64,000 nt of DNA from assembly GCF_019039215.1 (NCBI RefSeq), contig NZ_JAHNZZ010000001.1, forward strand, positions 1,019,658 to 1,083,657, written 5' to 3'. The position numbers and the translations under genes were made by a program. Shown here piece after piece: positions 1 to 64,000 of this stretch. Position 1 is the stretch's first letter. Each line of letters starts with the position of its first letter. This DNA comes from Bacillus sp. FJAT-29790 (GTDB lineage: Bacteria; Bacillota; Bacilli; Bacillales; Cytobacillaceae). Under the pieces are notes generated by a model, which had not been told where the DNA came from, did not search any database, and was given only the letters and a program-made list of their open reading frames with translations.

Positions 1-42
1 TTGGAAGATGTTTTTATGTTAATAACACTTGGAATAGTGTAG
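1..42 (+). CDS. Possible C-terminal tail of an ABC ATPase, cut by the window edge
   Basis: The window opens in an uninterrupted frame (LEDVFMLITLGIV, then TAG). LEDVF is a common C-terminal motif of ABC-2 type ATP-binding subunits and also occurs near the end of the nosF product here. Thirteen residues are too few to be certain, so chance is a real alternative. Confidence 0.25.
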   Translation: MEDVFMLITLGIV

Positions 43-84
43 CAGGTGCATAGCTTGTTAGACCGTACTTAAGACAAAAGAAGT

Positions 85-113
85 ACCCACCAATTCCGAA
101 GCATTTGGTGGGT
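85..113 (+). terminator. Hairpin after the edge gene
   Basis: ACCCACCAA and TTTGGTGGGT form a strong stem around a 10-nt loop, followed by a weak T tract (GAGGTTT). It probably ends transcription entering from the left. Confidence 0.5.
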
Positions 114-163
114 GAGGTTTACAAAAAGACAGTTCATTAACGAGTTCAGCGATTCAAAACCTA

Positions 164-194
164 TCGACAAATATCAACAAAAACCTGCTATAAT
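164..194 (+). promoter_or_regulatory. Candidate SigA promoter for the coiled-coil gene
   Basis: An extended -10 (TGC then TATAAT, 189-194) is preceded 19 nt upstream by TCGACA. It lies 30 bp before the gene, whose ribosome site AAGGAGGTGA is near consensus. Confidence 0.5.
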
Positions 195-224
195 AAATGT
201 AGCAAATGAAGGAGGTGAGAATAG

Positions 225-605
225 ATGGAAAAAACGCTCAAGTTGATATTAGACAAAATTGATTCCTTAGACCAAAAGGTAACCAGCCTTGATCAAAAAG
301 TAAATTCCTTAGATCAAAAAGTAACCGCAATGGATCAAAGAATGACTGACATGGATGAAAGGTTAACTAGCGAACAAAAAAGACAAGAGGGCTTATTACA
401 TCAATTAATTAATACAGTAGCTGCCACGAATGTAAAAGTTTCTGAAACCAATGATAGAATAGATGTCCTTGAAAGGAAAATGGACACTATTATTGAAGAT
501 GTTAAAGACATTAAAGATTCTATGGCCACAAAAAATGACCTTGAATATTATGACCAAATGATTTCTGAACACTCTAGAGAAATTTACAAGTTAAAAAATA
601 GTTAA
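225..605 (+). CDS. Small coiled-coil protein with heptad repeats
   Basis: 126 residues with no signal peptide or membrane segment. Residues about 10-50 carry four or five near-perfect 7-residue units of the form (S/A)LDQKVT or MDQRMT, ideal for a parallel coiled coil. The rest is also heptad-like and charged. The ATG follows AAGGAGGTGAGAATAG, so the start is firm. Proteins of this kind are common in Bacilli without a known role. Function not recognised. The 21-nt repeats in the DNA make expansion or contraction by slippage likely. Confidence 0.8.
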   Translation: MEKTLKLILDKIDSLDQKVTSLDQKVNSLDQKVTAMDQRMTDMDERLTSEQKRQEGLLHQLINTVAATNVKVSETNDRIDVLERKMDTIIEDVKDIKDSMATKNDLEYYDQMISEHSREIYKLKNS

Positions 606-767
606 TATCTCCATCAAGAATCCTCAATAAATACTTCATTCAATAAATTAAATTCTCCGATCCTTTTTTATTAATGATGCGGGGGTATCTGGAACAAGTA
701 CTTACTTCTAATGCTCTATACTCTGATAAGAGCAATGTGTCCGCAATTGAAAAATAAATGGGATACT

Positions 768-807
768 GGCAAAAGAGCCGGAAGTTTTTAAAACGGCTCC
801 TTTTGCC
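768..807 (-). terminator. Terminator of the 68-aa gene
   Basis: GGCAAAAGAGCCG pairs with CGGCTCCTTTTGCC with a single bulge. It lies directly beyond the stop of the minus-strand gene. Confidence 0.6.
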
Positions 808-815
808 AATTATTA

Positions 816-1022
816 TTAATCCTCAAAATAGTCTCTGAATGCCTTTAAATCCGTATTCCTATCATTTTGAAAATAAGGATTATCCACAGTTGAGTCTTTA
901 GGGTCTAAATTAGTTTTAATTTCTAAAGTCGGCCCGGATGTCCTTCGTTCAGCTATTAACCGGTCATTCAATTCTTCAAAGTCCGGAAGATCTTTGTTTC
1001 CGGGTTGTCTCGGTTCTGTCAT
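816..1022 (-). CDS. Small acidic hypothetical protein, 68 aa
   Basis: The ATG is preceded by AGGAGGTGTAGCA, a consensus ribosome site, and the gene ends at a terminator, so it looks genuinely expressed. The product is hydrophilic and rich in Asp, Asn and Pro, with no signal peptide and no motif I recognise. The composition resembles small spore-associated proteins of Bacillus, but that is only an impression. Confidence 0.7.
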   Translation of the reverse strand: MTEPRQPGNKDLPDFEELNDRLIAERRTSGPTLEIKTNLDPKDSTVDNPYFQNDRNTDLKAFRDYFED

Positions 1023-1237
1023 TGCTACACCTCCTATATAATTAGATTGCTGTTCTTAATGGAAATTATGTAAACATCAGGTGTTGAAGATAACAGCATT
1101 TGATTTCATATTTCCTAAAAACTTAAATTTGAAATTATCATTTACTTTGCGACAAGAGGATTTGAATTAAATGATTATATTTTATAAATATAAGCAAAAT
1201 AAGAGGGTGAAATCGATAATTCAAAGGAGGATATTAA

Positions 1238-1378
1238 GTGTCGAAGAATAAGCAAACACCATCGGAAGAAGTAGATCAAAAGAAATTATTAAACGACAAA
1301 GTCGAAGCACTTCGAAAAAACAACTTCGAAAATAACCATGTCCGAAGAGTCACTTCTAATGGTGCAGATGGTCAATAA
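1238..1378 (+). CDS. Small hydrophilic protein, 46 aa
   Basis: GTG start behind AAAGGAGGATATTAA. The product starts MSKNKQTPSEEVDQ, is Lys/Asn/Glu-rich and ends with NGADGQ. A rho-independent terminator follows within 60 bp, giving a complete one-gene unit. Function not recognised. The strong ribosome site and the terminator argue that it is real. Confidence 0.6.
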   Translation: MSKNKQTPSEEVDQKKLLNDKVEALRKNNFENNHVRRVTSNGADGQ

Positions 1379-1434
1379 AAAGAATAACTACATTAATTGA
1401 ATGCTTAATACCACTAAGCAGGTAAAGTGAAATT

Positions 1435-1464
1435 AAAAGGAGTTGTTAAGACAGCTCCTTTTTT
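1435..1464 (+). terminator. Rho-independent terminator
   Basis: AAAAGGAGTTGT and ACAGCTCCTTTTTT form a stem with a TAAG loop and a T tract, closing the 46-aa gene. A near-identical hairpin is found at 3955-3985. Confidence 0.8.
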
Positions 1465-1522
1465 AGAGAATAGGTGAATGTTTAAAGATTTTTAGGAGTG
1501 TCGCCATTATTAACCGTACTAA

Positions 1523-1551
1523 TTGACAGCAATCAAAATTTATGATATTTT
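1523..1551 (+). promoter_or_regulatory. SigA promoter of the dioxygenase gene
   Basis: TTGACA (1523-1528), a 17-bp spacer and TATTTT (1546-1551). The predicted start point, near 1558, lies just before the dyad at 1564-1589. Confidence 0.65.
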
Positions 1552-1563
1552 TAACTTGCATTA

Positions 1564-1589
1564 AAAATATCTCGAATTAAAGATATTTT
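1564..1589 (+). promoter_or_regulatory. MhqR-type operator
   Basis: AAAATATCT and AGATATTTT are perfect 9-bp arms around CGAATTAA. From memory, the B. subtilis MhqR box is ATCTCGAATTCGAGAT-like, and this site keeps ATCTCGAATT. It sits just downstream of the promoter, where a bound MarR-type repressor would block transcription. Confidence 0.65.
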
Positions 1590-1716
1590 AATAAAGGGTA
1601 AAAACAAATTAAACTGCTTTATTAGATAAAGAAAGTTAATCAACAGGGAAAATCGAAAAAATAGATAAGTACCTTAATTTAGGAGCGCATTTATGGCTCA
1701 AGTGGAGGGATTATTA

Positions 1717-2694
1717 ATGAACGAATTAAAAGGAATACATCACGTAACCGCTATTACAAGCAGTGCAGAAAAGAATTATGAATTTTTCACTTATGTTTTA
1801 GGTATGCGTTTAGTAAAGAAAACAGTTAACCAAGATGATATTAAAACGTATCATTTGTTTTTTGCAGATGACAAAGGCAGTGCAGGTACAGATATGACGT
1901 TTTTCGACTTTCCAGGCATTCCGAAAGGCGTACATGGGACGAACGAGATTTCAAAAACCTCTTTCCGTGTGCCAAATGATGCAGCATTAGATTATTGGGT
2001 AAAACGTTTTGATCGATTAGAAGTAACACATACAGGAATTAAAGAACAGTTTGGGAAAAAGACGCTTTCCTTTGTGGATTTTGATGACCAGCAATATCAA
2101 TTGATTTCAGATGAAAACAATGAAGGGGTTGCTCCCGGAACACCGTGGCAAAAAGGGCCAATTCCTTTAGAATACGCGATCACTGGATTAGGACCAATCT
2201 TTGTTCGCATCGCAGAATTTGATTATTTTAAAGAAATGATGGAAAAAGTTCTATTATTTAAAGAAATAGGTCAAGAAGGATCGTTCCATTTATTCGAAGT
2301 TGGAGAAGGCGGAAATGGTGCGCAAGTAGTAGTTGAACATAATGCTATGCTTCCTCAAGGGCAACAAGGCTTTGGTACCGTTCACCATGCTGCATTCCGG
2401 GTGGAAGACCGTTCTGTTTTAGAAGAATGGGATAAACGTATTAAAAGCTTTCGATTCCCTACTTCAGGGTTTGTAGACCGCTTCTTTTTCGGATCGTTAT
2501 ACGCTCGAGTTGCTCCACAAATTTTATTTGAATTTGCTACTGATGGTCCAGGGTTTATGGGAGATGAGCCTTATGAAACACTTGGAGAAAAACTATCTTT
2601 ACCCCCATTCTTGGAACCAAAACGTGACCAGATTGAAAAATTAGTGCGGCCGATTGATACAGTAAGAAGCACAAAAGAATTCATTAAAGAATAA
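1717..2694 (+). CDS. Ring-cleaving dioxygenase, glyoxalase (VOC) family, MhqO/MhqA/MhqE-like
   Basis: Predicted metal-dependent extradiol-type dioxygenase acting on hydroquinone or catechol-like compounds. The two halves each carry a VOC module. The first starts with GIHHVTAI and the second contains GTVHHAAFRV and LFEFATDGPGF, which supply the His and Glu metal ligands. I chose ATG 1717 because TGGAGGGA lies just before it. An in-frame ATG at 1693 (AGGAG 9 nt upstream) would add 8 residues. In B. subtilis, paralogues of this family are repressed by MhqR and induced by quinones. The dyad upstream predicts the same here. The gene is monocistronic, with a terminator right after it. Which of the mhqO, mhqA or mhqE paralogues it matches cannot be told by eye. 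Confidence 0.85.
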   Translation: MNELKGIHHVTAITSSAEKNYEFFTYVLGMRLVKKTVNQDDIKTYHLFFADDKGSAGTDMTFFDFPGIPKGVHGTNEISKTSFRVPNDAALDYWVKRFDRLEVTHTGIKEQFGKKTLSFVDFDDQQYQLISDENNEGVAPGTPWQKGPIPLEYAITGLGPIFVRIAEFDYFKEMMEKVLLFKEIGQEGSFHLFEVGEGGNGAQVVVEHNAMLPQGQQGFGTVHHAAFRVEDRSVLEEWDKRIKSFRFPTSGFVDRFFFGSLYARVAPQILFEFATDGPGFMGDEPYETLGEKLSLPPFLEPKRDQIEKLVRPIDTVRSTKEFIKE

Positions 2695-2714
2695 AGAGGC
2701 TTCTGATATATAAG

Positions 2715-2758
2715 AAACAACACCCTTACACTGTAAAGAAATGTAGGGGTGTTGTTTT
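2715..2758 (+). terminator. Terminator of the dioxygenase gene
   Basis: AAACAACACCC and GGGGTGTTGTTTTTA pair around a loop that includes TGTAAAGAAATG, ending in a T tract. Confidence 0.8.
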
Positions 2759-2953
2759 TATTTTGCAATGTTTAGGCGGAAAATCGAGCTAGGAAAGACC
2801 ACTTTATGATAGAATATATCAATAATTAACAATTCCCATATAACTACTTTTTCAAACATCAAAAGAAACTTATCACTGGAGGTATTCAGTTTTTCACCTC
2901 TCAATTAAACTAGAAGGCAAGGCTCCAATTCAAGGGCTGTAGGAGGATTATTG

Positions 2954-3892
2954 ATGATCATCATAAGTTACATCATCGTATGTATTGTTTTTGGAACGAC
3001 TTTTTTAGCGATAACTTTAGGAGTGGAAGCAGGCGCGCCTCCTTTTATGTCAGCGGGGCTTCGCTTTTTTCTTGCGGGCTTCATCCTATTTTTCTTTATG
3101 GTGTTAAGGAGAAAGGCGGAAATTTCTCTGCTTTTTCGAAAGGAAATGATTTTGACAGGTATCTGTATGACTTTTGGCACCTATGCGACCTTATATTGGG
3201 GGGAGCAATATGTAAGTTCGGGGATTGCGTCTGTTTTATCTGCAACGGGTCCTATGATAATGATCGTCATTCAAACGTTTATCTTAGGTGAAAAGTTTCG
3301 CGGCAAGTCGCTGATTGGATGTTTGATTGGACTAGGAGGAGTTATTTTATTATTATCATCTAGTGTTACCTTTGAGGTAAGTTCCCTTTGGATGATAGGG
3401 TGTTTCGTTATTTTAATTGGAGTGATCAGTTATAATAGTGGGGCATTATATTCCAAACGTGTGATTGGAACATTTAAGGAAACCTCTCCAATCGCGTTGA
3501 ATGCTGCGCAGATGATGTATGGGGGAGGACTTCTCATTTTCCTGTCGTTGTTTACGGAAAAGCTCGATGTTCAGTCCTTATTATCCATGAAGGCGATGGG
3601 TTCTCTCCTATATTTAATTTTTATTGGATCAATGGTGGGGCACAGTTTATTTTATTGGCTTATTGCCAAGACAAACCCAGTTTTCCCATCGACGGCCCTA
3701 TATATCACACCCCTAATTGCCATAAGCATAGGTGCTATTTTTAATAATGAGCCTCTTACTTGGTTAATGGGGATAGGTGTGATAACGACAATTGCGGGGA
3801 CTGTAATCGTGAATTTTGATTCTTTAAAAGAATTAATATTAAATTCTCAATCTTTTATCAATAAAAGAAATAAAGAAAAGCTCAGTATATAA
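2954..3892 (+). CDS. EamA/DMT-family transporter
   Basis: 312 residues, almost wholly hydrophobic, consistent with ten membrane helices arranged as two EamA repeats (about 10-140 and 155-290). It should export a small metabolite or drug-like compound; the substrate cannot be inferred. ATG 2954 is 7 nt from AGGAGG; the in-frame TTG at 2951 is less likely. The C-terminus is short, basic and cytoplasmic. It stands alone on the plus strand, followed by a hairpin at 3955. Confidence 0.85.
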   Translation: MIIISYIIVCIVFGTTFLAITLGVEAGAPPFMSAGLRFFLAGFILFFFMVLRRKAEISLLFRKEMILTGICMTFGTYATLYWGEQYVSSGIASVLSATGPMIMIVIQTFILGEKFRGKSLIGCLIGLGGVILLLSSSVTFEVSSLWMIGCFVILIGVISYNSGALYSKRVIGTFKETSPIALNAAQMMYGGGLLIFLSLFTEKLDVQSLLSMKAMGSLLYLIFIGSMVGHSLFYWLIAKTNPVFPSTALYITPLIAISIGAIFNNEPLTWLMGIGVITTIAGTVIVNFDSLKELILNSQSFINKRNKEKLSI

Positions 3893-3954
3893 TGAAAAAT
3901 GCTAGACATTAATTTGAAGTCCATATATTCTTTTCTAGCGGATAAGGAAGAATC

Positions 3955-3985
3955 AAAGGAGTTGTTATTGCAGCTCCTTTTTAAA
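3955..3985 (+). terminator. Rho-independent terminator
   Basis: AAAGGAG ... CTCCTTTTT hairpin, closely related in sequence to the one at 1435-1464. Confidence 0.7.
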
Positions 3986-4084
3986 TTGGCTAACGAGTCG
4001 TAAAACAAGGATTGGTGTTAAGATTAAATAAAAGCATCCTTCAGTTCGTTACACAAATGGTGGTTATTCAGTATTAATCAGTTC

Positions 4085-4261
4085 CTATTTATCGGAAGTG
4101 CCGTCATTATAATTGCTAGTCTTTGTGACATCACGATTTTTTACACTTTTGCTTTTATAAGGTTTTGCACTTTTTGCTTTGTTTGCAGCGGCTTGCCAAC
4201 GATTCCAGCCTTTTTTACCTGTTCCTTGGCCTGTTCCACCCTTACCCTTTGCTTTACTCAT
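4085..4261 (-). CDS. Small basic DUF3934-like protein, 58 aa
   Basis: ATG behind GGAGTTGATTCA. The product begins MSKAKGKGGTGQGTGKKGW, then NRWQAAANKAKSAKPYKSKS. This Gly/Lys-rich pattern with a central WNRWQ matches what I remember of the DUF3934 family of Bacillus. It is strongly basic and without a signal peptide. Function unknown. The family name is given from memory. Confidence 0.7.
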   Translation of the reverse strand: MSKAKGKGGTGQGTGKKGWNRWQAAANKAKSAKPYKSKSVKNRDVTKTSNYNDGTSDK

Positions 4262-4481
4262 TGAATCAACTCCATTATTCTTGTATATTTAGAAATCTAC
4301 CATAGGTTAGGACTTGTTTATTATACTAAGGTAAAACCCAAACATAAAGAAAAAAATAAAAATCTGAAGAAAAGGCTGATATAGAGGAATTTAAGAATTC
4401 GTTATTTAAGAAAACTCAAATTGATGTATTAATTGGCTTTCAAAATGGAAATAAATTCAGAAATTTGAAAGAGGTAAATCG

Positions 4482-5495
4482 ATGAGCCATTCAGCCGCAG
4501 AACTTTTGAAAGCTTCACTGGAGAAATATAACAAGATTGCAAATTATGCAATCAGTTCCTATTCCTTTATATCCCTGCCTACGATTGAGCTATTAAGTTA
4601 TTCTGAAAATGCGATCTATTTGGTAAGGGATTCTGTGTCTAGTGAGAAATACATATTGCGTGTAAATCGCCCTGGGTACCATACAAAACCAGAAATCGAA
4701 AGTGAACTTTATTGGTTGAATGCGATCGATGAACTTTCCGTGATTAACGTTTCGTTACCTTTTTTAGGGGATAATTCTGAATTTATTCAAGCAATTAAGC
4801 TAGGTAACGATAAGTATTACTGTACCCTATTCACATTTTTAGAAGGTCATGCACCTGATGAAGATAACGAGAGTAAGCTAATTAGCCAATTTGAGAATCT
4901 TGGTAACATTACAGCTCAGTTACATGTAATGAGTGAAAATCACAGTCGGAGATTTGATATGATTACCCGTCTGTCTTGGAACGTCGAAACGATTTTAGGT
5001 GAAAAACCAAAGTGGGGAAGATGGCAAGATGGTTTAGCTATTACACCTGAAAGAGCGGAACGGTTTCAAAAAGTAGCGGAAACGATAAAAAACAGATTGG
5101 ATCGTTTTGGTAAAGAAGCTAATCAATTTGGATTAATTCATGCGGATTTGCGTCTAGCTAACTTAATAGTAGAACACGATCAAATAAAAGTGATTGATTT
5201 TGACGATTGTGGATTTGGTTGGTATCTATTTGATCTAGCCGCCTCATTGAGTTTTATCGAGCATAAAAAATATGTTCCCGATTTAATTCAATCTTGGTTA
5301 AAAGGGTATCGCAAGATTCGCTATCTTTCAAAAGAGGAGGAAAACGAAATTCCTACCTTTATTATGTTGCGAAGACTACAGCTAATTTCTTGGATCGGCA
5401 ATCGTGAAAATGAGACGACACAGAAAATGGGAGGTGAATTTACAATAAAAACGGACTCTTTGGCGGAAAAATATTTGGAGAAATATATATATTAA
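4482..5495 (+). CDS. Aminoglycoside phosphotransferase (APH)/choline-kinase-like small-molecule kinase
   Basis: 337 residues with the eukaryotic-like kinase fold. The catalytic loop HADLRLAN (H-x-D-x4-N) lies at about residue 223 and the metal-binding DFDDCG follows at about 242. The N-terminal lobe has YLVRDS...YILRVNR, with a likely ATP-contacting Lys region. The family phosphorylates hydroxyl groups of antibiotics, homoserine, choline or sugars; the substrate is unknown. ATG follows GAAAGAGGTAAATCG. It is a lone gene without an obvious pathway neighbour, so it should not be called a resistance gene from this evidence. Confidence 0.85.
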   Translation: MSHSAAELLKASLEKYNKIANYAISSYSFISLPTIELLSYSENAIYLVRDSVSSEKYILRVNRPGYHTKPEIESELYWLNAIDELSVINVSLPFLGDNSEFIQAIKLGNDKYYCTLFTFLEGHAPDEDNESKLISQFENLGNITAQLHVMSENHSRRFDMITRLSWNVETILGEKPKWGRWQDGLAITPERAERFQKVAETIKNRLDRFGKEANQFGLIHADLRLANLIVEHDQIKVIDFDDCGFGWYLFDLAASLSFIEHKKYVPDLIQSWLKGYRKIRYLSKEEENEIPTFIMLRRLQLISWIGNRENETTQKMGGEFTIKTDSLAEKYLEKYIY

Positions 5496-5903
5496 AGAAA
5501 ATTAATCTCACTAATATAGGACGAAATCCTTTTTGGTATTTTATATTTCTTTTTCTGTAGATATTAAATTTTTGGTCGAAGGAATAAAGAGCGCAGTGAG
5601 TGGAGGCCGACCGATATTTACATATGAAGCTCATGAGTGTTTTCGATCTTCATCGAAGGTCTCAATGTAAAGAGAATGGAAAAAGGAATAACTTGTTTTC
5701 TGTTCGTAAAAAAGCTAACATTGTTAAGTACCTTTTTTGAAAAGGGGACGGAGCACCGTTAAAAAAGCACAAGAAACAGAAGCTAATATGTTTTATATGG
5801 TGGACTAAAGTTTAGCTTTGTTCACACCGCCTAATTGTGCGAGATTCCGTACAGAATTTCTTTTGGCTGTGCTAGTGTCTGTAATAGGAGAGGAAGTTAA
5901 AGG
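5496..5903. other. 408-bp region without a recognised gene
   Basis: AT-rich DNA between the kinase and the efflux pump. I checked it for a purine riboswitch, because the next gene resembles pbuE, and found no TATAA...TCTACC core. The last bases hold the ribosome site AGGAGAGG (5886-5893). No other RNA gene or coding frame is convincing. Confidence 0.5.
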
Positions 5904-7073
5904 TTGGATAAACGTGTTTATTTATTAGCGATTATCTCGTTTATAGTTGGAATGGTCGAGTTAATCATAGGTGGATTATTGGATTTAGTTGCAGGTGATT
6001 TAGGCGTGAGTCTCGGACAAGCGGGATTTCTCATGACCGTATTTTCACTTGCGTTCGCAATAGCAGCGCCCATTTTATTAACATTAACGATTAAAGTGGA
6101 ACGGAAGCGATTGACATTACTTAGTTTGCTCGTATTCTTTATCGGAAATGTGATTGCTGTTTTCAGTTCATATTATAGTATATTACTAGTCGGGCGCATT
6201 ATAGCAGCAGCAAGTGGGTCATTGCTGATTGCATTATGCTTAACGATGGTGCCAAGCATTGTCGCTGAAAAATATCGTGCCCGTGCAATTGGTGTTGTCT
6301 TTATGGGTGTTAGTGCATCTCTTGTTTTGGGAGTACCAATTGGATTGATGCTTGGAAATGCTTTTGGCTGGCGGGCACCTTTTGTCATGATCGCGGTCTT
6401 AACCTTAATCTCAATGGCGGGTGTGCATTTCTTTATGGAGAAAATGGCACCTAAACCTCAGATTCCAATCAGTATCCAGTTACGTTCACTGAAAAACCGA
6501 AAAATATTTCTAGCCCAATTGACTACATTTTTGCTTTTAACTGGTCATTTAACGTTATATGGATACTTAACTCCATTCTTAAAAATGAAAATGGGGCTTG
6601 ATGGAACATGGGTTAGTTTTGTTTATTTGATTTTTGGTGTTGCAGCTGTAGCCGGTGGCGGACTCGGCGGGATATTTGCTGACCGGTTCGGCACAAAACC
6701 TACCATTATTTCTATAATTATTGTCTTTGGGCTGACCATGTTTGCGATTCCGTATTCAACGATCGCTTTCCCGCTTTTCTTAGTCTTGATGGTGATATGG
6801 AGCATGCTCAGCTGGGCGGTTACACCTGCGATGCAAAGCTATCTGATCGAGCTGTCTCCTGAAACTTCGGATATCCAGCAAACGTTAAATAATTCGGCGG
6901 TTCATATGGGCATCGCCTTTGGTTCATTAGTTGGCGGTATTGTCATTGAGCAGGCTTCCGTTGAACTAAATGCAACAGCAGGTGGTGTATTTATTATTAT
7001 TGCCTTAGGCGTAGCGTTACTTTCAATGGCTAAAAGGAGCAGGGAAGTGCTGTCGTCCCAAGGAATTAAATGA
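5904..7073 (+). CDS. MFS transporter, PbuE-like (purine efflux type, DHA1)
   Basis: 389 residues with twelve hydrophobic segments. The sequence follows B. subtilis PbuE as I remember it along its length: MVELIIGG near the start, the RARAIGVVFMG loop, GVPIGLMLG in helix 5, and SYLIELSPETSDIQQ near helix 10-11. PbuE exports hypoxanthine and adenine and is under an adenine riboswitch; no such leader is seen here. Start is TTG 5904, 10 nt from AGGAGAGG. A purC-like gene lies downstream, behind its own promoter, a weak hint of a purine link. Other DHA1 drug pumps remain possible. Confidence 0.8.
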   Translation: MDKRVYLLAIISFIVGMVELIIGGLLDLVAGDLGVSLGQAGFLMTVFSLAFAIAAPILLTLTIKVERKRLTLLSLLVFFIGNVIAVFSSYYSILLVGRIIAAASGSLLIALCLTMVPSIVAEKYRARAIGVVFMGVSASLVLGVPIGLMLGNAFGWRAPFVMIAVLTLISMAGVHFFMEKMAPKPQIPISIQLRSLKNRKIFLAQLTTFLLLTGHLTLYGYLTPFLKMKMGLDGTWVSFVYLIFGVAAVAGGGLGGIFADRFGTKPTIISIIIVFGLTMFAIPYSTIAFPLFLVLMVIWSMLSWAVTPAMQSYLIELSPETSDIQQTLNNSAVHMGIAFGSLVGGIVIEQASVELNATAGGVFIIIALGVALLSMAKRSREVLSSQGIK

Positions 7074-7102
7074 ATTTGTAGAACATTCAGTTGAATAGTA
7101 AT

Positions 7103-7138
7103 GAAAAAAGTCAGTGCGAGAATATGCACTGACTTTTT
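7103..7138 (+). terminator. Terminator of the efflux gene
   Basis: GAAAAAAGTCAGTGC pairs with GCACTGACTTTTTTC around a short loop. Confidence 0.85.
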
Positions 7139-7152
7139 TCATTAATTAATAT

Positions 7153-7374
7153 ATGCTGTTTTCGTAAACTTTTTTTAGTGAGATTTTATATAAAAATCTG
7201 AGTTGATTGGAGCGGAGCGCACTTGACTCCTACGGGAAATAGAGGGAACGGGAGACCCCACAGGCGGTAACGCCTAGGAGTCTCCCGTCCCTCCCCGAGG
7301 AAAGCAAGTGCCCGCAGTGGAAATCAACGGGCAACTTTCAAGGCTAAAATGAACAATATGTGCGAAAAGAGCCT
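7153..7374. mobile_element. MITE-like palindromic element, copy A
   Basis: 222 bp with inverted ends (ATGCTGTTTTCG left, CGAAAAGAGCCT right). It is flanked by TAATAT and TTATAT, a 6-bp target duplication with one mismatch. The core has the family's inner arms (GTTGATT...AATCAAC) and a GC-rich hairpin. No coding frame. See the copies at 29490, 32597, 46232, 50290 and 61692. Confidence 0.8.
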
Positions 7375-7450
7375 TTATATTAGAGAAGATCAACAATAAG
7401 TGGGAAATAGGCAACAATTATTCAAAAATTTATCTATCCTTTAGTTTGCG

Positions 7451-7459
7451 TGATATAAT
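7451..7459 (+). promoter_or_regulatory. Extended -10 promoter of the purC-like gene
   Basis: TGATATAAT is a perfect TGN-TATAAT extended -10 element, 43 bp before the start codon. The -35 region is weak. Confidence 0.5.
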
Positions 7460-7502
7460 AAATTTATATTTTTTCATAATAAATCGAGAGAGGGAATGGC
7501 GA

Positions 7503-8192
7503 GTGAAGCTTACGTATACCGGAAAGACGAAAGATGTTTATGCTTTAGATAACGGAAATTATTTGTTGAAATTTAAAGATGATGTGACAGGGGCGGATGG
7601 TGTTTTCGATCCCGGTGCGAATACTGTTGGTTTGACAATTGAGGGAGCGGGTCGTGCAGGCCTAAGTTTAACAAAATACTTTTTTGAAATACTAAAAGAA
7701 AAAGGATTACCGACGCATTATATTGAGGCAAATATTGAAGAAGCAACAATGACTGTAAAGCCGGCTACAGTATTTGGCAATGGTCTTGAAGTTATTTGCC
7801 GTTACCGAGCCGTCGGAAGTTTTTTGCGTCGCTATGGGATGTATGCAAAAGAAGGTCAGCCACTTGATGCATTCGTCGAAGTGACACTAAAAGACGACGA
7901 GCGAGAGGACCCGCCAATTAGTGAGGACGCTCTTCATATGCTAGAAGTTCTATCAAGGGACGAATACAAAGTGTTAAAAGATCTTACCCAACAGATTGGA
8001 CAAGTTGTTAAAGAGGAACTGTCGAAAAAGGGAATTGATCTCTTCGATATTAAATTCGAATTTGGCCGTGTGGGTGAATCGAAGGAAATAGTTCTAATAG
8101 ATGAAATTTCCGGTGGGAATATGAGAGCATACAAGGATGGGAATTATATCGAACCTTTACAGCTAGAGAAATTGATGTTAGAAACTAACTAA
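7503..8192 (+). CDS. purC: Divergent phosphoribosylaminoimidazole-succinocarboxamide (SAICAR) synthase
   Basis: 229 residues of the SAICAR synthetase fold: YTGKTKDVYAL at the N-terminus, CRYRAVGSFLRRYG, DDEREDPPIS, FDIKFEFGR and LIDEISGGNMR. The enzyme joins aspartate to CAIR in purine synthesis. This protein differs clearly from the pur-operon PurC (for example LIDEISGGNMR in place of LADEISPDTCR) and stands alone with its own promoter and terminators. I take it to be the second, diverged type found in some Firmicutes. GTG 7503 follows GAGAGAGGGA; an ATG at 7496 in another frame stops quickly. Its real substrate may differ from CAIR. Confidence 0.8.
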   Translation: MKLTYTGKTKDVYALDNGNYLLKFKDDVTGADGVFDPGANTVGLTIEGAGRAGLSLTKYFFEILKEKGLPTHYIEANIEEATMTVKPATVFGNGLEVICRYRAVGSFLRRYGMYAKEGQPLDAFVEVTLKDDEREDPPISEDALHMLEVLSRDEYKVLKDLTQQIGQVVKEELSKKGIDLFDIKFEFGRVGESKEIVLIDEISGGNMRAYKDGNYIEPLQLEKLMLETN

Positions 8193-8220
8193 ATCCGTAT
8201 TTTGAGACGGATTTGTAAAA

Positions 8221-8268
8221 GGGACTGAGCCAAAAGAAAAACAGCGTTTTGCGCTCAGTCCCATTTTA
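8221..8268 (+). terminator. Strong terminator after the purC-like gene
   Basis: GGGACTGAGC and GCGCTCAGTCCC pair, followed by ATTTTATT. A smaller hairpin (AAATCCGTATTTTGAGACGG ATTT) precedes it at 8191. Confidence 0.75.
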
Positions 8269-8358
8269 TTAATATGAATTGAATTTTCAAATCAACAATT
8301 TTTCCTTAAACAGCCTTCGTCCAAAAGTGTTTACGGCAATTTGTATGATCGATCTAGC

Positions 8359-8619
8359 CTATCTTTTCCACCGTTCAAGTTTAGGAATATTTCGTGTAAA
8401 TAATCCAGCAATAAATGTGGGAGCGCCGAACTCAACGATTTTTCCTTTCACGAGCGCTTTCATTTCATCTACCGTTATATTCGGGTGGGTGAATTCTCCA
8501 TTCATATAGCAGTGGCTACAAAACATCCCACTTTTTGTACCGTCTCTTTCAGTACCGCCACCCAATTCATCTTTTGCTAAAGGCATGCCGCAGCTTTGAC
8601 AGTTTTTATAGGTCCTCAC
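8359..8619 (-). CDS. Small zinc-ribbon protein
   Basis: 86 residues with two Cys pairs, CQSC (residues 7-10) and CSHC (34-37), which suit one Zn(II). The spacing and the MFCSHCYMNGEFT stretch match the putative zinc-ribbon family PF12674 as I recall it. GTG start behind GAGGTAATATCG. The C-terminal half is predicted helical. No function is known. Confidence 0.8.
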   Translation of the reverse strand: MRTYKNCQSCGMPLAKDELGGGTERDGTKSGMFCSHCYMNGEFTHPNITVDEMKALVKGKIVEFGAPTFIAGLFTRNIPKLERWKR

Positions 8620-8689
8620 CGATATTACCTCACAATTCTATAATTACTTGCAAAAATTATAAGACAATTGCCGAAAAATAATAATTAGA

Positions 8690-9034
8690 TTATATATCAG
8701 TCTCATTATCGCTCCCATTAAATTTATCTAACATAGTGATTGTATCAACAAGGTGATTATTAAAGATTTGGCGGGCGACTTGAAGCAATTCGATGATCAT
8801 CGGATCTCTTAGTGAATAGATGACGCGATTGCCATCCTTCGTTCCTGTTACGATGTTTTTCGCCCTTAATACGGTTAATTGCTGCGAGACAGCAGAGCCC
8901 TCACTTCCGACTAGCCCCTGAATTTCATTGACATTTTTATCACCTTCGGCTAATAGTTCCAGTATCCTGATTCTTAATGGGTGGGCAAGGGCTTTAAAGA
9001 AGTCAGCTTTAAATTGTTGTATTTCAGGGTTCAT
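8690..9034 (-). CDS. ArsR-family transcriptional regulator
   Basis: 114-residue winged-helix repressor: KALAHPLRIRILELLAEG, then the recognition helix region SAVSQQLTVLRAKNIVTGTKDGN and the wing RVIYSL. It has no Cys, so it does not use the classical arsenic or cadmium thiolate site; it may sense another metal, an anion or redox state. It lies 32 nt downstream of the SulP gene on the same strand, so it probably autoregulates the pair. Confidence 0.85.
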   Translation of the reverse strand: MNPEIQQFKADFFKALAHPLRIRILELLAEGDKNVNEIQGLVGSEGSAVSQQLTVLRAKNIVTGTKDGNRVIYSLRDPMIIELLQVARQIFNNHLVDTITMLDKFNGSDNETDI

Positions 9035-9066
9035 TTAATTTTACCTCTCTTTTAAAAAAACATTAA

Positions 9067-10827
9067 TTATGATGTCGATAATACTTTTTCTTTTTCTTCG
9101 ATGTGATCTAATGTACGCGATAGAGCTGCACATTCCTTAAATGCATAGTGTTTGCAACCAAGACATTTATCTTTATTTAAATAGTTAAGTGCATCAGTTA
9201 TAGCCTCTCCCGTATGCTCAAAGAAATGTTCTTCCCCAATAACGTCATATAAACCTGTTTTTTTCAAAACCTCTCTTGGCTGTGTATTTATTCCAGATAT
9301 AATAATGGTCCCTTGTTTTGAGAAATGCTCAACAATGCTAGAAAAAGACGATTCGCCAGTAGTATCCATAAAAGGAACTTTTCCCATTCTTAAAAGTAAA
9401 ACTTTAGGATGATAATGGATCGTTTTCATAATTGACTGCGAAAACGACGCGGCAGCCCCGAAGAATAAGGGACCTTCCACATTATAAATGCTGATTTGCG
9501 GACAGTCGCGATTTTTTGTAACAATTTGTGTTTGAATTTTTTTATTCTTATGCTCCGGGTTAGGCAAAGCCTTTGCTGTTACCATACTATCACTCATCCG
9601 TTTTGTAAATAATAAGACAGCTAATAATAGGCCGATTTCAACCGCAATTGTTAGATTTACAAGGATTGTCAATAAAAACGTAACGATTAGAACAATGGAA
9701 TCCCCTGTTTTTGTTTTTAACAAATGATAGAATACATGCCTTTCACTCATATTCCAAGCAACAACCATTAATATTGGTGCCATACTAGCTAATGGAATCA
9801 TTGATGCGTAAGGAGCAAAGAGGAGCAGGACTAACAATACAACGATTCCATGAATAATTCCGGAAAAGGGCGATACTGCCCCGTTTTTAATATTCGTAGC
9901 TGTTCTTGCGATAGCCCCTGTTGCAGGGATTCCGCCGAATAATGGAGTGACAATATTGGCGATTCCTTGGCCAACAAGTTCCTTGTTGCTATTATGTTTA
10001 CTATTCGTCATACCATCGGCAACGACAGCAGATAATAACGATTCGATGCTTCCAAGGACCGCAATCACGAAAGCTGGCCCAATTAATTGCTGAATTTTCC
10101 CGAAAGTGACCTCTGGAATTTTAAACTGAGGTAAAGTACTTGGGATATTTCCGAACGTCGTGCCAATTGTCGCGACTTCATTTGGATAGAAAAAGCTAGC
10201 TATTACAGTAGATACAAGTAAACCAACGAGAGGTCCGGGTATCTTCGGAAAAATCTTTGGTGTCAGAAGGATAATGGTCAGACATAATCCCGCTGTCAAA
10301 ACACTATAAAAATTAATTGTATGAAAATGAATTGCGATTTCTTTCATGTTTTGAAGGAAATATTCATGTTTCTCAACATTTTTAAGACCTAAAAAATTGG
10401 CAATTTGTCCTGTAAAAATAATCATCGCAATCCCAGCTGTAAATCCAATTGTCACTGGTTTCGGAATAAATTTTATCAAAGACCCAAGGCGGAAAATTCC
10501 CATTAATAATAGGATCACACCCGCTAAAAAACCGGCGATTAAAAGGTTTTCATATCCATGGGTCATTACTATACCAAATAAAATCGGAATGAATGCACCT
10601 GTTGGGCCGCCAATTTGAAATTTCGAACCGCCAAACAACGATATTAAAATTCCCGCAATAATGGTCGTGTAAATTCCGTATTCTGGCTTAACGCCTGATG
10701 CAATGGCAAACGCCATCCCAAGTGGAATTGCTATGACACCAACGACTAGACCAGATAAAAGATCCTTTTGAAAGCTTTGGAACGAGTATCCTAAATATCT
10801 TCCACTAAAAAGCGATTTACAGCTCAT
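9067..10827 (-). CDS. SulP-family inorganic anion transporter with STAS domain and a Cys-rich tail
   Basis: 586 residues: an N-terminal SulP membrane domain (about 15-390, 10-14 helices, with GLVVGVIAIPLGMAFAIASG) and a C-terminal STAS domain (about 430-545). The family carries sulfate, bicarbonate or other anions. A tail with CLGCKHYAFKEC (C-x2-C-x7-C) follows the STAS domain and could bind a metal or respond to redox. ATG 10827 is preceded by GAAGGG; the in-frame TTG at 10833 is too close to that site. The arsR gene follows in the same operon. Confidence 0.85.
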   Translation of the reverse strand: MSCKSLFSGRYLGYSFQSFQKDLLSGLVVGVIAIPLGMAFAIASGVKPEYGIYTTIIAGILISLFGGSKFQIGGPTGAFIPILFGIVMTHGYENLLIAGFLAGVILLLMGIFRLGSLIKFIPKPVTIGFTAGIAMIIFTGQIANFLGLKNVEKHEYFLQNMKEIAIHFHTINFYSVLTAGLCLTIILLTPKIFPKIPGPLVGLLVSTVIASFFYPNEVATIGTTFGNIPSTLPQFKIPEVTFGKIQQLIGPAFVIAVLGSIESLLSAVVADGMTNSKHNSNKELVGQGIANIVTPLFGGIPATGAIARTATNIKNGAVSPFSGIIHGIVVLLVLLLFAPYASMIPLASMAPILMVVAWNMSERHVFYHLLKTKTGDSIVLIVTFLLTILVNLTIAVEIGLLLAVLLFTKRMSDSMVTAKALPNPEHKNKKIQTQIVTKNRDCPQISIYNVEGPLFFGAAASFSQSIMKTIHYHPKVLLLRMGKVPFMDTTGESSFSSIVEHFSKQGTIIISGINTQPREVLKKTGLYDVIGEEHFFEHTGEAITDALNYLNKDKCLGCKHYAFKECAALSRTLDHIEEKEKVLSTS

Positions 10828-11046
10828 GACCAACCCTTCTTCTTTTTAATATTCATATTTTACTATATCTGATTATTTGAATATACTATAATACAAATCT
10901 ATATCGTTTTCAAACAAATGTCAAAAGAAAATTTTTGTGTGAAAACGATGGAGGAAAAAACTTTTTAATACGAGTAAAATGCATTGCGAATAGTCTAAAA
11001 GAAAAATAGAATAGAAAAGGAATACGACATAGAGAGAAGGATCACA

Positions 11047-11883
11047 ATGTGGATTGCTGCTGCATTAGTCACAACACTCAGCTTTGGGACGAATAATGCG
11101 ATTTTTAAATGGAGTACTGCAAAAGGGCTATCGAAGGTACATATTCAATTTTTCTTTTACTTAGTTGCGTTTTTATTAACATTTAGCTATGGAATTGCCA
11201 AAGGATTAGTTCAATTTAACATGCTGACGATTATTTTGGGATCGTTCATTGGGATATTAAATGCGAACGGGAATATTCAGATGTCGAAGGCTTTTGAAAA
11301 GGGACCTGCCAGTTTGACATCACCATTAATCGCGATAAATGCGATCTTTCCCATTCTAGGGGCGGGACTTATTTTTCATGAGCAAATTTCATCCATCCAG
11401 TGGACAGGCATTATTATTATGCTAGCGTCCGCGGTTTTAATTCAATATGGTCCAAATTCGAAGGGGAATATTCATTATTTACCATGGATATACCGGGTGC
11501 TGTTGGCCGTAATCTCGTTCGGCGGGCTCGGAGTATTAATGAAAACCTCCGCCCATTTGAATATTAATTCATTAAGTATTCTTATTTGTATGTATGGAGG
11601 TGGATCGCTTTATTTGGCTATTTGCAGCACTAAAATAAAGGAAAAGTGGCTCAAACAAGAGGTCAATATAGGAATGTTTACCGGCCTGATAAGCATCGTC
11701 GGCTACAGCAGTTATTTCTTTGCTTTAAATACCGGGATTGCCAGCATTGTTTTTCCTATTGTCAGCTTAAATTGTATAGTTGTAGTCCTTGTTGGCTATT
11801 GGCTATTTAAGGAAAGACTAAAATTCTATCAAGTAATTGGAGTCCTTACCGCGTTGGTCGGAGTAGTCTTTACAAAAATTTAA
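11047..11883 (+). CDS. EamA/DMT-family transporter
   Basis: 278 residues, ten predicted helices in two EamA halves; FGTNNAIFKWSTAKG near the start and GYWLFKERLKFYQVIG near the end are typical. ATG follows AGAGAAGGATCACA. Its substrate is unknown. It is unrelated in close sequence to the transporter at 2954 and forms a single-gene unit with its own terminator. Confidence 0.85.
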   Translation: MWIAAALVTTLSFGTNNAIFKWSTAKGLSKVHIQFFFYLVAFLLTFSYGIAKGLVQFNMLTIILGSFIGILNANGNIQMSKAFEKGPASLTSPLIAINAIFPILGAGLIFHEQISSIQWTGIIIMLASAVLIQYGPNSKGNIHYLPWIYRVLLAVISFGGLGVLMKTSAHLNINSLSILICMYGGGSLYLAICSTKIKEKWLKQEVNIGMFTGLISIVGYSSYFFALNTGIASIVFPIVSLNCIVVVLVGYWLFKERLKFYQVIGVLTALVGVVFTKI

Positions 11884-11888
11884 TAGTT

Positions 11889-11922
11889 TAAAAAACAGCT
11901 TCATTGTGAGGCTGTTTTTGTT
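11889..11922 (+). terminator. Terminator of the EamA gene
   Basis: AAAAACAGC and GCTGTTTTTG stem with an 11-nt loop. Confidence 0.75.
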
Positions 11923-12006
11923 TGTAGCGTATTTATTTAATACAATGACACTAGAACTGCAACACTGTATAGACAGCTAGAGCTTACAATTAGAGTTGTA
12001 AATCTT

Positions 12007-12150
12007 GCGAATAGATGATTCAAATTGCAAATAGAATTTCGGATCTCACGAATAGACAGTCAAAATATGCAAATAAAGTTCCGAATCTCGCGAATAGACA
12101 GTCAAAATATGCAAATAAAGTTCCGAATCTTGCGAATAGATGATCAAAAA
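12007..12150. repeat. Array of seven 21-bp repeats, left of the NERD gene
   Basis: GC(G/A)AATAGA-type cores start at 12007, 12027, 12048, 12069, 12090, 12111 and 12132, a period of 21 bp. Alternate units are more alike, so the higher-order unit is 42 bp. The same motif forms an array on the other side of the gene (13397-13523). No coding potential. Confidence 0.8.
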
Positions 12151-12391
12151 TAGTAAAAATCTGATTAAAGCTGCAAAAAGACAGCCGTTCCCTTTGAATA
12201 AAGATTTAGAAACTTATATCGCGAGGCGAAAAATTCAAAAAAAGTGCCCTATTTGAAATTAACGGTTTTTATTTGAGGTATGTTTATTAAATTCAAAAAT
12301 TATTAACTTTTTATTATTTCCTTGTCTAAAAAAGAAGGCAGAACAGCAACCAATCTAGAAATAGTAATAAAAATAGTAAGGAGTGATATTT

Positions 12392-13357
12392 TTGATTGTT
12401 AAGAAACGCGAAATGCCAGTAATAATTCAAATGCTTGAGGCCTTATTAAGGCGACTTCCAAAAAATCATCCTAAACGCGAGAAAATTATAGATGATTTAA
12501 TGAAAAGGATGGCAGGATACAATGGTGAGAAAAGGCTGGATTATTATTTAAGTTTTCTAGATGAAAAGGAATTTAAGATTTTTCAAGATCTCCGTTTAGC
12601 TAGCGGGAAGTACTATTTCCAAATAGATACGATATTGATCACAACTAAATTTGCACTGATTCTAGAATGTAAAAATTGGGCAGGAACGATTTATTTCGAC
12701 CAAACCTTCCATCAGGTGCTCCGTACAAACAATGAGAAAGAAGAAGGGTTCCAAGATCCACTTTCGCAAGCTGAGCACCAATGCCGGCAATTGAAAGGAT
12801 GGTTGAATGCCCACGGTTTTCCCCCAGTCCCTATCGAATATGCAGTTGTAATCAGCCACTCTTCGACGATTATTAAAACCTCACCGGGCCAATCCCAAAT
12901 ATTTAATAAAGTCTGCCACGCCCACCGTCTGTTAAATAAAATCGATTCGTTAGAAAAATTTTATCAAGCTGATTACCTGAATGTAAAGGAGATCGGAAAA
13001 ATTAGCCGTACTTTTTTAAAAAAGCATGTACCTCTCGAAATTAATATTCTCAAGAAATATGACATTGAACCTACAGAAATTCTCTCCGGTGTCCCATGTC
13101 CCAAATGTTCCGACCTTCCAATGATATACGAGTGGGGAAAATGGCATTGCTCCTCATGCAAAATATCTTCAGCTACTGCCCACATTCAGGCGGTTCATGA
13201 TTACTTTCTCCTGATCAAGCCTAAAATAACAAACTCTGACTTTCGTTCATTTTTACAAATATCTTCCATTCACTCTGCAGCAAGACTTCTTTCTTCCATG
13301 AAGCTCCCATACACGGGTAATAAAAGATATAGGGTGTATGAGAAACCACAAGTATAG
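12392..13357 (+). CDS. NERD-domain protein with C-terminal zinc ribbon
   Basis: 321 residues. The central NERD (nuclease-related) domain spans about 40-160, with the acidic FQIDTILIT and the ECKNW motif that together form a D...E-x-K site of the restriction-endonuclease fold. A zinc ribbon (CPKCSD...CSSCK) lies near residues 235-260. NERD proteins are predicted DNA-processing enzymes of unclear role. TTG 12392 lies 8 nt from AAGGAG; the GTG at 12383 overlaps that site. The gene is bracketed by 21-bp repeat arrays on both sides, which is unusual and may mark it as an acquired cassette. Confidence 0.85.
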   Translation: MIVKKREMPVIIQMLEALLRRLPKNHPKREKIIDDLMKRMAGYNGEKRLDYYLSFLDEKEFKIFQDLRLASGKYYFQIDTILITTKFALILECKNWAGTIYFDQTFHQVLRTNNEKEEGFQDPLSQAEHQCRQLKGWLNAHGFPPVPIEYAVVISHSSTIIKTSPGQSQIFNKVCHAHRLLNKIDSLEKFYQADYLNVKEIGKISRTFLKKHVPLEINILKKYDIEPTEILSGVPCPKCSDLPMIYEWGKWHCSSCKISSATAHIQAVHDYFLLIKPKITNSDFRSFLQISSIHSAARLLSSMKLPYTGNKRYRVYEKPQV

Positions 13358-13396
13358 CAGGGAAAATACTCTATTTACTCTGTAATTGTGATCATT

Positions 13397-13523
13397 ACAA
13401 ATAGATGGTTGAAACTTGCTAATAGAAGTCTAAATTTCGCGAATAGAGGTCTAAAACTTGCAAATAGATGGCCGAACATTGCAAATTGGCGGGTAAAGCA
13501 TAGCAAATAATGGTCAATATTCG
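13397..13523. repeat. Array of six 21-bp repeats, right of the NERD gene
   Basis: AATAGA-type cores start at 13397, 13418, 13439, 13460, 13481 and 13503. The units are more degenerate than those at 12007 but share GC(A/G)AATAGA and the 21-bp phase. Confidence 0.75.
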
Positions 13524-13553
13524 AAAAAAAGGTGGATTGCAAGCCACCTTTTT
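13524..13553 (-). terminator. Terminator of trhA
   Basis: AAAAAAAGGTGG and CCACCTTTTT stem with an 8-nt loop; usable from both directions. Confidence 0.8.
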
Positions 13554-14199
13554 AGATCACATATAAAAACACGCACAGGAAATGAGCCAAGCTCCCGAAC
13601 ATAATAAAGATATGGAAAATTTCGTGGAAACCAAGATGCTTAAATTCTAGAAATTTCGGTTTAATCGCGTAAATGACCCCGCCGATTGTGTAAAAGATAC
13701 CGCCTAGCATTAAGAGAAACAGGCCTGTAGAGCTCAATGTGTCTGAGAGGGGTGAGAGTGCAAAGACGATGATCCAGCCCATCGCAATATAAAGGGCTGT
13801 GGAAAGCCAGCGTGGGCAGTTGAACCAGATCATTTTGAACAAAATGCCAGAAACTGCAACAACGGTAACAATAGCAAATAACATCCATCCCGTCGCCCCA
13901 TTCAAGCTAATTAAACAGAAAGGTGTATAAGAGCCGGCAATTAGGACAAAAATCATCGAATGGTCAAGCCTTCTTAAAAAAGCGATGACCTGAGCCTTGG
14001 CAATAACCATATGGTATGTCGCGGAAGCAGAATAAAGTAGAATCATGCTGACTCCAAAGATAATGACAGCCGTGATAGCAAGTGCGGATGATGTGGTGAT
14101 CGATGCCTTAATGACCATAGCAAGCAGTCCAACAAAGGACAGGATCGCTCCAGCCAGGTGGGTGAGGCCGTTAATCGGCTCGCGAATATAAGATGTCAT
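13552..14199 (-). CDS. trhA: Hemolysin III/TrhA family membrane protein (PAQR superfamily)
   Basis: 215 residues with seven predicted helices. Conserved metal-site residues of the PAQR/CREST superfamily are present: SATYH in helix 2, LDHS, and the C-terminal HEIFH. Members are thought to be integral membrane hydrolases or to affect membrane fluidity; the hemolysin name is historical. ATG follows TTAGGGGGATTACCT. A perfect 18-bp inverted repeat lies just upstream (14214-14252), and a DUF1836 gene is divergently transcribed from the same 142-bp interval. Confidence 0.88.
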   Translation of the reverse strand: MTSYIREPINGLTHLAGAILSFVGLLAMVIKASITTSSALAITAVIIFGVSMILLYSASATYHMVIAKAQVIAFLRRLDHSMIFVLIAGSYTPFCLISLNGATGWMLFAIVTVVAVSGILFKMIWFNCPRWLSTALYIAMGWIIVFALSPLSDTLSSTGLFLLMLGGIFYTIGGVIYAIKPKFLEFKHLGFHEIFHIFIMFGSLAHFLCVFLYVI

Positions 14200-14213
14200 A
14201 GGTAATCCCCCTA

Positions 14214-14252
14214 ATATGATTATATGTAGTTACTATAACTACATATAATCAT
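14214..14252. promoter_or_regulatory. Perfect 18-bp inverted repeat between trhA and the DUF1836 gene
   Basis: TATGATTATATGTAGTTA, CTA, then TAACTACATATAATCATA. The 39-bp palindrome ends only 15 bp from the trhA start, so it could be a repressor operator or a hairpin in the trhA leader. Confidence 0.75.
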
Positions 14253-14341
14253 ATACCTATTACGATAAGTAGTCAATGTTTACATAACATCATTTTTCAA
14301 GTAAAATTAAAGTAACTAATATGAAGTAAGAGGTTTCATAA

Positions 14342-14920
14342 ATGGAAAATTTCAATCAAATTATCGAAAAGCTTGGCCTAGAAAGCCAAATTACATTAGA
14401 GGAGATCCCACAAATTGATTTGTATATGGATCAGGTTATTCAGTTGTTCGAAAATAAATTCAGTAGCTCTAGACGGAATGAAGACGAAAAAATCCTAACA
14501 AAGACGATGATAAATAATTACGCAAAAGGAAAGTTATTTATCCCTATTAAAAATAAAAAATATTCAAAAGAACATCTAATCTTAATCAGCTTAATTTATC
14601 AATTAAAAGGGGCGCTCTCTATTAGTGATATTAAGGAAACGCTATCAACAGTAAACGAAAAAATTACTGACGATGACTTTGAGCTAGAGCGTTTTTATAA
14701 TAGTTTCCTTCATATTGCCAGTAAAAACGTTACAAGTTTTAAAGCGGATGTAGAATCAAAGGCGATAGCCGTGAAAAATGAAGTGGAAAAGCTTGAAGAT
14801 TGGAATTCGAAGGATCTTGAAAACATTCTCATGATTTCTTCACTCGTAAACATGAGTAATTTTTATAAAAGAGCGGCGGAAAAACTTGTCGATGAGATCG
14901 TAAAAGAACAAAAAAATTAA
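14342..14920 (+). CDS. DUF1836 domain protein
   Basis: 192 residues. IPQIDLYMDQVIQLF and KILTKTMINNYAKGKLF, then KKYSKEHLILISLIYQLKG, are hallmark stretches of DUF1836. The middle resembles a MerR-like DNA-binding helix pair, so it is plausibly a regulator, perhaps of trhA. It is divergent from trhA across the palindrome. ATG with a moderate AGAGG site. No ligand domain is evident. Confidence 0.8.
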   Translation: MENFNQIIEKLGLESQITLEEIPQIDLYMDQVIQLFENKFSSSRRNEDEKILTKTMINNYAKGKLFIPIKNKKYSKEHLILISLIYQLKGALSISDIKETLSTVNEKITDDDFELERFYNSFLHIASKNVTSFKADVESKAIAVKNEVEKLEDWNSKDLENILMISSLVNMSNFYKRAAEKLVDEIVKEQKN

Positions 14921-14945
14921 GAAACGCCACAAAGGGCGTTTCTAT
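14921..14945 (+). terminator. Terminator of the DUF1836 gene
   Basis: GAAACGCC and GGCGTTTC stem with ACAAAG loop, directly after the stop codon. Confidence 0.75.
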
Positions 14946-15000
14946 TAATAGTAGCAAATTTTTTCGGGTTCTCGCTCTATTAAAAATTGATTTGCCAAGG

Positions 15001-16032
15001 TCAAATCTTGCCTGTCATAATTCCCGCAACAATCTCAAATGAGCGAAGGCGATCGTTATGATCGAAAATTTGTGCATTGACCATGATTTCATCTGCCTTT
15101 GTTTCATTTAAGAATGCTTGCAATTTTTCTTTGACGCGTTCTGGCCCGCCAATGATGGAGGAACCGAGCTGTTTGTGGAGAATCGCTTTTTCATAATCGC
15201 TCCAAAGTTCATCCATATTATCGACAGGCGGGTTAAGCTGACCAGGCGTGTTTCGAATCAGATTCAAGAACTGCTGCTGCATAGAGGTGGCAAGCCTTTT
15301 TGCTTTTTCATCACTGTCCGCTGCAATCACATTCGTACCAACCATTGCATATGGTTCATCAAGCACACTGGAAGGGCGAAAGCTTCGGCGATATAAGTCG
15401 AGTGCAGGTATTGTATTTTCAGGCGAAAAATGGCTCGCAAAGGCAAATGGAAGCCCGAGCTGACCCGCCAGTTGCGCACTGAAACCGCTTGAGCCGAGCA
15501 ACCAGATCGGAATGTTTAAACCTTCACCCGGAACAGCCCGGACGTGCATTGGTTCTGTTGTTCTTGATGGATCGAAATAGGTACGCAATTCATCGAGTTG
15601 CTGGGGAAAATCATGCCCATCACTTCGCCGATCACGCCTTAATGCGCTTGCAGTAAGCTGATCCGTACCTGGAGCCCGTCCAAGCCCAAGGTCAATTCGA
15701 CCAGGAAAAAGAGATTCAAGTGTGCCAAATTGCTCAGCAATTACAAGTGGTGCATGATTCGGGAGCATGATCCCGCCGGAACCAACTCGAATCGTCCTAG
15801 TCCCTGCAGCCACATGACCGATTACGACCGAAGTTGCTGAGCTGGCAATACCTTGCATATTATGATGCTCAGCAAGCCAGTAGCGATGATAACCCCAATT
15901 CTCGGTATGGCGAGCAAGATCTAACGTATTTTGCAGCGAATCAGCTGCAGTTCCGCCGACAACAATCGGGGATAGATCCAATACAGAAAAGCGAATATCG
16001 CTTAGCGATTTATGTAAAGCCTGATTAGGCAT
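15001..16032 (-). CDS. Luciferase-like (LLM class) flavin-dependent monooxygenase, YvbT-like
   Basis: 343 residues with the bacterial luciferase TIM-barrel pattern: [43 protein letters not shown]-type stretch and [14 protein letters not shown]. It should use reduced FMN to oxidise a small organic substrate, identity unknown. I place the start at ATG 16032 with GAAAGAGGAT upstream. The open frame runs 71 codons further, but only through a tandem DNA repeat (16079-16250) whose translation is repetitive, so that extension is not real protein. Confidence 0.87.
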
Positions 16033-16078
16033 TGAAATCATCCTCTTTCTAAATCTTTTTTTTTGGCTCTTTGAATAT

Positions 16079-16250
16079 GAAAACGGGCACGCATAGCTCT
16101 TATAAGTTCCCGAAAAATGGTCTTTTGACCGAAAACGGGCATAAATAGCCCTTATTAGTTCCCGAAAGATGGCTTTTTGACCGAAAACGGGCACAAATAG
16201 CTTTATAAGTTCCTGTAAAAAGGTTTTTTGACCGAAAACAGGCACGCATA
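16079..16250. repeat. Tandem 52-bp repeat upstream of the LLM gene
   Basis: Three full units start at 16079, 16131 and 16183 and a partial one at 16234, each beginning GAAAACGGGC (or GAAAACAGGC). Units contain CGGG and CCCG arms that can pair and end in TTTTGACC. The array lies 47 bp before the LLM start codon, in its 5' region. Confidence 0.85.
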
Positions 16251-16436
16251 GTTTTTTTGCATTCGCATGCTCTAAAGATGTTCGATTTTAGACTTTAAAC
16301 TGAATAGGAAGTCAATAAAAAATAAAGGCTGGAAAACAGCAATTAATAAACACAAATTATAAAACTAGTGCAGATAGTTTACCCTATAGTATCAATAATG
16401 TATTGGCTGACATAATGAAACGACTTGATCAAAAAT

Positions 16437-16478
16437 AAAGGCTGGCAAAAACCAAATGGGTTTTGCCAGCCTTTTATT
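16437..16478 (-). terminator. Terminator of uppP
   Basis: AAAGGCTGGCAAAA and TTTTGCCAGCCTTTT stem around CCAAATGGG-type loop. A partial copy of its first arm occurs at 16317-16336. Confidence 0.85.
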
Positions 16479-16479
16479 G

Positions 16480-17316
16480 TTAAAAGTATACGATATAAAT
16501 GATCAATGCCAAAAAGATTCGGTAAATGGCAAATGGGATGAGTTTTATTTTATTAATCAGTTTTAGAAAAAAGCGGATTGAAAGCAAGGCAAAAATAAAT
16601 GCGCTAATAAAGCCGGCAATGAAAAATGGCAAGGCTTCTGGCGTGATGTATTGCCAGTTTTTCAATAATGATAGAAAGCTTGCACCCGCCATGATCGGAA
16701 CGGCCATAATGAACGTGAAATCAGCTGCAGCACGGTGACTTAGTCCAAGCAAAACGCCTCCAGAGATAGTTGAGCCTGATCGTGAGAAGCCAGGCCATAG
16801 AGCAAAGCATTGCATAAGCCCAATCGAAAAGGCCTGTTTATATGTGATTTGATCAACTGTCTGGATTTTTGTGTTTTTTCCTCCAAATAGATCAGCAAGG
16901 ATCATAAAAATAGCTCCGATCACTAATCCAATTAATACAGTTTGAGTTGAGAATAAATACTCATCAATATAATCATTAAATAGCACGCCAAGTACACCAG
17001 CTGGGACTAATCCAACAATCACATGTGTTAACTTTAATCGACTGCCATGGGAATCGGCAGACTTTTTTCGACCGCCCAGTCCTAACATTTCAATAAAGCG
17101 ATCTTTAAAGATAAACACAGCAGCTAAAATCGACCCTAACTGAATCACGACTTTAAAAGTATTGGCTGTATACTTTGAAAATATCTCCTCTGAATGAAGC
17201 CACATATCATCTACAATAATCATATGACCTGTTGATGATACAGGGGCAAATTCCGTCAACCCCTCCACAATTCCTAAAATAATTGCTTTTACAATCGTTA
17301 ATAAATCTAATTCCAT
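16480..17316 (-). CDS. uppP: Undecaprenyl-diphosphatase (UppP/BacA)
   Basis: 278-residue integral membrane enzyme that recycles the C55 lipid carrier of peptidoglycan and teichoic acid synthesis. Both family signatures are present: EGLTEFAPVSSTGH (about 18-31) and PGFSRSGST (about 174-182), holding the catalytic Glu, Ser and Arg. Eight hydrophobic segments. It also confers bacitracin tolerance in other Bacilli. The gene is monocistronic and divergent from nirK. Confidence 0.95.
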   Translation of the reverse strand: MELDLLTIVKAIILGIVEGLTEFAPVSSTGHMIIVDDMWLHSEEIFSKYTANTFKVVIQLGSILAAVFIFKDRFIEMLGLGGRKKSADSHGSRLKLTHVIVGLVPAGVLGVLFNDYIDEYLFSTQTVLIGLVIGAIFMILADLFGGKNTKIQTVDQITYKQAFSIGLMQCFALWPGFSRSGSTISGGVLLGLSHRAAADFTFIMAVPIMAGASFLSLLKNWQYITPEALPFFIAGFISAFIFALLSIRFFLKLINKIKLIPFAIYRIFLALIIYIVYF

Positions 17317-17606
17317 TTGTTTATTTTCTCCTTTTAATACAAGTTTGATTGTGAAGTATAGTTCATCCGTAATTCAAAAAGCAGACAAATTTTTATCCTA
17401 TCATTGACGCCAAAAAAATTAGTGATTGCTAGAGTTGGCTTTTGAAAAGATAAGTACTTCACACACATTGAGTATACTTGAAACGGTAAAAAAAGTGATA
17501 AGATTTCTAAAGTTTAAATGTAAAATTTACGAGAACTTAACAATCTCCCAGAACTAATTAATGAAAAAACACGAGTTCACAGACTCTTCACAATTCCGTG
17601 TCGTCT

Positions 17607-17650
17607 TGTGAGGTATATCACCCAAACGATGACCTTAAATGAAATATTAT
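17607..17650 (+). promoter_or_regulatory. FNR-dependent promoter of nirK
   Basis: TGTGAGGTATATCACC (17607-17622) matches the FNR box TGTGANNTANNTCACA at all but the last base. TATTAT (17645-17650) is a -10 that would start transcription near 17656. The box centre would then be at -41.5, the classical position of FNR-activated promoters. Confidence 0.75.
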
Positions 17651-17690
17651 TAAATTAAGAAATAAAGCAAATAAAGAGGAGTGAAACAAT

Positions 17691-18764
17691 ATGGAAAGAA
17701 GATTCAAATATCTACTTACTTCTATGATTGGGTTAGGGTTAATGACAGCATGCAGTCAGCAAAGCTTAGAAACGGTTCAGAAACAAGAACCGCATGTACT
17801 GGCAGCGGAGACGAAAGCAGAGGATTCTAAGGAAGGGGAAATTATTCAGCCGCATCAAGGACTTAACCAGGCGCCTATTCCAGTTAAAATAGAAAGAATT
17901 GGTCCAAACGAAGTGAATGTTGAAATGACATCCCAGATTACAGATATTGAGATTGACAAAGGAAAAATTTATAAAGCATGGACATTTAATGGCGAAGTTC
18001 CAGGCCCATTAGTAGTTGTTAACGAAGGCGATACAATCAATTTCACGATGAAAAATCTTGATCCTGCGATCCCGCATAGTATGGACTTTCACGCAGTGCA
18101 TTCAGCTCCATCGAAGGACTTTGCAAACGTAAATCCAGATGAATCAGGAACATTTAGCTATCCAGCAAATAAACCGGGCGTTTTCATGTATCATTGCGGA
18201 ACAGCACCAGTTCTTTCCCATATTGCGAATGGGATGCACGGGACGATTATTGTTAAACCAAAAGATGGCTATCCGAATGATAAAGAAATCAATCGCGAAT
18301 ATGTAATGATTCAAAACGAATGGTATAAATATAATGATTTAAATGATTTTACAAACGGTGTACCAAGCCATGTAGTCTTTTCAACGAAGGCGTTGAAAGA
18401 AGGAGATCCAAATACAAATGGTGATACGTTCACACTGAAAGAAAAGCCTTTACTTGCTAAAGTAGGCGATAGAGTAAGGATTTATATCAATAATGTTGGA
18501 CCGAATGAAGTTAGTTCATTCCATGTAGTCGGAACGATATTTGATGATGTTTATATGGACGGCAATCCATTTAACCACTTCAAAGGACTTCAAACGGTCA
18601 TGCTGCCGGCAAGCGGCGGTGCAGTTGTTGAATTTACGGTTACACGAGTTGGAAGCTACCCAATCGTTACTCATCAATTCAACCATGCACAAAAAGGTGC
18701 TGTCGCCATCCTAAAAGTTACTGAAACAGGCGAAGACGACGATAAGGCTACTATGAGCCACTAG
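17691..18764 (+). CDS. nirK: Copper-containing nitrite reductase (NirK), lipoprotein
   Basis: 357 residues; reduces nitrite to nitric oxide outside the membrane. A lipobox (LMTAC, Cys21) anchors it. The two cupredoxin domains carry all copper ligands: type 1 His129, Cys169, His177, Met182; type 2 His134, His168 and a C-terminal His in VTHQFNHA. The catalytic Asp132 (MDFH) and His in FHVVG are present. Spacing fits the Geobacillus-type enzyme. RBS AGAGGAGTGAAACAAT. Downstream lie nosD, nosL, nosY and nosF on the same strand, but a terminator-like hairpin at 18817 separates them. Confidence 0.95.
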   Translation: MERRFKYLLTSMIGLGLMTACSQQSLETVQKQEPHVLAAETKAEDSKEGEIIQPHQGLNQAPIPVKIERIGPNEVNVEMTSQITDIEIDKGKIYKAWTFNGEVPGPLVVVNEGDTINFTMKNLDPAIPHSMDFHAVHSAPSKDFANVNPDESGTFSYPANKPGVFMYHCGTAPVLSHIANGMHGTIIVKPKDGYPNDKEINREYVMIQNEWYKYNDLNDFTNGVPSHVVFSTKALKEGDPNTNGDTFTLKEKPLLAKVGDRVRIYINNVGPNEVSSFHVVGTIFDDVYMDGNPFNHFKGLQTVMLPASGGAVVEFTVTRVGSYPIVTHQFNHAQKGAVAILKVTETGEDDDKATMSH

Positions 18765-18816
18765 AAAAATCAACCAATTTAAATTATACACGATAAAAAG
18801 AGAAATGTGAACCCTT

Positions 18817-18857
18817 AACAGCTTCTTTCTCCTTTTTTAAGGGAGAAAGGAGCTGTT
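18817..18857 (+). terminator. Terminator-like hairpin between nirK and nosD
   Basis: AACAGCTTCTTTCTCC and GGGAGAAAGGAGCTGTT form a long stem with TTTTTTAA in the loop. It lacks a T tract after the stem, so read-through into nosD is likely. Confidence 0.6.
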
Positions 18858-18901
18858 CGAATGATATGCGGTAATGGACGATCAAGGCAGGTGGATAGGA
18901 T

Positions 18902-20263
18902 ATGTATTATCGGAGTGGACTTTTCTTCCTATTTTTTTGGGTGTTACTAGCCGGGAAAGTGTATGCTGAAGAATTGACCGTATCTAATACTGAAGAATTA
19001 TTTCAAGCACTGTCGTATGACAGGGAAATAACCGCCATTAAATTAAAACCAGGTGAATATGTTGGGAATTTCATCGTGAGTGAGCCTGTCCATATCTTTG
19101 GGGAAAAAGGTGCTAAGCTAATTGGTCCGAATAATGGTTACGTTCTGACGGTTGAATCAAGTGATGTAATTGTCGAAGGCCTCCAAGTCGAAGGCGGAGG
19201 CTCCCAAAATGCGGGTATTTATGTAAAAGGTGACCGTGCTTATATTCATCATAATGAAATCAAAAATGTTTTTCATGGAATTTATGCACGGGATAGTTAT
19301 GGACATCGGTTTGAGAACAATGTCATCACAAGCTTTCCTGGAGATCGAAATTATAAAGGCTATGGAATTTATTTCGTTAGCGCCCCGAACAGCTTGGCGG
19401 TTGGCAACTATATTCATGATACGCAAGATGGCATATACGTTTCATTTTCGGACTTTTGTGAAGTGCGGGAAAATCAAATGATACGGGCACGCTATGGGGT
19501 CCATACGATGGATTCAAAAAATATTCTCATTTCACAAAACGAAGTAAGAGAGAGCATCAATGGACTAATGATTATGCAAAGTTACGAGGTATTTATCATT
19601 GAAAATTTCTTTTATCTAAACACCGCAAAAAATGGAACGGGGATGTTTATTTATGATACCTTTGATTCCAAAATTTCATCCAATATGATCAAAGGCAACT
19701 TTAAAGGCATTTTAATGGAAAATGCGCAAAGAAATCGACTGGAGTTTAATACGATCCTTGAGAACGATACAGGGTTGGAGTTAAGAAAAAAATCAAACGG
19801 AAATACAATCTCTTTCAACAATTTCCTCGAAAACACAAACCAAATCATTACAGATAAAGATAATGTCAATCAATTTAATAAAGATAATTTTGGCAACTTT
19901 TATAGTGATCATGGATCACTCAATTTAAATAATGATGATCTTGTGGATTTCGCCTATAAAAGCGGGAATATTTTTTATAACATCGCAAAACAGGAACCAT
20001 TATTACAAGTTTTTCATCAAAGTCCGGCCGTCAATCTTTGGAATATGGTCGAACAATATACACCGATGCCATCAGACTCATTTATTGTCGATGAGTTTCC
20101 ACTGGCCAAACCCGCTCCCGTAAACTGGAAATCGGTAAGTTCTAAAGGGGAAGTTGGCGAAGGTAGGGATTTTCAAGGATTACAAATCTTCATATTCATG
20201 TGTGTTCTTTTAGGAAGTACGCTCATTTTATTCACATTGAGGAGGGCAAGATATGAAGCTTAA
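18902..20263 (+). CDS. nosD: NosD copper-maturation protein (parallel beta-helix)
   Basis: 453 residues: signal peptide (about 1-23), a right-handed parallel beta-helix built of repeats such as GIYVKGDRAYIHHNEI and GIYFVSAPNSLAVGNYI (about 60-330), and a C-terminal membrane helix (about 425-445) that tethers it, as in other Gram-positive NosD. With NosF and NosY it forms the ABC complex needed to build the CuZ cluster of nitrous oxide reductase. It overlaps nosL by 11 nt. No nosZ is present in the window. Confidence 0.92.
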   Translation: MYYRSGLFFLFFWVLLAGKVYAEELTVSNTEELFQALSYDREITAIKLKPGEYVGNFIVSEPVHIFGEKGAKLIGPNNGYVLTVESSDVIVEGLQVEGGGSQNAGIYVKGDRAYIHHNEIKNVFHGIYARDSYGHRFENNVITSFPGDRNYKGYGIYFVSAPNSLAVGNYIHDTQDGIYVSFSDFCEVRENQMIRARYGVHTMDSKNILISQNEVRESINGLMIMQSYEVFIIENFFYLNTAKNGTGMFIYDTFDSKISSNMIKGNFKGILMENAQRNRLEFNTILENDTGLELRKKSNGNTISFNNFLENTNQIITDKDNVNQFNKDNFGNFYSDHGSLNLNNDDLVDFAYKSGNIFYNIAKQEPLLQVFHQSPAVNLWNMVEQYTPMPSDSFIVDEFPLAKPAPVNWKSVSSKGEVGEGRDFQGLQIFIFMCVLLGSTLILFTLRRARYEA

Positions 20264-20726
20264 ATGGTTAGCTCTCATTGCTGCTGTTGTATTTTCATTA
20301 ACAGGTTGTTCTGCTGCGGCATCGGGTCCTGTTGATATTCAAAAAAACCAAGAGAATTGTGATTCATGCAATATGGGAATTATGGATTTGGATTCTGCTG
20401 CCCAAATCGTTTTGAAGAACGGAAAGCCGCTGCTTTTTGATGATATCGGGTGCATGATTGAGTATCTCCAGGAAAACAATCCGCAATATGAAGGTGCCTT
20501 TGTCCATGATTTTGATACGAAAAAGTGGATTGATCTAGATTCAAGCGTATTTATTCAGGATCAAAAAATCGAAAGTCCAATGAGCTATGGCATCGCCGCT
20601 TTTTCAACAAGTGAAGGTGCAAAAGAGTTCCAAAATGAACATGGGGGACATTTGTATTCTAAAAAAGACATGCTTGAAGTCGATTTAAAGAATTTTAAAC
20701 AATCGGGATCGGATCATTCTCATTAA
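20253..20726 (+). CDS. nosL: NosL copper chaperone lipoprotein
   Basis: 157 residues with a lipobox (LTGCS, Cys19) and the copper-binding CDSCNMGIMD motif near residue 35. NosL delivers Cu(I) to the NosDFY machinery and onward to NosZ. A His-rich end (SDHSH) may add metal binding. The GTG-free ATG start lies inside nosD behind GGAGGGCAAGAT, so translation is coupled. A structured repeat begins at its stop codon. Confidence 0.92.
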   Translation: MKLKWLALIAAVVFSLTGCSAAASGPVDIQKNQENCDSCNMGIMDLDSAAQIVLKNGKPLLFDDIGCMIEYLQENNPQYEGAFVHDFDTKKWIDLDSSVFIQDQKIESPMSYGIAAFSTSEGAKEFQNEHGGHLYSKKDMLEVDLKNFKQSGSDHSH

Positions 20727-20913
20727 CTTTATTCAGCTGTAGTCTCCCGCTTCTATAAGTGGCAAGATGAATGCAAATAGGTATCCAATTCAGTGGGGGT
20801 TCAAACTCCGGCTGAATACAGTTAAGCCTCCGGCGGATGCCTCAGATTTTTTAAAGGAATTTATCGAGCAAGCTCGATAAATTCTGGGCGCAAATATGCC
20901 AAGGCGAATTTGA
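20725..20913 (+). repeat. Structured dispersed repeat, copy 1 (nosL-nosY gap)
   Basis: 189 nt, about 80% like the copy at 35763. The outer arms AACTTTATTCAGC and GGCTGAATACAGTT can pair, enclosing a CCGCTTCTATAAGTGGC hairpin and a TGGGGGTTCAAACTCCG stem-loop that looks like a tRNA T-arm. A 13-bp perfect hairpin (GAATTTATCGAGC/GCTCGATAAATTC) follows near 20858. The element overlaps the nosL stop codon. Confidence 0.7.
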
Positions 20914-20963
20914 TTTGAATGATCAAAGGCAATGAGGGATTCCCCTGAAAAGGAGGAAGTGCG

Positions 20964-21917
20964 ATGAAGCTTAGATTAATATACGCCATGACTGTACATG
21001 AACTGCGTTTATTGCTGCGCAGCAAATGGTTATTAAATTTTATGATTCTGTTCATTTTTTTGTCGGCATTGTTATACATTTATGGCTTGCATTCTGTAGA
21101 GTCAGATCCTGTAAAAACGACTTATGGATTGGAATCGGTCAATACGAATATTGAAACAATGGGAGTCAACCCTGAGTGGTATGGACTAAAGGAAATAAAA
21201 ACGAAAGACGACTCCCCCCAAGAAATTAAGCAATCCGCTTTTAACCGTTCGATTGCGATGTTAATTAATTTGTCCTTATGGCTTATCCCGATTATTTGTT
21301 TAATTCTAGGAGCTAATTCGATTATTGCCGATAAGGAGAGCGGAAGATTCTCTTTATATAAAACATATCAAACATCTAATTGGCATTATCTATGCAGTAA
21401 ATTTTTCTCGTTGGTGTTTTCATTGTTTATTGTAATGGGCGTTTCCTACGGATTGTTTGGGTTTGTTTTTGCGATAATCGGGAGGTCCTTTCAGGCATCA
21501 GTCTATCAAGTATTCATGATTGTCAACTTACTATTAATTATTGTATTTTCAGCCGCTTCTATTTTGATAGGGGCGATTAGCAAAACAAGAATGCAAGGGC
21601 TGTCTTTCGCTCTGTTTTTCTGGAGTATCGTTGTTTTTGTGTATGAGTTCGTTCTTTTTTCAGTCATTGAATGGGTTCCATATTCGATGAAACTAGCTAG
21701 TTTATTCTTCTTTATCTTACTAAATCCCGTGGAATCCATTAGGGTATGGTCCATTTCGAAATTAAACGCTAATTATGTATTCGGCCCTGAATATTTAATG
21801 ATTGATCGATGGGAAGCAAATGGGATGCTTACAACCTCTCTTTTGTTATCAATTACGCTTCTAATTTTCATCTCGATTGCTATTTCTACTCAATTATTAA
21901 AGAAAAGGGGAATGTAG
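20964..21917 (+). CDS. nosY: NosY-type ABC permease
   Basis: 317 residues, six predicted helices: one near residues 25-45, then five between about 105 and 310, with an extracellular loop (about 50-100). This is the ABC-2 layout of NosY. RBS AAAAGGAGGAAGTGCG. It should pair with NosF in the membrane and NosD outside. The stop is two bases before the nosF start. Confidence 0.87.
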   Translation: MKLRLIYAMTVHELRLLLRSKWLLNFMILFIFLSALLYIYGLHSVESDPVKTTYGLESVNTNIETMGVNPEWYGLKEIKTKDDSPQEIKQSAFNRSIAMLINLSLWLIPIICLILGANSIIADKESGRFSLYKTYQTSNWHYLCSKFFSLVFSLFIVMGVSYGLFGFVFAIIGRSFQASVYQVFMIVNLLLIIVFSAASILIGAISKTRMQGLSFALFFWSIVVFVYEFVLFSVIEWVPYSMKLASLFFFILLNPVESIRVWSISKLNANYVFGPEYLMIDRWEANGMLTTSLLLSITLLIFISIAISTQLLKKRGM

Positions 21918-21918
21918 C

Positions 21919-22635
21919 ATGATGATCGAATTAAATAACCTCTCCAAAACATATAAAAATAAAACGGCTTTGGAACCAGTGGATATTACGATCCAAGCAG
22001 GAGAATGTGTGGTTCTATGTGGAGGAAACGGGGCCGGTAAAAGCACGTTAATAAAGATGTTGACCGGGATTGAAAAAGCATCCACTGGCAAATTAGTATT
22101 TCATTCAAAAAATAAAAAACCGTTTGCCTATATGCCTGATCAAATGAATTTCCCTCCGGAACTAACACCATTCGAGATCCTACGATATTATGGAAATTTT
22201 TTGAATGTCGGAACAGAGGAATTACGTGATGCATTAAAAGAGGTTGGGCTATGGGAACAGCGGAATCAGAGAGTTGGTGGGTTTTCAAAGGGAATGTCAC
22301 AGCGGTTGAATCTTGCTCAATGCTTACTAATAGATACGGATATTTATATATTCGATGAACCAACAAACGGCCTTGACCCTTATTGGGTCATCAAATTCAA
22401 ACAAATTATTCAGCAATTAAGGCATCGTAAAAAAACAATTATCGTCAGCAGTCATATTATGAGAGACGCGATCGAAATTGCCGATAAAGTCCTTATTTTA
22501 TTTAACGGAAAACTAAAATCATTTGATACATTAAACAATATTTATAAAGAACATCATTGCCGCACCCTTGAGGATGTTTTTTTAGCCATTCATATGAATG
22601 AACAAATGGGGGCTGATACTTCACAAGCGATTTAG
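21919..22635 (+). CDS. nosF: NosF-type ABC ATPase
   Basis: 238 residues. Walker A GGNGAGKST, signature GGFSKGMSQRL, Walker B DIYIFDEPTNG and switch His (VSSHIM) are all present. It is the ATP-binding subunit for NosY. ATG 21919 or 21922 follows AGGGGAATGTAGC. The gene lies immediately after nosY, so the two are co-translated. LEDVF near the end is typical of ABC-2 ATPases. Confidence 0.9.
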   Translation: MMIELNNLSKTYKNKTALEPVDITIQAGECVVLCGGNGAGKSTLIKMLTGIEKASTGKLVFHSKNKKPFAYMPDQMNFPPELTPFEILRYYGNFLNVGTEELRDALKEVGLWEQRNQRVGGFSKGMSQRLNLAQCLLIDTDIYIFDEPTNGLDPYWVIKFKQIIQQLRHRKKTIIVSSHIMRDAIEIADKVLILFNGKLKSFDTLNNIYKEHHCRTLEDVFLAIHMNEQMGADTSQAI

Positions 22636-22649
22636 GTGAGGGGATCACT

Positions 22650-22748
22650 TTGAGAAGCCGGGCCATTTTTCATCATAAATCAAATAACCTTCGGACATTC
22701 GCCTATCATCTGGGAGATAAAGTATTTTATTTTTTGGAAAGATGTTGA
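22650..22748 (+). CDS. Short frame after nosF, possibly a gene remnant
   Basis: A TTG start 6 nt behind GTGAGGGGA opens a 32-residue frame (MRSRAIFHHKSNNLRTFAYH...). The good ribosome site followed by an early stop suggests a truncated nos-cluster gene or a tiny peptide. No family recognised. Confidence 0.3.
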   Translation: MRSRAIFHHKSNNLRTFAYHLGDKVFYFLERC

Positions 22749-22776
22749 TTTTATTGCAATATTGCTAATTACTGTA

Positions 22777-22805
22777 TTGACATTTTGACAATGGTGCCCT
22801 ATATT
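22777..22805 (+). promoter_or_regulatory. SigA promoter of the M-box/ytaF unit
   Basis: TTGACA (22777-22782), 17 bp, TATATT (22800-22805). The start point near 22812 lies about 25 nt before the riboswitch. Confidence 0.7.
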
Positions 22806-22835
22806 GAATTTAGTTGAATATTACTTTAAGTATTC

Positions 22836-22995
22836 TGTTAGGTGAGGCTCCTGTATAGAGAAACGCTGCTGCCCAAAAATGTCGAGAGACGCCAATGGGT
22901 CAACAGGAAAGATCGGGATAAGGTCTTTTTTAATGTAGCTGGTAATAAGTACCTATGCTTTACAGTGCTAAAACTCAACGAGGGAAACTGGTAGA
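22836..22995 (+). ncRNA. M-box (ykoK) magnesium riboswitch
   Basis: The conserved blocks appear in the right order: TTAGGTGAGGCTCCTG, CGCTGCTGCCC, AATGGGTCAACAGGA and GTGCTAAAACTCAACGAG. These are the hallmark stretches of the M-box aptamer, which folds on Mg(II) and usually ends transcription of Mg transporters. A T-rich terminator hairpin (23064-23104) completes the expression platform. The gene it controls here is ytaF. Confidence 0.9.
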
Positions 22996-23063
22996 CACGA
23001 TATTAAGCTGTGTTTGTTTTTTGTATTGAACAGCTAATACGGTTTTTTTGATGCGCAAATCAA

Positions 23064-23104
23064 GCCTTTATTTCCTCTTGTAGGGAAATAAAGGCTTTTT
23101 CTTT
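23064..23104 (+). terminator. Expression-platform terminator of the M-box
   Basis: AAGCCTTTATTTCC and GGGAAATAAAGGCTTTTTC stem followed by T-rich sequence, between the aptamer and ytaF. Confidence 0.8.
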
Positions 23105-23261
23105 GTTATAACAATCATTTGCGCAACCATTTAATTTCCTGGAGGTGATGAAGTGGATGAAGAACCGAGTTGTTGAAATATTATCAATATCTTCGATTGA
23201 GACATGCAATATTTGTCAATTTGATCAATACAATGTAAAAAAATATAAGGAGTGTTTTACA

Positions 23262-23894
23262 TTGACTTGGCTAATCATTTTGGCTTTTGCCGTTTCAGCA
23301 AGTATAGATAATTTAGGCGTAGGTATTTCTTACGGGATTCGAAAGATACAAATTGGGTTAGGGTCCAATTTTTTAATTGCGATCATTTGCTTTCTTATGA
23401 GTATGGCGGGAATTACATTTGGACTTTGGCTTTCTAGCATACTTCCTGGTATGCTTCCTATGATTATCGGAGCGTTCTTACTTTTTGTTATCGGTATTCG
23501 AATTATCTTATTGGCGACCCCTCGTAAAACAGGGAATCCAGCAAAGATGAATGAGAAGGAAAAGCAAACTAAAAGTATTAAAGGTATTCTGAGAAATCCG
23601 GAGATAGCCGATGTCGATAAGTCTGGAGAAATTGGTTGGGGAGAAGCAGTTATTCTCGGCGTTGCCTTATCAGCAAATGCTCTTACGAATGGGCTAGGTG
23701 CAGGTTTACTCGGTCTTTCTCCTCTAGCTATTTCTTTAACAGCTGCAATAGGCAGTTTCATCAGTGTTTGGGCAGGTGTAAAGTTAGGTTCGAAATTAGC
23801 AGATGTAAGAATTGGTTCATTTACATTGGGTCAATTTGGAACAGTTTTGAGTGGAGTGATCATATTAGTAATTGCTTTTACAGCATTCTTCTAG
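23262..23894 (+). CDS. ytaF: YtaF-type membrane protein (MntP/DUF204 superfamily)
   Basis: 210 residues, six predicted helices in two MntP-like halves: AVSASIDNLGVGISYG and ILGVALSANALTNGLGAG, each with the conserved Asp or Asn in a short helix. MntP proteins export Mn(II); YtaF is the sporulation-linked branch. TTG 23262 follows AAGGAG and matches the usual YtaF start. An in-frame ATG at 23157 behind GGAGGTGATG would add a 35-residue, Cys-containing (CNIC) extension, so two starts may be used. The M-box upstream predicts expression when Mg(II) is low. Confidence 0.85.
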   Translation: MTWLIILAFAVSASIDNLGVGISYGIRKIQIGLGSNFLIAIICFLMSMAGITFGLWLSSILPGMLPMIIGAFLLFVIGIRIILLATPRKTGNPAKMNEKEKQTKSIKGILRNPEIADVDKSGEIGWGEAVILGVALSANALTNGLGAGLLGLSPLAISLTAAIGSFISVWAGVKLGSKLADVRIGSFTLGQFGTVLSGVIILVIAFTAFF

Positions 23895-24036
23895 AGTAGG
23901 AGATTTGTCAAAAAGGATGTAAAAAGTGGGCTGTGATGTTTAGGGAACCAAATGTTTTTAATGCATATTCATATTAAGATAACTTTAATATAATATTGTA
24001 AGAATAATAACATATTGACAACGCTTATGCTTATTG

Positions 24037-24065
24037 TTGACAAAATATCAATGCAGATATATATT
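24037..24065 (+). promoter_or_regulatory. Near-consensus SigA promoter
   Basis: TTGACA, 17 bp, TATATT, 114 bp before the XRE-DUF1232 gene. Confidence 0.65.
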
Positions 24066-24178
24066 AATACCATCTAATTTCTATTTACAAATTCAATTTT
24101 TGATTATCGAAGGGAATTGTGTTCATTTCTAGCCTGACAACTATTACAACCTGAATAATTTAGAAAGGAAAATAGAAT

Positions 24179-24838
24179 ATGTCTAAAGGAAAAGAAATTA
24201 GTAATCTAGGTTCGATGTTAAAAGAATTAATGAATAATCGAGCATTGTCAATGCGGAAACTTAGTGAGCTTACTGAAATTGATACAGCTACGATCTCACG
24301 GATTGTTAACGGGAAACGAAAAGCAAATCTCCATCACTTACAAAAGTTCTCAGACAGTCTTGGCGTTCCCATCGCGGATTTATTTGTCGCCGCTGGTTAT
24401 CCGGTAGAGCAGAAACAGGAAAAGCTGCAATCAGATATTCATACATCTGTGGAAAGTATACAGAATTTCCTCGAATCCTCTAATTTATATGATAAAAAAT
24501 TCACGCTAGAAAATGTTGAACAGCAATTAGCTAATTATGAACAATTTACGCAAACAGAAGAGGGGAAAGAAACTATTCTTAAGGGCTTTGATGAAAAGCT
24601 TCGGAAGGTAGGAAGCGTTGGTCCATTCATTAGTCATTTGAAGGATATGTTTGAGAAATTTCGCCTAAATACGGGTACTTCAGTCGAACTCGCGATTATC
24701 GGAAGTGCGCTGCTCTATTTCATTTTACCAGTAGATGTGATTCCTGATTATCTATTTCCGATTGGCTATTTAGACGATGCGGTTGCTGTACAACTTGCAA
24801 AAAATTTACTAACGAATCAAAAGATGGACCTAACATAA
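24179..24838 (+). CDS. XRE-type DNA-binding protein fused to a DUF1232 (YkvA) domain
   Basis: 219 residues. The N-terminal helix-turn-helix (about 10-70: MRKLSELTEIDTATISRIVNGKRKA) is followed by a helical linker and a C-terminal DUF1232 stretch (ALLYFILPVDVIPDYLFPIGYLDD, about 178-205) likely to sit at the membrane. This makes it a membrane-associated one-component regulator. RBS AGAAAGGAAAATAGAAT. Target genes are unknown. Confidence 0.85.
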   Translation: MSKGKEISNLGSMLKELMNNRALSMRKLSELTEIDTATISRIVNGKRKANLHHLQKFSDSLGVPIADLFVAAGYPVEQKQEKLQSDIHTSVESIQNFLESSNLYDKKFTLENVEQQLANYEQFTQTEEGKETILKGFDEKLRKVGSVGPFISHLKDMFEKFRLNTGTSVELAIIGSALLYFILPVDVIPDYLFPIGYLDDAVAVQLAKNLLTNQKMDLT

Positions 24839-24949
24839 AGAATATTTAAATATATCAAAATAACAATTAGTTTAATTATGAATTCGACCATATAAATTGG
24901 TTTATTTTCGGTCTGACTTTTATTTTAAGTTTATAGGTGATGTTATTAC

Positions 24950-25906
24950 ATGAAAAAAAGAAAGAAAAATAATAAATTGACAAGAAATCTTATCTTAATC
25001 ATTACACTATTATTATTCATATTAATAGTGGCCATTTATTGTATTTATCAATATAATAAAGGACTTACTATGGCGAGCGATGGGATGTATAAGGATGACG
25101 GTACAACCTTTGATCCGTTTGAAGGTTCTGAGCCGGAATTTGGAGAAATTAATATTCTCCTAATCGGAAGTGATACTAGAGGTGATGAGCGTGGACAATC
25201 TGATACTCTAATGATTGCTCATTATAATCAAAAATCTCAACGTTTGAAAATTGCATCCATTATGAGAGATACGTATGTTGATATCCCGGAATATGGAAAA
25301 CACAAAGTAAATGCTGCTTTTGCAATAGGTGGGCCAGAACTGGTCAGGAAAACGATAAAGCAAAATTTTGATGTTGACATAAATTACTATGCAGTTGTTG
25401 ATTTTGATGGATTTTCAAAAATTGTTGATATTATTGCCCCAAACGGGATCGAGGTTGAGATTCCATATGAAATGTCACATGGAATTGGAATGACATTACA
25501 TCCAGGGAATCAAGTTTTGCATGGGGATCAATTACTTGGATATGTTCGGTTTCGCCACGACCGTCTAAGTGACTTTGGACGGGTTGAACGACAACAAGAA
25601 GTAATAACAAAGATTAAGGAACAAGGTGTCAATATTCAAAATTTAGTTAACCTTCCTAAATTACTTGGAGTTGCCGATCCATACATTGATTCAAATTTGG
25701 ATACTCGAACCATTCTTACAATCGGAAAAGGTTTAATTGCTGGAAAATCCAAACAAATGGACACATTAAGAATACCTATTAAAGATTCTTATGTTGACGA
25801 ACGGGTTAACGTGGGGGCAGTCCTAAATATAGATTTCGAGAAAAACAAACAAGCTTTAAATGAGTTCTTGTCACTGGACGATGAAAGAATTGTGGCCCAA
25901 GAATAA
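24950..25906 (+). CDS. LCP (LytR-CpsA-Psr) family wall-polymer ligase
   Basis: 318 residues: cytoplasmic basic end, one membrane helix (about 13-35) and an extracellular LCP domain with ILLIGSDTRGDERGQSDTLM, SIMRDTYVDIP and RFRHDRLSDFGRVERQQ, the Arg/Asp set that binds the polyprenyl-pyrophosphate. It transfers teichoic acid or another glycopolymer to peptidoglycan. RBS is a weak AGGTGATGTTATTAC. Paralogues are usual in Bacilli, so no specific symbol is given. Confidence 0.9.
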   Translation: MKKRKKNNKLTRNLILIITLLLFILIVAIYCIYQYNKGLTMASDGMYKDDGTTFDPFEGSEPEFGEINILLIGSDTRGDERGQSDTLMIAHYNQKSQRLKIASIMRDTYVDIPEYGKHKVNAAFAIGGPELVRKTIKQNFDVDINYYAVVDFDGFSKIVDIIAPNGIEVEIPYEMSHGIGMTLHPGNQVLHGDQLLGYVRFRHDRLSDFGRVERQQEVITKIKEQGVNIQNLVNLPKLLGVADPYIDSNLDTRTILTIGKGLIAGKSKQMDTLRIPIKDSYVDERVNVGAVLNIDFEKNKQALNEFLSLDDERIVAQE

Positions 25907-26097
25907 TAGGAACGAAATGCATTGATGGTAAAAATAGTTTAATTTGAATTTCTTCGGCTTTCCTTCATTTAGTGTTCGTTAATGGTCACAATGCGATGCA
26001 GAATAAAATAGCAGAAATCAAAGGAAATGCCCTCGCCCATGCAAAGGACATAGCATGTAAGTTTTAAGTTCTAAAAAAAAGAATATCGCTTTTTCTA
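25907..26097. other. Intergenic region after the LCP gene
   Basis: A short frame around 25970-26068 reads NGHNAMQNKIAEIKGNALAH before a stop. It has no start site and may be the tail of a decayed gene. No other feature seen. Confidence 0.3.
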
Positions 26098-26131
26098 TAA
26101 AACGCCTAGGATACCAATCTAGGCGTTTTTA
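26098..26131 (+). terminator. Rho-independent terminator
   Basis: AAAACGCCTAG and CTAGGCGTTTTT stem-loop with T tract. Confidence 0.85.
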
Positions 26132-26256
26132 TTTCAGAAAGAGCATGTCAATATGGTTTTTTTGCGCAAAATTAGCGCCTTCTTTTTGTCATATGATACC
26201 ATATGTGTGACTGAAAAAATGATCGCAATCAATAAGCCTTATCTAGGGGAATTAAG

Positions 26257-26517
26257 GTGGAGAAGAATTGGTCAATGGATCTTGAACATAACGACTATGA
26301 GAATAATGTTGAGCTTATCATTGAAGACGGGGTTAAAGCAGTCGAAGAAACCGCAGCGGGCTATTATGTGAATTTAGTGACTTCCGGGCGTTTTGGCGAT
26401 CCGAATGAATATCTTGTTCCATTATTAAATGAAATGTTTCGTGACACGATCAAAACAAAATTAATTGATCAATGCGGATGTGGGGGTTATGTTTTACGCG
26501 TATGGAAACAAAGTTAG
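26257..26517 (+). CDS. CGCGG-family putative radical-SAM-modified RiPP precursor
   Basis: 86 residues; EKNWSMDLEH at the start, YYVNLVTSGRFGDPNEYL in the middle and CGCGGYVLRVW near the end. The CGCGG motif and overall layout match a family that NCBI names CGCGG family rSAM-modified RiPP protein, as I recall. The two Cys in the motif would be the modification sites. GTG 26257 follows AGGGGA. No radical SAM gene lies in the window, so the modifying enzyme, if any, is encoded elsewhere. A 79-residue gene overlaps its end by 16 nt. Confidence 0.7.
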   Translation: MEKNWSMDLEHNDYENNVELIIEDGVKAVEETAAGYYVNLVTSGRFGDPNEYLVPLLNEMFRDTIKTKLIDQCGCGGYVLRVWKQS

Positions 26518-26741
26518 AAAACATCCAACTTTTGCTTCATTTTAAAAATCAGCAAGTCATTCTAAAATTCTATGAAAATGACGAACTAATTCAAAGAGAG
26601 GGCATTGAATTTGAATCGGTTTCTATTATCGGCAGCCAATCGCAATTCAAAAAGGGGGATAAAATCCAATATTCCCTCCAGCTAAATAACTATTTTTCAT
26701 TAGAAAATAGTGTATTGAAAGTGGATTTATATTTCCCATAA
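26502..26741 (+). CDS. Small protein coupled to the CGCGG gene, 79 aa
   Basis: Starts inside the last codons of the CGCGG gene (ATG 26502) without a ribosome site of its own, so it is probably translated by coupling. The product is hydrophilic and beta-rich by appearance (LLLHFKNQQVILKFYEND, KGDKIQYSLQLNNYF). No family recognised. Shared expression suggests a role with the CGCGG peptide. Confidence 0.6.
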   Translation: METKLENIQLLLHFKNQQVILKFYENDELIQREGIEFESVSIIGSQSQFKKGDKIQYSLQLNNYFSLENSVLKVDLYFP

Positions 26742-26771
26742 TGGGCTGAATATTTTATTCAGCCCATTTAT
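26741..26771. terminator. Bidirectional terminator
   Basis: AATGGGCTGAATA and TATTCAGCCCATTT around a short loop, between convergent genes. Confidence 0.8.
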
Positions 26772-27971
26772 TTACTGTTTGAAAAAGTTTTCTGTATAAT
26801 AAGGCTGTGACGTTGTGTTAAACGCTACACCAACCCCCAAAAACTGATACTCAGAACGAAGGATGTTCTCTCTGTGTCCAAGAGAGTTCATAAGCCCTTC
26901 GTGGGCAAAAATACTGCTGAATTGACCAGTTGCAAGATTTTCTCCGGCAGCAGTGAAAGAAATATGATCGTCACCCATGCGGTCGAAAGGGGACTGTCCT
27001 ACGAGATTTGTATGGGAAAAGTAATTGTGTTCAGCCATATCGTCACTATGTTTTCGGGCCGTCTCTTTTACTTGATCATTCCATTTTAATATTGGCAGAT
27101 GATGATTGACACGATCTGCATTCGTCAGGTCGAATAACTGGTACTCAAAGCCTTCTTTCAATTGATCACTCGCCTGTGTATAAAAATCTTTCTTGTTTTG
27201 TTCAAGCTGTTTATTAATTATTTGAATCGCAGTAACGGTATTATTCTCGTGTTTATCGTAAAAAATCGTCACGTAGCTATCATCGAGCAAAAATACATCA
27301 TAATCCCGATTTTCTTGGAATTGAAAAAAGGTCATTCCCTTAAGAATCCGAGTTAATGGCTTTCCTAAATTCTGGAGTACTGCATCCTTAGGGCTGCCGC
27401 GCTTTAAGCCGTTTACGGATGCGATTAAATCTTGGTTTGTGTACAGTCCAGCTACATGATTCTTTTCATCGTAAGCGACCATTAGAAAGTTTTGATAGTT
27501 TTCATGATACGTTTGCCATTCGGTACCGTATTCATTATAGGAGGAGCGCTTAGCGGAACCAACTTGGCTTTCTACTTCTTCTTTCTTATCCCCTATTTCA
27601 ATATTATGGATGGAAAAAACTTGATCAGCAGGGGTGGCTAAATTTGGTTTCTTTACTTGTTTTTTCTCTAGTTGATCTTGATTTTGCTGAAGTAATTCAC
27701 CAGCACTATCCAGCTTTCCCGCAAACTCAAAAATATTTTGGTAAATCGTATCGATTGCTGCTAACACATGGGGATTTTCTTTCATCGCATTGATTTTTGA
27801 TTTTGTATTTTCAAGCACAGGGTAAAAATCTGTCTTCTCTAATTGTTTCTCGATAAAAGGCCATGAGATAAATAAAATAAAGATTAATAGTAAAGTCCGA
27901 AAAAACTTTCTCAGATAGCTCACCGTCCTTTCTGGAAGGGAATAGCTGATGGCCACGAATGCTCCATTCAT
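26772..27971 (-). CDS. ylbC: CAP-domain protein with N-terminal membrane anchor and CAP-associated domain (YlbC-like)
   Basis: Up to 399 residues: a membrane helix (LLLIFILFISWPF), a variable linker, a CAP-associated domain (about 120-260, with two repeats such as IGDKKEEVESQVG and LKRGSPKDAVLQNLG) and a C-terminal SCP/CAP domain (about 275-397: HNYFSHTNLVGQSPFDRM, SLGHRENIL). Domain order matches B. subtilis YlbC. The role of the family is unknown. The true start is unclear: ATG 27971 has no ribosome site, while AAAGGACGGTGAG lies about 45 nt inside, so the protein may begin at YLRKFF. Confidence 0.82.
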   Translation of the reverse strand: MNGAFVAISYSLPERTVSYLRKFFRTLLLIFILFISWPFIEKQLEKTDFYPVLENTKSKINAMKENPHVLAAIDTIYQNIFEFAGKLDSAGELLQQNQDQLEKKQVKKPNLATPADQVFSIHNIEIGDKKEEVESQVGSAKRSSYNEYGTEWQTYHENYQNFLMVAYDEKNHVAGLYTNQDLIASVNGLKRGSPKDAVLQNLGKPLTRILKGMTFFQFQENRDYDVFLLDDSYVTIFYDKHENNTVTAIQIINKQLEQNKKDFYTQASDQLKEGFEYQLFDLTNADRVNHHLPILKWNDQVKETARKHSDDMAEHNYFSHTNLVGQSPFDRMGDDHISFTAAGENLATGQFSSIFAHEGLMNSLGHRENILRSEYQFLGVGVAFNTTSQPYYTENFFKQ

Positions 27972-28287
27972 TCATTTGAATCTATATCCAATTATTATAT
28001 GTTTTATTAATCATTTATTAAAATCATAAGCACTTTCCTATTTTTGGTGGATTTGAATTTTAGAAAGATTCCCATCTACAATGAGGGCGCGTTTTTTCGT
28101 GAGACAAAAATTTACATAATTAAGGATAGAAAAATATTAAAAATAGCACCTACAGATGGGTAAGTGCTGTTTTAAAATGCTTTATTTTTTCTAATTTATA
28201 AAAGATTTGATAGATTCATTTTTAAATTCATCCAGTACTCAATCAAGCCCTGAATTGCTTGTTTTTTTCGTAATTGAAACGTAAGAG
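27972..28287. other. 315-bp intergenic region
   Basis: AT-rich. The only structure seen is a weak hairpin, AAATAGCACCTAC...GTAAGTGCTGTTTT (28139-28174), a possible terminator of the MerR-type gene. No coding frame is supported. Confidence 0.4.
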
Positions 28288-29220
28288 CTATTTCCAGAAT
28301 TTCCACCAAGGCCTGCTAATTTCTTCGCTTGCTGCAGCATTTCGAAAGCTTATTATTAGGTCTTGAAATGTTGCTTCTCTCTGATTCACCTCTTGCCAAT
28401 ACTGTTCTCGTTCCCTGTTTATCGTTTCGATATAGATTTCTCGGTCCGTATTTAATGTTTCGATCAGGGCGCTAATTTCGGAGTGTGTAACTTCGGCAGA
28501 GCTGGAAATATAATGAATCATTGTTTTAAATTCCTCAGCTGCAGCTTCTGAAGAGTCTGCAATACGATGGGTTAAGGTCCGGATTTGTTCGGAAGTTCCT
28601 TTCGAAGCTTTCGCAATCCTCCGAGAAAGGGTTCCGAAAGACTCGGAAGTATGTTCCGAAGCTTTATGTATATGGCTTGAAAGCTCTTCAATATCTGCTT
28701 TCGTTTTTTCGTTTGATTTATAAATCGAATCGGACAGACTTTTGACAGTGTGCACCGATCCTTTTGAGATTTCTTTTTTCACTTCATCTAACACCTCTTT
28801 TCGAATGCTCGTACGAATTTCTGCTTTTACATGATCGATTAATTGCTCCTTTAACGTTTCCATAGCAGATAAAAATTGTTCCATTTCTTGCATGTTTCTA
28901 TCAGTTTGAAGGCTCTTATTACTCGGAACGGGTAATAAAGGAGTTTCGAATGGTTCGGAGTCATCTTCTGATTGTATATCAAGATGCTTCTGCAATAATC
29001 CACGAATTATTTCTTTGCTTAAATTTTTATCTCTCATCTGTTTGATCGTTTCTAGAAGGCTTATTTCATCGTCAGTATAGTACCGTGCTCCATTTTTTGA
29101 ACGAGGAATGACAAGCAGCCCGTCTAAATCCTTTTCCCATTGTCTAATCGTTCCACTTGGGACATTGATTTTTTTTGATACTTCATTAATTGTGTATGCC
29201 TCCATTAATTGACTTTTCAT
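28288..29220 (-). CDS. MerR-like DNA-binding coiled-coil protein with DUF3967-type C-terminus
   Basis: 310 residues. N-terminal MerR-like domain (about 5-80: TINEVSKKINVPSGTIRQWEKD). The middle (about 150-260) is a coiled coil with 22-residue tandem repeats of the form SxxIxKASExTSExxxxL. The end, WWKFWK, is the mark of DUF3967. This is the layout of RacA-type chromosome-anchoring proteins and plasmid or phage MerR-DUF3967 proteins. ATG 29220 has AAAGGATGAAGTAAAT upstream; the frame extends 39 codons further without a better start. Confidence 0.82.
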   Translation of the reverse strand: MKSQLMEAYTINEVSKKINVPSGTIRQWEKDLDGLLVIPRSKNGARYYTDDEISLLETIKQMRDKNLSKEIIRGLLQKHLDIQSEDDSEPFETPLLPVPSNKSLQTDRNMQEMEQFLSAMETLKEQLIDHVKAEIRTSIRKEVLDEVKKEISKGSVHTVKSLSDSIYKSNEKTKADIEELSSHIHKASEHTSESFGTLSRRIAKASKGTSEQIRTLTHRIADSSEAAAEEFKTMIHYISSSAEVTHSEISALIETLNTDREIYIETINREREQYWQEVNQREATFQDLIISFRNAAASEEISRPWWKFWK

Positions 29221-29489
29221 ATTTACTTCATCCTTTCTGGTACAAGATGTTTCGAACGATTCGGAAATAGGTTCCAAAGAAAATTGATTAAGTGAAATAT
29301 TCCGCACAGACTCCCTCTTATTCCTGCCACTTGACAAAAGCTATCAAAAGAAGACGGATTTCAGCAGAAATAGGCAAGTTTGCAATTTTTCGACAGCGAT
29401 GGGAAGGAATTTTGAAAAAACTTAGTAGGCGTAATGGGTGATGTAGTTTCGTTGATGTAACTTAAGCGAAGAATATTGGTCATATCATA

Positions 29490-29780
29490 AGGCTGTTTTC
29501 GCATATATTGTTGTTTTAGCCTATAAAGTTTGCCCGTTGATTTCCACTGTGGGCACTTGCTTTCCGCGGGGAGGGACGGGAGCCTCCTCGGCGTTACCCC
29601 CTGCGGGGTCTCCCGCTTCCCTCTATTCCCGCAGGATACTGAATTTACATCCTTGAATCTGCCCACGCACGAAGGAAAAGCGATAGCATTTTCGAGGAGT
29701 CAAGTGCCCTCCGCTCCAATCAACTCAGATTATTAAATAAAAATCACATCTTAAAAGCAACAAACTTTACGAAACAGCCT
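29490..29780. mobile_element. MITE-like palindromic element, copy B (long form)
   Basis: 291 bp, inverted relative to copies A and E. Starts AGGCTGTTTTCG, ends CGAAACAGCCT, and is flanked by a perfect 6-bp repeat, ATCATA (29484-29489 and 29781-29786). It carries the same internal 62-bp segment as copy E (related to GTGCGTGGGCAGATTC). Apparent frames inside it are non-coding. Confidence 0.87.
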
Positions 29781-29803
29781 ATCATAATGACATAAAAACA
29801 AAA

Positions 29804-29822
29804 AATCTGCCATTAAGGCAGA
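29804..29822 (-). terminator. Weak hairpin at the cotM end
   Basis: AATCTGCC and GGCAGA stem with a short loop, just at the stop codon of the minus-strand gene. Confidence 0.4.
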
Positions 29823-30208
29823 GACACAGATCTATTCTTTCCAATACCCTTTTTGTTTTTTGAGATCAGAATCTCAAGGATTCCATTTTCAAACAGGGCT
29901 TTGACTTCTTTCTGGATGATAAGGAAGGGAAAATCGACTTTTCTTATTTTAAAAGGGCTTTCATCAGTTAAGTGTACTTTTTTTAAGGCTTTTATGATTA
30001 ATTGGTCTTCTTTCAAGTATATGGTTATATCTGCAGGGTAAAAGTCGGTAAGCAGCGCCTCTACGATAATTTCGTTTTCAGTCTCATAAAGGTCGATCCG
30101 AAACATCATTTGGTCCAGGTATGAAGTCAAAGGATCAAGGAAAAAGCTTTCCATCCATTTCTCCATATCAGTCAAATGATCGTTATTTGCATCTTCATTT
30201 TTACTCAT
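29813..30208 (-). CDS. cotM: CotM-like spore coat protein (alpha-crystallin/Hsp20 fold)
   Basis: 131 residues. The N-terminal segment (DMEKWMESFFLDPLTSY) leads into FRIDLYETENEIIVEALL, which parallels B. subtilis CotM, followed by a small alpha-crystallin domain (about 40-125). CotM is a sigma-K-controlled outer coat protein. Placement next to sspP, sspO and citB, as in B. subtilis, supports the name over a general Hsp20. ATG 30208 has a GGGGGG ribosome site; the frame extends 11 codons upstream. Confidence 0.8.
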   Translation of the reverse strand: MSKNEDANNDHLTDMEKWMESFFLDPLTSYLDQMMFRIDLYETENEIIVEALLTDFYPADITIYLKEDQLIIKALKKVHLTDESPFKIRKVDFPFLIIQKEVKALFENGILEILISKNKKGIGKNRSVSLP

Positions 30209-30265
30209 CAGAACCCCCCCTTGCTTTATTATATTATTCAAACAATAACATTAGGTGAAAAATGG

Positions 30266-30271
30266 TATAAT
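30266..30271 (+). promoter_or_regulatory. -10 element of selA
   Basis: TGGTATAAT is an extended -10, 27 bp before the selA start. The -35 region is poor. Confidence 0.45.
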
Positions 30272-30297
30272 ATACAGGCATGATTGGAGGAATTTTA

Positions 30298-31701
30298 ATG
30301 AAACACTTGTTAAGATATATACCGCCTATTCACGAATTACAAAGGGACGAGCGTTTCACCCTTTTGATGGAAAGAAAAGGGATCGACTCTATACATATGA
30401 CAAACTTGATCAAGCAAGTGATTGAAATTGTACGAGCAGAATTAATGAATGGGGAATGGACGGGACCTGAGCCAGGAAATAAAGCATTTATTGATTTCCT
30501 TTTCCGGTATTTTGAATGTTCTGTCAATAAGCGATATAGTTACACATTAAAAAGGGTGGTCAATGCGACAGGGACGATTCTCCATACGAATCTTGGCCGG
30601 GCCCGTATGAGTGAGCGTGCGGCACGGCATATGCTTGAAACGGCACTTCATTATTCCAATTTGGAGTATAAGCTCGAAGAAGGCGAGAGGGGTTCGAGAC
30701 ATAGCCATGTGGAGGCGCTATTAACTGAATTAACTGGCGCTGAAGCGGCGATGGTCGTCAATAATAATGCTGCAGCTGTTTATCTTATTCTAAAGTCGTT
30801 AGCTGAGGATCGGGAAGTGATTGTTTCAAGAGGACAGCTCGTCGAAATTGGCGGATCATTCAGAATTTCTTCAATTATGGAGGAAAGCGGGGCCCATCTT
30901 GTCGAAGTAGGAACGACAAACAAAACGCATCTTGCTGATTATGAAAAGGCCATTTCCGAACAAACCGCCATGATCTTAAAGGTACATACAAGTAATTTTA
31001 AAGTGATCGGATTTACGCAAACGGTTGATACGACTGAATTAGCATCGTTAGCGAATGATCGAAATGTTATTTTTTATGAGGATCTCGGCAGCGGTGCCCT
31101 TTATGATTACCAACGTCATGGAATTGGAGACGAGCCTGTCGTTAAAGACGTGTTAAAAATGGGAACGGATCTCGTCTCGTTTAGTGGAGACAAGCTTCTC
31201 GGCGGTCCGCAGGCAGGGATTATTGCAGGGAAAAAAGAACTTATTGACCGATTAAAAAAACATCAGCTTGCCCGTGTATTGCGGGTGGACAAAATGACAC
31301 TTGCTGCCTTAGAAGGGACATTGCTGGATTATCTAAAAGGCGATATAGGGATAAAAAATATTCCTGTCATTAGGGATCTGTTAATGACGAAGGAAGAATT
31401 AAAGGAGAGGACCGAAACCTTTCTTAGTAAGCTTGCCGACCATACAGATAAGTACAAAACTACTTTAAGAGAGAGCTTAGGTCAGGTCGGTGGCGGAACA
31501 ATGCCGGACGTTGAACTCCCTTCCTATGTTGCAGTTATTATCCATAAATATTTACCTGCATTTCAGGTAGCGAAGAAATTAAGAACGGAATTTACACCAG
31601 GAATTGTTGTCCGAATTCAGAAAGAAGAAGTCCTGATTGATTTACGGACAGTCACAATGGAAGAGGAAACACATGTTTTAAAATCGTTATCAACTCTTTG
31701 A
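30298..31701 (+). CDS. selA: L-seryl-tRNA(Sec) selenium transferase (SelA)
   Basis: 467 residues, full length. PLP enzyme of fold type I that turns Ser-tRNA(Sec) into Sec-tRNA(Sec). Visible motifs: RVVNATGTILHTNLGRA, VSRGQLVEIGGSFRI, FYEDLGSGALYDY and the PLP lysine in SGDKLLGGPQAG. ATG 30298 follows GGAGGAATTTTA; the upstream in-frame ATG (30280) lacks a site. A terminator follows at once. selB, selD and selC are not in the window. It sits between cotM and sspP, adjacent in B. subtilis, so it is an insertion into a conserved block. Confidence 0.93.
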   Translation: MKHLLRYIPPIHELQRDERFTLLMERKGIDSIHMTNLIKQVIEIVRAELMNGEWTGPEPGNKAFIDFLFRYFECSVNKRYSYTLKRVVNATGTILHTNLGRARMSERAARHMLETALHYSNLEYKLEEGERGSRHSHVEALLTELTGAEAAMVVNNNAAAVYLILKSLAEDREVIVSRGQLVEIGGSFRISSIMEESGAHLVEVGTTNKTHLADYEKAISEQTAMILKVHTSNFKVIGFTQTVDTTELASLANDRNVIFYEDLGSGALYDYQRHGIGDEPVVKDVLKMGTDLVSFSGDKLLGGPQAGIIAGKKELIDRLKKHQLARVLRVDKMTLAALEGTLLDYLKGDIGIKNIPVIRDLLMTKEELKERTETFLSKLADHTDKYKTTLRESLGQVGGGTMPDVELPSYVAVIIHKYLPAFQVAKKLRTEFTPGIVVRIQKEEVLIDLRTVTMEEETHVLKSLSTL

Positions 31702-31702
31702 A

Positions 31703-31741
31703 AAAACAGCTGTGGCTTCCTAAGAAGCAACAGCTGTTTCT
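31703..31741 (+). terminator. Terminator of selA
   Basis: AAAACAGCTGT and ACAGCTGTTTC stem with an inner GGCTTCC...GAAGC hairpin. Confidence 0.8.
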
Positions 31742-31746
31742 TTATA

Positions 31747-31890
31747 CTACATATCATGACTTGAATTATGCTTTTGCCTGGAATGGTTACGATTTTTCAC
31801 TTTTTTAGATCCACTTAGCGGTTCGGGTTGGCCGGGATTATCTCCCTTAGGTGCGTTTTTTCGCATATCTTTTCCATCATTTTTATTCAT
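31747..31890 (-). CDS. sspP: Small acid-soluble spore protein P
   Basis: 47 residues. The stretch [20 protein letters not shown] followed by [11 protein letters not shown] is nearly identical to B. subtilis SspP as I remember it. A minor forespore protein made late in sporulation. RBS AGGAGGGATGAAC; an alternative ATG lies two codons upstream. In B. subtilis it precedes sspO directly; here another gene on the opposite strand lies between them. Confidence 0.9.
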
Positions 31891-31999
31891 GTTCATCCCT
31901 CCTATCAATAGGATGGAGGGTTACTGAAAATTTATGCGGAATATTTTTTTAGAAGACTGCGCAATTTAATTGTACAAATTGACTTAGGGGTGAGATATT

Positions 32000-32260
32000 T
32001 TGCCATATAATAAAAACAAACAGCAAGCATTCCAGGCTGCCCAGCAGGGAGTGGAGGATGCACAGGAATTATATTTTGAAATTGTGAGAGACTCTGCTAA
32101 TTACGGACACCAACTCAAACATTTGAAGCAAGAAGTTAATGAAGCTTATGAGTCAATTCAAAACGCGTTAGAAGTGGCGTCAGAAACGCAGCGAATCCAA
32201 TTGGAAAAATTCCAGCACGATTTAAGCACGATGGTGCACGAGGTAAACCAATACGAATAA
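32000..32260 (+). CDS. Small helical protein between sspP and sspO, 86 aa
   Basis: TTG start behind AGGGGTGAGATATT. Product (MPYNKNKQQAFQAAQQGVED...) is highly helical with a heptad pattern in LKHLKQEVNEAYESIQNAL, Gln/Glu-rich and soluble. It lies on the opposite strand to sspP and sspO and splits that pair. Its context suggests a sporulation role, but there is no family I can name. Confidence 0.7.
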   Translation: MPYNKNKQQAFQAAQQGVEDAQELYFEIVRDSANYGHQLKHLKQEVNEAYESIQNALEVASETQRIQLEKFQHDLSTMVHEVNQYE

Positions 32261-32301
32261 AATGGAAGATACTTTAGTGGTGCGGTCAATTTTGAAAATG
32301 A

Positions 32302-32339
32302 TTTGGAAGCGAAAGGATTGAACTTTCGCTTCCAATTTT
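32302..32339. terminator. Bidirectional terminator
   Basis: TTGGAAGCGAAAG and CTTTCGCTTCCAATTTT stem between convergent genes. Confidence 0.8.
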
Positions 32340-32340
32340 G

Positions 32341-32490
32341 CTATTGATTTTTTTTCCGCTTTTTATTGTTTTGTTTTTGAGCCTCTGTTAACGGTTCATT
32401 TGCAAATTCTTCGTTATACCCAGCCCCAATGCCTTGGCCTTTAGCCGCATTCATGCCTTCAACCACATGATTTGCTTTTCTTTTTGCCAT
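32341..32490 (-). CDS. sspO: Small acid-soluble spore protein O
   Basis: 49 residues: [19 protein letters not shown] at the start and [17 protein letters not shown] at the end correspond to B. subtilis SspO (CotK). Minor, forespore-specific. ATG follows GGAGGTGATTTGG. Located just before acnA, as in B. subtilis. Confidence 0.9.
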
Positions 32491-32596
32491 CCAAATCACC
32501 TCCATTAATATATTGCTTTAAATTTTGTAAAAATATGTAGATGTATGCTACGCTCGTAAAATGAACGCTAGTAAAAAGTTTTATCAACATAATATA

Positions 32597-32820
32597 AGGC
32601 TATTTTCTAAATAAATTGCTGTTATTAAGTAGATTATTTATGAAGTTGATTGGAGCGGAAGGTGCGAGACTCCTTCGGGAGAAGCGGGACAGGTGAGACC
32701 CCACAGGAGCAGAGCGACGAGGAGGCTCACCGCCCGCCCCGCGGAAAGCGAGCAACCTGGAGCGGAAATCAACTAGACCACATTTTGATTATATAGCAAC
32801 ATAGTTTACGAAAACTGCCT
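32597..32820. mobile_element. MITE-like palindromic element, copy C (variant core)
   Basis: 224 bp. Starts AGGCTATTTTC, ends GAAAACTGCCT. Flanked by AATATA and AATATT (one mismatch). The core differs from other copies (GGTGAGACCCCACAGGAGC) but keeps the GTTGATTGGAGCGGA and GGAGCGGAAATCAAC arms. Confidence 0.83.
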
Positions 32821-32871
32821 AATATTAAATAGGGAAGGAACTAAATTTAATAAGATAAACTTATCGGAAAC

Positions 32872-32889
32872 AATAACTTTCTTGTTATT
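32872..32889 (+). promoter_or_regulatory. Candidate CcpC operator upstream of acnA
   Basis: AATAAC-TTTCTT-GTTATT is a perfect inverted repeat, and a CTTAT half-site follows at 32892. CcpC of B. subtilis binds ATAA-N7-TTAT-type dyads plus a CTTAT half-site at citB. Here the spacing is N8 and the half-site is closer than in B. subtilis, so the assignment is tentative. Confidence 0.35.
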
Positions 32890-33011
32890 TACTTATAAAG
32901 AATGTTGTATTAAGATAAGAATTGTGAGAATAGTTAGGATTGAGGGAGATTCCATCTTTTTGCAATTCTCTAAATCTCAGAACTTGATTATTTAATAAGG
33001 GGGATATTCCC

Positions 33012-35720
33012 ATGGCAAATCATGATGTATTTAATGCCCGTAAGTCATTTGAATTAGACGGGAAACGTTACAACTTTTATCATTTAGGTGCTTTAGAAGA
33101 AGCAGGCGTAGGTCAAGTATCGAAATTGCCCTACTCCATTAAAGTATTATTGGAATCTGTACTACGTCAATTAGACGGTCGTGTAATTAAAAAAGAACAT
33201 GTTGAAAACTTAGCAAAATGGGGAACAGATGAAGTAAAAGAGGTTGACGTACCTTTTAAACCATCACGAGTAATTCTTCAAGACTTTACAGGTGTACCTG
33301 CAGTCGTTGACTTGGCTTCTCTTCGTAAAGCTATGGCAGATATGGGTGGAGATCCAGACAAAATCAATCCGCTAAAACCGGTAGATCTTGTTATCGACCA
33401 CTCTGTACAAGTTGATAAATTCGGTACTGCCGAAGCGCTAGGATTGAACATGGAGCTTGAATTTGAACGTAATGCAGAGCGTTACCAGTTCCTTAGCTGG
33501 GCACAAAAAGCATTCGATAACTATCGTGCCGTTCCTCCTGCAACAGGAATCGTTCACCAAGTAAACCTAGAGTTCTTGGCAAATGTAGTTCACGCACTTG
33601 AAAATGAGAATGGAGAATTTGAAGCATTCCCTGACACATTAGTTGGAACAGATTCCCATACAACAATGATCAATGGAATCGGTGTTCTAGGCTGGGGAGT
33701 AGGTGGAATTGAAGCGGAAGCAGGTATGCTTGGACAGCCTTCATATTTCCCAGTTCCTGAAGTTGTCGGGGTTAAATTAACTGGCGAACTTCCAGACGGT
33801 GCTACCGCTACTGACCTTGCTTTAAAAGTAACGCAAGTACTTCGTGCTCACGGTGTTGTTGGCAAATTTGTAGAGTTCTATGGTCCTGGTGTGCCAGCAT
33901 TGCCACTTGCTGACCGTGCAACAATTGCGAATATGGCTCCTGAATATGGCGCAACATGCGGATTCTTCCCGGTTGATGAAGAGGCTTTAAATTATATGCG
34001 CCTAACAGGCCGTTCTGAAGAACAAATTAAAGTAGTTGAAACATATAGCAAAGAAAATGGCTTGTTCTTTGATCCGACTCTTGAGCCTGTATATACAAAT
34101 GTTGTTGAAATCAATCTTGCTGAAATTGAAGCAAATCTTTCAGGTCCGAAGCGTCCGCAAGATTTAATTCCACTTTCTGCGATGAAGAAGGAATTCAACA
34201 AAGCGATTACGGCTCCACAAGGAAACCAAGGTTTTGGTTTAGGTGAGAAAGAAATCGAAAAAGAAATTACAGTTAACTTTAATAATGGCGATTCAACGAA
34301 AATGAAAACGGGTGCTGTTGCAATTGCGGCGATTACAAGCTGTACGAACACATCTAACCCATATGTTTTAGTAGGTGCTGGTTTAGTAGCGAAAAAAGCG
34401 GCTGAACTAGGAATGGAAGTACCTAAATTTGTAAAAACATCGCTAGCTCCAGGTTCTAAGGTTGTTACAGGATATCTACGTGATTCCGGACTTCTTCCGT
34501 ACCTAGAGCAGCTTGGATTTAACCTTGTTGGCTACGGATGTACAACATGTATCGGTAACTCCGGTCCATTAAAAGAAGAAATCGAAAAAGCCGTGGCAGA
34601 AAATGATCTTCTTGTTACATCTGTTCTTTCAGGTAACCGTAACTTTGAAGGACGTATTCATCCGCTTGTAAAAGCGAATTATTTAGCTTCACCACCGCTT
34701 GTAGTCGCTTATGCACTTGCTGGAACAGTTGATATTGATCTTCAAAATGAAGCAATTGGTAAGGATAAAGACGGAAATGACGTCTTCTTTAAAGATATTT
34801 GGCCAACAACGGCTGAAGTGAACGATGTGGTAAAGCAAACAGTTACACCTGAATTGTTCCGTAAAGAATACGATAATGTATTTGGTGACAATGCGCTTTG
34901 GAATCAAATCCAAACAAGCAATGAACCGCTTTATTCTTTTGACGAAACTTCAACATATATCCAAAACCCACCGTTCTTCGAAGGCTTAAAGCCTGATCCA
35001 GACGAAGTAAAACCATTAAATGGTTTACGTGTTGTCGGTAAGTTCGGTGACTCTGTAACAACTGACCATATTTCTCCTGCTGGTGCAATCGGAAAAGATA
35101 CACCTGCTGGAAAATATCTGCGCGAAAACGGTGTAGAAGTTCGCGACTTTAACTCATATGGATCTCGTCGTGGAAACCATGAAGTGATGATGCGCGGAAC
35201 TTTCGCTAACATCCGTATCCGTAACCAAGTTGCCCCTGGCACAGAAGGCGGATTCACAACTTACTGGCCAACTGGCGAAGTTACATCCATTTACGATGCT
35301 TGCATGAAGTACAAAGAAGACGGAACAGGTCTTGTTGTCCTTGCAGGGAAAGACTATGGAATGGGATCTTCCCGTGACTGGGCAGCAAAAGGGACAAACC
35401 TACTAGGAATCAAAACAGTTATCGCCGAAAGCTACGAGCGTATTCACCGCTCAAACCTTGTATTGATGGGCGTTCTTCCTCTGCAATTCAAGGATGGCGA
35501 AAGTGCTGAAACACTTGGCCTAACAGGTAAAGAAACAATCGATGTTCAAATCGACGAAAACGTAAGACCACGTGACCTTGTACAAGTAACGGCAACGGAC
35601 GAGGCTGGAAACAAGAAAACATTTGAAGTACTTGTCCGTTTCGACTCAGAAGTTGAAATTGACTACTACCGTCACGGCGGAATCCTGCAAATGGTTCTTC
35701 GTGAGAAATTAGCGAACTAA
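33012..35720 (+). CDS. acnA: Aconitate hydratase (AcnA/CitB)
   Basis: 902 residues, the normal length of the AcnA/IRP1 type. It isomerises citrate to isocitrate in the TCA cycle and, without its cluster, can bind RNA. The three Fe-S cluster Cys are in SCTNTSN and [10 protein letters not shown]; substrate-binding [12 protein letters not shown] lies in the C-terminal swivel domain. ATG behind AAGGGGGATATTCCC. A MITE lies 190 bp upstream, between sspO and acnA, leaving a short promoter region. Confidence 0.97.
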
Positions 35721-35727
35721 ATATATA

Positions 35728-35763
35728 ATAAACACCATGTGAATATTCACATGGTGTTTTTCA
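35728..35763 (+). terminator. Terminator of acnA
   Basis: AACACCATGTGAA and TTCACATGGTGTTTTTC perfect stem with T tract. Confidence 0.9.
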
Positions 35764-35940
35764 ACTTTATTTAGCAGAAGTCTCCCATCTCTATAAGTGG
35801 CGAGATGAATGCAAATAGTTATCCAATTCAGTGGGGGTTCAAACCTCGGCTGAATAAAGTTATGCCTCAGATTTATTAAAAGAATTTATCGATCAAGCTA
35901 AGGTAAAAATCTGGGCACAAATACGCCAAGGCGAATTTGA
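35763..35940 (+). repeat. Structured dispersed repeat, copy 2 (after acnA)
   Basis: 178 nt, homologous to 20725-20913. Outer arms AACTTTATTTAGC and GGCTGAATAAAGTT, the same TGGGGGTTCAAACCTCGG stem-loop, and a shared 3' part ending in CAAGGCGAATTTGA. It lacks the 13-bp segment with CTCCGGCGG found in copy 1, and its late hairpin is degraded. Confidence 0.7.
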
Positions 35941-35961
35941 ATCTAGAACGGGAGGCAATCC

Positions 35962-36378
35962 ATGGGAGCATTTTTACTTGGACCTTTTATTATTAAATAC
36001 GAGTGGTTTATCTTATTAGTTGCGGCGCTTGTTTCATACTTCATCCTGAGATGGGCAACAAAAGCTGAACGTTCATTTCAGGTCACTTTTATGAATATCA
36101 TTGGTAACGCTGTAATGATTGCTATATTAACATTCAAGTTTAGTTACGTCTTATTTCATCCTACTGTATTTTTAACAAACCCAAAGGCTATTTTATATTT
36201 TGCAGGAGGTTTAAAGGGAGCTTTTCTAGGTGCTTTTCTTGCATTTATTTATTTGTCATGGAATTATAAAAAGGGAAGCTGGCCGTTGAAACAATGGATC
36301 GCTCCGATTGTTTACGGGATTGTCACATTTTTTATTGCTTTCTGGCTGTTGAGAACCTTATTTTTTATCCTCACCTAG
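35962..36378 (+). CDS. Membrane protein upstream of yneN, 138 aa
   Basis: Four predicted helices with few charged residues (FLLGPFIIKYEWFILLVAAL and IYGIVTFFIAFWLL-type ends). RBS GGGAGGCAATCC. It ends 40 nt before yneN, so they are probably co-transcribed. The N-terminus faintly recalls Lgt-like first helices, but I see no catalytic motif. It may be a partner of the membrane-bound thioredoxin next door; that is inference. It is not part of the B. subtilis citB-yneN interval. Confidence 0.75.
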   Translation: MGAFLLGPFIIKYEWFILLVAALVSYFILRWATKAERSFQVTFMNIIGNAVMIAILTFKFSYVLFHPTVFLTNPKAILYFAGGLKGAFLGAFLAFIYLSWNYKKGSWPLKQWIAPIVYGIVTFFIAFWLLRTLFFILT

Positions 36379-36418
36379 GTTACAATACGGGTAACAGATT
36401 GAAAAGGGGTTGGGCAGC

Positions 36419-36931
36419 ATGATCAAGAAGATAATTGCAGCAGTGGTTTTAATTGCACTAATGTCAGTAGCTATTGTCCAAGCAATGGAAAAAGAAGAGC
36501 CAAAGCCTAATAATCTTCCAGGACTGGGAATCGGTTTAAAAGCCCCCGATTTTGAATTGAAAAATCTGGCTGGTGAAACGGTGAAACTCTCAGATTTTAA
36601 AGGGAAAAAGGTCATGTTAAATTTCTGGGCGACTTGGTGTCCGCCTTGTAAGGCTGAAATGCCTGATATGCAAAAGTTCTATACGGAATCTGGTGATAAA
36701 ATCGCTATTTTGGCCGTTAATATTGACCCGAAAAATGATGTTTCTGGATTTGCCGATAAAATGGGTGTGAATTTTCCAATCCTTCTAGATGAAAATGACC
36801 AAGTGAGCAAAACTTATCAAATATTGACGATTCCAACCACTTTCTTTATTGATGAAAAAGGAATCATCAGAAACAAGCATTTAAGTATTATGACAGTTGA
36901 TCTTATGAAAAAATATACGAACAATATGTAA
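36419..36931 (+). CDS. yneN: TlpA/ResA-like membrane-anchored thioredoxin (YneN)
   Basis: 170 residues: one N-terminal anchor helix (about 3-22) and an extracytoplasmic thioredoxin domain with FWATWCPPCKAEMP (CxxC about 77-80) and the cis-Pro in TIPTTFF. It should reduce disulfides outside the membrane. ATG 36419 follows AAGGGG; an in-frame TTG at 36410 lies too close. Position after acnA and before sspN matches B. subtilis yneN, which has the same length. Confidence 0.88.
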   Translation: MIKKIIAAVVLIALMSVAIVQAMEKEEPKPNNLPGLGIGLKAPDFELKNLAGETVKLSDFKGKKVMLNFWATWCPPCKAEMPDMQKFYTESGDKIAILAVNIDPKNDVSGFADKMGVNFPILLDENDQVSKTYQILTIPTTFFIDEKGIIRNKHLSIMTVDLMKKYTNNM

Positions 36932-36939
36932 AAAATAAG

Positions 36940-36968
36940 ACATCAGCTTTGAGGCTGGTGTTTTTTTA
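36940..36968 (+). terminator. Terminator of yneN
   Basis: ACATCAGC and GCTGGTGTTTTTTT stem with TTTGAG loop. Confidence 0.8.
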
Positions 36969-37058
36969 TTTGTGAACAATTTATGAATCTTCAGAAAATA
37001 AGGACCAATTTGTTTTAAAAAGTGTATGATTAAAGGGAAGTTAATAAATTTTCGAAAA

Positions 37059-37075
37059 GTTGTAATAATTACAAC
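37059..37075 (+). promoter_or_regulatory. Fur-family 7-1-7 operator
   Basis: GTTGTAATAATTACAAC is a perfect palindrome. The core TTGTAAT-A-ATTACAA differs by one base per half from both PerR (TTATAATNATTATAA) and Zur (TCGTAATNATTACGA) consensus and by two from Fur. It lies 55 bp before an fbpB-like gene. Confidence 0.65.
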
Positions 37076-37129
37076 GATAATTGTCCATAATAAATGTTAT
37101 TATAGGGTTAAAGGAAGGTGAAATAACAA

Positions 37130-37261
37130 ATGAGAAAACCACGAAAACGTTCATTCGCCGAACTTGTTTCAGAAAATAAACGTCAAATTTTAAAAGATCG
37201 AGCTGCAATGGAGAAAATCGAAGAACGATTAGAAGAGAAGCGGCTTCATAAAGCAGAATAA
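37130..37261 (+). CDS. FbpB-family small basic protein
   Basis: 43 residues, MRKPRKRSFAELVSENKRQI at the start and KIEERLEEKRLHKAE at the end. This is the FbpB pattern (KRSFxELVxENKRQ...L). In B. subtilis, FbpA, FbpB and FbpC are Fur-regulated helpers of the iron-sparing RNA FsrA. RBS AAGGAAGGTGAAATAACAA. A Fur-family box lies upstream, which fits metal or peroxide control. The gene interrupts the yneN-sspN order of B. subtilis. Confidence 0.8.
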   Translation: MRKPRKRSFAELVSENKRQILKDRAAMEKIEERLEEKRLHKAE

Positions 37262-37301
37262 CATTTATTACTATAAATAAAACGTAAATAAAACCCTCCT
37301 C

Positions 37302-37335
37302 AAAAGTACATACTTTAACTGAGGAGGGATTTTTT
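37302..37335 (+). terminator. Hairpin that is both fbpB terminator and sspN ribosome-site trap
   Basis: CCCTCCTC pairs with GAGGAGGG, followed by ATTTTTT. The 3' arm is the sspN Shine-Dalgarno and the T tract abuts the ATG at 37336. Confidence 0.8.
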
Positions 37336-37479
37336 ATGAGCAATCCGAAAAGAAGCCCAAATGATTTTAAACCTGATCATATCGGAACCCAGTCACGTGC
37401 ATTTGGTGGCAATAAAGGAAAGAAAATGCAGGATCAAACAAGCCCCAACCCCCAAGTTATTCAAACAAAAGGTGAATAA
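37336..37479 (+). CDS. sspN: Small acid-soluble spore protein N
   Basis: 47 residues. The end [19 protein letters not shown] and the [15 protein letters not shown] stretch match SspN of B. subtilis. Forespore-specific, normally transcribed with tlp. Its ribosome site lies in the 3' arm of a terminator hairpin, so read-through RNA from the fbpB-like gene should not translate it well. A terminator follows, separating it from tlp. Confidence 0.9.
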
Positions 37480-37483
37480 TTTT

Positions 37484-37521
37484 TGCCCGCCGCATCATTC
37501 CCCCGATGTGGCGGTTTTTTT
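37484..37521 (+). terminator. Terminator after sspN
   Basis: CCGCCGCATC and GATGTGGCGGTTTTTTT stem-loop. Confidence 0.85.
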
Positions 37522-37657
37522 AATTGATCGTAATAAATGATACTGAATTACCTCATTTTCAGTACTAAAAACAACCACTCTTTTCCGTTGATAATTTTTC
37601 GCGAAATTCACAAACTAATTTTGTATCATCAGTCACATCTAAAGGAGGAACAATAAA

Positions 37658-37909
37658 ATGGCATACAACAATAAGCCGAACCCAGATGATCGTAGCGATA
37701 ATGTTGAAAAGCTGCAAACAATGATCGACAATACAATTGAAAATATAAATAAAGCAGAAGAAACTTTAAGTTTTTCTAATGGGGAAGAACGAGCAAGAAT
37801 TGAGGCGAAAAACGAACGCCGAAAAGAAAGTATTGAGGGAATGCGTGCTGAAATAAAAGATGAAAGCCAAGCCCGACAAAATGGATATAATGAAAATAAA
37901 ACTCATTAA
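37658..37909 (+). CDS. tlp: Small acid-soluble spore protein Tlp
   Basis: 83 residues: [19 protein letters not shown] and [13 protein letters not shown] then [20 protein letters not shown] are characteristic of Tlp. It is a helical spore protein, not a true thioredoxin despite its name. RBS AAAGGAGGAACAATAAA. The gene order sspN-tlp is that of B. subtilis. Confidence 0.93.
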
Positions 37910-37919
37910 CTTGAAATTT

Positions 37920-37955
37920 CGAAAAGTCCTGACCGATTTGTGGTCAGGACTTTGT
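37920..37955 (+). terminator. Terminator of tlp
   Basis: AAAGTCCTGACC and GGTCAGGACTTTG stem. Confidence 0.85.
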
Positions 37956-38192
37956 TTATGGCCCAGCTTTTAGGTGCAGATTCTAAAGGACCACGTCCCA
38001 AAGCGGTTAAGGTAGTATTATCTTAGATTATGACATGATATGAGGTGAATAAGTATGAACTAGTTAACAAATCCTAAAAAGAAATGAACATAGAGAATCG
38101 TAAACCTAGCGGGATCAAAGATTTTTCAGCGCAATATGTTTAGATGCAACCTCTGTATAATAGCCCAAGTAAGATTGGAGGAATTTGTAAAC

Positions 38193-38339
38193 ATGAACAA
38201 GCAACAAGTAATTATATGTGAGGATGATAAAGATATGATGCATCATTTAATGGCGGAGCAAATTGCTTATATTTGTGTTGAAGAAGAGGAGGAACGGATG
38301 AAAGCGGAATTGGCAAATCACAAAGGGCACGTAACGTAA
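38193..38339 (+). CDS. Small acidic hypothetical protein, 48 aa
   Basis: ATG 38193 behind TTGGAGGAATTTGTAAAC. Product contains QVIICEDDKDMMHHL and a helical acidic stretch VEEEEERMKAEL. Its stop codon directly abuts the next start, so the two genes form one unit. Unknown function. An upstream in-frame ATG at 38136 has no ribosome site. Confidence 0.6.
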   Translation: MNKQQVIICEDDKDMMHHLMAEQIAYICVEEEEERMKAELANHKGHVT

Positions 38340-38672
38340 ATGAAAGAGAAATTAAATCGAACAATAATCAGTCTTGTTTTCCTTTTATGTCTTCTATATC
38401 CAGAGCATATTCCCTCATATGCAGATCCAGCTGAACTGTCTTATGCAAAATGGGGGCAATTAGCAATGAAGACAGCAAAAGAAAAGTATCCAACAGCTGC
38501 GATTGTCGATTATCTCCATATCGGAAGAGAAAATAAAAATCATACATCCATTGAAAAATTTAAACTCTTGCTCAAGGAAAACGAGAAGGAGTTTGCATTA
38601 TATATCACAATTGAGTTTAACCCCAAAAACGATGCTATTATTCAAATAAACATTAAAAAAGCTTCTAACTAG
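38340..38672 (+). CDS. DUF3889-type secreted protein
   Basis: 110 residues: signal peptide (about 1-28, ending PSYAD), then YAKWGQLAMKTAKEKYPTAA and a beta-rich C-terminal half (FALYITIEFN...IIQINIKK). This corresponds to the DUF3889 family (for example B. subtilis YqzG) as I remember it. No ribosome site of its own; coupled to the preceding stop codon. Confidence 0.75.
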   Translation: MKEKLNRTIISLVFLLCLLYPEHIPSYADPAELSYAKWGQLAMKTAKEKYPTAAIVDYLHIGRENKNHTSIEKFKLLLKENEKEFALYITIEFNPKNDAIIQINIKKASN

Positions 38673-38797
38673 ACGGAATATAAAATACTAGCGGCGAGAT
38701 TTTGTCGACACTACCTCCTAAATATGCCCACTTTTTGAAGTGGTGTCGGCATCATCATCAGAGTGATTATAATAATATTATGTAAACCAAATGACTA

Positions 38798-38828
38798 AAG
38801 GACTTCCCACAACGGGAAGCCTTATTTA
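38798..38828. terminator. Terminator between convergent genes
   Basis: AAGGACTTCCC and GGGAAGCCTTATTT stem-loop. Confidence 0.7.
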
Positions 38829-38834
38829 AATTTA

Positions 38835-39014
38835 TTACTCTTCAATTAATTGAAGGATAGGAACACTCATTTCATTCTCAGGGTCAGTCTTTGAATAAAT
38901 CCTAGCGATTTTCGTTTTTTCGTCAACGTGTTGGATAATTACTGCATTACCCTCAAAAGTAACTTGAATCATATCAGCGGAATCCATTATTTCTTTTGCT
39001 CGGCCTACATTCAA
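38835..39014 (-). CDS. sspH: H-type small acid-soluble spore protein
   Basis: 59 residues starting MNVGRAKEIMDSADMIQVTF, with KIARIYSKTDPENEMSVPIL near the end. The N(V/A)GRAxEI start and the ARIYxxxDPENExxVP core define the SspH family. TTG start 9 nt from AAGGAGG. Isolated from the citB-linked spore genes. Confidence 0.9.
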   Translation of the reverse strand: MNVGRAKEIMDSADMIQVTFEGNAVIIQHVDEKTKIARIYSKTDPENEMSVPILQLIEE

Positions 39015-39229
39015 TTGTACATTCCTCCTTGAATAATAATTTGGCTTATTTAAAGAATTTTATTCGGAAACTGAGAGGATTGCCCATTTATCCACTGTGT
39101 AAGCGTTAAAGATATTTTACATGGGATATAGCGCTAGTATAAGGTTCATGATGCCCGTAACCTTCCAGCAAAGAGAAAAGCGGTCACCATAAGTGCCTAT
39201 AATAATCTTTTACGAATGTGATTACATTA

Positions 39230-39262
39230 AAAAGAACGAGTGGCAATGCCTCTCGTTCTGCA
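39230..39262 (-). terminator. Terminator of sda
   Basis: AGAACGAG...CTCGTTCT stem with T tract on the minus strand. Confidence 0.75.
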
Positions 39263-39270
39263 ACTTAAAA

Positions 39271-39402
39271 TTATTTCTTAATTGCTTTTAACCCACGTTT
39301 TTTAATTTCCATTTTTAATATCCGAATCCAATCTTTTTCCGAACCAGACTTCAATGCATCACGATACGAGACGACTAACTGTTCATTACTCATAATCTTC
39401 AT
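39271..39402 (-). CDS. sda: Sda-type sporulation checkpoint protein
   Basis: 43 residues: MSNEQLVVSYRDALKSG and WIRILKMEIKKRGL form the expected helical hairpin. Sda binds the histidine kinase KinA and blocks the phosphorelay when replication is disturbed. ATG 39402 with AGGAGG upstream. The sequence is diverged from B. subtilis Sda, so it might be a paralogue with another kinase as partner. Confidence 0.78.
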   Translation of the reverse strand: MKIMSNEQLVVSYRDALKSGSEKDWIRILKMEIKKRGLKAIKK

Positions 39403-39622
39403 TCTGCATAACCTCCTAAGGGAATGGATTGAATATTCTTGCTATTAATCCATTTTAAACGTTTTGTTCTAATTTGAAAACCCAAAAAACATAGAAATTC
39501 GAAAAAGGGACTTTCGAACCTGAAAAATAATTATTTACAATGGGTGACGCAATCTATATCTCTTTTTTTAAATATGGATATTCGAAAATATTGAATATTC
39601 AGCTATATGTGGTAACATAAAT

Positions 39623-39636
39623 TGTAAGCGTTTTTT
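39623..39636 (+). promoter_or_regulatory. Candidate cre (CcpA) site
   Basis: TGTAAGCGTTTTTT matches TGWAAGCGTTWNCA-type cre at 13 of 14 positions, 48 bp before the acyl-CoA synthetase start. A weaker match (TGTAAGCGTTAAAG) is found at 39098. Confidence 0.5.
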
Positions 39637-39683
39637 TACAAACATGCAATTACATGGAGAGAGAGGATAAAAGGGGGTATTCG

Positions 39684-41336
39684 ATGACAGAATTATTACA
39701 TATGACAGTCGGTAAGCTTCTGGAGAAAAAAGCACAACTTCATCCTGAACATGAAGCGGTTGTTTATGCTGATAGAGGATTGCGGATGACGTACAAGCAA
39801 TTTGATCAATATTGCCGAAAAACGGCAAAGGGACTGATGAAACTTGGTCTTGAAAAGGGGGAACATATTGCTGTTTGGGGGACAAACACACCCGAATGGC
39901 TAACAAGCCAGTTTGCTACAGGAAAAATGGGGGCTATTCTTGTTACCGTAAATACGAATTATCGCACAACCGAGCTTGAATATTTATTAAAACAATCAGA
40001 TGCAACTACGATTATTTTAATGGATCAATTTCGTGATGCTTCATACATAGATATGCTATATGAAATCGCCCCAGAGTTAAAGACAAGTGAACCTGGCCAC
40101 CTGCAAAGTGCACGCCTGCCTTTTTTGAAAAATGTGATTGTGCTTAGCGATAAGCGTTATCCAGGCACCTTTAGCTGGAGTGATATTTTAACAATGGGGG
40201 AGGATGTTTCCGAAAAAGAGCTTGATGAACGGATGAATAATCTTGATCCTAACGATGTCATTAATATGCAATACACCTCTGGAACGACCGGTTTTCCGAA
40301 AGGTGTCATGCTTACGCATAATAATATTGTCAACAATGGACTAAATATCGCTAATTGTATGCGTTTAACAAAAGAAGATCGACTTTGTATTCCCGTTCCC
40401 TTTTTTCATTGTTTTGGCTGCGTGCTTGGCACTCTTGCATGTGTATCGGTCGGTGCGACTATTGTGCCAGTACAGGAATTCAGTCCAAAGGCTGTTCTGC
40501 AAACGGTGCAAGATGAGAAGTGTACAGGCCTGCATGGTGTACCAACAATGTTCATTGCCAAATTAAACGATCCGGATTTCAGCAAATATGATTTATCATC
40601 ATTAAGAACCGGGATAATGGCGGGCTCCAATTGCCCAATAGAAGTGATGAAGGCAGTCATCGAAAAAATGGGGGCCAGTGAAATTACGATTGCCTATGGT
40701 CAAACGGAATCTTCCCCAGTAATTACCCAGACAAGAACGGATGATCCGATTGAACTTCGCGTCGAATCTGTCGGCAAAGCTTTGCCAAACGTGGAAGTTA
40801 AAATCGTTGAACCTGGTACAAATCGAGAAGTGCCAAGGGGAGTGCAAGGAGAGTTATGCACAAGAGGTTATCACGTAATGAAAGGCTACTACAAGAATCT
40901 TGAAGCGACGAAAGAAGCCATCGATGCTGACGGCTGGCTTCACACGGGAGATTTAGCTGTTATGAATGAAAACGGCTATTGTAAAATTACCGGACGTTTA
41001 AAAGATATGATTATTCGAGGTGGGGAAAATATTTATCCGCGTGAAATTGAAGAATTCCTTTATTCCCACCCTAGCATCCTTGATGTTCAAGTGGTTGGTG
41101 TTCCGGATGCAGTGTATGGGGAAGAAGTTGTCGCATGGATCATCTTAAAAGAGGGTGAGATTGTTTCAAGTGAAGAGATTCGTGAATATTGCAAGGGAAA
41201 AATTTCACGTCATAAAATTCCTCGTTATATCGAATTTACGAATGCCTACCCGATGACCGCATCAGGGAAAATTCAAAAGTTCCTCCTACGCGAGCAGGCG
41301 ATGGAAGCGTTTGAAAAAGAAACATCAAACAAATAA
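39684..41336 (+). CDS. yngI: Acyl-CoA synthetase, YngI-like (AMP-binding)
   Basis: 550 residues of the ANL superfamily; activates a fatty or short-chain acid to its CoA ester through an acyl-adenylate. Motifs: P-loop YTSGTTGFPKG, GYGQTE-like IAYGQTESSP, hinge TGRLKDMIIRGGENIYP and catalytic Lys near SGKIQKF. Very similar along its length to B. subtilis YngI as I recall. ATG 39684 follows AAAGGGGGT; the upstream frame lacks a site. A cre-like site upstream suggests carbon catabolite repression. Confidence 0.9.
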   Translation: MTELLHMTVGKLLEKKAQLHPEHEAVVYADRGLRMTYKQFDQYCRKTAKGLMKLGLEKGEHIAVWGTNTPEWLTSQFATGKMGAILVTVNTNYRTTELEYLLKQSDATTIILMDQFRDASYIDMLYEIAPELKTSEPGHLQSARLPFLKNVIVLSDKRYPGTFSWSDILTMGEDVSEKELDERMNNLDPNDVINMQYTSGTTGFPKGVMLTHNNIVNNGLNIANCMRLTKEDRLCIPVPFFHCFGCVLGTLACVSVGATIVPVQEFSPKAVLQTVQDEKCTGLHGVPTMFIAKLNDPDFSKYDLSSLRTGIMAGSNCPIEVMKAVIEKMGASEITIAYGQTESSPVITQTRTDDPIELRVESVGKALPNVEVKIVEPGTNREVPRGVQGELCTRGYHVMKGYYKNLEATKEAIDADGWLHTGDLAVMNENGYCKITGRLKDMIIRGGENIYPREIEEFLYSHPSILDVQVVGVPDAVYGEEVVAWIILKEGEIVSSEEIREYCKGKISRHKIPRYIEFTNAYPMTASGKIQKFLLREQAMEAFEKETSNK

Positions 41337-41461
41337 TAAGTATTTTCTCCGTCTTTTCTCAAACTAAAGCCGTATTTATAACTCGTTCATACGACGAATG
41401 TGAGTAATCCGGTTTGGGGATAAAATGAATTTAAAGTTGAGAAAAGATGGGAGAGATAGAA

Positions 41462-41626
41462 ATGTTTGACCAAATTTATGTTCTAGAAATGCTACAAAAA
41501 CAGAAACAAGAAGAAATAAGGCAAAAACCATATTTCGCTTATCAAAAAATGGCCAATAAATCCAAGCATAGGTTTTGTAGCCTACCCGTTGTTAGAATGC
41601 TTCCACCATGCCAATGTGACAAATGA
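41462..41626 (+). CDS. Small protein with C-terminal CxC, 54 aa
   Basis: ATG behind GGGAGAGATAGAA. The product (MFDQIYVLEMLQKQKQEEIR...) is helical at first, ends in MLPPCQCDK and is followed by a terminator. Not recognised. The short CxC tail may bind metal. Confidence 0.55.
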   Translation: MFDQIYVLEMLQKQKQEEIRQKPYFAYQKMANKSKHRFCSLPVVRMLPPCQCDK

Positions 41627-41643
41627 AAAGGAATAACGCACAA

Positions 41644-41680
41644 AAAATAAGACCGCGCTAATAGTCGCGGTCTTATTTGA
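41644..41680 (+). terminator. Terminator
   Basis: AAAATAAGACCGCG and CGCGGTCTTATTT perfect stem with T tract. Confidence 0.88.
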
Positions 41681-41774
41681 TCATTATTAATGGAAAAATA
41701 ATTAGATTCATGTTGCAGCGAGCCGGTTATATTCTTTATACTAAACAAATAAGAAAGAATAAGGAGTGGCTCAA

Positions 41775-41978
41775 ATGATTCATCAAAGCTGGAATAAACA
41801 GGAGACATTGAAAAAAGTAAAATGTATACACACGGATGCGGCCAAATACATAGTTAACAGAACTTTAACAGTTGGGAATATATACGACGTTAAAAATGAG
41901 ACAGAAGAGTTTTACTTTATTATCGATAATTCAGGAAAAATCGGAGGCTTTTATAAAGATTATTTTCAGGACGCATAA
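41775..41978 (+). CDS. Small DUF6501-type protein, 67 aa
   Basis: ATG 41775 lies 8 nt from AAGGAG. HTDAAKYIVNRTLTVGNIYD and EEFYFIIDNSGKIGGFYK give a small beta-barrel-like appearance. This matches the family named DUF6501 in Bacillus as I remember it. Cytoplasmic, unknown role. Confidence 0.68.
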   Translation: MIHQSWNKQETLKKVKCIHTDAAKYIVNRTLTVGNIYDVKNETEEFYFIIDNSGKIGGFYKDYFQDA

Positions 41979-42107
41979 GATTTATGATAGGGCCTCATTA
42001 AAGACTGGATTAGATCAGGTGGGCATGTTCGTGACACCGTATATTTCTGCATTTTAAAAGACGAGTGTCCGGATGTAAAGGAATGGATTATTGCATAAAT
42101 ATTAAGA

Positions 42108-42142
42108 GGATCTAACCTTCCTTTGGCTAGATCCCCTTTTTG
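42108..42142 (-). terminator. Terminator of the lipoprotein gene
   Basis: GGATCTAACC...GGCTAGATCCCC stem between convergent genes. Confidence 0.65.
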
Positions 42143-42148
42143 TTTATT

Positions 42149-42832
42149 TTACCATCTATAGTTAGGGAAAACACTGCGGGCTGTCGTATGGAATTCATTA
42201 TAGAAACCTGAAATTGGGTGGCCCATTCGAATACGATTTACATAACCACTCATTCGACCATAAAAATCGGGACTAACTGACACATATACATTCATAACGG
42301 CAGGATCAGCCATTTTTACTTGATTTATGATTTTACTTTCGAGTGTACTCGTTAATTCATTTGTGCCAGGAATAAATTTAGCAGCAACAAAGGCATTACG
42401 ATTTGAAACGATCGCATTTGCTTGATCAATTTCTGGCAACGCAAGAACCGCTTGTGCCACACGGTCTGCTACATACATATTTGGTGTTGCATTTAACGGA
42501 TTAAATCCAGTTCCAACTGGTCCAGTCATATTACCAGTCATATTGCCAGTGTAATTATTATTGTAGCCAGTGTTGTAATTGTAATTATCCCGATAGTTAT
42601 CCCGGTAATTAACTCGGTCATTAACCCGATAGTTATCCCGGAAATTATCCCGGTCATTAACCCGATAGTTATCCCGGAAATTATCCCCGGTAATCGGATT
42701 GCTCACGCGGGTCGGTCCTGTTACACCGTCCTGATTTCTGAGTGCTGTATCATTCACACCATGCCTATTGACACCACATGCGGAAAGAATAACAGCTGTT
42801 AATGCTACTGCGATTAAAGCTTGACGTTTCAT
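42149..42832 (-). CDS. YhcN/YlaJ-family sporulation lipoprotein
   Basis: 227 residues. Lipobox ILSAC near residue 20; an Asn/Arg/Asp/Tyr-rich low-complexity region (about 45-105) with 8-residue repeats such as DNYRVNDR; then the YhcN/YlaJ domain (VADRVAQAVLALPEIDQANAI...). Related proteins sit in the spore inner membrane and help germination. ATG 42832 behind AAGGAGTGATTTG. The repeat region is probably length-variable. Confidence 0.87.
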   Translation of the reverse strand: MKRQALIAVALTAVILSACGVNRHGVNDTALRNQDGVTGPTRVSNPITGDNFRDNYRVNDRDNFRDNYRVNDRVNYRDNYRDNYNYNTGYNNNYTGNMTGNMTGPVGTGFNPLNATPNMYVADRVAQAVLALPEIDQANAIVSNRNAFVAAKFIPGTNELTSTLESKIINQVKMADPAVMNVYVSVSPDFYGRMSGYVNRIRMGHPISGFYNEFHTTARSVFPNYRW

Positions 42833-42980
42833 CAAATCACTCCTTTTTATTTGTGGTTCTATGTTATATTTCCTTCTTTATTTCTTCATTATTCAACTGG
42901 ATTTAATTGCCGGAATTTGCGTTTGATAAAAGCAAAAGAATGGTAAAATAAAGAGAATAAAAAGCATGGGGGGAAATTAT

Positions 42981-43361
42981 TTGACGTATGTTTTTATCGG
43001 GGTTGGCGGTATAGTGGGGAGCTTGCTTAGGTATTTTACCTCAGTTTTATCAGTTCAGCTGTGGGGCAATCAATTCCCTTTCGGAACACTTTTCGTAAAC
43101 ATTCTCGGCGCCTTTCTGCTCGGCATTTTTACATGCAGAGTAAGTCAAAAAGGTAACCTTAGCCCTAATCTCGTACTAGCCATTGGCACGGGAGCGATCG
43201 GTTCTTTTACCACTTTGTCGACTTTAAGCATAGAAACCGTTTCTTTAATCGAAAGTGGTGCTTTCTTTAGTGCCTTTTTATACTTACTATTAAGTATGGC
43301 AGGCGGGATCTCGGCAGCATTTATTGGGTATCGGTGGAAAAGGGAGAAAAAGTACGGATGA
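42981..43361 (+). CDS. crcB: Fluoride ion channel CrcB (first of two)
   Basis: About 126 residues, four helices. GFGTLFVNILGAFLLG-like (PFGTLFVNILGAFLLG) and GAIGSFTTLSTLSIE carry the conserved Asn and Phe-box Phe residues of Fluc channels. TTG 42981 has GGGGGG upstream; ATG 42966 is an alternative adding five residues. The gene overlaps the second crcB by four bases (ATGA). No fluoride riboswitch was seen upstream. Confidence 0.9.
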   Translation: MTYVFIGVGGIVGSLLRYFTSVLSVQLWGNQFPFGTLFVNILGAFLLGIFTCRVSQKGNLSPNLVLAIGTGAIGSFTTLSTLSIETVSLIESGAFFSAFLYLLLSMAGGISAAFIGYRWKREKKYG

Positions 43362-43714
43362 TAAATATATTACTAATCGGAATTGGCGGTTTTTTAGGTG
43401 CAATAGCTCGTTACATAACAGTTAATTACATAAAAAGGAGATCACGGATAAAATTACCGATCGGAACCTTGACAGTCAATTTATTAGGTTCTTTTTTATT
43501 AGGATATCTATTAGGTATGGATGGAAAAGGGAGTTTGTTTTTATTTTTGGGAACCGGGTTTATGGGGGCTTTTACAACATTTTCGACGTTTAAATTAGAG
43601 GCGATCCAACTTGTGGATGCAAAGGAAAAACGGTCTGCTTTTAGTTATATCATTCTGACCTATGCGGGTGGAATTACACTGGCTTTTTTAGGAATGATTT
43701 TGGCGAGAATGTAA
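43358..43714 (+). CDS. crcB: Fluoride ion channel CrcB (second of two)
   Basis: 118 residues, four helices: PIGTLTVNLLGSFLLGYLLG and GFMGAFTTFSTFKLE. Tandem crcB genes in Bacilli are expected to encode the two halves of a heterodimeric dual-topology channel. The ATG overlaps the stop of the first gene, guaranteeing coupled translation. Confidence 0.9.
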   Translation: MINILLIGIGGFLGAIARYITVNYIKRRSRIKLPIGTLTVNLLGSFLLGYLLGMDGKGSLFLFLGTGFMGAFTTFSTFKLEAIQLVDAKEKRSAFSYIILTYAGGITLAFLGMILARM

Positions 43715-43715
43715 A

Positions 43716-43748
43716 AAAATAAGCACGGCAAAAGCCATGCTCATTTCC
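43716..43748. terminator. Bidirectional terminator
   Basis: AAATAAGCACGGC and GCCATGCTCATTT stem between crcB and yidC2. Confidence 0.75.
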
Positions 43749-43756
43749 AAATGAAA

Positions 43757-44542
43757 TTAATTAATTGGTGCTTCTTCAGTTTTTCCCACTTTTGGCGATT
43801 GGTATAGCTTTCTTCCTAGCAGTGTTTGTAATGTTAGGAAAATCCCGCCTACTGTCCAGTAAAGTGGAAGGGCAGCAGGGGCATTTAAGGAAACCATAAC
43901 AATCATTAAAGGTGAAAGGAGACCCATGAATTTCATTTGCTTTTGCTGCTGCAGAGGGATGTTCGATTGCGAAACCTTAAATTGTAGATAATAAACGATC
44001 CCTGCCGCCGCTGTTATCCAAATATCCGAATGACCAAGATTAAACCATAAAAAGGTATGGGCAGCAATTTCTTCATTTCCTCTGATGGCATAGTAAAATC
44101 CCATTAAAATGGGCATCTGAATCAGCATAGGCAAACAGCCGACGTTAAGTGGATTCACTCCATGTTTCTTGTAGAGACCAAACATTTCTTGCTGTAATTT
44201 TTGCTGTTCCTTCTGATCCTTTGTTGCTTTTATTTTCGCTTGAATCTCGTCCAATTCTGGCTTAAAGAGATCCATTTTTCCTTTCATCTGCTGCTGGTTT
44301 TTATATTGCTTTAGCATTAAAGGCATTAAAAGCAGCCTAATCGCTAGTGTGATTAAAATAATCGCAATTCCAAAGTTACCATGGAAAAAAGTGGCAACTG
44401 TATGGATCGAAGCTGCAAATGGTTCTACAAAAAGGCTGTGAAAAAAGCCGCTATTCTGCCCCGTCTGTGTCTGGCATGCTGACAAAAGCAGGGAAACAAT
44501 TGTAAGCATCATAAAAATGATAAGATTTTTTTTGTTTTTCAT
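43757..44542 (-). CDS. yidC: Membrane protein insertase YidC2 (OxaA/YqjG type)
   Basis: 261 residues. Lipobox LLSAC near residue 23, then a YidC/Oxa1 core with five helices; the hydrophilic-groove Arg (AIRLLLMPL) and the cytoplasmic coiled hairpin (KIKATKDQKEQQKLQQEM) are present. It inserts membrane proteins independently of or with Sec. A MifM-like leader lies 24 nt upstream and its coding end pairs with this gene's ribosome site, so I assign it as the regulated paralogue rather than SpoIIIJ. Confidence 0.92.
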   Translation of the reverse strand: MKNKKNLIIFMMLTIVSLLLSACQTQTGQNSGFFHSLFVEPFAASIHTVATFFHGNFGIAIILITLAIRLLLMPLMLKQYKNQQQMKGKMDLFKPELDEIQAKIKATKDQKEQQKLQQEMFGLYKKHGVNPLNVGCLPMLIQMPILMGFYYAIRGNEEIAAHTFLWFNLGHSDIWITAAAGIVYYLQFKVSQSNIPLQQQKQMKFMGLLSPLMIVMVSLNAPAALPLYWTVGGIFLTLQTLLGRKLYQSPKVGKTEEAPIN

Positions 44543-44551
44543 CTGTCAAAC

Positions 44552-44590
44552 TCCTCCTATTGTTTTTTAATACGTCAATAGTAAGGAGCT
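44552..44590 (-). promoter_or_regulatory. Hairpin that sequesters the yidC2 ribosome site
   Basis: On the minus strand, CTCCTTACTATTG (end of the leader gene) pairs with CAATAGGAGGAGT (yidC2 Shine-Dalgarno), with a small bulge. A ribosome halted near the leader's SSLLL codons would open it. Confidence 0.75.
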
Positions 44591-44857
44591 TATAACTTCC
44601 GGATCATCACCGGGACCTTCTTTTTTACGAATACATTTTGTTATCCAGTTAAGCAAAATGCTACTTGCTAAATAGTGTTTTATTTGCTGTTTAGGAATAT
44701 TTGCTTTGGAAACTTCATGCGGGTCATTTAAAGAATCTATAAAATGATATTCAATATTCCACACCCACAGAAACTTAATGATTAAGCCGATCATAAAGGT
44801 TCCATAAATGGTATATTCAGCGGGAATATTCGAGATATCCATGAGAAAATCCAACAT
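44567..44857 (-). CDS. mifM: MifM-like translation-arrest leader peptide of yidC2
   Basis: 96 residues, close to the 95 of B. subtilis MifM. One membrane segment (about 18-34) is followed by a long soluble part. The C-terminus, NWITKCIRKKEGPGDDPEVI then SSLLLTY, can be aligned with MifM (W-I, an acidic cluster 13-16 residues later, then SLLL) as I remember that protein. MifM stalls the ribosome when membrane insertion fails, freeing yidC2 translation. ATG 44857 follows GAGGTGAAAAAG. Overall identity is low, so this is an assignment by position, layout and arrest region. Confidence 0.78.
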   Translation of the reverse strand: MLDFLMDISNIPAEYTIYGTFMIGLIIKFLWVWNIEYHFIDSLNDPHEVSKANIPKQQIKHYLASSILLNWITKCIRKKEGPGDDPEVISSLLLTY

Positions 44858-45194
44858 CTTTTTCACCTCGAAATTAAGGTCAATAGAATAATTATAATTC
44901 AAAATGGCTTCCTTCGCAATCGAATCTGGCAAACATGATCCTCTCTTTTATTACGAAAAAAAGTGAAAAAAGTTTCCTTCTTATTACGATTATTTCGGAA
45001 TATAGTAGATTACGGTAGATTTAAGGGAGAACACAAGGTCTGTGTGACTTGTTGGCCGTCAGCTAGCCATCAGTGTGTAAGAACACATTTTATCAGTAAA
45101 AGACCCGGGAATTTAGTCATTTGTTATTGTACACTCTATCAGGAAGTTATAGAATATTACTTGGACTTATTAACTGATTGAACGGTGGGGTATC
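44858..45194. other. 337-bp divergent intergenic region
   Basis: Contains promoters for the leader gene and for the gene at 45195, not resolved by eye. A TGTGTGACTTG...CACAC-type imperfect pairing around 45040-45080 is weak. No RNA gene recognised. Confidence 0.35.
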
Positions 45195-46121
45195 TTGTCT
45201 TTCCAAAAGCGAAAAGTGTTTTTTTTGATGGCTAAAATATTGATTCCTGTTTTAATATTATTCTTGCTGAGCTATGAGGCGAAGGGATTATTTAAAGATT
45301 TCAATTGGGATTTACTTAACTTATACTTGGACAGGCTTTCTTTTCAAAAAGTCATTATGATTCTTATCCTGGGTTTGATATCACTATTTCCAATGTTTTT
45401 TTACGATGTTATTCTATTGCGGATATTTCATATCCATATCCCGAAAAGAAAACTTGTTTTTTATTCATTGTCTGCGAATGCCTTTTCCAATCTTGTTGGG
45501 TTCGGAGGAGTGGCAGGAGCAACATTACGATCCTATTATTATCGGAGATATTTGCCAGATAGCGTACCGTATATTCGGATTATCGCGAAACTGTCTTTAT
45601 TTTACTTAACAGGTCTTTCGCTGTTAGCATGGCCAGTTATTTTCTCCGATTTACATGTTTATTCAGATATAAAGTTAATAAAAATGGCCGTCTGGGTGAT
45701 TGTCGCCTACACACCATTATTAATTACCGTCTTCTTTTTTAGAAAAACGTTTTGGAATTTGCAGTATCTAAACCGGGGCTATATTGCTGAGCTGATGATC
45801 ATCTCCATTTTCGAATGGTTTTTTGTGATTGTTTGTATTTGGGGAATAACTAATTTTTTAGGGGTCTCTGCGCCACTGCACATTCTTTTTCCAATAGTGA
45901 TCATTTCCGCATGTGCGGGAATTGTTAGCATGATCCCGGGTGGGATTGGCTCGTTTGATCTCGTTTTTTTAATCGGGATGGAGTCACACGGGATTCCAAC
46001 AGAACTCAGCCTGTTAATCATCATGTTTTACCGTCTCAGCTATTACATCTTTCCGGTTATACTTGGCACGCCATTTGTCCTGCACCAACTATGGGTGAAA
46101 AGAAAACCGCAGAAAAAATGA
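45195..46121 (+). CDS. Lysylphosphatidylglycerol-synthase-like membrane protein (UPF0104, flippase half only)
   Basis: 308 residues with about eight helices. FSNLVGFGGVAGATLRSYYYR and MIPGGIGSFDLVFLIGM are hallmark stretches of the UPF0104/AglD and MprF N-terminal membrane domain. The C-terminal aminoacyl-lipid synthase of MprF is absent. Likely flips or transports a lipid. TTG 45195 follows GGTGGGG. A terminator follows directly. Confidence 0.82.
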   Translation: MSFQKRKVFFLMAKILIPVLILFLLSYEAKGLFKDFNWDLLNLYLDRLSFQKVIMILILGLISLFPMFFYDVILLRIFHIHIPKRKLVFYSLSANAFSNLVGFGGVAGATLRSYYYRRYLPDSVPYIRIIAKLSLFYLTGLSLLAWPVIFSDLHVYSDIKLIKMAVWVIVAYTPLLITVFFFRKTFWNLQYLNRGYIAELMIISIFEWFFVIVCIWGITNFLGVSAPLHILFPIVIISACAGIVSMIPGGIGSFDLVFLIGMESHGIPTELSLLIIMFYRLSYYIFPVILGTPFVLHQLWVKRKPQKK

Positions 46122-46155
46122 AGGGCTGCCATTATGGGACAGCCCTTTATTTTCT
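46121..46155 (+). terminator. Terminator
   Basis: AAGGGCTG and CAGCCCTTTATTTT stem, overlapping the stop codon. Confidence 0.8.
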
Positions 46156-46231
46156 AGCGTTAATGACTAATCAATATCATTGAGGGAAAAATGAACACTA
46201 TATAGACGAAATGGGTGCGGGTTTTATCGAA

Positions 46232-46347
46232 AGGCTGTTTTCTAAATGATTGTTTTTTAAAAATAGGAATTGTATGACGTTGATTGGAGCGGAAATCAAC
46301 TACACCTCTTTTTATTTAAATATCAACAAAGTTTACGAATATAACTT
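46232..46347. mobile_element. MITE-like element, copy D (internal-deletion derivative)
   Basis: 116 bp. Left end AGGCTGTTTTC; right end degraded (GAATATAACTT). Flanks ATCGAA and TTCGAA (one mismatch). The core is reduced to GTTGATTGGAGCGGAAATC, the exact product of recombination between the two GGAGCGGA copies of a full element. Its right end lies 33 bp before pncB. Confidence 0.75.
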
Positions 46348-46379
46348 TTCGAAAAGAAAAATAAGTAGGAGGTATAAAA

Positions 46380-47861
46380 TTGGTTAGACATTTTGCAGAT
46401 GATAGTCTTACTCTCCATACAGATCTTTACCAAATTAATATGGCTGAAACATACTGGGAAGATAGAATCCATGATAAGAATGCGGTATTTGAAGTGTATT
46501 TCCGGAAAATCCCATTTGGGAATGGGTATGCCATTTTTGCCGGCCTGGAAAGAGTCATTGAGTATATTCAGCAGTTTCGTTTTACAGAAAGTGATATTTC
46601 CTATTTGAGAGACGAGCTCGGTTATCAAGAAGATTTCCTTGATTACCTTTATACCTTAACATTTACAGGAACGATTCGTTCAATGGCAGAAGGTGAGCTT
46701 GTTTTCGGGAACGAACCGATTATGAGAATAGAAGCACCGCTTGCACAGGCACAATTAGTTGAAACAGCGATATTAAATATCATTAATTATCAAACATTGA
46801 TCGCTACGAAGGCGATGCGGATTAAAGAAGTGATAGGGGATGCAACAGCCATGGAATTCGGCTCGAGGAGGGCGCATGAAATGGATGCTGCTATCTGGGG
46901 TGCAAGAGCGACAATTATTGGGGGCTTTCAGGCGACTTCAAACGTACGGGCAGGCAAGAAATTCGGCATCCCGGTTTCAGGAACACATGCGCATTCGCTC
47001 GTTCAAGCATATAAAGATGAATACATTGCCTTTCATAAATATGCCCGCAGACATAAAGATTGTGTGTTTCTTGTTGATACATATGATACGTTAAAGTCAG
47101 GTGTGCCTAATGCCATTAAAGTAGCGCAGGAGCTAGGTGACAAAATCAATTTTATTGGCATTCGATTAGACAGCGGGGATCTTGCTTATCTTTCGAAAGA
47201 AGCGAGGAAAATGCTTGATGAGGCTGGTTTTCCAAATGCAAAAATTGTTGCATCAAACGACCTGGATGAATATACGATCATGAACTTAAAGGGTCAAGGG
47301 GCAAAAATTGATGTGTGGGGCATTGGCACAAAATTGATTACAGCCTATGACCAGGCAGCCCTTGGCGCCGTTTACAAGCTCGTTTCAATCGAAGACGAAT
47401 CAGGTAAGATGGTTGACACGATCAAGATTAGCGGGAACCCTGAAAAGGTAACGACGCCAGGTTTGAAAAAGGTTTACCGAATCATCAATCGAAGCAATCA
47501 AAAATCCGAAGGGGATTATATCGCATTAGAAGAGGAAAGTCCGCAAAATGAAAAAAGCTTGAAAATGTTTCACCCGATACATACATATATAACGAAATAT
47601 ATTACCGATTTTGAAGCAAAAGAGCTGCATCAAGATATTTTTGTGAATGGCGAGCTTGTCTATACGTTGCCAAGCCTGATGGATATTCAACATTTTGCGA
47701 AAGAAAACTTGAATGTCCTTTGGGAGGAAACTAGGAGATCACTAAATCCGGAAGAATATCCGGTCGACTTGAGCCAGCGATGCTGGGATAATAAAATGGA
47801 ATATATTAAAACAGTAAAAGAAAAGGTAGAGAAATCATTATCACACAAGAACGAGCAGTAA
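46380..47861 (+). CDS. pncB: Nicotinate phosphoribosyltransferase
   Basis: 493 residues. Makes nicotinate mononucleotide from nicotinate and PRPP in NAD salvage. Motifs: LHTDLYQINMAETYW at the start, FGSRRAHEMDAAIWGARA, VSGTHAHSLVQAY with the phosphorylated-type His, and IRLDSGDL. TTG start behind TAGGAGGTATAAAA. Followed after 53 nt by nadE, completing a salvage operon. The MITE remnant just upstream may have replaced its promoter region. Confidence 0.95.
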   Translation: MVRHFADDSLTLHTDLYQINMAETYWEDRIHDKNAVFEVYFRKIPFGNGYAIFAGLERVIEYIQQFRFTESDISYLRDELGYQEDFLDYLYTLTFTGTIRSMAEGELVFGNEPIMRIEAPLAQAQLVETAILNIINYQTLIATKAMRIKEVIGDATAMEFGSRRAHEMDAAIWGARATIIGGFQATSNVRAGKKFGIPVSGTHAHSLVQAYKDEYIAFHKYARRHKDCVFLVDTYDTLKSGVPNAIKVAQELGDKINFIGIRLDSGDLAYLSKEARKMLDEAGFPNAKIVASNDLDEYTIMNLKGQGAKIDVWGIGTKLITAYDQAALGAVYKLVSIEDESGKMVDTIKISGNPEKVTTPGLKKVYRIINRSNQKSEGDYIALEEESPQNEKSLKMFHPIHTYITKYITDFEAKELHQDIFVNGELVYTLPSLMDIQHFAKENLNVLWEETRRSLNPEEYPVDLSQRCWDNKMEYIKTVKEKVEKSLSHKNEQ

Positions 47862-47914
47862 AATTCTCACTGCTGAAGAACCATTTTTAAAGAGATTTAT
47901 CGGGGGGGAGAAAG

Positions 47915-48739
47915 ATGACTTTGCAGAAAGAAATCATGCAGAAATTATATGTTAATCCAAATGTAGATCCAAAAACAGAAATCAGAAAACGAATTGATTT
48001 TTTAAAGGATTATCTCATTAAAACAAAAGCAAAAGGGTATGTACTGGGAATTAGCGGCGGACAGGATTCTACACTTGCCGGACGGCTTGCCCAGTTAGCA
48101 GTGGAAGAGCTTCGGAATGAGGGGCATGCTGAGGCGTTATTTGTCGCGGTGCGTCTTCCATACGGTGTCCAAGGGGATGAAGATGATGCTTTACTTGCCC
48201 TATCATTTATCAAAGCAGATCGTGAATATCTGTTTAATATCAAAGCAGCAGTCGATGACGTTCAAAAAGAATACGATGCGATTGTTCAAGGCAATCCATT
48301 AAGTGATTATCAGAAGGGAAATGTAAAGGCAAGAATGAGAATGATCGCACAATATACTTTCGGAGGAGAAAAAGGCTTGTTAGTTATTGGAACGGACCAT
48401 GCGGCAGAAGCAATAACAGGCTTTTATACGAAATTCGGCGATGGGGGCGCAGATGTCATGCCTTTAACCGGATTAACGAAAAGACAGGGAAGAGCGCTTT
48501 TAATGGAATTAGCAGCAGATGAAAGACTATATTTGAAAATTCCAACCGCAGACCTCCTCGATCAAAAACCCGGGCAAGCAGATGAAACAGAGCTAGGTAT
48601 CTCCTATGACGAGCTCGATGATTACCTCGAAGGCAAAACAGTGAGCCAAGAAGCAGCCGAAAAAATCGAAAAACGCTATCTTCTCTCCGAACATAAAAGA
48701 AGAATGCCCGCGTCCATGCATGATGACTGGTGGAGATAA
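47915..48739 (+). CDS. nadE: NH3-dependent NAD synthetase
   Basis: 274 residues, the ammonia-dependent short form without a glutaminase domain. PP-loop [12 protein letters not shown] (about 46-57), then [20 protein letters not shown] and KRRMPAS at the C-terminus. Converts deamido-NAD to NAD with ATP. RBS GGGGGGGAGAAAG. Co-transcribed with pncB; terminator follows. Confidence 0.96.
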
Positions 48740-48777
48740 AAAGGCATTCCGTTGAATAAAAATAGCATTCCAGTAGA

Positions 48778-48815
48778 AAGCGTTTGGCTAAGTTACATGC
48801 CAAGCGTTTTTTTTA
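48778..48815 (+). terminator. Terminator of pncB-nadE
   Basis: AAAGCGTTTGGC and GCCAAGCGTTTTTTTT stem. Confidence 0.88.
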
Positions 48816-49210
48816 TGTAGGGGCATTGTTTTGTTGGGTAGGACCCCAAATATAGATTGTTTATTATATCAGCGATAAGATAAGTACAAACGGACATACG
48901 TTAAGCCGAATGCCGATAGCGCCGGTTACGTTTTTCTGCTTGAACCCTGAACCGTCCAATAGTGCGGATTGTATATATTTATAGAATATTGAAATTAATT
49001 CTTTTTTGTAATATACTAAAAACAATATGGATACGAACCGTAGTTCCGTATTGCGGCTCGAAAGAACATTTTGAACAAGAAGAGTATAAAAGGGATACTG
49101 ATAACAGAATAAACTCAGTTGTACCTTGCAACAGCTATGAATAATAAATAATAACTTTATTGGAGGATTGGGTTTTCATAAACTCAATTCTTTCAGTGTA
49201 AGGAGGAAAT
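48816..49210. other. 395-bp intergenic region
   Basis: AT-rich with scattered stops. A 60-codon frame at 48962-49144 has no ribosome site and unlikely composition. A weak ATTGGGTTTT...AAACTCAAT hairpin lies near 49168, just before the quinone-reductase ribosome site. Confidence 0.4.
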
Positions 49211-50191
49211 ATGAAAGCTATTCAAATGTCTAGATTTGGTGATCCAGAAGTACTAGAATACAAGGACATTGAAGAACCTATTCCAGTCGCAAATGAAGTT
49301 CGTGTCCGTCTGTATGCTGCTGGTGTAAATCCGAATGAAGCATACATCCGTACTGGTACATATTCTTTTTTTATTCCTGAGCTGCCGTTTACTCCAGGCT
49401 TTGACGGGGCTGGGGTTGTGGATGCAGTTGGTGATGATGTAAGTCACCTAAAGGTTGGAGATAGAGTTTTTGTAGCTGCGTTACTTGCCAAGAAGAACAC
49501 TGGAACATATGCCCAAAAAGTAGTTTGTGATGCAGAGGCTGTGCATATATTACCCGAATCAGTTTCATACCAGGAAGGAGCATCTCTCGGCATTCCGGCA
49601 TTGGCTGCATATAGAGCCCTCTTTCACAGAGCAAAGATTAGAGCAGGAGAGACGGTCTTAATCCATGGTGCAAGTGGTGGCGTTGGATTGTTGGCAGTTC
49701 AAATGGCGAGTGGGATTGGAGCTACAGTTATCGGGACAGCGAGTACAGAAGAGGGGAAATCTTTAGTTAAAGCATCGGGAGCTACCCATGTACTCGACCA
49801 CATTAAGGAAGATTCCTTTGATAAGATATATTCTTTGACAAATAGTAAAGGACCAGACGTTATTATCGAGTTATTGGCCAATGATAATTTGGAGAATGAT
49901 ATGAAGATAATTGCCCCATTTGGACGGATTGTTGTGGTTGGTAACCGGGGCAGCATTGAAATCAATCCAAGATTAATGATGATAAAAGAATCGGATATCC
50001 TTGGCATGGCTCTTTGGAATGCACCACCAAAAGAATATAATGAGAGCTTAAATGGTGTTGCAGCTTTTTTGCAATCTGGAATTTTGCATCCAAACGTTGG
50101 AGATGAACTGCCTCTTAGTGATGCTGAAAAAGCACACGCTCAAATATTGAGTAAAAAAGCAAAAGGAAAGATGGTTCTAAACATCGACTAG
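49211..50191 (+). CDS. NADPH:quinone reductase-like zinc-independent MDR oxidoreductase
   Basis: 326 residues of the medium-chain reductase family, quinone oxidoreductase branch. N-terminal GroES-like domain (AAGVNPNEAYIRTGTY) and Rossmann domain with HGASGGVGLLAVQMA (about 150-164). No structural-zinc Cys cluster or catalytic zinc Cys, as expected for QOR. Reduces quinones or enones with NADPH. RBS AAGGAGGAAAT. Single gene. Confidence 0.9.
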   Translation: MKAIQMSRFGDPEVLEYKDIEEPIPVANEVRVRLYAAGVNPNEAYIRTGTYSFFIPELPFTPGFDGAGVVDAVGDDVSHLKVGDRVFVAALLAKKNTGTYAQKVVCDAEAVHILPESVSYQEGASLGIPALAAYRALFHRAKIRAGETVLIHGASGGVGLLAVQMASGIGATVIGTASTEEGKSLVKASGATHVLDHIKEDSFDKIYSLTNSKGPDVIIELLANDNLENDMKIIAPFGRIVVVGNRGSIEINPRLMMIKESDILGMALWNAPPKEYNESLNGVAAFLQSGILHPNVGDELPLSDAEKAHAQILSKKAKGKMVLNID

Positions 50192-50289
50192 TGGCCAATG
50201 GTTATTTTCTTGCTTTTAGCTAAAACCTTGTTTCCGACAAATTGAATCTAGTAAAACACACAGATTAGACGATTTCTGATAATTATATT

Positions 50290-50582
50290 AGGCTATTTTC
50301 GTAAAGTTCGTTGCTTATATAATGTGATTTTCATCTAATAATCTGAGTTGATTGGAGCGGAGGGCACTTGACTCCTCGAAAATGCTATCGCTTTTCCTTC
50401 GTGCGTGGGCAGATTCAAGGATGTAAATTCAGTATCCAGCGGGAGATAGAGGGAACGGGAGACCCCACAGGCGGTAACGCCGAGGAGGCTCCCGTCCCTC
50501 CCCGCGGAAAGCAAGTGCCCGTAGCGGAAATCAACGGGCAAACGTTGTAGGCTAAAAACAACAATAGATGAGAAAACAGTCT
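50290..50582. mobile_element. MITE-like palindromic element, copy E (long form)
   Basis: 293 bp. Starts AGGCTATTTTCG, ends GAAAACAGTCT, with perfect flanking repeats TATATT (50284-50289 and 50583-50588). Contains the 62-bp segment (50376-50437) shared with copy B. The element ends 22 bp before the cupin gene, so its right end forms most of that gene's upstream region. Confidence 0.88.
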
Positions 50583-50604
50583 TATATTAAAAGGAGAGAG
50601 TATT

Positions 50605-51066
50605 ATGAGTGAAAATAAAAAGGGGATTGGCACAGGTGGCTACTTCGCGCCTTCTGAAAATGTTATCGAAGTAAAAGGGGATTTTCAACCGCAACACTTA
50701 AATATCGAGGATATTCCTTTGCTCAAGGTTGTTGAAGGTCTTGGACTTAAACCGGTTTTTGGCGATAAGATTCAGCTTAGTTTCGTATATATGGAGCCAA
50801 ACAGTGTTGCCCCTGTTCACTCTCATCCAGAGGAACAAATTGGGACAATGATTGAGGGAGAATACGAATTTGAGTTGAATGGTGTAAAGAAAATGATCCG
50901 AAAAGGTGATGTTTACATCGTTCCTCCTAATGTTCCACACGGTGCTGTGACTTATGATAAAGGATGCATTGCTCTTGATATTTTTTCTCCGCCAAGGACG
51001 GGTTATAAAGAGATGATGGGTGAGGCCCTTAAAAACTTGGAAACAGAAGTCCAGGAGGAAAAATAA
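50605..51066 (+). CDS. Cupin-domain protein
   Basis: 153 residues, one cupin barrel (about 50-130). Metal motif PVHSHPEEQ...E and the second His in VPHGAV are intact, so it probably binds Fe or Mn. Role unknown: dioxygenase, isomerase or sensor. RBS AAGGAGAGAGTATT. It ends exactly where ilvE begins (TAA then ATG), so the two are translated together, which suggests a shared pathway. Confidence 0.87.
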   Translation: MSENKKGIGTGGYFAPSENVIEVKGDFQPQHLNIEDIPLLKVVEGLGLKPVFGDKIQLSFVYMEPNSVAPVHSHPEEQIGTMIEGEYEFELNGVKKMIRKGDVYIVPPNVPHGAVTYDKGCIALDIFSPPRTGYKEMMGEALKNLETEVQEEK

Positions 51067-52029
51067 ATGACGTCGCAAGAGAGCGCCGCAAAAGGGCCAT
51101 CACCAAAAGAGGAAATTTCCGGAGGATATTGTTTTTTTAAAGGCGATTTAATGCCTCTTGATGACGCTAATGTCAATATATCAACACACGCGCTTAATTA
51201 CGGCACGGGTTGCTTTGAAGGGATTAGAGCTTATTGGAATCCAGATAATAATCAGTTGTATATTCTTAAAGCCTTAGAGCACTTTCAAAGATTAATTAGG
51301 TCTTGCCATATTCTTCGAATTGAATGTCCGTATACTGCGGAGGAGCTTGTTGACTGGACAGTGAAGGTTCTCAAAAAAAATGAATATAAGGGAAATGTTT
51401 ATATCCGCCCAATTGCCTTTAAAGGGTCTAGGGTTATTAAAGTGACGCTTAGCGGGTTACGTGATGAGCTTGCTATCTTCACTGTTCCAATGGGTGATTA
51501 TGTGAAGACACAAGATCTAAAGCTAGTCGTCTCGAACTGGCAACGGATTTCGGATAACATGATCCCGTCGCGTGCTAAGGTTGCTGGCGCGTATATTAAT
51601 CCAGCACTTGCAAACGACGCCGCAACAGCTGACGGTTATGACGAAGCCATCATGCTCTCTTCAGATGGACAAGTATCCGAAGCAAGTTCGTCAAACTTAT
51701 TCATCGTTAGAGATCATACGGTTATCACAACACCGGTTACAGCTGATATTTTAGAAGGGATCACTCGCCATGCTGTTTTACAGGTTGCAGACGATTTGGG
51801 CATTCCTTATGAGGTACGCCCAATCGATAGGACGGAATTGTATGTGGCTGATGAAATGTTTTTAGCAGGAACGGGTGTCCAAGTTGCTTCAGTTTCTTCA
51901 ATTGATCGCCGGACAATAGGCAATGGGAAGGTTGGTCCAATTACCGAAAAATTACAGGGTGTTTATTATAAGGCGGTACGCGGTTTAGATGAGCGTTACC
52001 TCGATTGGTTAACGCCGGTTTATAAATAA
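51067..52029 (+). CDS. ilvE: Branched-chain amino acid aminotransferase-like (PLP class IV)
   Basis: 320 residues. ALNYGTGCFEGIRAYW, then RAKVAGAYINPALA with the PLP lysine, EASSSNLFIVRDHTVITTP and GTGVQVASVSSIDRR. It exchanges amino groups between branched-chain amino acids and 2-oxoglutarate, or a related reaction. Directly coupled to the cupin gene and away from other ilv genes, so it may serve a special pathway rather than bulk synthesis. Confidence 0.88.
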   Translation: MTSQESAAKGPSPKEEISGGYCFFKGDLMPLDDANVNISTHALNYGTGCFEGIRAYWNPDNNQLYILKALEHFQRLIRSCHILRIECPYTAEELVDWTVKVLKKNEYKGNVYIRPIAFKGSRVIKVTLSGLRDELAIFTVPMGDYVKTQDLKLVVSNWQRISDNMIPSRAKVAGAYINPALANDAATADGYDEAIMLSSDGQVSEASSSNLFIVRDHTVITTPVTADILEGITRHAVLQVADDLGIPYEVRPIDRTELYVADEMFLAGTGVQVASVSSIDRRTIGNGKVGPITEKLQGVYYKAVRGLDERYLDWLTPVYK

Positions 52030-52075
52030 TCTAGGAAGGACTGAAACAATAATCTTTTTAGAAAAGAGGTAATCT

Positions 52076-52110
52076 AATACACTGTTTCCTAATTGGGAAC
52101 AGTGTCTATT
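52076..52110 (+). terminator. Terminator of cupin-ilvE
   Basis: ACACTGTTTCC and GGGAACAGTGT stem with TATTTTTG. Confidence 0.78.
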
Positions 52111-52343
52111 TTTGTTAGTTTCTTTTGAACTTCTAGATTAATTTCTATCTAGTAATCGGTAGGCTAGCTCTACTTTTTCTTGCTTGGTGGCTCGATTTTT
52201 TTAAAAGGGTACTCAAGTCCCAATGCCTCCCACTTATATACTCCGAGCTTGTGCTAGGGGAGAACTTACTATAATGGTTTTGTGAAATACTTTTTCTGTT
52301 ATATAAATGAAATCGAGTATATTAAAATAGTTATTGAAAATCC

Positions 52344-52370
52344 AAACCAGAACCATGTCGGGATCGTCTA
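52344..52370 (+). promoter_or_regulatory. ECF-type autoregulatory promoter
   Basis: AAACC (52344-52348), 16 bp, then CGTCTA (52365-52370). This is the classical -35 AAC / -10 CGTC layout of ECF sigma factors, 38 bp before the sigma gene. Confidence 0.7.
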
Positions 52371-52407
52371 TAAGCTTTGAAAAGGTTTTTTTAGGGGTGA
52401 AGCGTTA

Positions 52408-52947
52408 TTGGAAAACTTAATTGCTGAAGGATTTTCTGTCCATGAAAAGGAAGAGATTTTAAATGAGATGATGGACCAATACGGCCAGGAGCTGCTTCAG
52501 CTTGTTTATTCCTATGTGAAAAATTATGCAATAGCTGAGGAATTAACACAGGAAGTGTTTGTGAAAATCTATGAGCGTTTACATACATTCAAGCAACAGT
52601 CCTCATTAAGAACATGGCTCTGGAGAATCACTATCAATCATTGCAAAGATTATTTGAAAAGCTGGAATTACCGGAAAGTACTCATTTCAGACAAATTAGC
52701 AGGCGAATCGAAGACGAGAAAAGAAGCTGTTGAAAAAGAAGTGATCCAAAAAAGTGAGGAAGAACTTCTTTCAAAAGCGGTCTTAAATTTGCCTGTTAAA
52801 TATCGAGAGGTTATTTATTTTCATTTTTTTGAAGAGTTTTCAATTCGGGAAATTGAAACGCTGACGGGGGTTAATCAAAACACCGTAAAAACAAGGATAA
52901 AAAGGGCAAAAGATCTCCTAAAGAAAGAATTGGAGGGGAAATTATAA
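52408..52947 (+). CDS. ECF-family RNA polymerase sigma factor
   Basis: 179 residues: region 2 (about 20-90, YSYVKNYAIAEELTQEVFVKIYERL...SSLRTWLWRITINHCKDYL) and region 4 (about 125-175, LNLPVKYREVIYFHFFEEFSIREIETLTGV). TTG start behind AGGGGTGAAGCGTTA. It overlaps the next gene by one base. The promoter upstream has ECF character, so it probably activates itself. Adjacent SEDS protein suggests a cell-envelope stress response. Confidence 0.92.
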   Translation: MENLIAEGFSVHEKEEILNEMMDQYGQELLQLVYSYVKNYAIAEELTQEVFVKIYERLHTFKQQSSLRTWLWRITINHCKDYLKSWNYRKVLISDKLAGESKTRKEAVEKEVIQKSEEELLSKAVLNLPVKYREVIYFHFFEEFSIREIETLTGVNQNTVKTRIKRAKDLLKKELEGKL

Positions 52948-53369
52948 TGGATCAGCGTTTAAAAAATCTTAAAAAGGCAATGAAATCAACTGTTTTTAAT
53001 GAGCTGCCATTCACTGAAAAACATCGTGCTGAAATTAAGCGACAAACAAAAAGACACGGTGATCTGCAAAGTAGCTCAGTCAATGATATATTAACCGTTT
53101 TGAATTCGAAAAAAACAGGTTTTGAAATTGCAAAGTTTCTTATTGCGAGGGGTGTAAAAGCCTTTCTTAAAAATGAGGGGTTGTTATATGCTCAGCTCCA
53201 CAAACTCGAACAGGAAGGACTTATCGATTCACAATGGGAATTTAGCAATGATCAAAAGCAAAAATATTATTTTATAACCGATAAAGGAAAAAAGTTGCTG
53301 GCGAAGTCGGAACGATCTTCTGACATTTTAAAAACGATAATGATTGATTCGCCGGAAGGAAGTGCTTGA
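52947..53369 (+). CDS. PadR-like winged-helix protein, possibly an anti-sigma fusion
   Basis: 140 residues. The first 45 (KAMKSTVFNELPFTEKHRAEI) are like the N-termini of ECF anti-sigma factors that bind the sigma. The rest is PadR-like winged helix: GLLYAQLHKLEQEGLIDSQW and KYYFITDKGKKLL. It has no membrane helix. Stop and start overlaps on both sides bind it tightly to the operon. It may inhibit the sigma, the promoter, or both. Confidence 0.75.
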   Translation: MDQRLKNLKKAMKSTVFNELPFTEKHRAEIKRQTKRHGDLQSSSVNDILTVLNSKKTGFEIAKFLIARGVKAFLKNEGLLYAQLHKLEQEGLIDSQWEFSNDQKQKYYFITDKGKKLLAKSERSSDILKTIMIDSPEGSA

Positions 53370-53370
53370 A

Positions 53371-54666
53371 GTGAGCCTAAAAGGATTTTTAGATCAAGTG
53401 ACTAACCATATACGCTCTAAAGAAGCCAAGGAAATGGTAGGAATAGAACTAAGAAACCATTTGCAAAGCTTGGTAGAAGAATATGAACAGAAAGGCTATT
53501 CGAAAACAGAAGCAGAAACAAAAGCCGTACAACAAATGGGGGACCCCGAAACGATCGGCAGGAAAATGAATAAGCTTCATCGCCCAAAAGTGGACTGGAG
53601 CATCATCTCTATTTTTCTTCTGATTTTAGGGTTGAGTTTGCTGCCAACTTTTATGCTTGAAGGATACTATAACAGTATAGGATACAATAATTATTTACTT
53701 ACTTCAAAGATAAAAGCGATTTTGCTTGGTGTTTTTGCCATCGCCTTCTTCATGTTGTTTGATTATAGAAAGCTAATGAGGCACGGCATGGGCTTGTATG
53801 GTTTAGGGATTAGCATTCTGATTCTTCTATCCCTCTTTGGAAAGCTGATGAATGGGCGCCCATACTTTCATTTCGCTGGATTTTCTGCCGATGCAACCGT
53901 CGCGCTTCCATTTCTGTTTATCGCATGGGCAATCTTTTTCTCAGCTAGGAATCAAAATATAGGAAAGTTAACAGGCCTGTTTTTATTATCTTTCTTGATA
54001 TTGGCATATACTTCCCATTTATTTCTTGTACTCCTATACAGTGTTCTTATCATTGGGATGCTTTTTTTTAGTCAATTAAAGAAAAAAGAGAAAGTTATAA
54101 TTACGTTGGTGAGCGCTGTTATCATGATAAGCGGGTCCACCGTATACTTTTTGAAATATCCGAATCTATATTTAAAAGAAAGATTCCTTGGTTTCATTCA
54201 CCCTGAACAGCATATAAACGGAGCGGGGTACATAAATGTTAAACTGCAAGAACTGCTCCCAAAAGCCGGTTGGTTTGGTCAAGGGAAACTAAGTGAAGCT
54301 GTTGTCCTTCCAGAACTTCATACTGATTTTGTCTTTTTTACAATGACTTATCTTTTTGGCTGGTCCTTCGCGCTATTCCTTGTCACCATTCTTGTTATCT
54401 TGTCCATTAGAATGATGTGGGTCTCTAAGGTTATTCAAGACCCTTTTGGAAGACTGATCGTTTTTGGAGCCAATATCCTTTTTACCTTTCAATTTTTATA
54501 TAGCATTCTTATGACATTTGGCTGGCTTCCAATTGCTGGTGTATCATTGCCATTTTTTAGTCATGGCTCCATGGCATTCGTATTTAATTCCTTTTTGCTC
54601 GGGCTTGTTTTGAGTGTATATAGGAGAAAGCAATTTTTCGGAGTTAATTACTTGCAAACAAAGTAA
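53371..54666 (+). CDS. SEDS (FtsW/RodA/SpoVE) family protein with N-terminal permease-prefix/HAAS-like domain
   Basis: 431 residues. N-terminal soluble domain (about 1-70: IELRNHLQSLVEEYEQKGYS...QMGDPETIGRKMN) of the HAAS or permease-prefix type, then about ten helices. The SEDS catalytic loop is present (LPELHTDFVFF, with the essential Asp). SEDS proteins polymerise peptidoglycan glycan chains. No partner PBP is adjacent. GTG 53371 follows GGAAGGAAG, one base after the preceding stop. Third gene of the ECF operon. Confidence 0.85.
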   Translation: MSLKGFLDQVTNHIRSKEAKEMVGIELRNHLQSLVEEYEQKGYSKTEAETKAVQQMGDPETIGRKMNKLHRPKVDWSIISIFLLILGLSLLPTFMLEGYYNSIGYNNYLLTSKIKAILLGVFAIAFFMLFDYRKLMRHGMGLYGLGISILILLSLFGKLMNGRPYFHFAGFSADATVALPFLFIAWAIFFSARNQNIGKLTGLFLLSFLILAYTSHLFLVLLYSVLIIGMLFFSQLKKKEKVIITLVSAVIMISGSTVYFLKYPNLYLKERFLGFIHPEQHINGAGYINVKLQELLPKAGWFGQGKLSEAVVLPELHTDFVFFTMTYLFGWSFALFLVTILVILSIRMMWVSKVIQDPFGRLIVFGANILFTFQFLYSILMTFGWLPIAGVSLPFFSHGSMAFVFNSFLLGLVLSVYRRKQFFGVNYLQTK

Positions 54667-54721
54667 AAGATACAGGCTCCCTACATACGGAAGGGGGTCT
54701 TTCTTTTGCGGAAACAAGAGC

Positions 54722-54740
54722 ACCGGTAACATTTACCGGT
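54722..54740 (+). terminator. Hairpin after the ECF operon
   Basis: ACCGGTAA-CAT-TTACCGGT is a perfect 8-bp stem followed by TTCATAGTTT. It is a weak terminator or part of the next gene's leader. Confidence 0.5.
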
Positions 54741-54774
54741 TTCATAGTTTACGAGAATTTGTTTAAATATAAAT

Positions 54775-55401
54775 ATGAAAACATTATTAAAGCTTTGCCT
54801 CACTCTTATGTTGTCTGTCGCACTAGTCTTTGGATTTAATAACGATGCAAGCGCATCAACAGTACATACGGTCAAGTCAGGGGATACGATGTGGAAAATT
54901 GCCCTGGTCTATCAAGTTGGAGTTTCTGAGATCATCAATGCAAATCCTCAAATTTCAAATCCCAACTCGATTTATCCCGGACAAAAGATTAACATACCAA
55001 CTTTATCAACAGCAACAACAAATGTTGAAGATCAAGTGGTTCAGCTCGTAAACCAAGAGAGAGCCAAAAATGGCTTAAAGCCGTTAAAGTCAAATTGGGA
55101 GCTTGCAAGAGTCGCGAGATATAAATCTCAAGATATGATCGATAAAAGATATTTCGATCATAACTCTCCTACATATGGCACTCCATTTCAAATGATGAAG
55201 AATTTCGGCATTTCTTACCGCTCAGCTGGTGAAAACATTGCTGCGGGACAGGCTACACCTAAAGAAGTTGTTCAAGCATGGATGAACAGCGAAGGCCACC
55301 GTAAAAATATTTTATCAAGTAACTTTACGGAAATCGGCGTTGGTTATGTAAAAGGCGGTTCATACGGCCACTATTGGACTCAAATGTTCATCGGACGTTA
55401 A
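54775..55401 (+). CDS. Secreted LysM-CAP protein (YkwD/SafA-like)
   Basis: 208 residues: signal peptide (1-27, ending ASAS), one LysM domain (about 30-75: HTVKSGDTMWKIALVY...IYPGQKINIP) and a CAP domain (about 85-206: VNQERAKNGLKPL, RYFDHNSP, SAGENIAAG, SEGHRKNIL, GHYWTQMF). LysM should bind peptidoglycan. No Shine-Dalgarno is visible before the ATG, unusual in this window. Confidence 0.9.
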   Translation: MKTLLKLCLTLMLSVALVFGFNNDASASTVHTVKSGDTMWKIALVYQVGVSEIINANPQISNPNSIYPGQKINIPTLSTATTNVEDQVVQLVNQERAKNGLKPLKSNWELARVARYKSQDMIDKRYFDHNSPTYGTPFQMMKNFGISYRSAGENIAAGQATPKEVVQAWMNSEGHRKNILSSNFTEIGVGYVKGGSYGHYWTQMFIGR

Positions 55402-55407
55402 ATGATA

Positions 55408-55450
55408 GAAAACGCACCAGGAAAATATCCATATCCCTGGTGCGTTTCTT
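55408..55450. terminator. Bidirectional terminator
   Basis: AAACGCACCAGG and CCTGGTGCGTTTC stem between convergent genes. Confidence 0.85.
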
Positions 55451-55451
55451 A

Positions 55452-55904
55452 TTAATCTACGACAATGTAAGCAATCATAGGCACGGTATCATGATGTCCT
55501 GGATGGACTTTACAAATAAGACGATAGGTTCCTTCTTTTTTAAATTGCAGCGGTACAAGTGTTACTTCTCCTTTTTTCACAACCCCTTCAATATCTGTGC
55601 CTTCAATGTAAAATGGATGTTCTTCTCCGTTTACGCCATGTATTTTCAGGTGGACTTTTTCTCCTTTTTCAAGAACAATCGTCCCTGGATGAAAGACGTA
55701 AGCCTCAATCTCTTTCCCCTTAGAAATCTTTGACTTGAATTCACCAGTAACCATGTCAATCTCGCGAATTTTGCCAGTCTTTTCCTGGCTAAAGGCTGTT
55801 ACTGTTCCAGCGTTTACATAAAGCCAGACCGACGCTGAAGCAATAACTGTAAAAATGACAAGGAACATGATGATGGCCCGCTTTTTTATAACAAAAAATT
55901 GCAT
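55452..55904 (-). CDS. Membrane-anchored cupredoxin-domain protein
   Basis: 150 residues: one N-terminal membrane helix (about 10-32) and a cupredoxin fold. The type 1 copper set is visible: His in GEEHPFYI, then LICKVHPGHHDTVPM with Cys, His and Met. It could shuttle electrons or copper outside the cell; with nirK in the genome, an electron-donor role is possible but not shown. RBS AGGGGGAGAGAATCAC. Confidence 0.82.
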   Translation of the reverse strand: MQFFVIKKRAIIMFLVIFTVIASASVWLYVNAGTVTAFSQEKTGKIREIDMVTGEFKSKISKGKEIEAYVFHPGTIVLEKGEKVHLKIHGVNGEEHPFYIEGTDIEGVVKKGEVTLVPLQFKKEGTYRLICKVHPGHHDTVPMIAYIVVD

Positions 55905-56141
55905 GTGATTCTCTCCCCCTATAGTAAATGATTGTCCACTATAAAGATATGCAAGTAGGGTAGGAAAACTTGTCTCTTTTCTCGTAATATTTCATTTTTT
56001 TCTTTAAGGACAAAAAGGAATTATTTCTAATTAGGAAAAACTAGGATTTAAGACTCAATATCGCATAAAACGCTGTAAATTTTATACATCTTTCTTATAT
56101 AATGGGGATATCATACAAAAAGGGGATGGAAAATCGTAGAA

Positions 56142-57083
56142 ATGATTTTTATTCTAGTATTCTTTTTCGTCATCATTGCGATCATAATGATCAAAAAAAG
56201 AAAGAAAAGAAAGTTCAGACTGAAGGATGAGCGAGTGCCGACAAATCTTGGCTTCCGAATTGAAGGAGGAAAGCAGCTATCTAAATGTCTGCGATCTTCA
56301 TTACCATCTACGTTTGTGAATAATTTAAAAAGACGGTTGCTTGAGAACGAGCCAAGCTGGAAAAATCACGACTTTGATTGGCGTTTTTTTGAGCTTAAAC
56401 GGTATTTTGTTTTAAACAGCCTGTTGAAAACAGTCCCAATGTTCAGTGAAAAGGTTGATGAGGTTTGGCATGAAATGCTGATGTTTACAAAGGATTATGA
56501 AAAGTTCTCGAATAAATTCTATCAAGAATTTTTGCATCACACGCCAAACATGGACTCGACGCCAATTCCGGGGGAAAGAGCCTTCTTTGATTGGGTATAT
56601 TTAAGTTTGTTCCAGTCTACTGTAAATAGTCGTTTACTATGGAAAGGATTCTTAAAATATCCGATTAAAAAGGAAATTCTTGGGGATTTTAAAAATCTTT
56701 CAGAAAAAGAGCTACTCGTAAAATATTTCCGGCAAACAGAGGATTGCTATGATGTAAAAAAATATCTCATTCAAAAAATGAAAACAGAGATTGTACAATC
56801 TGAAACGATAGAGTATAAAAACCAACCAACATCGTTTAATAAATTGACCTCAGAAAATGAATATCATACTCTTTTACCTGCATTTGTTTTCTTCTCTATT
56901 TACGAAGCCGATCTCTTCCAGCAAAATATGAATTCCCTCTTTCCAGCTTATACGGGAAAATCTGATAAAGGTGGAGGAAGCTCCTCATGTTCAGGTTACG
57001 GGTGCAGCAGCTCCTCTGACAACGATTCAGGGGGCAGTTCGAGTTGTTCAAGCAGTTCCAGTTGCGGTGGGGGATGTAGTTGA
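56142..57083 (+). CDS. Membrane protein with GRDP-like domain and Gly/Ser/Cys-rich tail
   Basis: 313 residues. An N-terminal membrane helix (1-17), a basic stretch (KKRKKRKFR), then a domain with VDEVWHEMLMFTKDYEKFSN and EFLHHTP, resembling the plant-type glycine-rich domain protein family (PF07173: D-x-W-H...Y...F...HHxP). The last 40 residues are mostly Gly, Ser and Cys, ending SSCGGGCS, like TIGR04222-type tails. No function known. Confidence 0.75.
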   Translation: MIFILVFFFVIIAIIMIKKRKKRKFRLKDERVPTNLGFRIEGGKQLSKCLRSSLPSTFVNNLKRRLLENEPSWKNHDFDWRFFELKRYFVLNSLLKTVPMFSEKVDEVWHEMLMFTKDYEKFSNKFYQEFLHHTPNMDSTPIPGERAFFDWVYLSLFQSTVNSRLLWKGFLKYPIKKEILGDFKNLSEKELLVKYFRQTEDCYDVKKYLIQKMKTEIVQSETIEYKNQPTSFNKLTSENEYHTLLPAFVFFSIYEADLFQQNMNSLFPAYTGKSDKGGGSSSCSGYGCSSSSDNDSGGSSSCSSSSSCGGGCS

Positions 57084-57312
57084 AGATGAGCAATCCTAGA
57101 TGGATTGCTTATTTTTAATTCTAAATGATCACCTTCCTAGTTTTATCCACTAAATTTTCATTTTCATAACAATTCCACGTCATTTCTCTCTTTTGATTCT
57201 TCATTTGGTACAATCATTATTGGATTAGCAGACATAAAGTCAAACATGCTCATCGGGTATTATTTTTAGTGCCCGATATTGTAATAACTTAAGACATATA
57301 GGATGGGTATCA

Positions 57313-58464
57313 ATGAAAAAAATGATTTTATTACTTGTACTTGTATTTTGTATTACTACGCCTTTAATCAAGGTGGCAGATGCGGAGGAAAACTCTAAGC
57401 CGGAGATCAGCAGTGAAACAGCGATTCTTGTTGATTCGAAAACAGGAGCGATATTATTTCAAAAGAACGCACAAAACAAAATGTACCCTGCAAGCTTAAC
57501 AAAGATTGCCACGGCGATTTATGCGATCGAAAATGGGAATTTAGATGATATCGTAACCATTAGTAAAGAGGCAGCAGAAGTAGACGGAACAAGTGTATTC
57601 TTAGAAGCAGGAGAAGAAGTTACACTAAAAAAATTAATTCAAGGGATGCTGATTAATTCAGGAAATGATGCTGCCGCGGCGATTGCTGAACATCTGGATA
57701 GATCGATCGATAAATACTCGGAGCATATAAACAGTTACTTAACAGACCGGGTACAAGTTAAGAACACTCATTTTACGAATCCGCACGGGCTGTTTAATAA
57801 GGACCATTATACAACTGCTGAAGACCTAGCAATCATAACGAATTACGCACTTAAAAATAAAACCTTTCGAGAAATTTATGGAACGAAAGCATTGAAGTGG
57901 ACAGGCAAATCGTGGGATACTACGCTTCTGACCCACCACCTCATGTTAAAGGGAGAAATTCCTTATGAAGAAGTAAACGGTGGAAAAACAGGATATGTCC
58001 AGGAATCCCAATTTACGTTGGCAACGACAGCTGCAAATGAATCGATGGAACTGACAGCAATTGTATTAAAATCGAACGATAGTAAAGAGGGCTACTCTGA
58101 CACAAAAAAATTATTAGATTACGGTTTTGATCAATTTAACCGTTCTTTAATTAGTAAAACCGACGTTTTTCATGCCGATGGGAAAACCTTCACAACTGGT
58201 GGGGAGGATATATTAATAACTGTTCCTAAAAGTTTATTTGAGAAAAGGATGACAAATGAAGGTAAATTAGAATATATCGACGAGAAAGGTGAAGTTGTCC
58301 AAACTGTTCAACTCGCTGAAAAAAAGAAAACTGATAACTTTTCACATCAGGTAATAGAAAAGGAAGAACTTAAGACGTCGACAGGGAATTATGGGAAATT
58401 TACAATGGTGATTTTTCTCCTCGGAGGGCTAATCATTGGAGTTCGATGGAAAATACAACAATAA
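57313..58464 (+). CDS. D-alanyl-D-alanine carboxypeptidase (S11 family)
   Basis: 383 residues: signal peptide (1-24), penicillin-binding domain with SxxK in PASLTKIATA, SxN in INSGNDAAA and KTG in NGGKTGYV, then a C-terminal domain (about 275-345) and a final membrane helix (about 360-380) as anchor. It trims the terminal D-Ala of peptidoglycan peptides. RBS weak (TAGGATGGGTATCA). It is not clearly DacA, DacB or DacF. Confidence 0.92.
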   Translation: MKKMILLLVLVFCITTPLIKVADAEENSKPEISSETAILVDSKTGAILFQKNAQNKMYPASLTKIATAIYAIENGNLDDIVTISKEAAEVDGTSVFLEAGEEVTLKKLIQGMLINSGNDAAAAIAEHLDRSIDKYSEHINSYLTDRVQVKNTHFTNPHGLFNKDHYTTAEDLAIITNYALKNKTFREIYGTKALKWTGKSWDTTLLTHHLMLKGEIPYEEVNGGKTGYVQESQFTLATTAANESMELTAIVLKSNDSKEGYSDTKKLLDYGFDQFNRSLISKTDVFHADGKTFTTGGEDILITVPKSLFEKRMTNEGKLEYIDEKGEVVQTVQLAEKKKTDNFSHQVIEKEELKTSTGNYGKFTMVIFLLGGLIIGVRWKIQQ

Positions 58465-58490
58465 AACGGCCATATGGCCGTTTTATTTAA
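58463..58490. terminator. Bidirectional terminator
   Basis: AAAACGGCC-ATAT-GGCCGTTTTATTT stem, overlapping the carboxypeptidase stop and lying at the end of modB. Confidence 0.85.
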
Positions 58491-59136
58491 AAATAGAAGC
58501 TGCAAATAACATCAAAAAGGAAATAATAATCATCGTTAACACGAAAAGCCAGGCTAGTTCCATATTGCCTGATTCTAAAGATATGTAAATAGCTGTTGGG
58601 ATCGTTTGTGTTTTGCCCGGAATATTACCGGCAAACATAAGCGTTGCCCCAAATTCCCCGAAAGCTCTAGCAAAGCTAAGAATTGCCCCTGAGATAATGG
58701 ATCTGTAAGCTAGTGGCACAGTGACAAAAAAGAACACTATCCATTCCCCAGCCCCGTCAACTCTTGCAGCTTCCTCTACCCCGCTGTCCACATCAGAGAA
58801 TCCTGTTTTAGCTGATTGATACATAAGAGGGAGGGCGACAACCGTAGAAGCGATGACTGCCGCCCACCAAGTAAACATAATTGGCTGGTCAAAAAACCAT
58901 TGAATCCATCTTCCAACAGGACTAGAATTTCCAAAAATGATGATTAACAGAAAACCAATGACAGTCGGAGGGAGGACAAGAGGGAGCATGAAAAGCGTTT
59001 CAACTAATATCTTTCCCTTAAACTTCCTTCGTGCCATCATTTTTGCTAACAGGGTACCCGTAATGAACACCATCACTAACGCAACGGCAGCAATTTTTAA
59101 TGAAAGCTGAACGGGTGACCAAAATAAATCATTCAT
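58483..59136 (-). CDS. modB: Molybdate ABC transporter permease ModB
   Basis: 217 residues, five predicted helices. The EAA loop (EEAARVDGAGEWIVFFFVTVP) that contacts the ATPase is intact, as are FSFARAFGEFGATLM-like ends. Five bases after modA. No modC follows, so the ATPase must be shared or distant, as with B. subtilis YvgL-YvgM. Imports molybdate (or tungstate). Confidence 0.93.
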   Translation of the reverse strand: MNDLFWSPVQLSLKIAAVALVMVFITGTLLAKMMARRKFKGKILVETLFMLPLVLPPTVIGFLLIIIFGNSSPVGRWIQWFFDQPIMFTWWAAVIASTVVALPLMYQSAKTGFSDVDSGVEEAARVDGAGEWIVFFFVTVPLAYRSIISGAILSFARAFGEFGATLMFAGNIPGKTQTIPTAIYISLESGNMELAWLFVLTMIIISFLMLFAASIFK

Positions 59137-59141
59137 TTACA

Positions 59142-59966
59142 TCAATCCAATACTTGAAACCCATATTTTTGAAAAATTTCTTTTATCTTTGCTTCTTGTA
59201 AAAATTGGAAAAACATTTCTGCTTCTTCGATATTTTTGGATGTTTTAATAACGCCAGCAGGATAAATGATCGGATCGTGGCTGCTTGAGTCTGCCTCAGC
59301 TACAATTTTTATTTTATCAGAAAGCATTGCATCTGTTTTATATACGACCCCAGCTTCGACGTTACCAGTTTCGACATACGTTAGGACTTGACGGACATCT
59401 TTCGTATAAACGATATTGTTTTCAACCTTATCCCAGATGCCTAAATGGTGAAATGTTTGGCTAGCATATTTTCCGGCTGGGACAGACTCTGGTGTTCCTA
59501 AAGCTAATTTACCTTCACCAATATTCGTAAGATCTTCAAATGAAGCTATCGAATTTTTTGATTCTTTTGGTATGATTAGAACAAGGCTATTTCCAACTAA
59601 ATCAATCCCTTTGTCCTTTTCGATTAAATCTTGAGAAATAAGTTCATCAAATTTATCCTTTGCAGCTGATAGGAAAAGATCAACCGGTGCTCCTTGTGTG
59701 ATTTGCTGCCCGAGGGCGCCAGAGCCACCAAAATTGAAAAGAAGCTTAATATTATCGTGCTCATCTTCAAATAATGGTTTAATTTCCATAAGTGCATCTT
59801 CTAAACTAGCGGCAGCAGAGACAGTAATCTCTTTGTTTTCCACACCTGTTTCAACTTTTACTTCGTCCTTGCTTTCTTCATTTTGTTTTGCTGGCCCATT
59901 TGAAGAACAAGCGGATAAAATGAACAAGAAAAGCAAAATAAAAATAGAATTACGTAACTTCATCAT
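59142..59966 (-). CDS. modA: Molybdate-binding lipoprotein ModA
   Basis: 274 residues: lipobox (LSACS, Cys20), then a type II periplasmic-binding fold: SAAASLEDALMEIKPLF, NFGGSGALGQQI, GAPVDLFLSAAKDKFD, VGNSLVLI and DVRQVLTYVETGNVEAG. Ser, Ala and Val positions of the oxyanion site are kept. Supplies molybdate, needed for molybdoenzymes such as nitrate reductase. Divergent from its likely regulator across a strong dyad. Confidence 0.93.
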   Translation of the reverse strand: MMKLRNSIFILLFLFILSACSSNGPAKQNEESKDEVKVETGVENKEITVSAAASLEDALMEIKPLFEDEHDNIKLLFNFGGSGALGQQITQGAPVDLFLSAAKDKFDELISQDLIEKDKGIDLVGNSLVLIIPKESKNSIASFEDLTNIGEGKLALGTPESVPAGKYASQTFHHLGIWDKVENNIVYTKDVRQVLTYVETGNVEAGVVYKTDAMLSDKIKIVAEADSSSHDPIIYPAGVIKTSKNIEEAEMFFQFLQEAKIKEIFQKYGFQVLD

Positions 59967-59981
59967 AATTTATTCCTCTCT

Positions 59982-60021
59982 AGTTATAAATGGTTATATT
60001 AAGATATAACTAATTATAACT
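59982..60021. promoter_or_regulatory. ModE-like dyad between modA and the regulator
   Basis: AGTTATAAATGGTTATAT and ATATAACTAATTATAACT are 18-bp arms (16 of 18 paired) around TAAG. The inner GTTATAT-N4-ATATAAC resembles the ModE box of proteobacteria. It begins 15 bp from the modA start. Confidence 0.7.
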
Positions 60022-60082
60022 AGATATAATTAAATTTAACAGTAATATTTATCACACTAGTAAAAAAGTTAGGATGGAGATC

Positions 60083-61018
60083 ATGACAATCAATAATATC
60101 TCGTATACGATTGAAGAAATTGCCTCTCTATTAAAGGTATCCAAATTAACCGTATATGATTTAATCAAAAAAAATGAATTGCTTTCCTACCGTGTTGGTA
60201 GACAGATGAGAGTTGATGCAAGTGACCTTGAGAACTATAAAGAAAGAAGCAAAAATAAGAGCAGCTATCCAAATGAAAATTCAAGCCAAATGCCAAGCGC
60301 GATTGAAAGTCCAAAAACATTTGTTATTAGTGGACAGGACATTGCGTTAGATTTACTTGCGAAACAGCTGGAGAAGGAATCTAGTACAATCAGACCGCTT
60401 CGTCTGTATAACGGAAGCCTTAACAGTCTAATTTCCATGTACAATGATCAATGTGATTTAGTTAGTCTCCATCTGTTTGACGGAGATACAGGGACATATA
60501 ATATCCCGTATGTGAAAAAGATTTTAACTGGCTTCCCATTTATCGTTATCAACTTCCTTTCTAGATGGGCTGGGCTTTATGTCCAAAACGGAAACCCAAA
60601 AAATATTTCTAACTGGACAGACTTGAATAGAGAGGATGTTTCTATCGTCAATCGTGAGAAAGGATCTGGGGCCCGTATTCTTTTAGATGAACAGCTTCGA
60701 ATTCATGGGATTCGATCTATAGATGTAAACGGATACCATGCTGAGGAAACGAGCCATTTAACTGTTGCAGCGGCCATTGCAGGCGAAAAAGCAGATATTG
60801 GGGTAGGAATTGAACATGCGGCTAAAATAACCGGTGTAGGTTTTATCCCGTTAATTAAGGAACGTTATGATCTAGTTCTCGTAAAAAATGAAAAAAATGA
60901 GCCGCTCATTCAAAAGATAAAAGAAATATTGTCTTCAAATGTAATTAAAGCAGAACTGAATACGATGGGGGATTATGACTTAACCGAAACAGGGAAGATC
61001 ATGTATGAAACATTCTAA
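60083..61018 (+). CDS. HTH-PBP one-component regulator, YvgK-like (molybdate-responsive, predicted)
   Basis: 311 residues. An excisionase/MerR-type helix-turn-helix (about 5-55: YTIEEIASLLKVSKLTVYDLIK...YRVGRQMRVDASDLENY) is fused to a periplasmic-binding-like domain (about 90-305, with NREKGSGARILLDEQL and HLTVAAAIAGEKADIGVG). B. subtilis YvgK next to yvgL-yvgM has this layout. It should sense molybdate or a pterin and bind the dyad upstream. ATG 60083 follows AGGATGGAGATC. Confidence 0.87.
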   Translation: MTINNISYTIEEIASLLKVSKLTVYDLIKKNELLSYRVGRQMRVDASDLENYKERSKNKSSYPNENSSQMPSAIESPKTFVISGQDIALDLLAKQLEKESSTIRPLRLYNGSLNSLISMYNDQCDLVSLHLFDGDTGTYNIPYVKKILTGFPFIVINFLSRWAGLYVQNGNPKNISNWTDLNREDVSIVNREKGSGARILLDEQLRIHGIRSIDVNGYHAEETSHLTVAAAIAGEKADIGVGIEHAAKITGVGFIPLIKERYDLVLVKNEKNEPLIQKIKEILSSNVIKAELNTMGDYDLTETGKIMYETF

Positions 61019-61031
61019 TAAATATGTATAT

Positions 61032-61071
61032 ACGAAAAGACTGAAGAAGTAGATTTCTTTAGTCTTTTCGT
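61032..61071. terminator. Terminator of the regulator
   Basis: ACGAAAAGACTGAAGAA and TTTCTTTAGTCTTTTCGT long stem. Confidence 0.85.
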
Positions 61072-61112
61072 GTATTCAGATAGTTTCCGCTTCTACATAG
61101 AGCTTCACTTCT

Positions 61113-61358
61113 TTATTGCATTCTTTCTTCTACCTGCCGGCATACTTCATCCGCAGATAAGCCGCTTGCCTCAATGATAGGGGCTTGTGTTGAGACATCC
61201 TGCATCCCCATAAAGTTTGAATCAATCCCGCTTACGACACAAGCAGAGCAATTTTCCACGTCTGCGGCTGACTTTAAATCTACTACATCATATCCTTTTT
61301 CCCGAAGAGCATCGGTTACATTTGTAAGTGACTGTTCCACAGCAATTTTTTTCGCCAT
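61113..61358 (-). CDS. ykuS: YkuS family protein (UPF0180)
   Basis: 81 residues: AVEQSLTNVTDALREKGYDV, then SGIDSNFMGMQDVSTQAPII, then SADEVCRQVEERM. These are the UPF0180 signatures. The fold resembles a phosphotransferase IIB domain. Two Cys lie in NCSACVVSG. RBS GGAGGTGTGATTTA. Role unknown; the ABC-F gene ykpA is nearby. Confidence 0.9.
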   Translation of the reverse strand: MAKKIAVEQSLTNVTDALREKGYDVVDLKSAADVENCSACVVSGIDSNFMGMQDVSTQAPIIEASGLSADEVCRQVEERMQ

Positions 61359-61468
61359 TAAATCACACCTCCTCCAATGTTAGATTGTCTTTTCATATAG
61401 TTTTTTATTCCGCAAATATGGGTATAAAAAAAGGAACTGGATGAAAAAGTAAGGGTGGAGGTGATATC

Positions 61469-61597
61469 ATGGGAAAACGTAAAAAAGATCCATCTAAGGC
61501 AATGTTAAGTTCACCGGAAGTAGAAGGGCAGGGTACAACGAATACAGAAACAGGGGGAAGATCCGCATCTTCTGCACGTCATAAAAAGAAGAAATAA
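61469..61597 (+). CDS. Small basic protein, SASP-like, 42 aa
   Basis: ATG behind GGAGGTGATATC. The sequence MGKRKKDPSKAMLSSPEVEG then a polar Thr/Gly/Ser part and a KKKK end has the composition of minor small acid-soluble spore proteins, and it is adjacent to ykuS. I do not recognise the specific family. Confidence 0.65.
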   Translation: MGKRKKDPSKAMLSSPEVEGQGTTNTETGGRSASSARHKKKK

Positions 61598-61691
61598 GAT
61601 TTACGAACTTTATTATCTACTTAAGGTAAATGAAAGATTGTTACATTGACCGCAAAAAGGGTATACGCTATATTGAAACGAGCTTTATTAA

Positions 61692-61921
61692 AGGCTGTTT
61701 TCGTAAAGTTTGTTATTTTTATAATGTAATTTTTATCTAATAATCTGAGTTGATTGGAGCGGAGGGCACTTGACTCCAGCGGGAGATAGAGGGAACGGGA
61801 GACCCCACAGGCGGTAACGCCGAGGAGGCTCCCGTCCCTCCCCGCGGAAAGCAAGTGCTCGCAGCGGAAATCAACGGGCAAAATTTCAAGGCTAAAACAA
61901 CAATATATGCGAAAATAGTCT
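61692..61921. mobile_element. MITE-like palindromic element, copy F (short form)
   Basis: 230 bp. Starts AGGCTGTTTTCG, ends CGAAAATAGTCT, with perfect flanking repeats TATTAA (61686-61691 and 61922-61927). Same core as copy E but without its 62-bp segment. Confidence 0.88.
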
Positions 61922-61948
61922 TATTAAAAGAGCTTTTGTGAATAAAAA

Positions 61949-61975
61949 ATCAGGAAGGGGATTCCTTCCTGATTG
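61949..61975 (-). terminator. Terminator of ykpA
   Basis: ATCAGGAAGG...CCTTCCTGAT perfect stem; T tract on the minus strand (ATTTTTTATTC). Confidence 0.85.
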
Positions 61976-61981
61976 CTAGTA

Positions 61982-63601
<1,620 letters not shown>

Positions 63602-63890
63602 TTATTTTTATTCCTCCAAAAAACATTATCTATAGAATTATACCACTTTCAGATTAAAATCGCTAATTCATTACATAAAGCACTGATAAAAAAGTAGCAA
63701 TTTTTGAAAATAGACAGGATGTTTGGAAAAGAAGTCGAATAATTACATTAAGAAAATAATAGCGGGGATATTTGAAAAGGCACCTTAAATATTAACAGAA
63801 ATTTTTTAATTATTATCCAAGTTGTTCATAGTTTTTTCATATTTATCATGTACAATATAATCATTCAGGCAGGATAAAGGAGTTTTTATT

Positions 63891-64000
63891 GTGGCCAAAA
63901 AACAGCTCGTTGAATTAGTTAACCGATTAAAGAAAGCTGGCATTAATGTAAGTTTTACAAAACCAAGATCGAAAATGCTGATTGCCTTTCCACAAAACAA
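63891..64000 (+). CDS. Partial small gene, cut by the window end
   Basis: GTG 63891 behind AAAGGAG opens a frame (MAKKQLVELVNRLKKAGINV, FTKPRSKMLIAF...) running off the edge after 36 codons. The product starts with a basic helix. Family not recognised. Confidence 0.6.
   Translation, partial: MAKKQLVELVNRLKKAGINVSFTKPRSKMLIAFPQN

Follow-up and report, generated by a model that had tools for sequence, protein, structure and literature searches.

The question raised by this locus is whether the short open reading frame that precedes a yidC gene in the window (the whole 64,000-nucleotide stretch of Bacillus sp. FJAT-29790 DNA that was analysed) encodes an arrest peptide of the MifM kind, and how the departures of its sequence from that of B. 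subtilis MifM should be understood. The features concerned are these:

44891..44919, minus strand: candidate sigma-70-type promoter, TTGCGA-17-TATAAT, with 10 of 12 matches
44864..44869, minus strand: leader Shine-Dalgarno (SD) sequence GAGGTG, the same element as before the leaders of a sister clade
44570..44857, minus strand: leader ORF of 96 aa, probable MifM orthologue (ATG at 44857, stop codon TAA at 44569-44567)
44753..44809, minus strand: membrane segment, residues 17-35, from hydropathy (dN/dS 0.07 over codons 2-40 in relatives)
44597..44659, minus strand: putative arrest core, residues 67-87, ILLNWITKCIRKKEGPGDDPE, gapless to MifM 69-89 (dN/dS 0.10)
44576..44592, minus strand: 5′ arm (anti-SD) of a predicted hairpin, within codons 89-94, which encode ISSLLL and belong to a tail of low dS
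44547..44562, minus strand: 3′ arm of the predicted hairpin, with the yidC2 SD AGGAGG (44553-44558)
43757..44542, minus strand: yidC2, secondary YidC insertase of 261 aa (Pfam 60KD_IMP, 147 bits)

The leader lies directly upstream of the yidC gene, as in the MifM family, with a gap of 24 nt to the yidC2 ATG (44542). The other YidC of the genome is encoded on a different contig, in the order rnpA-yidC-jag-mnmE (the names of its neighbours were read from the proteins by eye), and it is because this copy sits in the rnpA-jag locus that the gene of the window is considered the secondary one, yidC2. By gene order, a second YidC (SpoIIIJ) is thus present elsewhere, as in the MifM system, its constitutive expression being a predicted trait. 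The promoter is a tentative assignment, six such sites being found in the region against 5.5 expected by chance.

The leader contains one hydrophobic segment, whose best 19-residue Kyte-Doolittle mean (1.57, residues 17-35) is borderline with respect to the cut-off of 1.6 usually applied to membrane segments. Judged by hydropathy, there is an N-terminal localisation signal followed by 61 residues, where at least 30 are expected of the family. A preliminary description of the locus had attributed to the leader the length, the single membrane segment and the position of MifM, and all three were confirmed.

Other genes of the neighbourhood were observed in passing. Two overlapping small membrane ORFs (42966-43361 and 43334-43714) resemble a paired CrcB/Fluc fluoride channel; a lipoprotein-like ORF (42149-42835) carries DNYRVNDR/DNFRDNYR repeat units, recognised by eye; and, divergently from the leader, 45195-46121 encodes a stand-alone MprF-type flippase domain (LPG_synthase_TM, 308 aa) with the synthase part absent.

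Relation of the putative arrest core to MifM

The sequence of B. subtilis MifM (YqzJ) was identified through PDB 3j9w, chain AZ. Its residues 68-90, HRITTWIRKVFRMNSPVNDEEDA, match residues 66-88 of the window leader, SILLNWITKCIRKKEGPGDDPEV, in a gapless alignment. In this alignment W71-I72 falls on MifM W73-I74, R77 corresponds to MifM R79, which is kept, and D84-D85-P86-E87 stands opposite D86-E-E-D89, with three acidic residues instead of four, since MifM E88 is replaced by Pro86. Thus, the W-I pair and the acidic group 13-16 residues after it, noticed in the preliminary description, are borne out, and its remark that the Met-Asn and Arg positions differ was right as well: MifM M80-N81 is K78-K79 in the window and R69-I70 is I67-L68, while H68 is replaced by S; the conserved R77 had not been singled out. 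The B. subtilis arrest motif is given as RIxxWIxxxxxMNxxxxDEED, with R79 marked as x (PMC7897499), and in the structure R79 and N81 contact Arg66 of L4 (PMC4423224). Four of the six published critical residues (R69, I70, M80 and N81) are absent from the window leader.

The extent of the homology was estimated with hhalign. The 43-row family profile matched an alignment of seven Bacillus leaders with E 3.2e-6 and a probability of 88% over 29 columns, which cover the core only; the N-terminal half of the profile stayed unaligned to Bacillus MifM, including the membrane segments. The family HMM alone scored B. subtilis MifM poorly (E 0.09-0.12). Sequence homology is established here by hhalign, MMseqs2 being the procedure of the published clusters. 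A 5-residue window with a charge below -0.3 between residues 70 and 100 is another mark of the MifM family (PMC10987492), and GDDPE at 83-87 gave -0.6 by a simple charge count (not idpr). The two leaders share further their size (96 and 95 codons), the single N-terminal membrane segment, the place before yidC2, the SD hairpin, the secondary YidC as target and the gapless match of W-I, R79 and acidic patch. On the sequence criteria that can be decided, the window leader is assigned to the MifM homology family, while it departs from the narrower B. subtilis motif at R69-I70, at M80-N81 and at one of the acids. With considerable confidence, it can be regarded as a MifM orthologue, that is, a predicted YidC-monitoring arrest peptide of a known kind.

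Searches of the leader against Pfam, NCBIfam, PHROGs and PDB sequences returned no family, an NCBIfam tRNA ligase match at E 0.02 being rejected as chance, and an Rfam scan of 44400-45200 gave nothing. The genome's own uL22 carries F85 and M90, residues that in B. subtilis are tied to contact with MifM and to species specificity (PMC4423224). Other YidC-linked arrest peptides, CliM of Clostridia and ApcA of Actinobacteria, combine a membrane segment and a C-terminal arrest before a yidC gene, CliM being reported there as free of sequence similarity to known arrest peptides and ApcA as carrying RAPG (PMC13183943, PMC7897499, PMC10987492). The window leader follows the same logic, with a predicted arrest, and has neither RAPG nor KYxIW.

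How unusual the core of the window is was judged from 58 non-redundant family leaders (<70% identity) and 48 other representatives, mostly from the order, which include B. subtilis and some same-family leaders found only by profile. In the family set, W71 occurs in 43 leaders (R in 12), I72 in 50, K74 in 42, R77 in 51 and K79 in 52; D or E occupies position 84 in 53, position 85 in 57 and position 87 in 56, while position 86 is acidic in just five and mostly P, S or T. In 45 of the 58 family leaders and in 20 of the 48 others, [RK]77 and [KR]79 occur together with acidic residues at all three of the positions 84, 85 and 87. Among the latter, R or K stands at 77 in 42, K79 is present in 32, and D or E in 44 at position 84 and in 44 at position 85. 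Met-Asn at the place of MifM 80-81 is limited to B. subtilis among the 106 representatives, and R-I at the place of R69-I70 occurs in three of them. These frequencies should be read with the bias towards consensus of leader sets mostly collected by similarity, and the consensus is weaker outside the family set; the three leaders that were located by way of their yidC2, independently of their own sequence, fit it.

Leaders from named Bacillus species (pumilus, safensis, altitudinis, paralicheniformis, sonorensis and others; L197-L213) show the core WISKVIRMKxSSNDDEDH in seven aligned rows, six from named species records and one from a further genome. As they have IRMK, there is Lys at the place of Asn81, as in the window; they differ from it in retaining M80 and R69-I70 and in an acidic patch DDED.

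Since R77, K79 and the acids are the commonest residues of the family, the window leader is typical of it. To call it a strongly diverged example, as the preliminary description did, is therefore misleading (R77 in 51/58, K79 in 52/58, D/E 85 in 57/58), the Met-Asn pair occurring, among the 106 representatives, in B. subtilis only. The related suggestion that the needs of the arrest motif could be redefined is reasonable as a question about the whole family and not as one about an oddity of the window.

A more far-reaching reading can be held only tentatively, and we think it rather unlikely as a whole. According to it, the arrest core of the leaders of the window's family and of many beyond it would be WI-x-K-x-I-R-x-K-x4-D-D-x-E, with the residue at the place of R79, marked as unimportant in B. 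subtilis, as the key tunnel contact and with Glu88, to which blocking of the A site is ascribed, replaced mostly by Pro, Ser or Thr; for these two reasons stalling would proceed by different contacts, with the register shifted by one codon, and one sister clade would start its leader at AUC or AUU.

Distribution, selection and start codons

With the single window sequence as query, the leader was recovered from 147 of 193 family genomes. The 43-row profile matched 174 of the 193 and 22 of 25 genera, the 43 rows themselves coming from these family genomes and so matching by construction. At wider range it matched 76 of 299 order genomes and 24 of 398 class genomes; of the class matches, 12 are family or order genomes already matched at order level. 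The remaining 12 matches have weak E values (0.001-0.01), yet at least one of them (L159) does adjoin a YidC gene on its upstream side. In 108 of 110 homologue loci, the stretch from 160 nt before to 60 nt after the assigned yidC2 start contains the end of an ORF of 60 codons or more. From the 84 loci L113-L196, thirteen were excluded, with no yidC2 by tblastn at E 1e-3 (L124, with a profile E of 1.3e-12, is among them), as were three further ones with no leader ORF under the rule used; L035, L045 and L073 were dropped before counts, 107 of 110 being kept.

The presence of the leader goes together with that of a second YidC. Of the 19 family genomes with no profile match, 14 have a single YidC gene (two of these assemblies are incomplete, 66% and 85%), as compared to two YidC genes in 14 of 14 hand-picked leader-positive genomes (Fisher P 1.5e-5; copies were counted in 33 genomes and in the window's own). 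Among the other five of the 19, G040, G041 and G063 have a leader with the core [RK]RKE[SA]PDDSDE, missed by the profile; in G095 only a fragment of yidC2 is left, accompanied by a second YidC1-like gene; and in G159 yidC2 is preceded by another gene, no leader being found there. The leaders with this [RK]RKE[SA]PDDSDE core (L240, L241 and L242, in three genomes of the genus) show little likeness N-terminal to it, and these different-looking leaders suggest that leader turnover may be quick. Another observation concerns L048, where a near-repeat of the leader end, the SD and the yidC2 5′ end is placed between leader and yidC2.

Selection was estimated by pairwise comparison of relatives, with 65 close pairs drawn from 17 groups. 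The dN/dS of the leader was 0.16 overall. It was lowest in codons 2-40 (0.07) and in the core, codons 67-87 (0.10), higher in the spacer, codons 41-66 (0.24), and highest in the tail, codons 88-96 (0.83); the dS of the tail was 0.156 versus 0.29-0.37 elsewhere in the leader. The membrane segment and the core are thus under purifying selection and the tail is not; what constraint there is on the tail acts on the RNA and scarcely on the encoded protein. This has a consequence for the SLLL near the C-terminus, which had been counted in the preliminary description among the similarities to MifM. With a tail dN/dS of 0.83 and a lowered dS, SLLL was rejected as an arrest element, and codons 89-94 form the anti-SD arm of the predicted hairpin.

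The same comparative data dispose of a chance ORF with a chance hairpin, for which the short length speaks and nothing else, and which is already refuted by the occurrence in 174 of 193 family genomes, the low dN/dS and the conservation of the hairpin, leaving it a practically nil probability.

The window leader starts with ATG. Things are different in 13 leaders of a sister clade within the same genus (L033, L034, L036, L039-L044, L046-L049), none of whose first 16 codons is ATG, GTG or TTG. Their SD (GAGGTGA) is overlapped by an in-frame TGA, and ATC (12 leaders) or ATT (one) stands at the place of the ATG. The pattern GAGGTGA-N6-ATH-TTTGA was matched by 15 of 36 genus genomes; in the other two of the 15, L035 and L045, there is an ATG two codons upstream of the ATC, and the L045 leader is frame-broken. 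It seems, from this arrangement, that the leader of the sister clade starts at AUC or AUU behind a strong SD, and such a start is possibly IF3-sensitive. R77 is Leu in this clade. In 11 of its leaders dN/dS was 0.36 for codons 2-20, 0.19 for 21-38, 0.42 for 39-64 and 0.14 for 65-86, values that indicate a peptide seemingly still selected, more loosely at its start. The starts assigned to 107 leaders (ATG 50, TTG 41, ATC 12, GTG 3, ATT 1) are so often other than ATG that weak initiation appears to recur. The leaders nearest to that of the window are L004, L006, L008, L011 and L013 (46-62% identity), in conflict with a quick YidC2 tree with flagged long branches, which places the window beside the AUC-start clade with support 82.

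Predicted RNA switch and proposed mechanism

The last codons of the leader had been proposed to pair with the yidC2 SD, and this is supported by folding and strengthened by the comparison with relatives. The predicted hairpin of the window has 16 pairs and -16.0 kcal/mol, as compared to -5.5 ± 2.1 for shuffled sequences (z -5.1, a value reached by 0 of 200 shuffles). A longer fragment gave z -2.8, with 4 of 200 shuffles equally stable. All six SD bases are paired in the minimum-energy fold, so the yidC2 SD would be sequestered by the leader end. Synonymous recoding of the last 16 codons was applied to 93 of 104 representatives, 11 being dropped with no SD found after the stop. The mean probability of SD pairing with these codons was 0.87 for the natural and 0.57 for the recoded sequences, higher in 88 of the 93 (Wilcoxon 4e-16), and individually P was at most 0.05 in 38 of the 93. 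For the window the pairing was 0.96 versus 0.76 after recoding (P 0.21), a non-significant difference because its protein tail already favours pairing. One leader, L111, had a pairing of 0.04 in this test, yet its SD is paired when a shorter stretch of the sequence is folded. By these fold predictions, the yidC2 SD hairpin is conserved among relatives.

The position of the hairpin was analysed in 91 representatives with an SD pairing of at least 0.5. Counted from the first base of the codon that aligns to E87, the SD partners lie at a median of 15.2 nt downstream (MAD 1.5, s.d. 6.4), within 8-20 nt of codon 87 in 75 of the 91 and outside that range in 16. The offset from codon 87 hardly varies with tail length (rho 0.20, P 0.06), as compared to the distance to the stop codon (rho 0.65). 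As modelled, it is thus the arrest core, rather than the stop codon, to which the RNA switch is anchored.

Plain translational coupling, in which any ribosome on the leader would open the hairpin and let yidC2 be translated with no programmed arrest, should be weighed at this point. The hairpin and the tight spacing would alone suffice for it, and in some relatives the leader stops beyond the assigned yidC2 start. However, coupling has no need of a core conserved at dN/dS 0.10, nor of an anti-SD anchored to codon 87 instead of the stop, and we hold it to be very improbable. Still less probable is that the leader product works mainly as a small membrane partner of YidC2, arrest being secondary or absent. 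It would agree with the strong conservation of the membrane segment (dN/dS 0.07, and Y18 kept in 55 of the 58 non-redundant family leaders) and with the co-occurrence of leader and yidC2; against it, the core aligns to the MifM arrest segment and the anti-SD is anchored to that very core. It is nevertheless true that the conservation of the membrane segment exceeds the needs of a plain anchor, and this counts against a pure arrest reading.

The favoured reading remains that of an arrest peptide monitoring YidC, and the stall, its site, its release by insertion and the induction of yidC2 can be inferred along the following lines. In the basal state, the yidC2 SD would be buried in the 16-pair hairpin, whose 5′ arm is provided by the last codons of the leader. 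The nascent chain would hold the ribosome near codons 87-90, probably through tunnel contacts of W71-I72, R77 and K79, with the acids of D84-D85-E87 close to the peptidyl transferase centre. With its leading edge roughly 15 nt downstream of the first P-site base, the stalled ribosome would cover the anti-SD and so free the yidC2 SD. Insertion by YidC of the membrane segment, about 53 residues before the stall, would pull the chain and end the stall; therefore, yidC2 would be induced only when insertase capacity falls short.

As to the site, the P site is expected mainly at codon 88, because E87 would then be at position -1 with nearly the whole SD free. A P site at codon 88 or 89 would free the SD and one at 85 would not; a stall at D85/P86, with Pro in the A site, is considered less likely, as the leading edge would reach only about codon 90 and the SD would stay paired. 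If the stall is at 87-90, the end of the membrane segment would be some 52-55 residues from it, the median given for MifM being 54 (PMC10987492).

Three points are new with respect to the sources cited here, namely the consensus of the family, the way in which the RNA switch is anchored, and the sister clade with its apparent AUC/AUU start, the alignments of the 572 published MifM homologues lying outside this comparison. As far as these sources tell, the MifM motif was defined through mutating the B. subtilis peptide. The natural variation of about 100 non-redundant leaders suggests a division of the contacts into general ones and ones specific to B. subtilis, the prediction being that R77, K79, D85 and E87 would be needed and Met-Asn would be dispensable. 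An anti-SD anchored at the arrest codon may, in addition, offer a way to predict stall sites in similar leaders from sequence alone.
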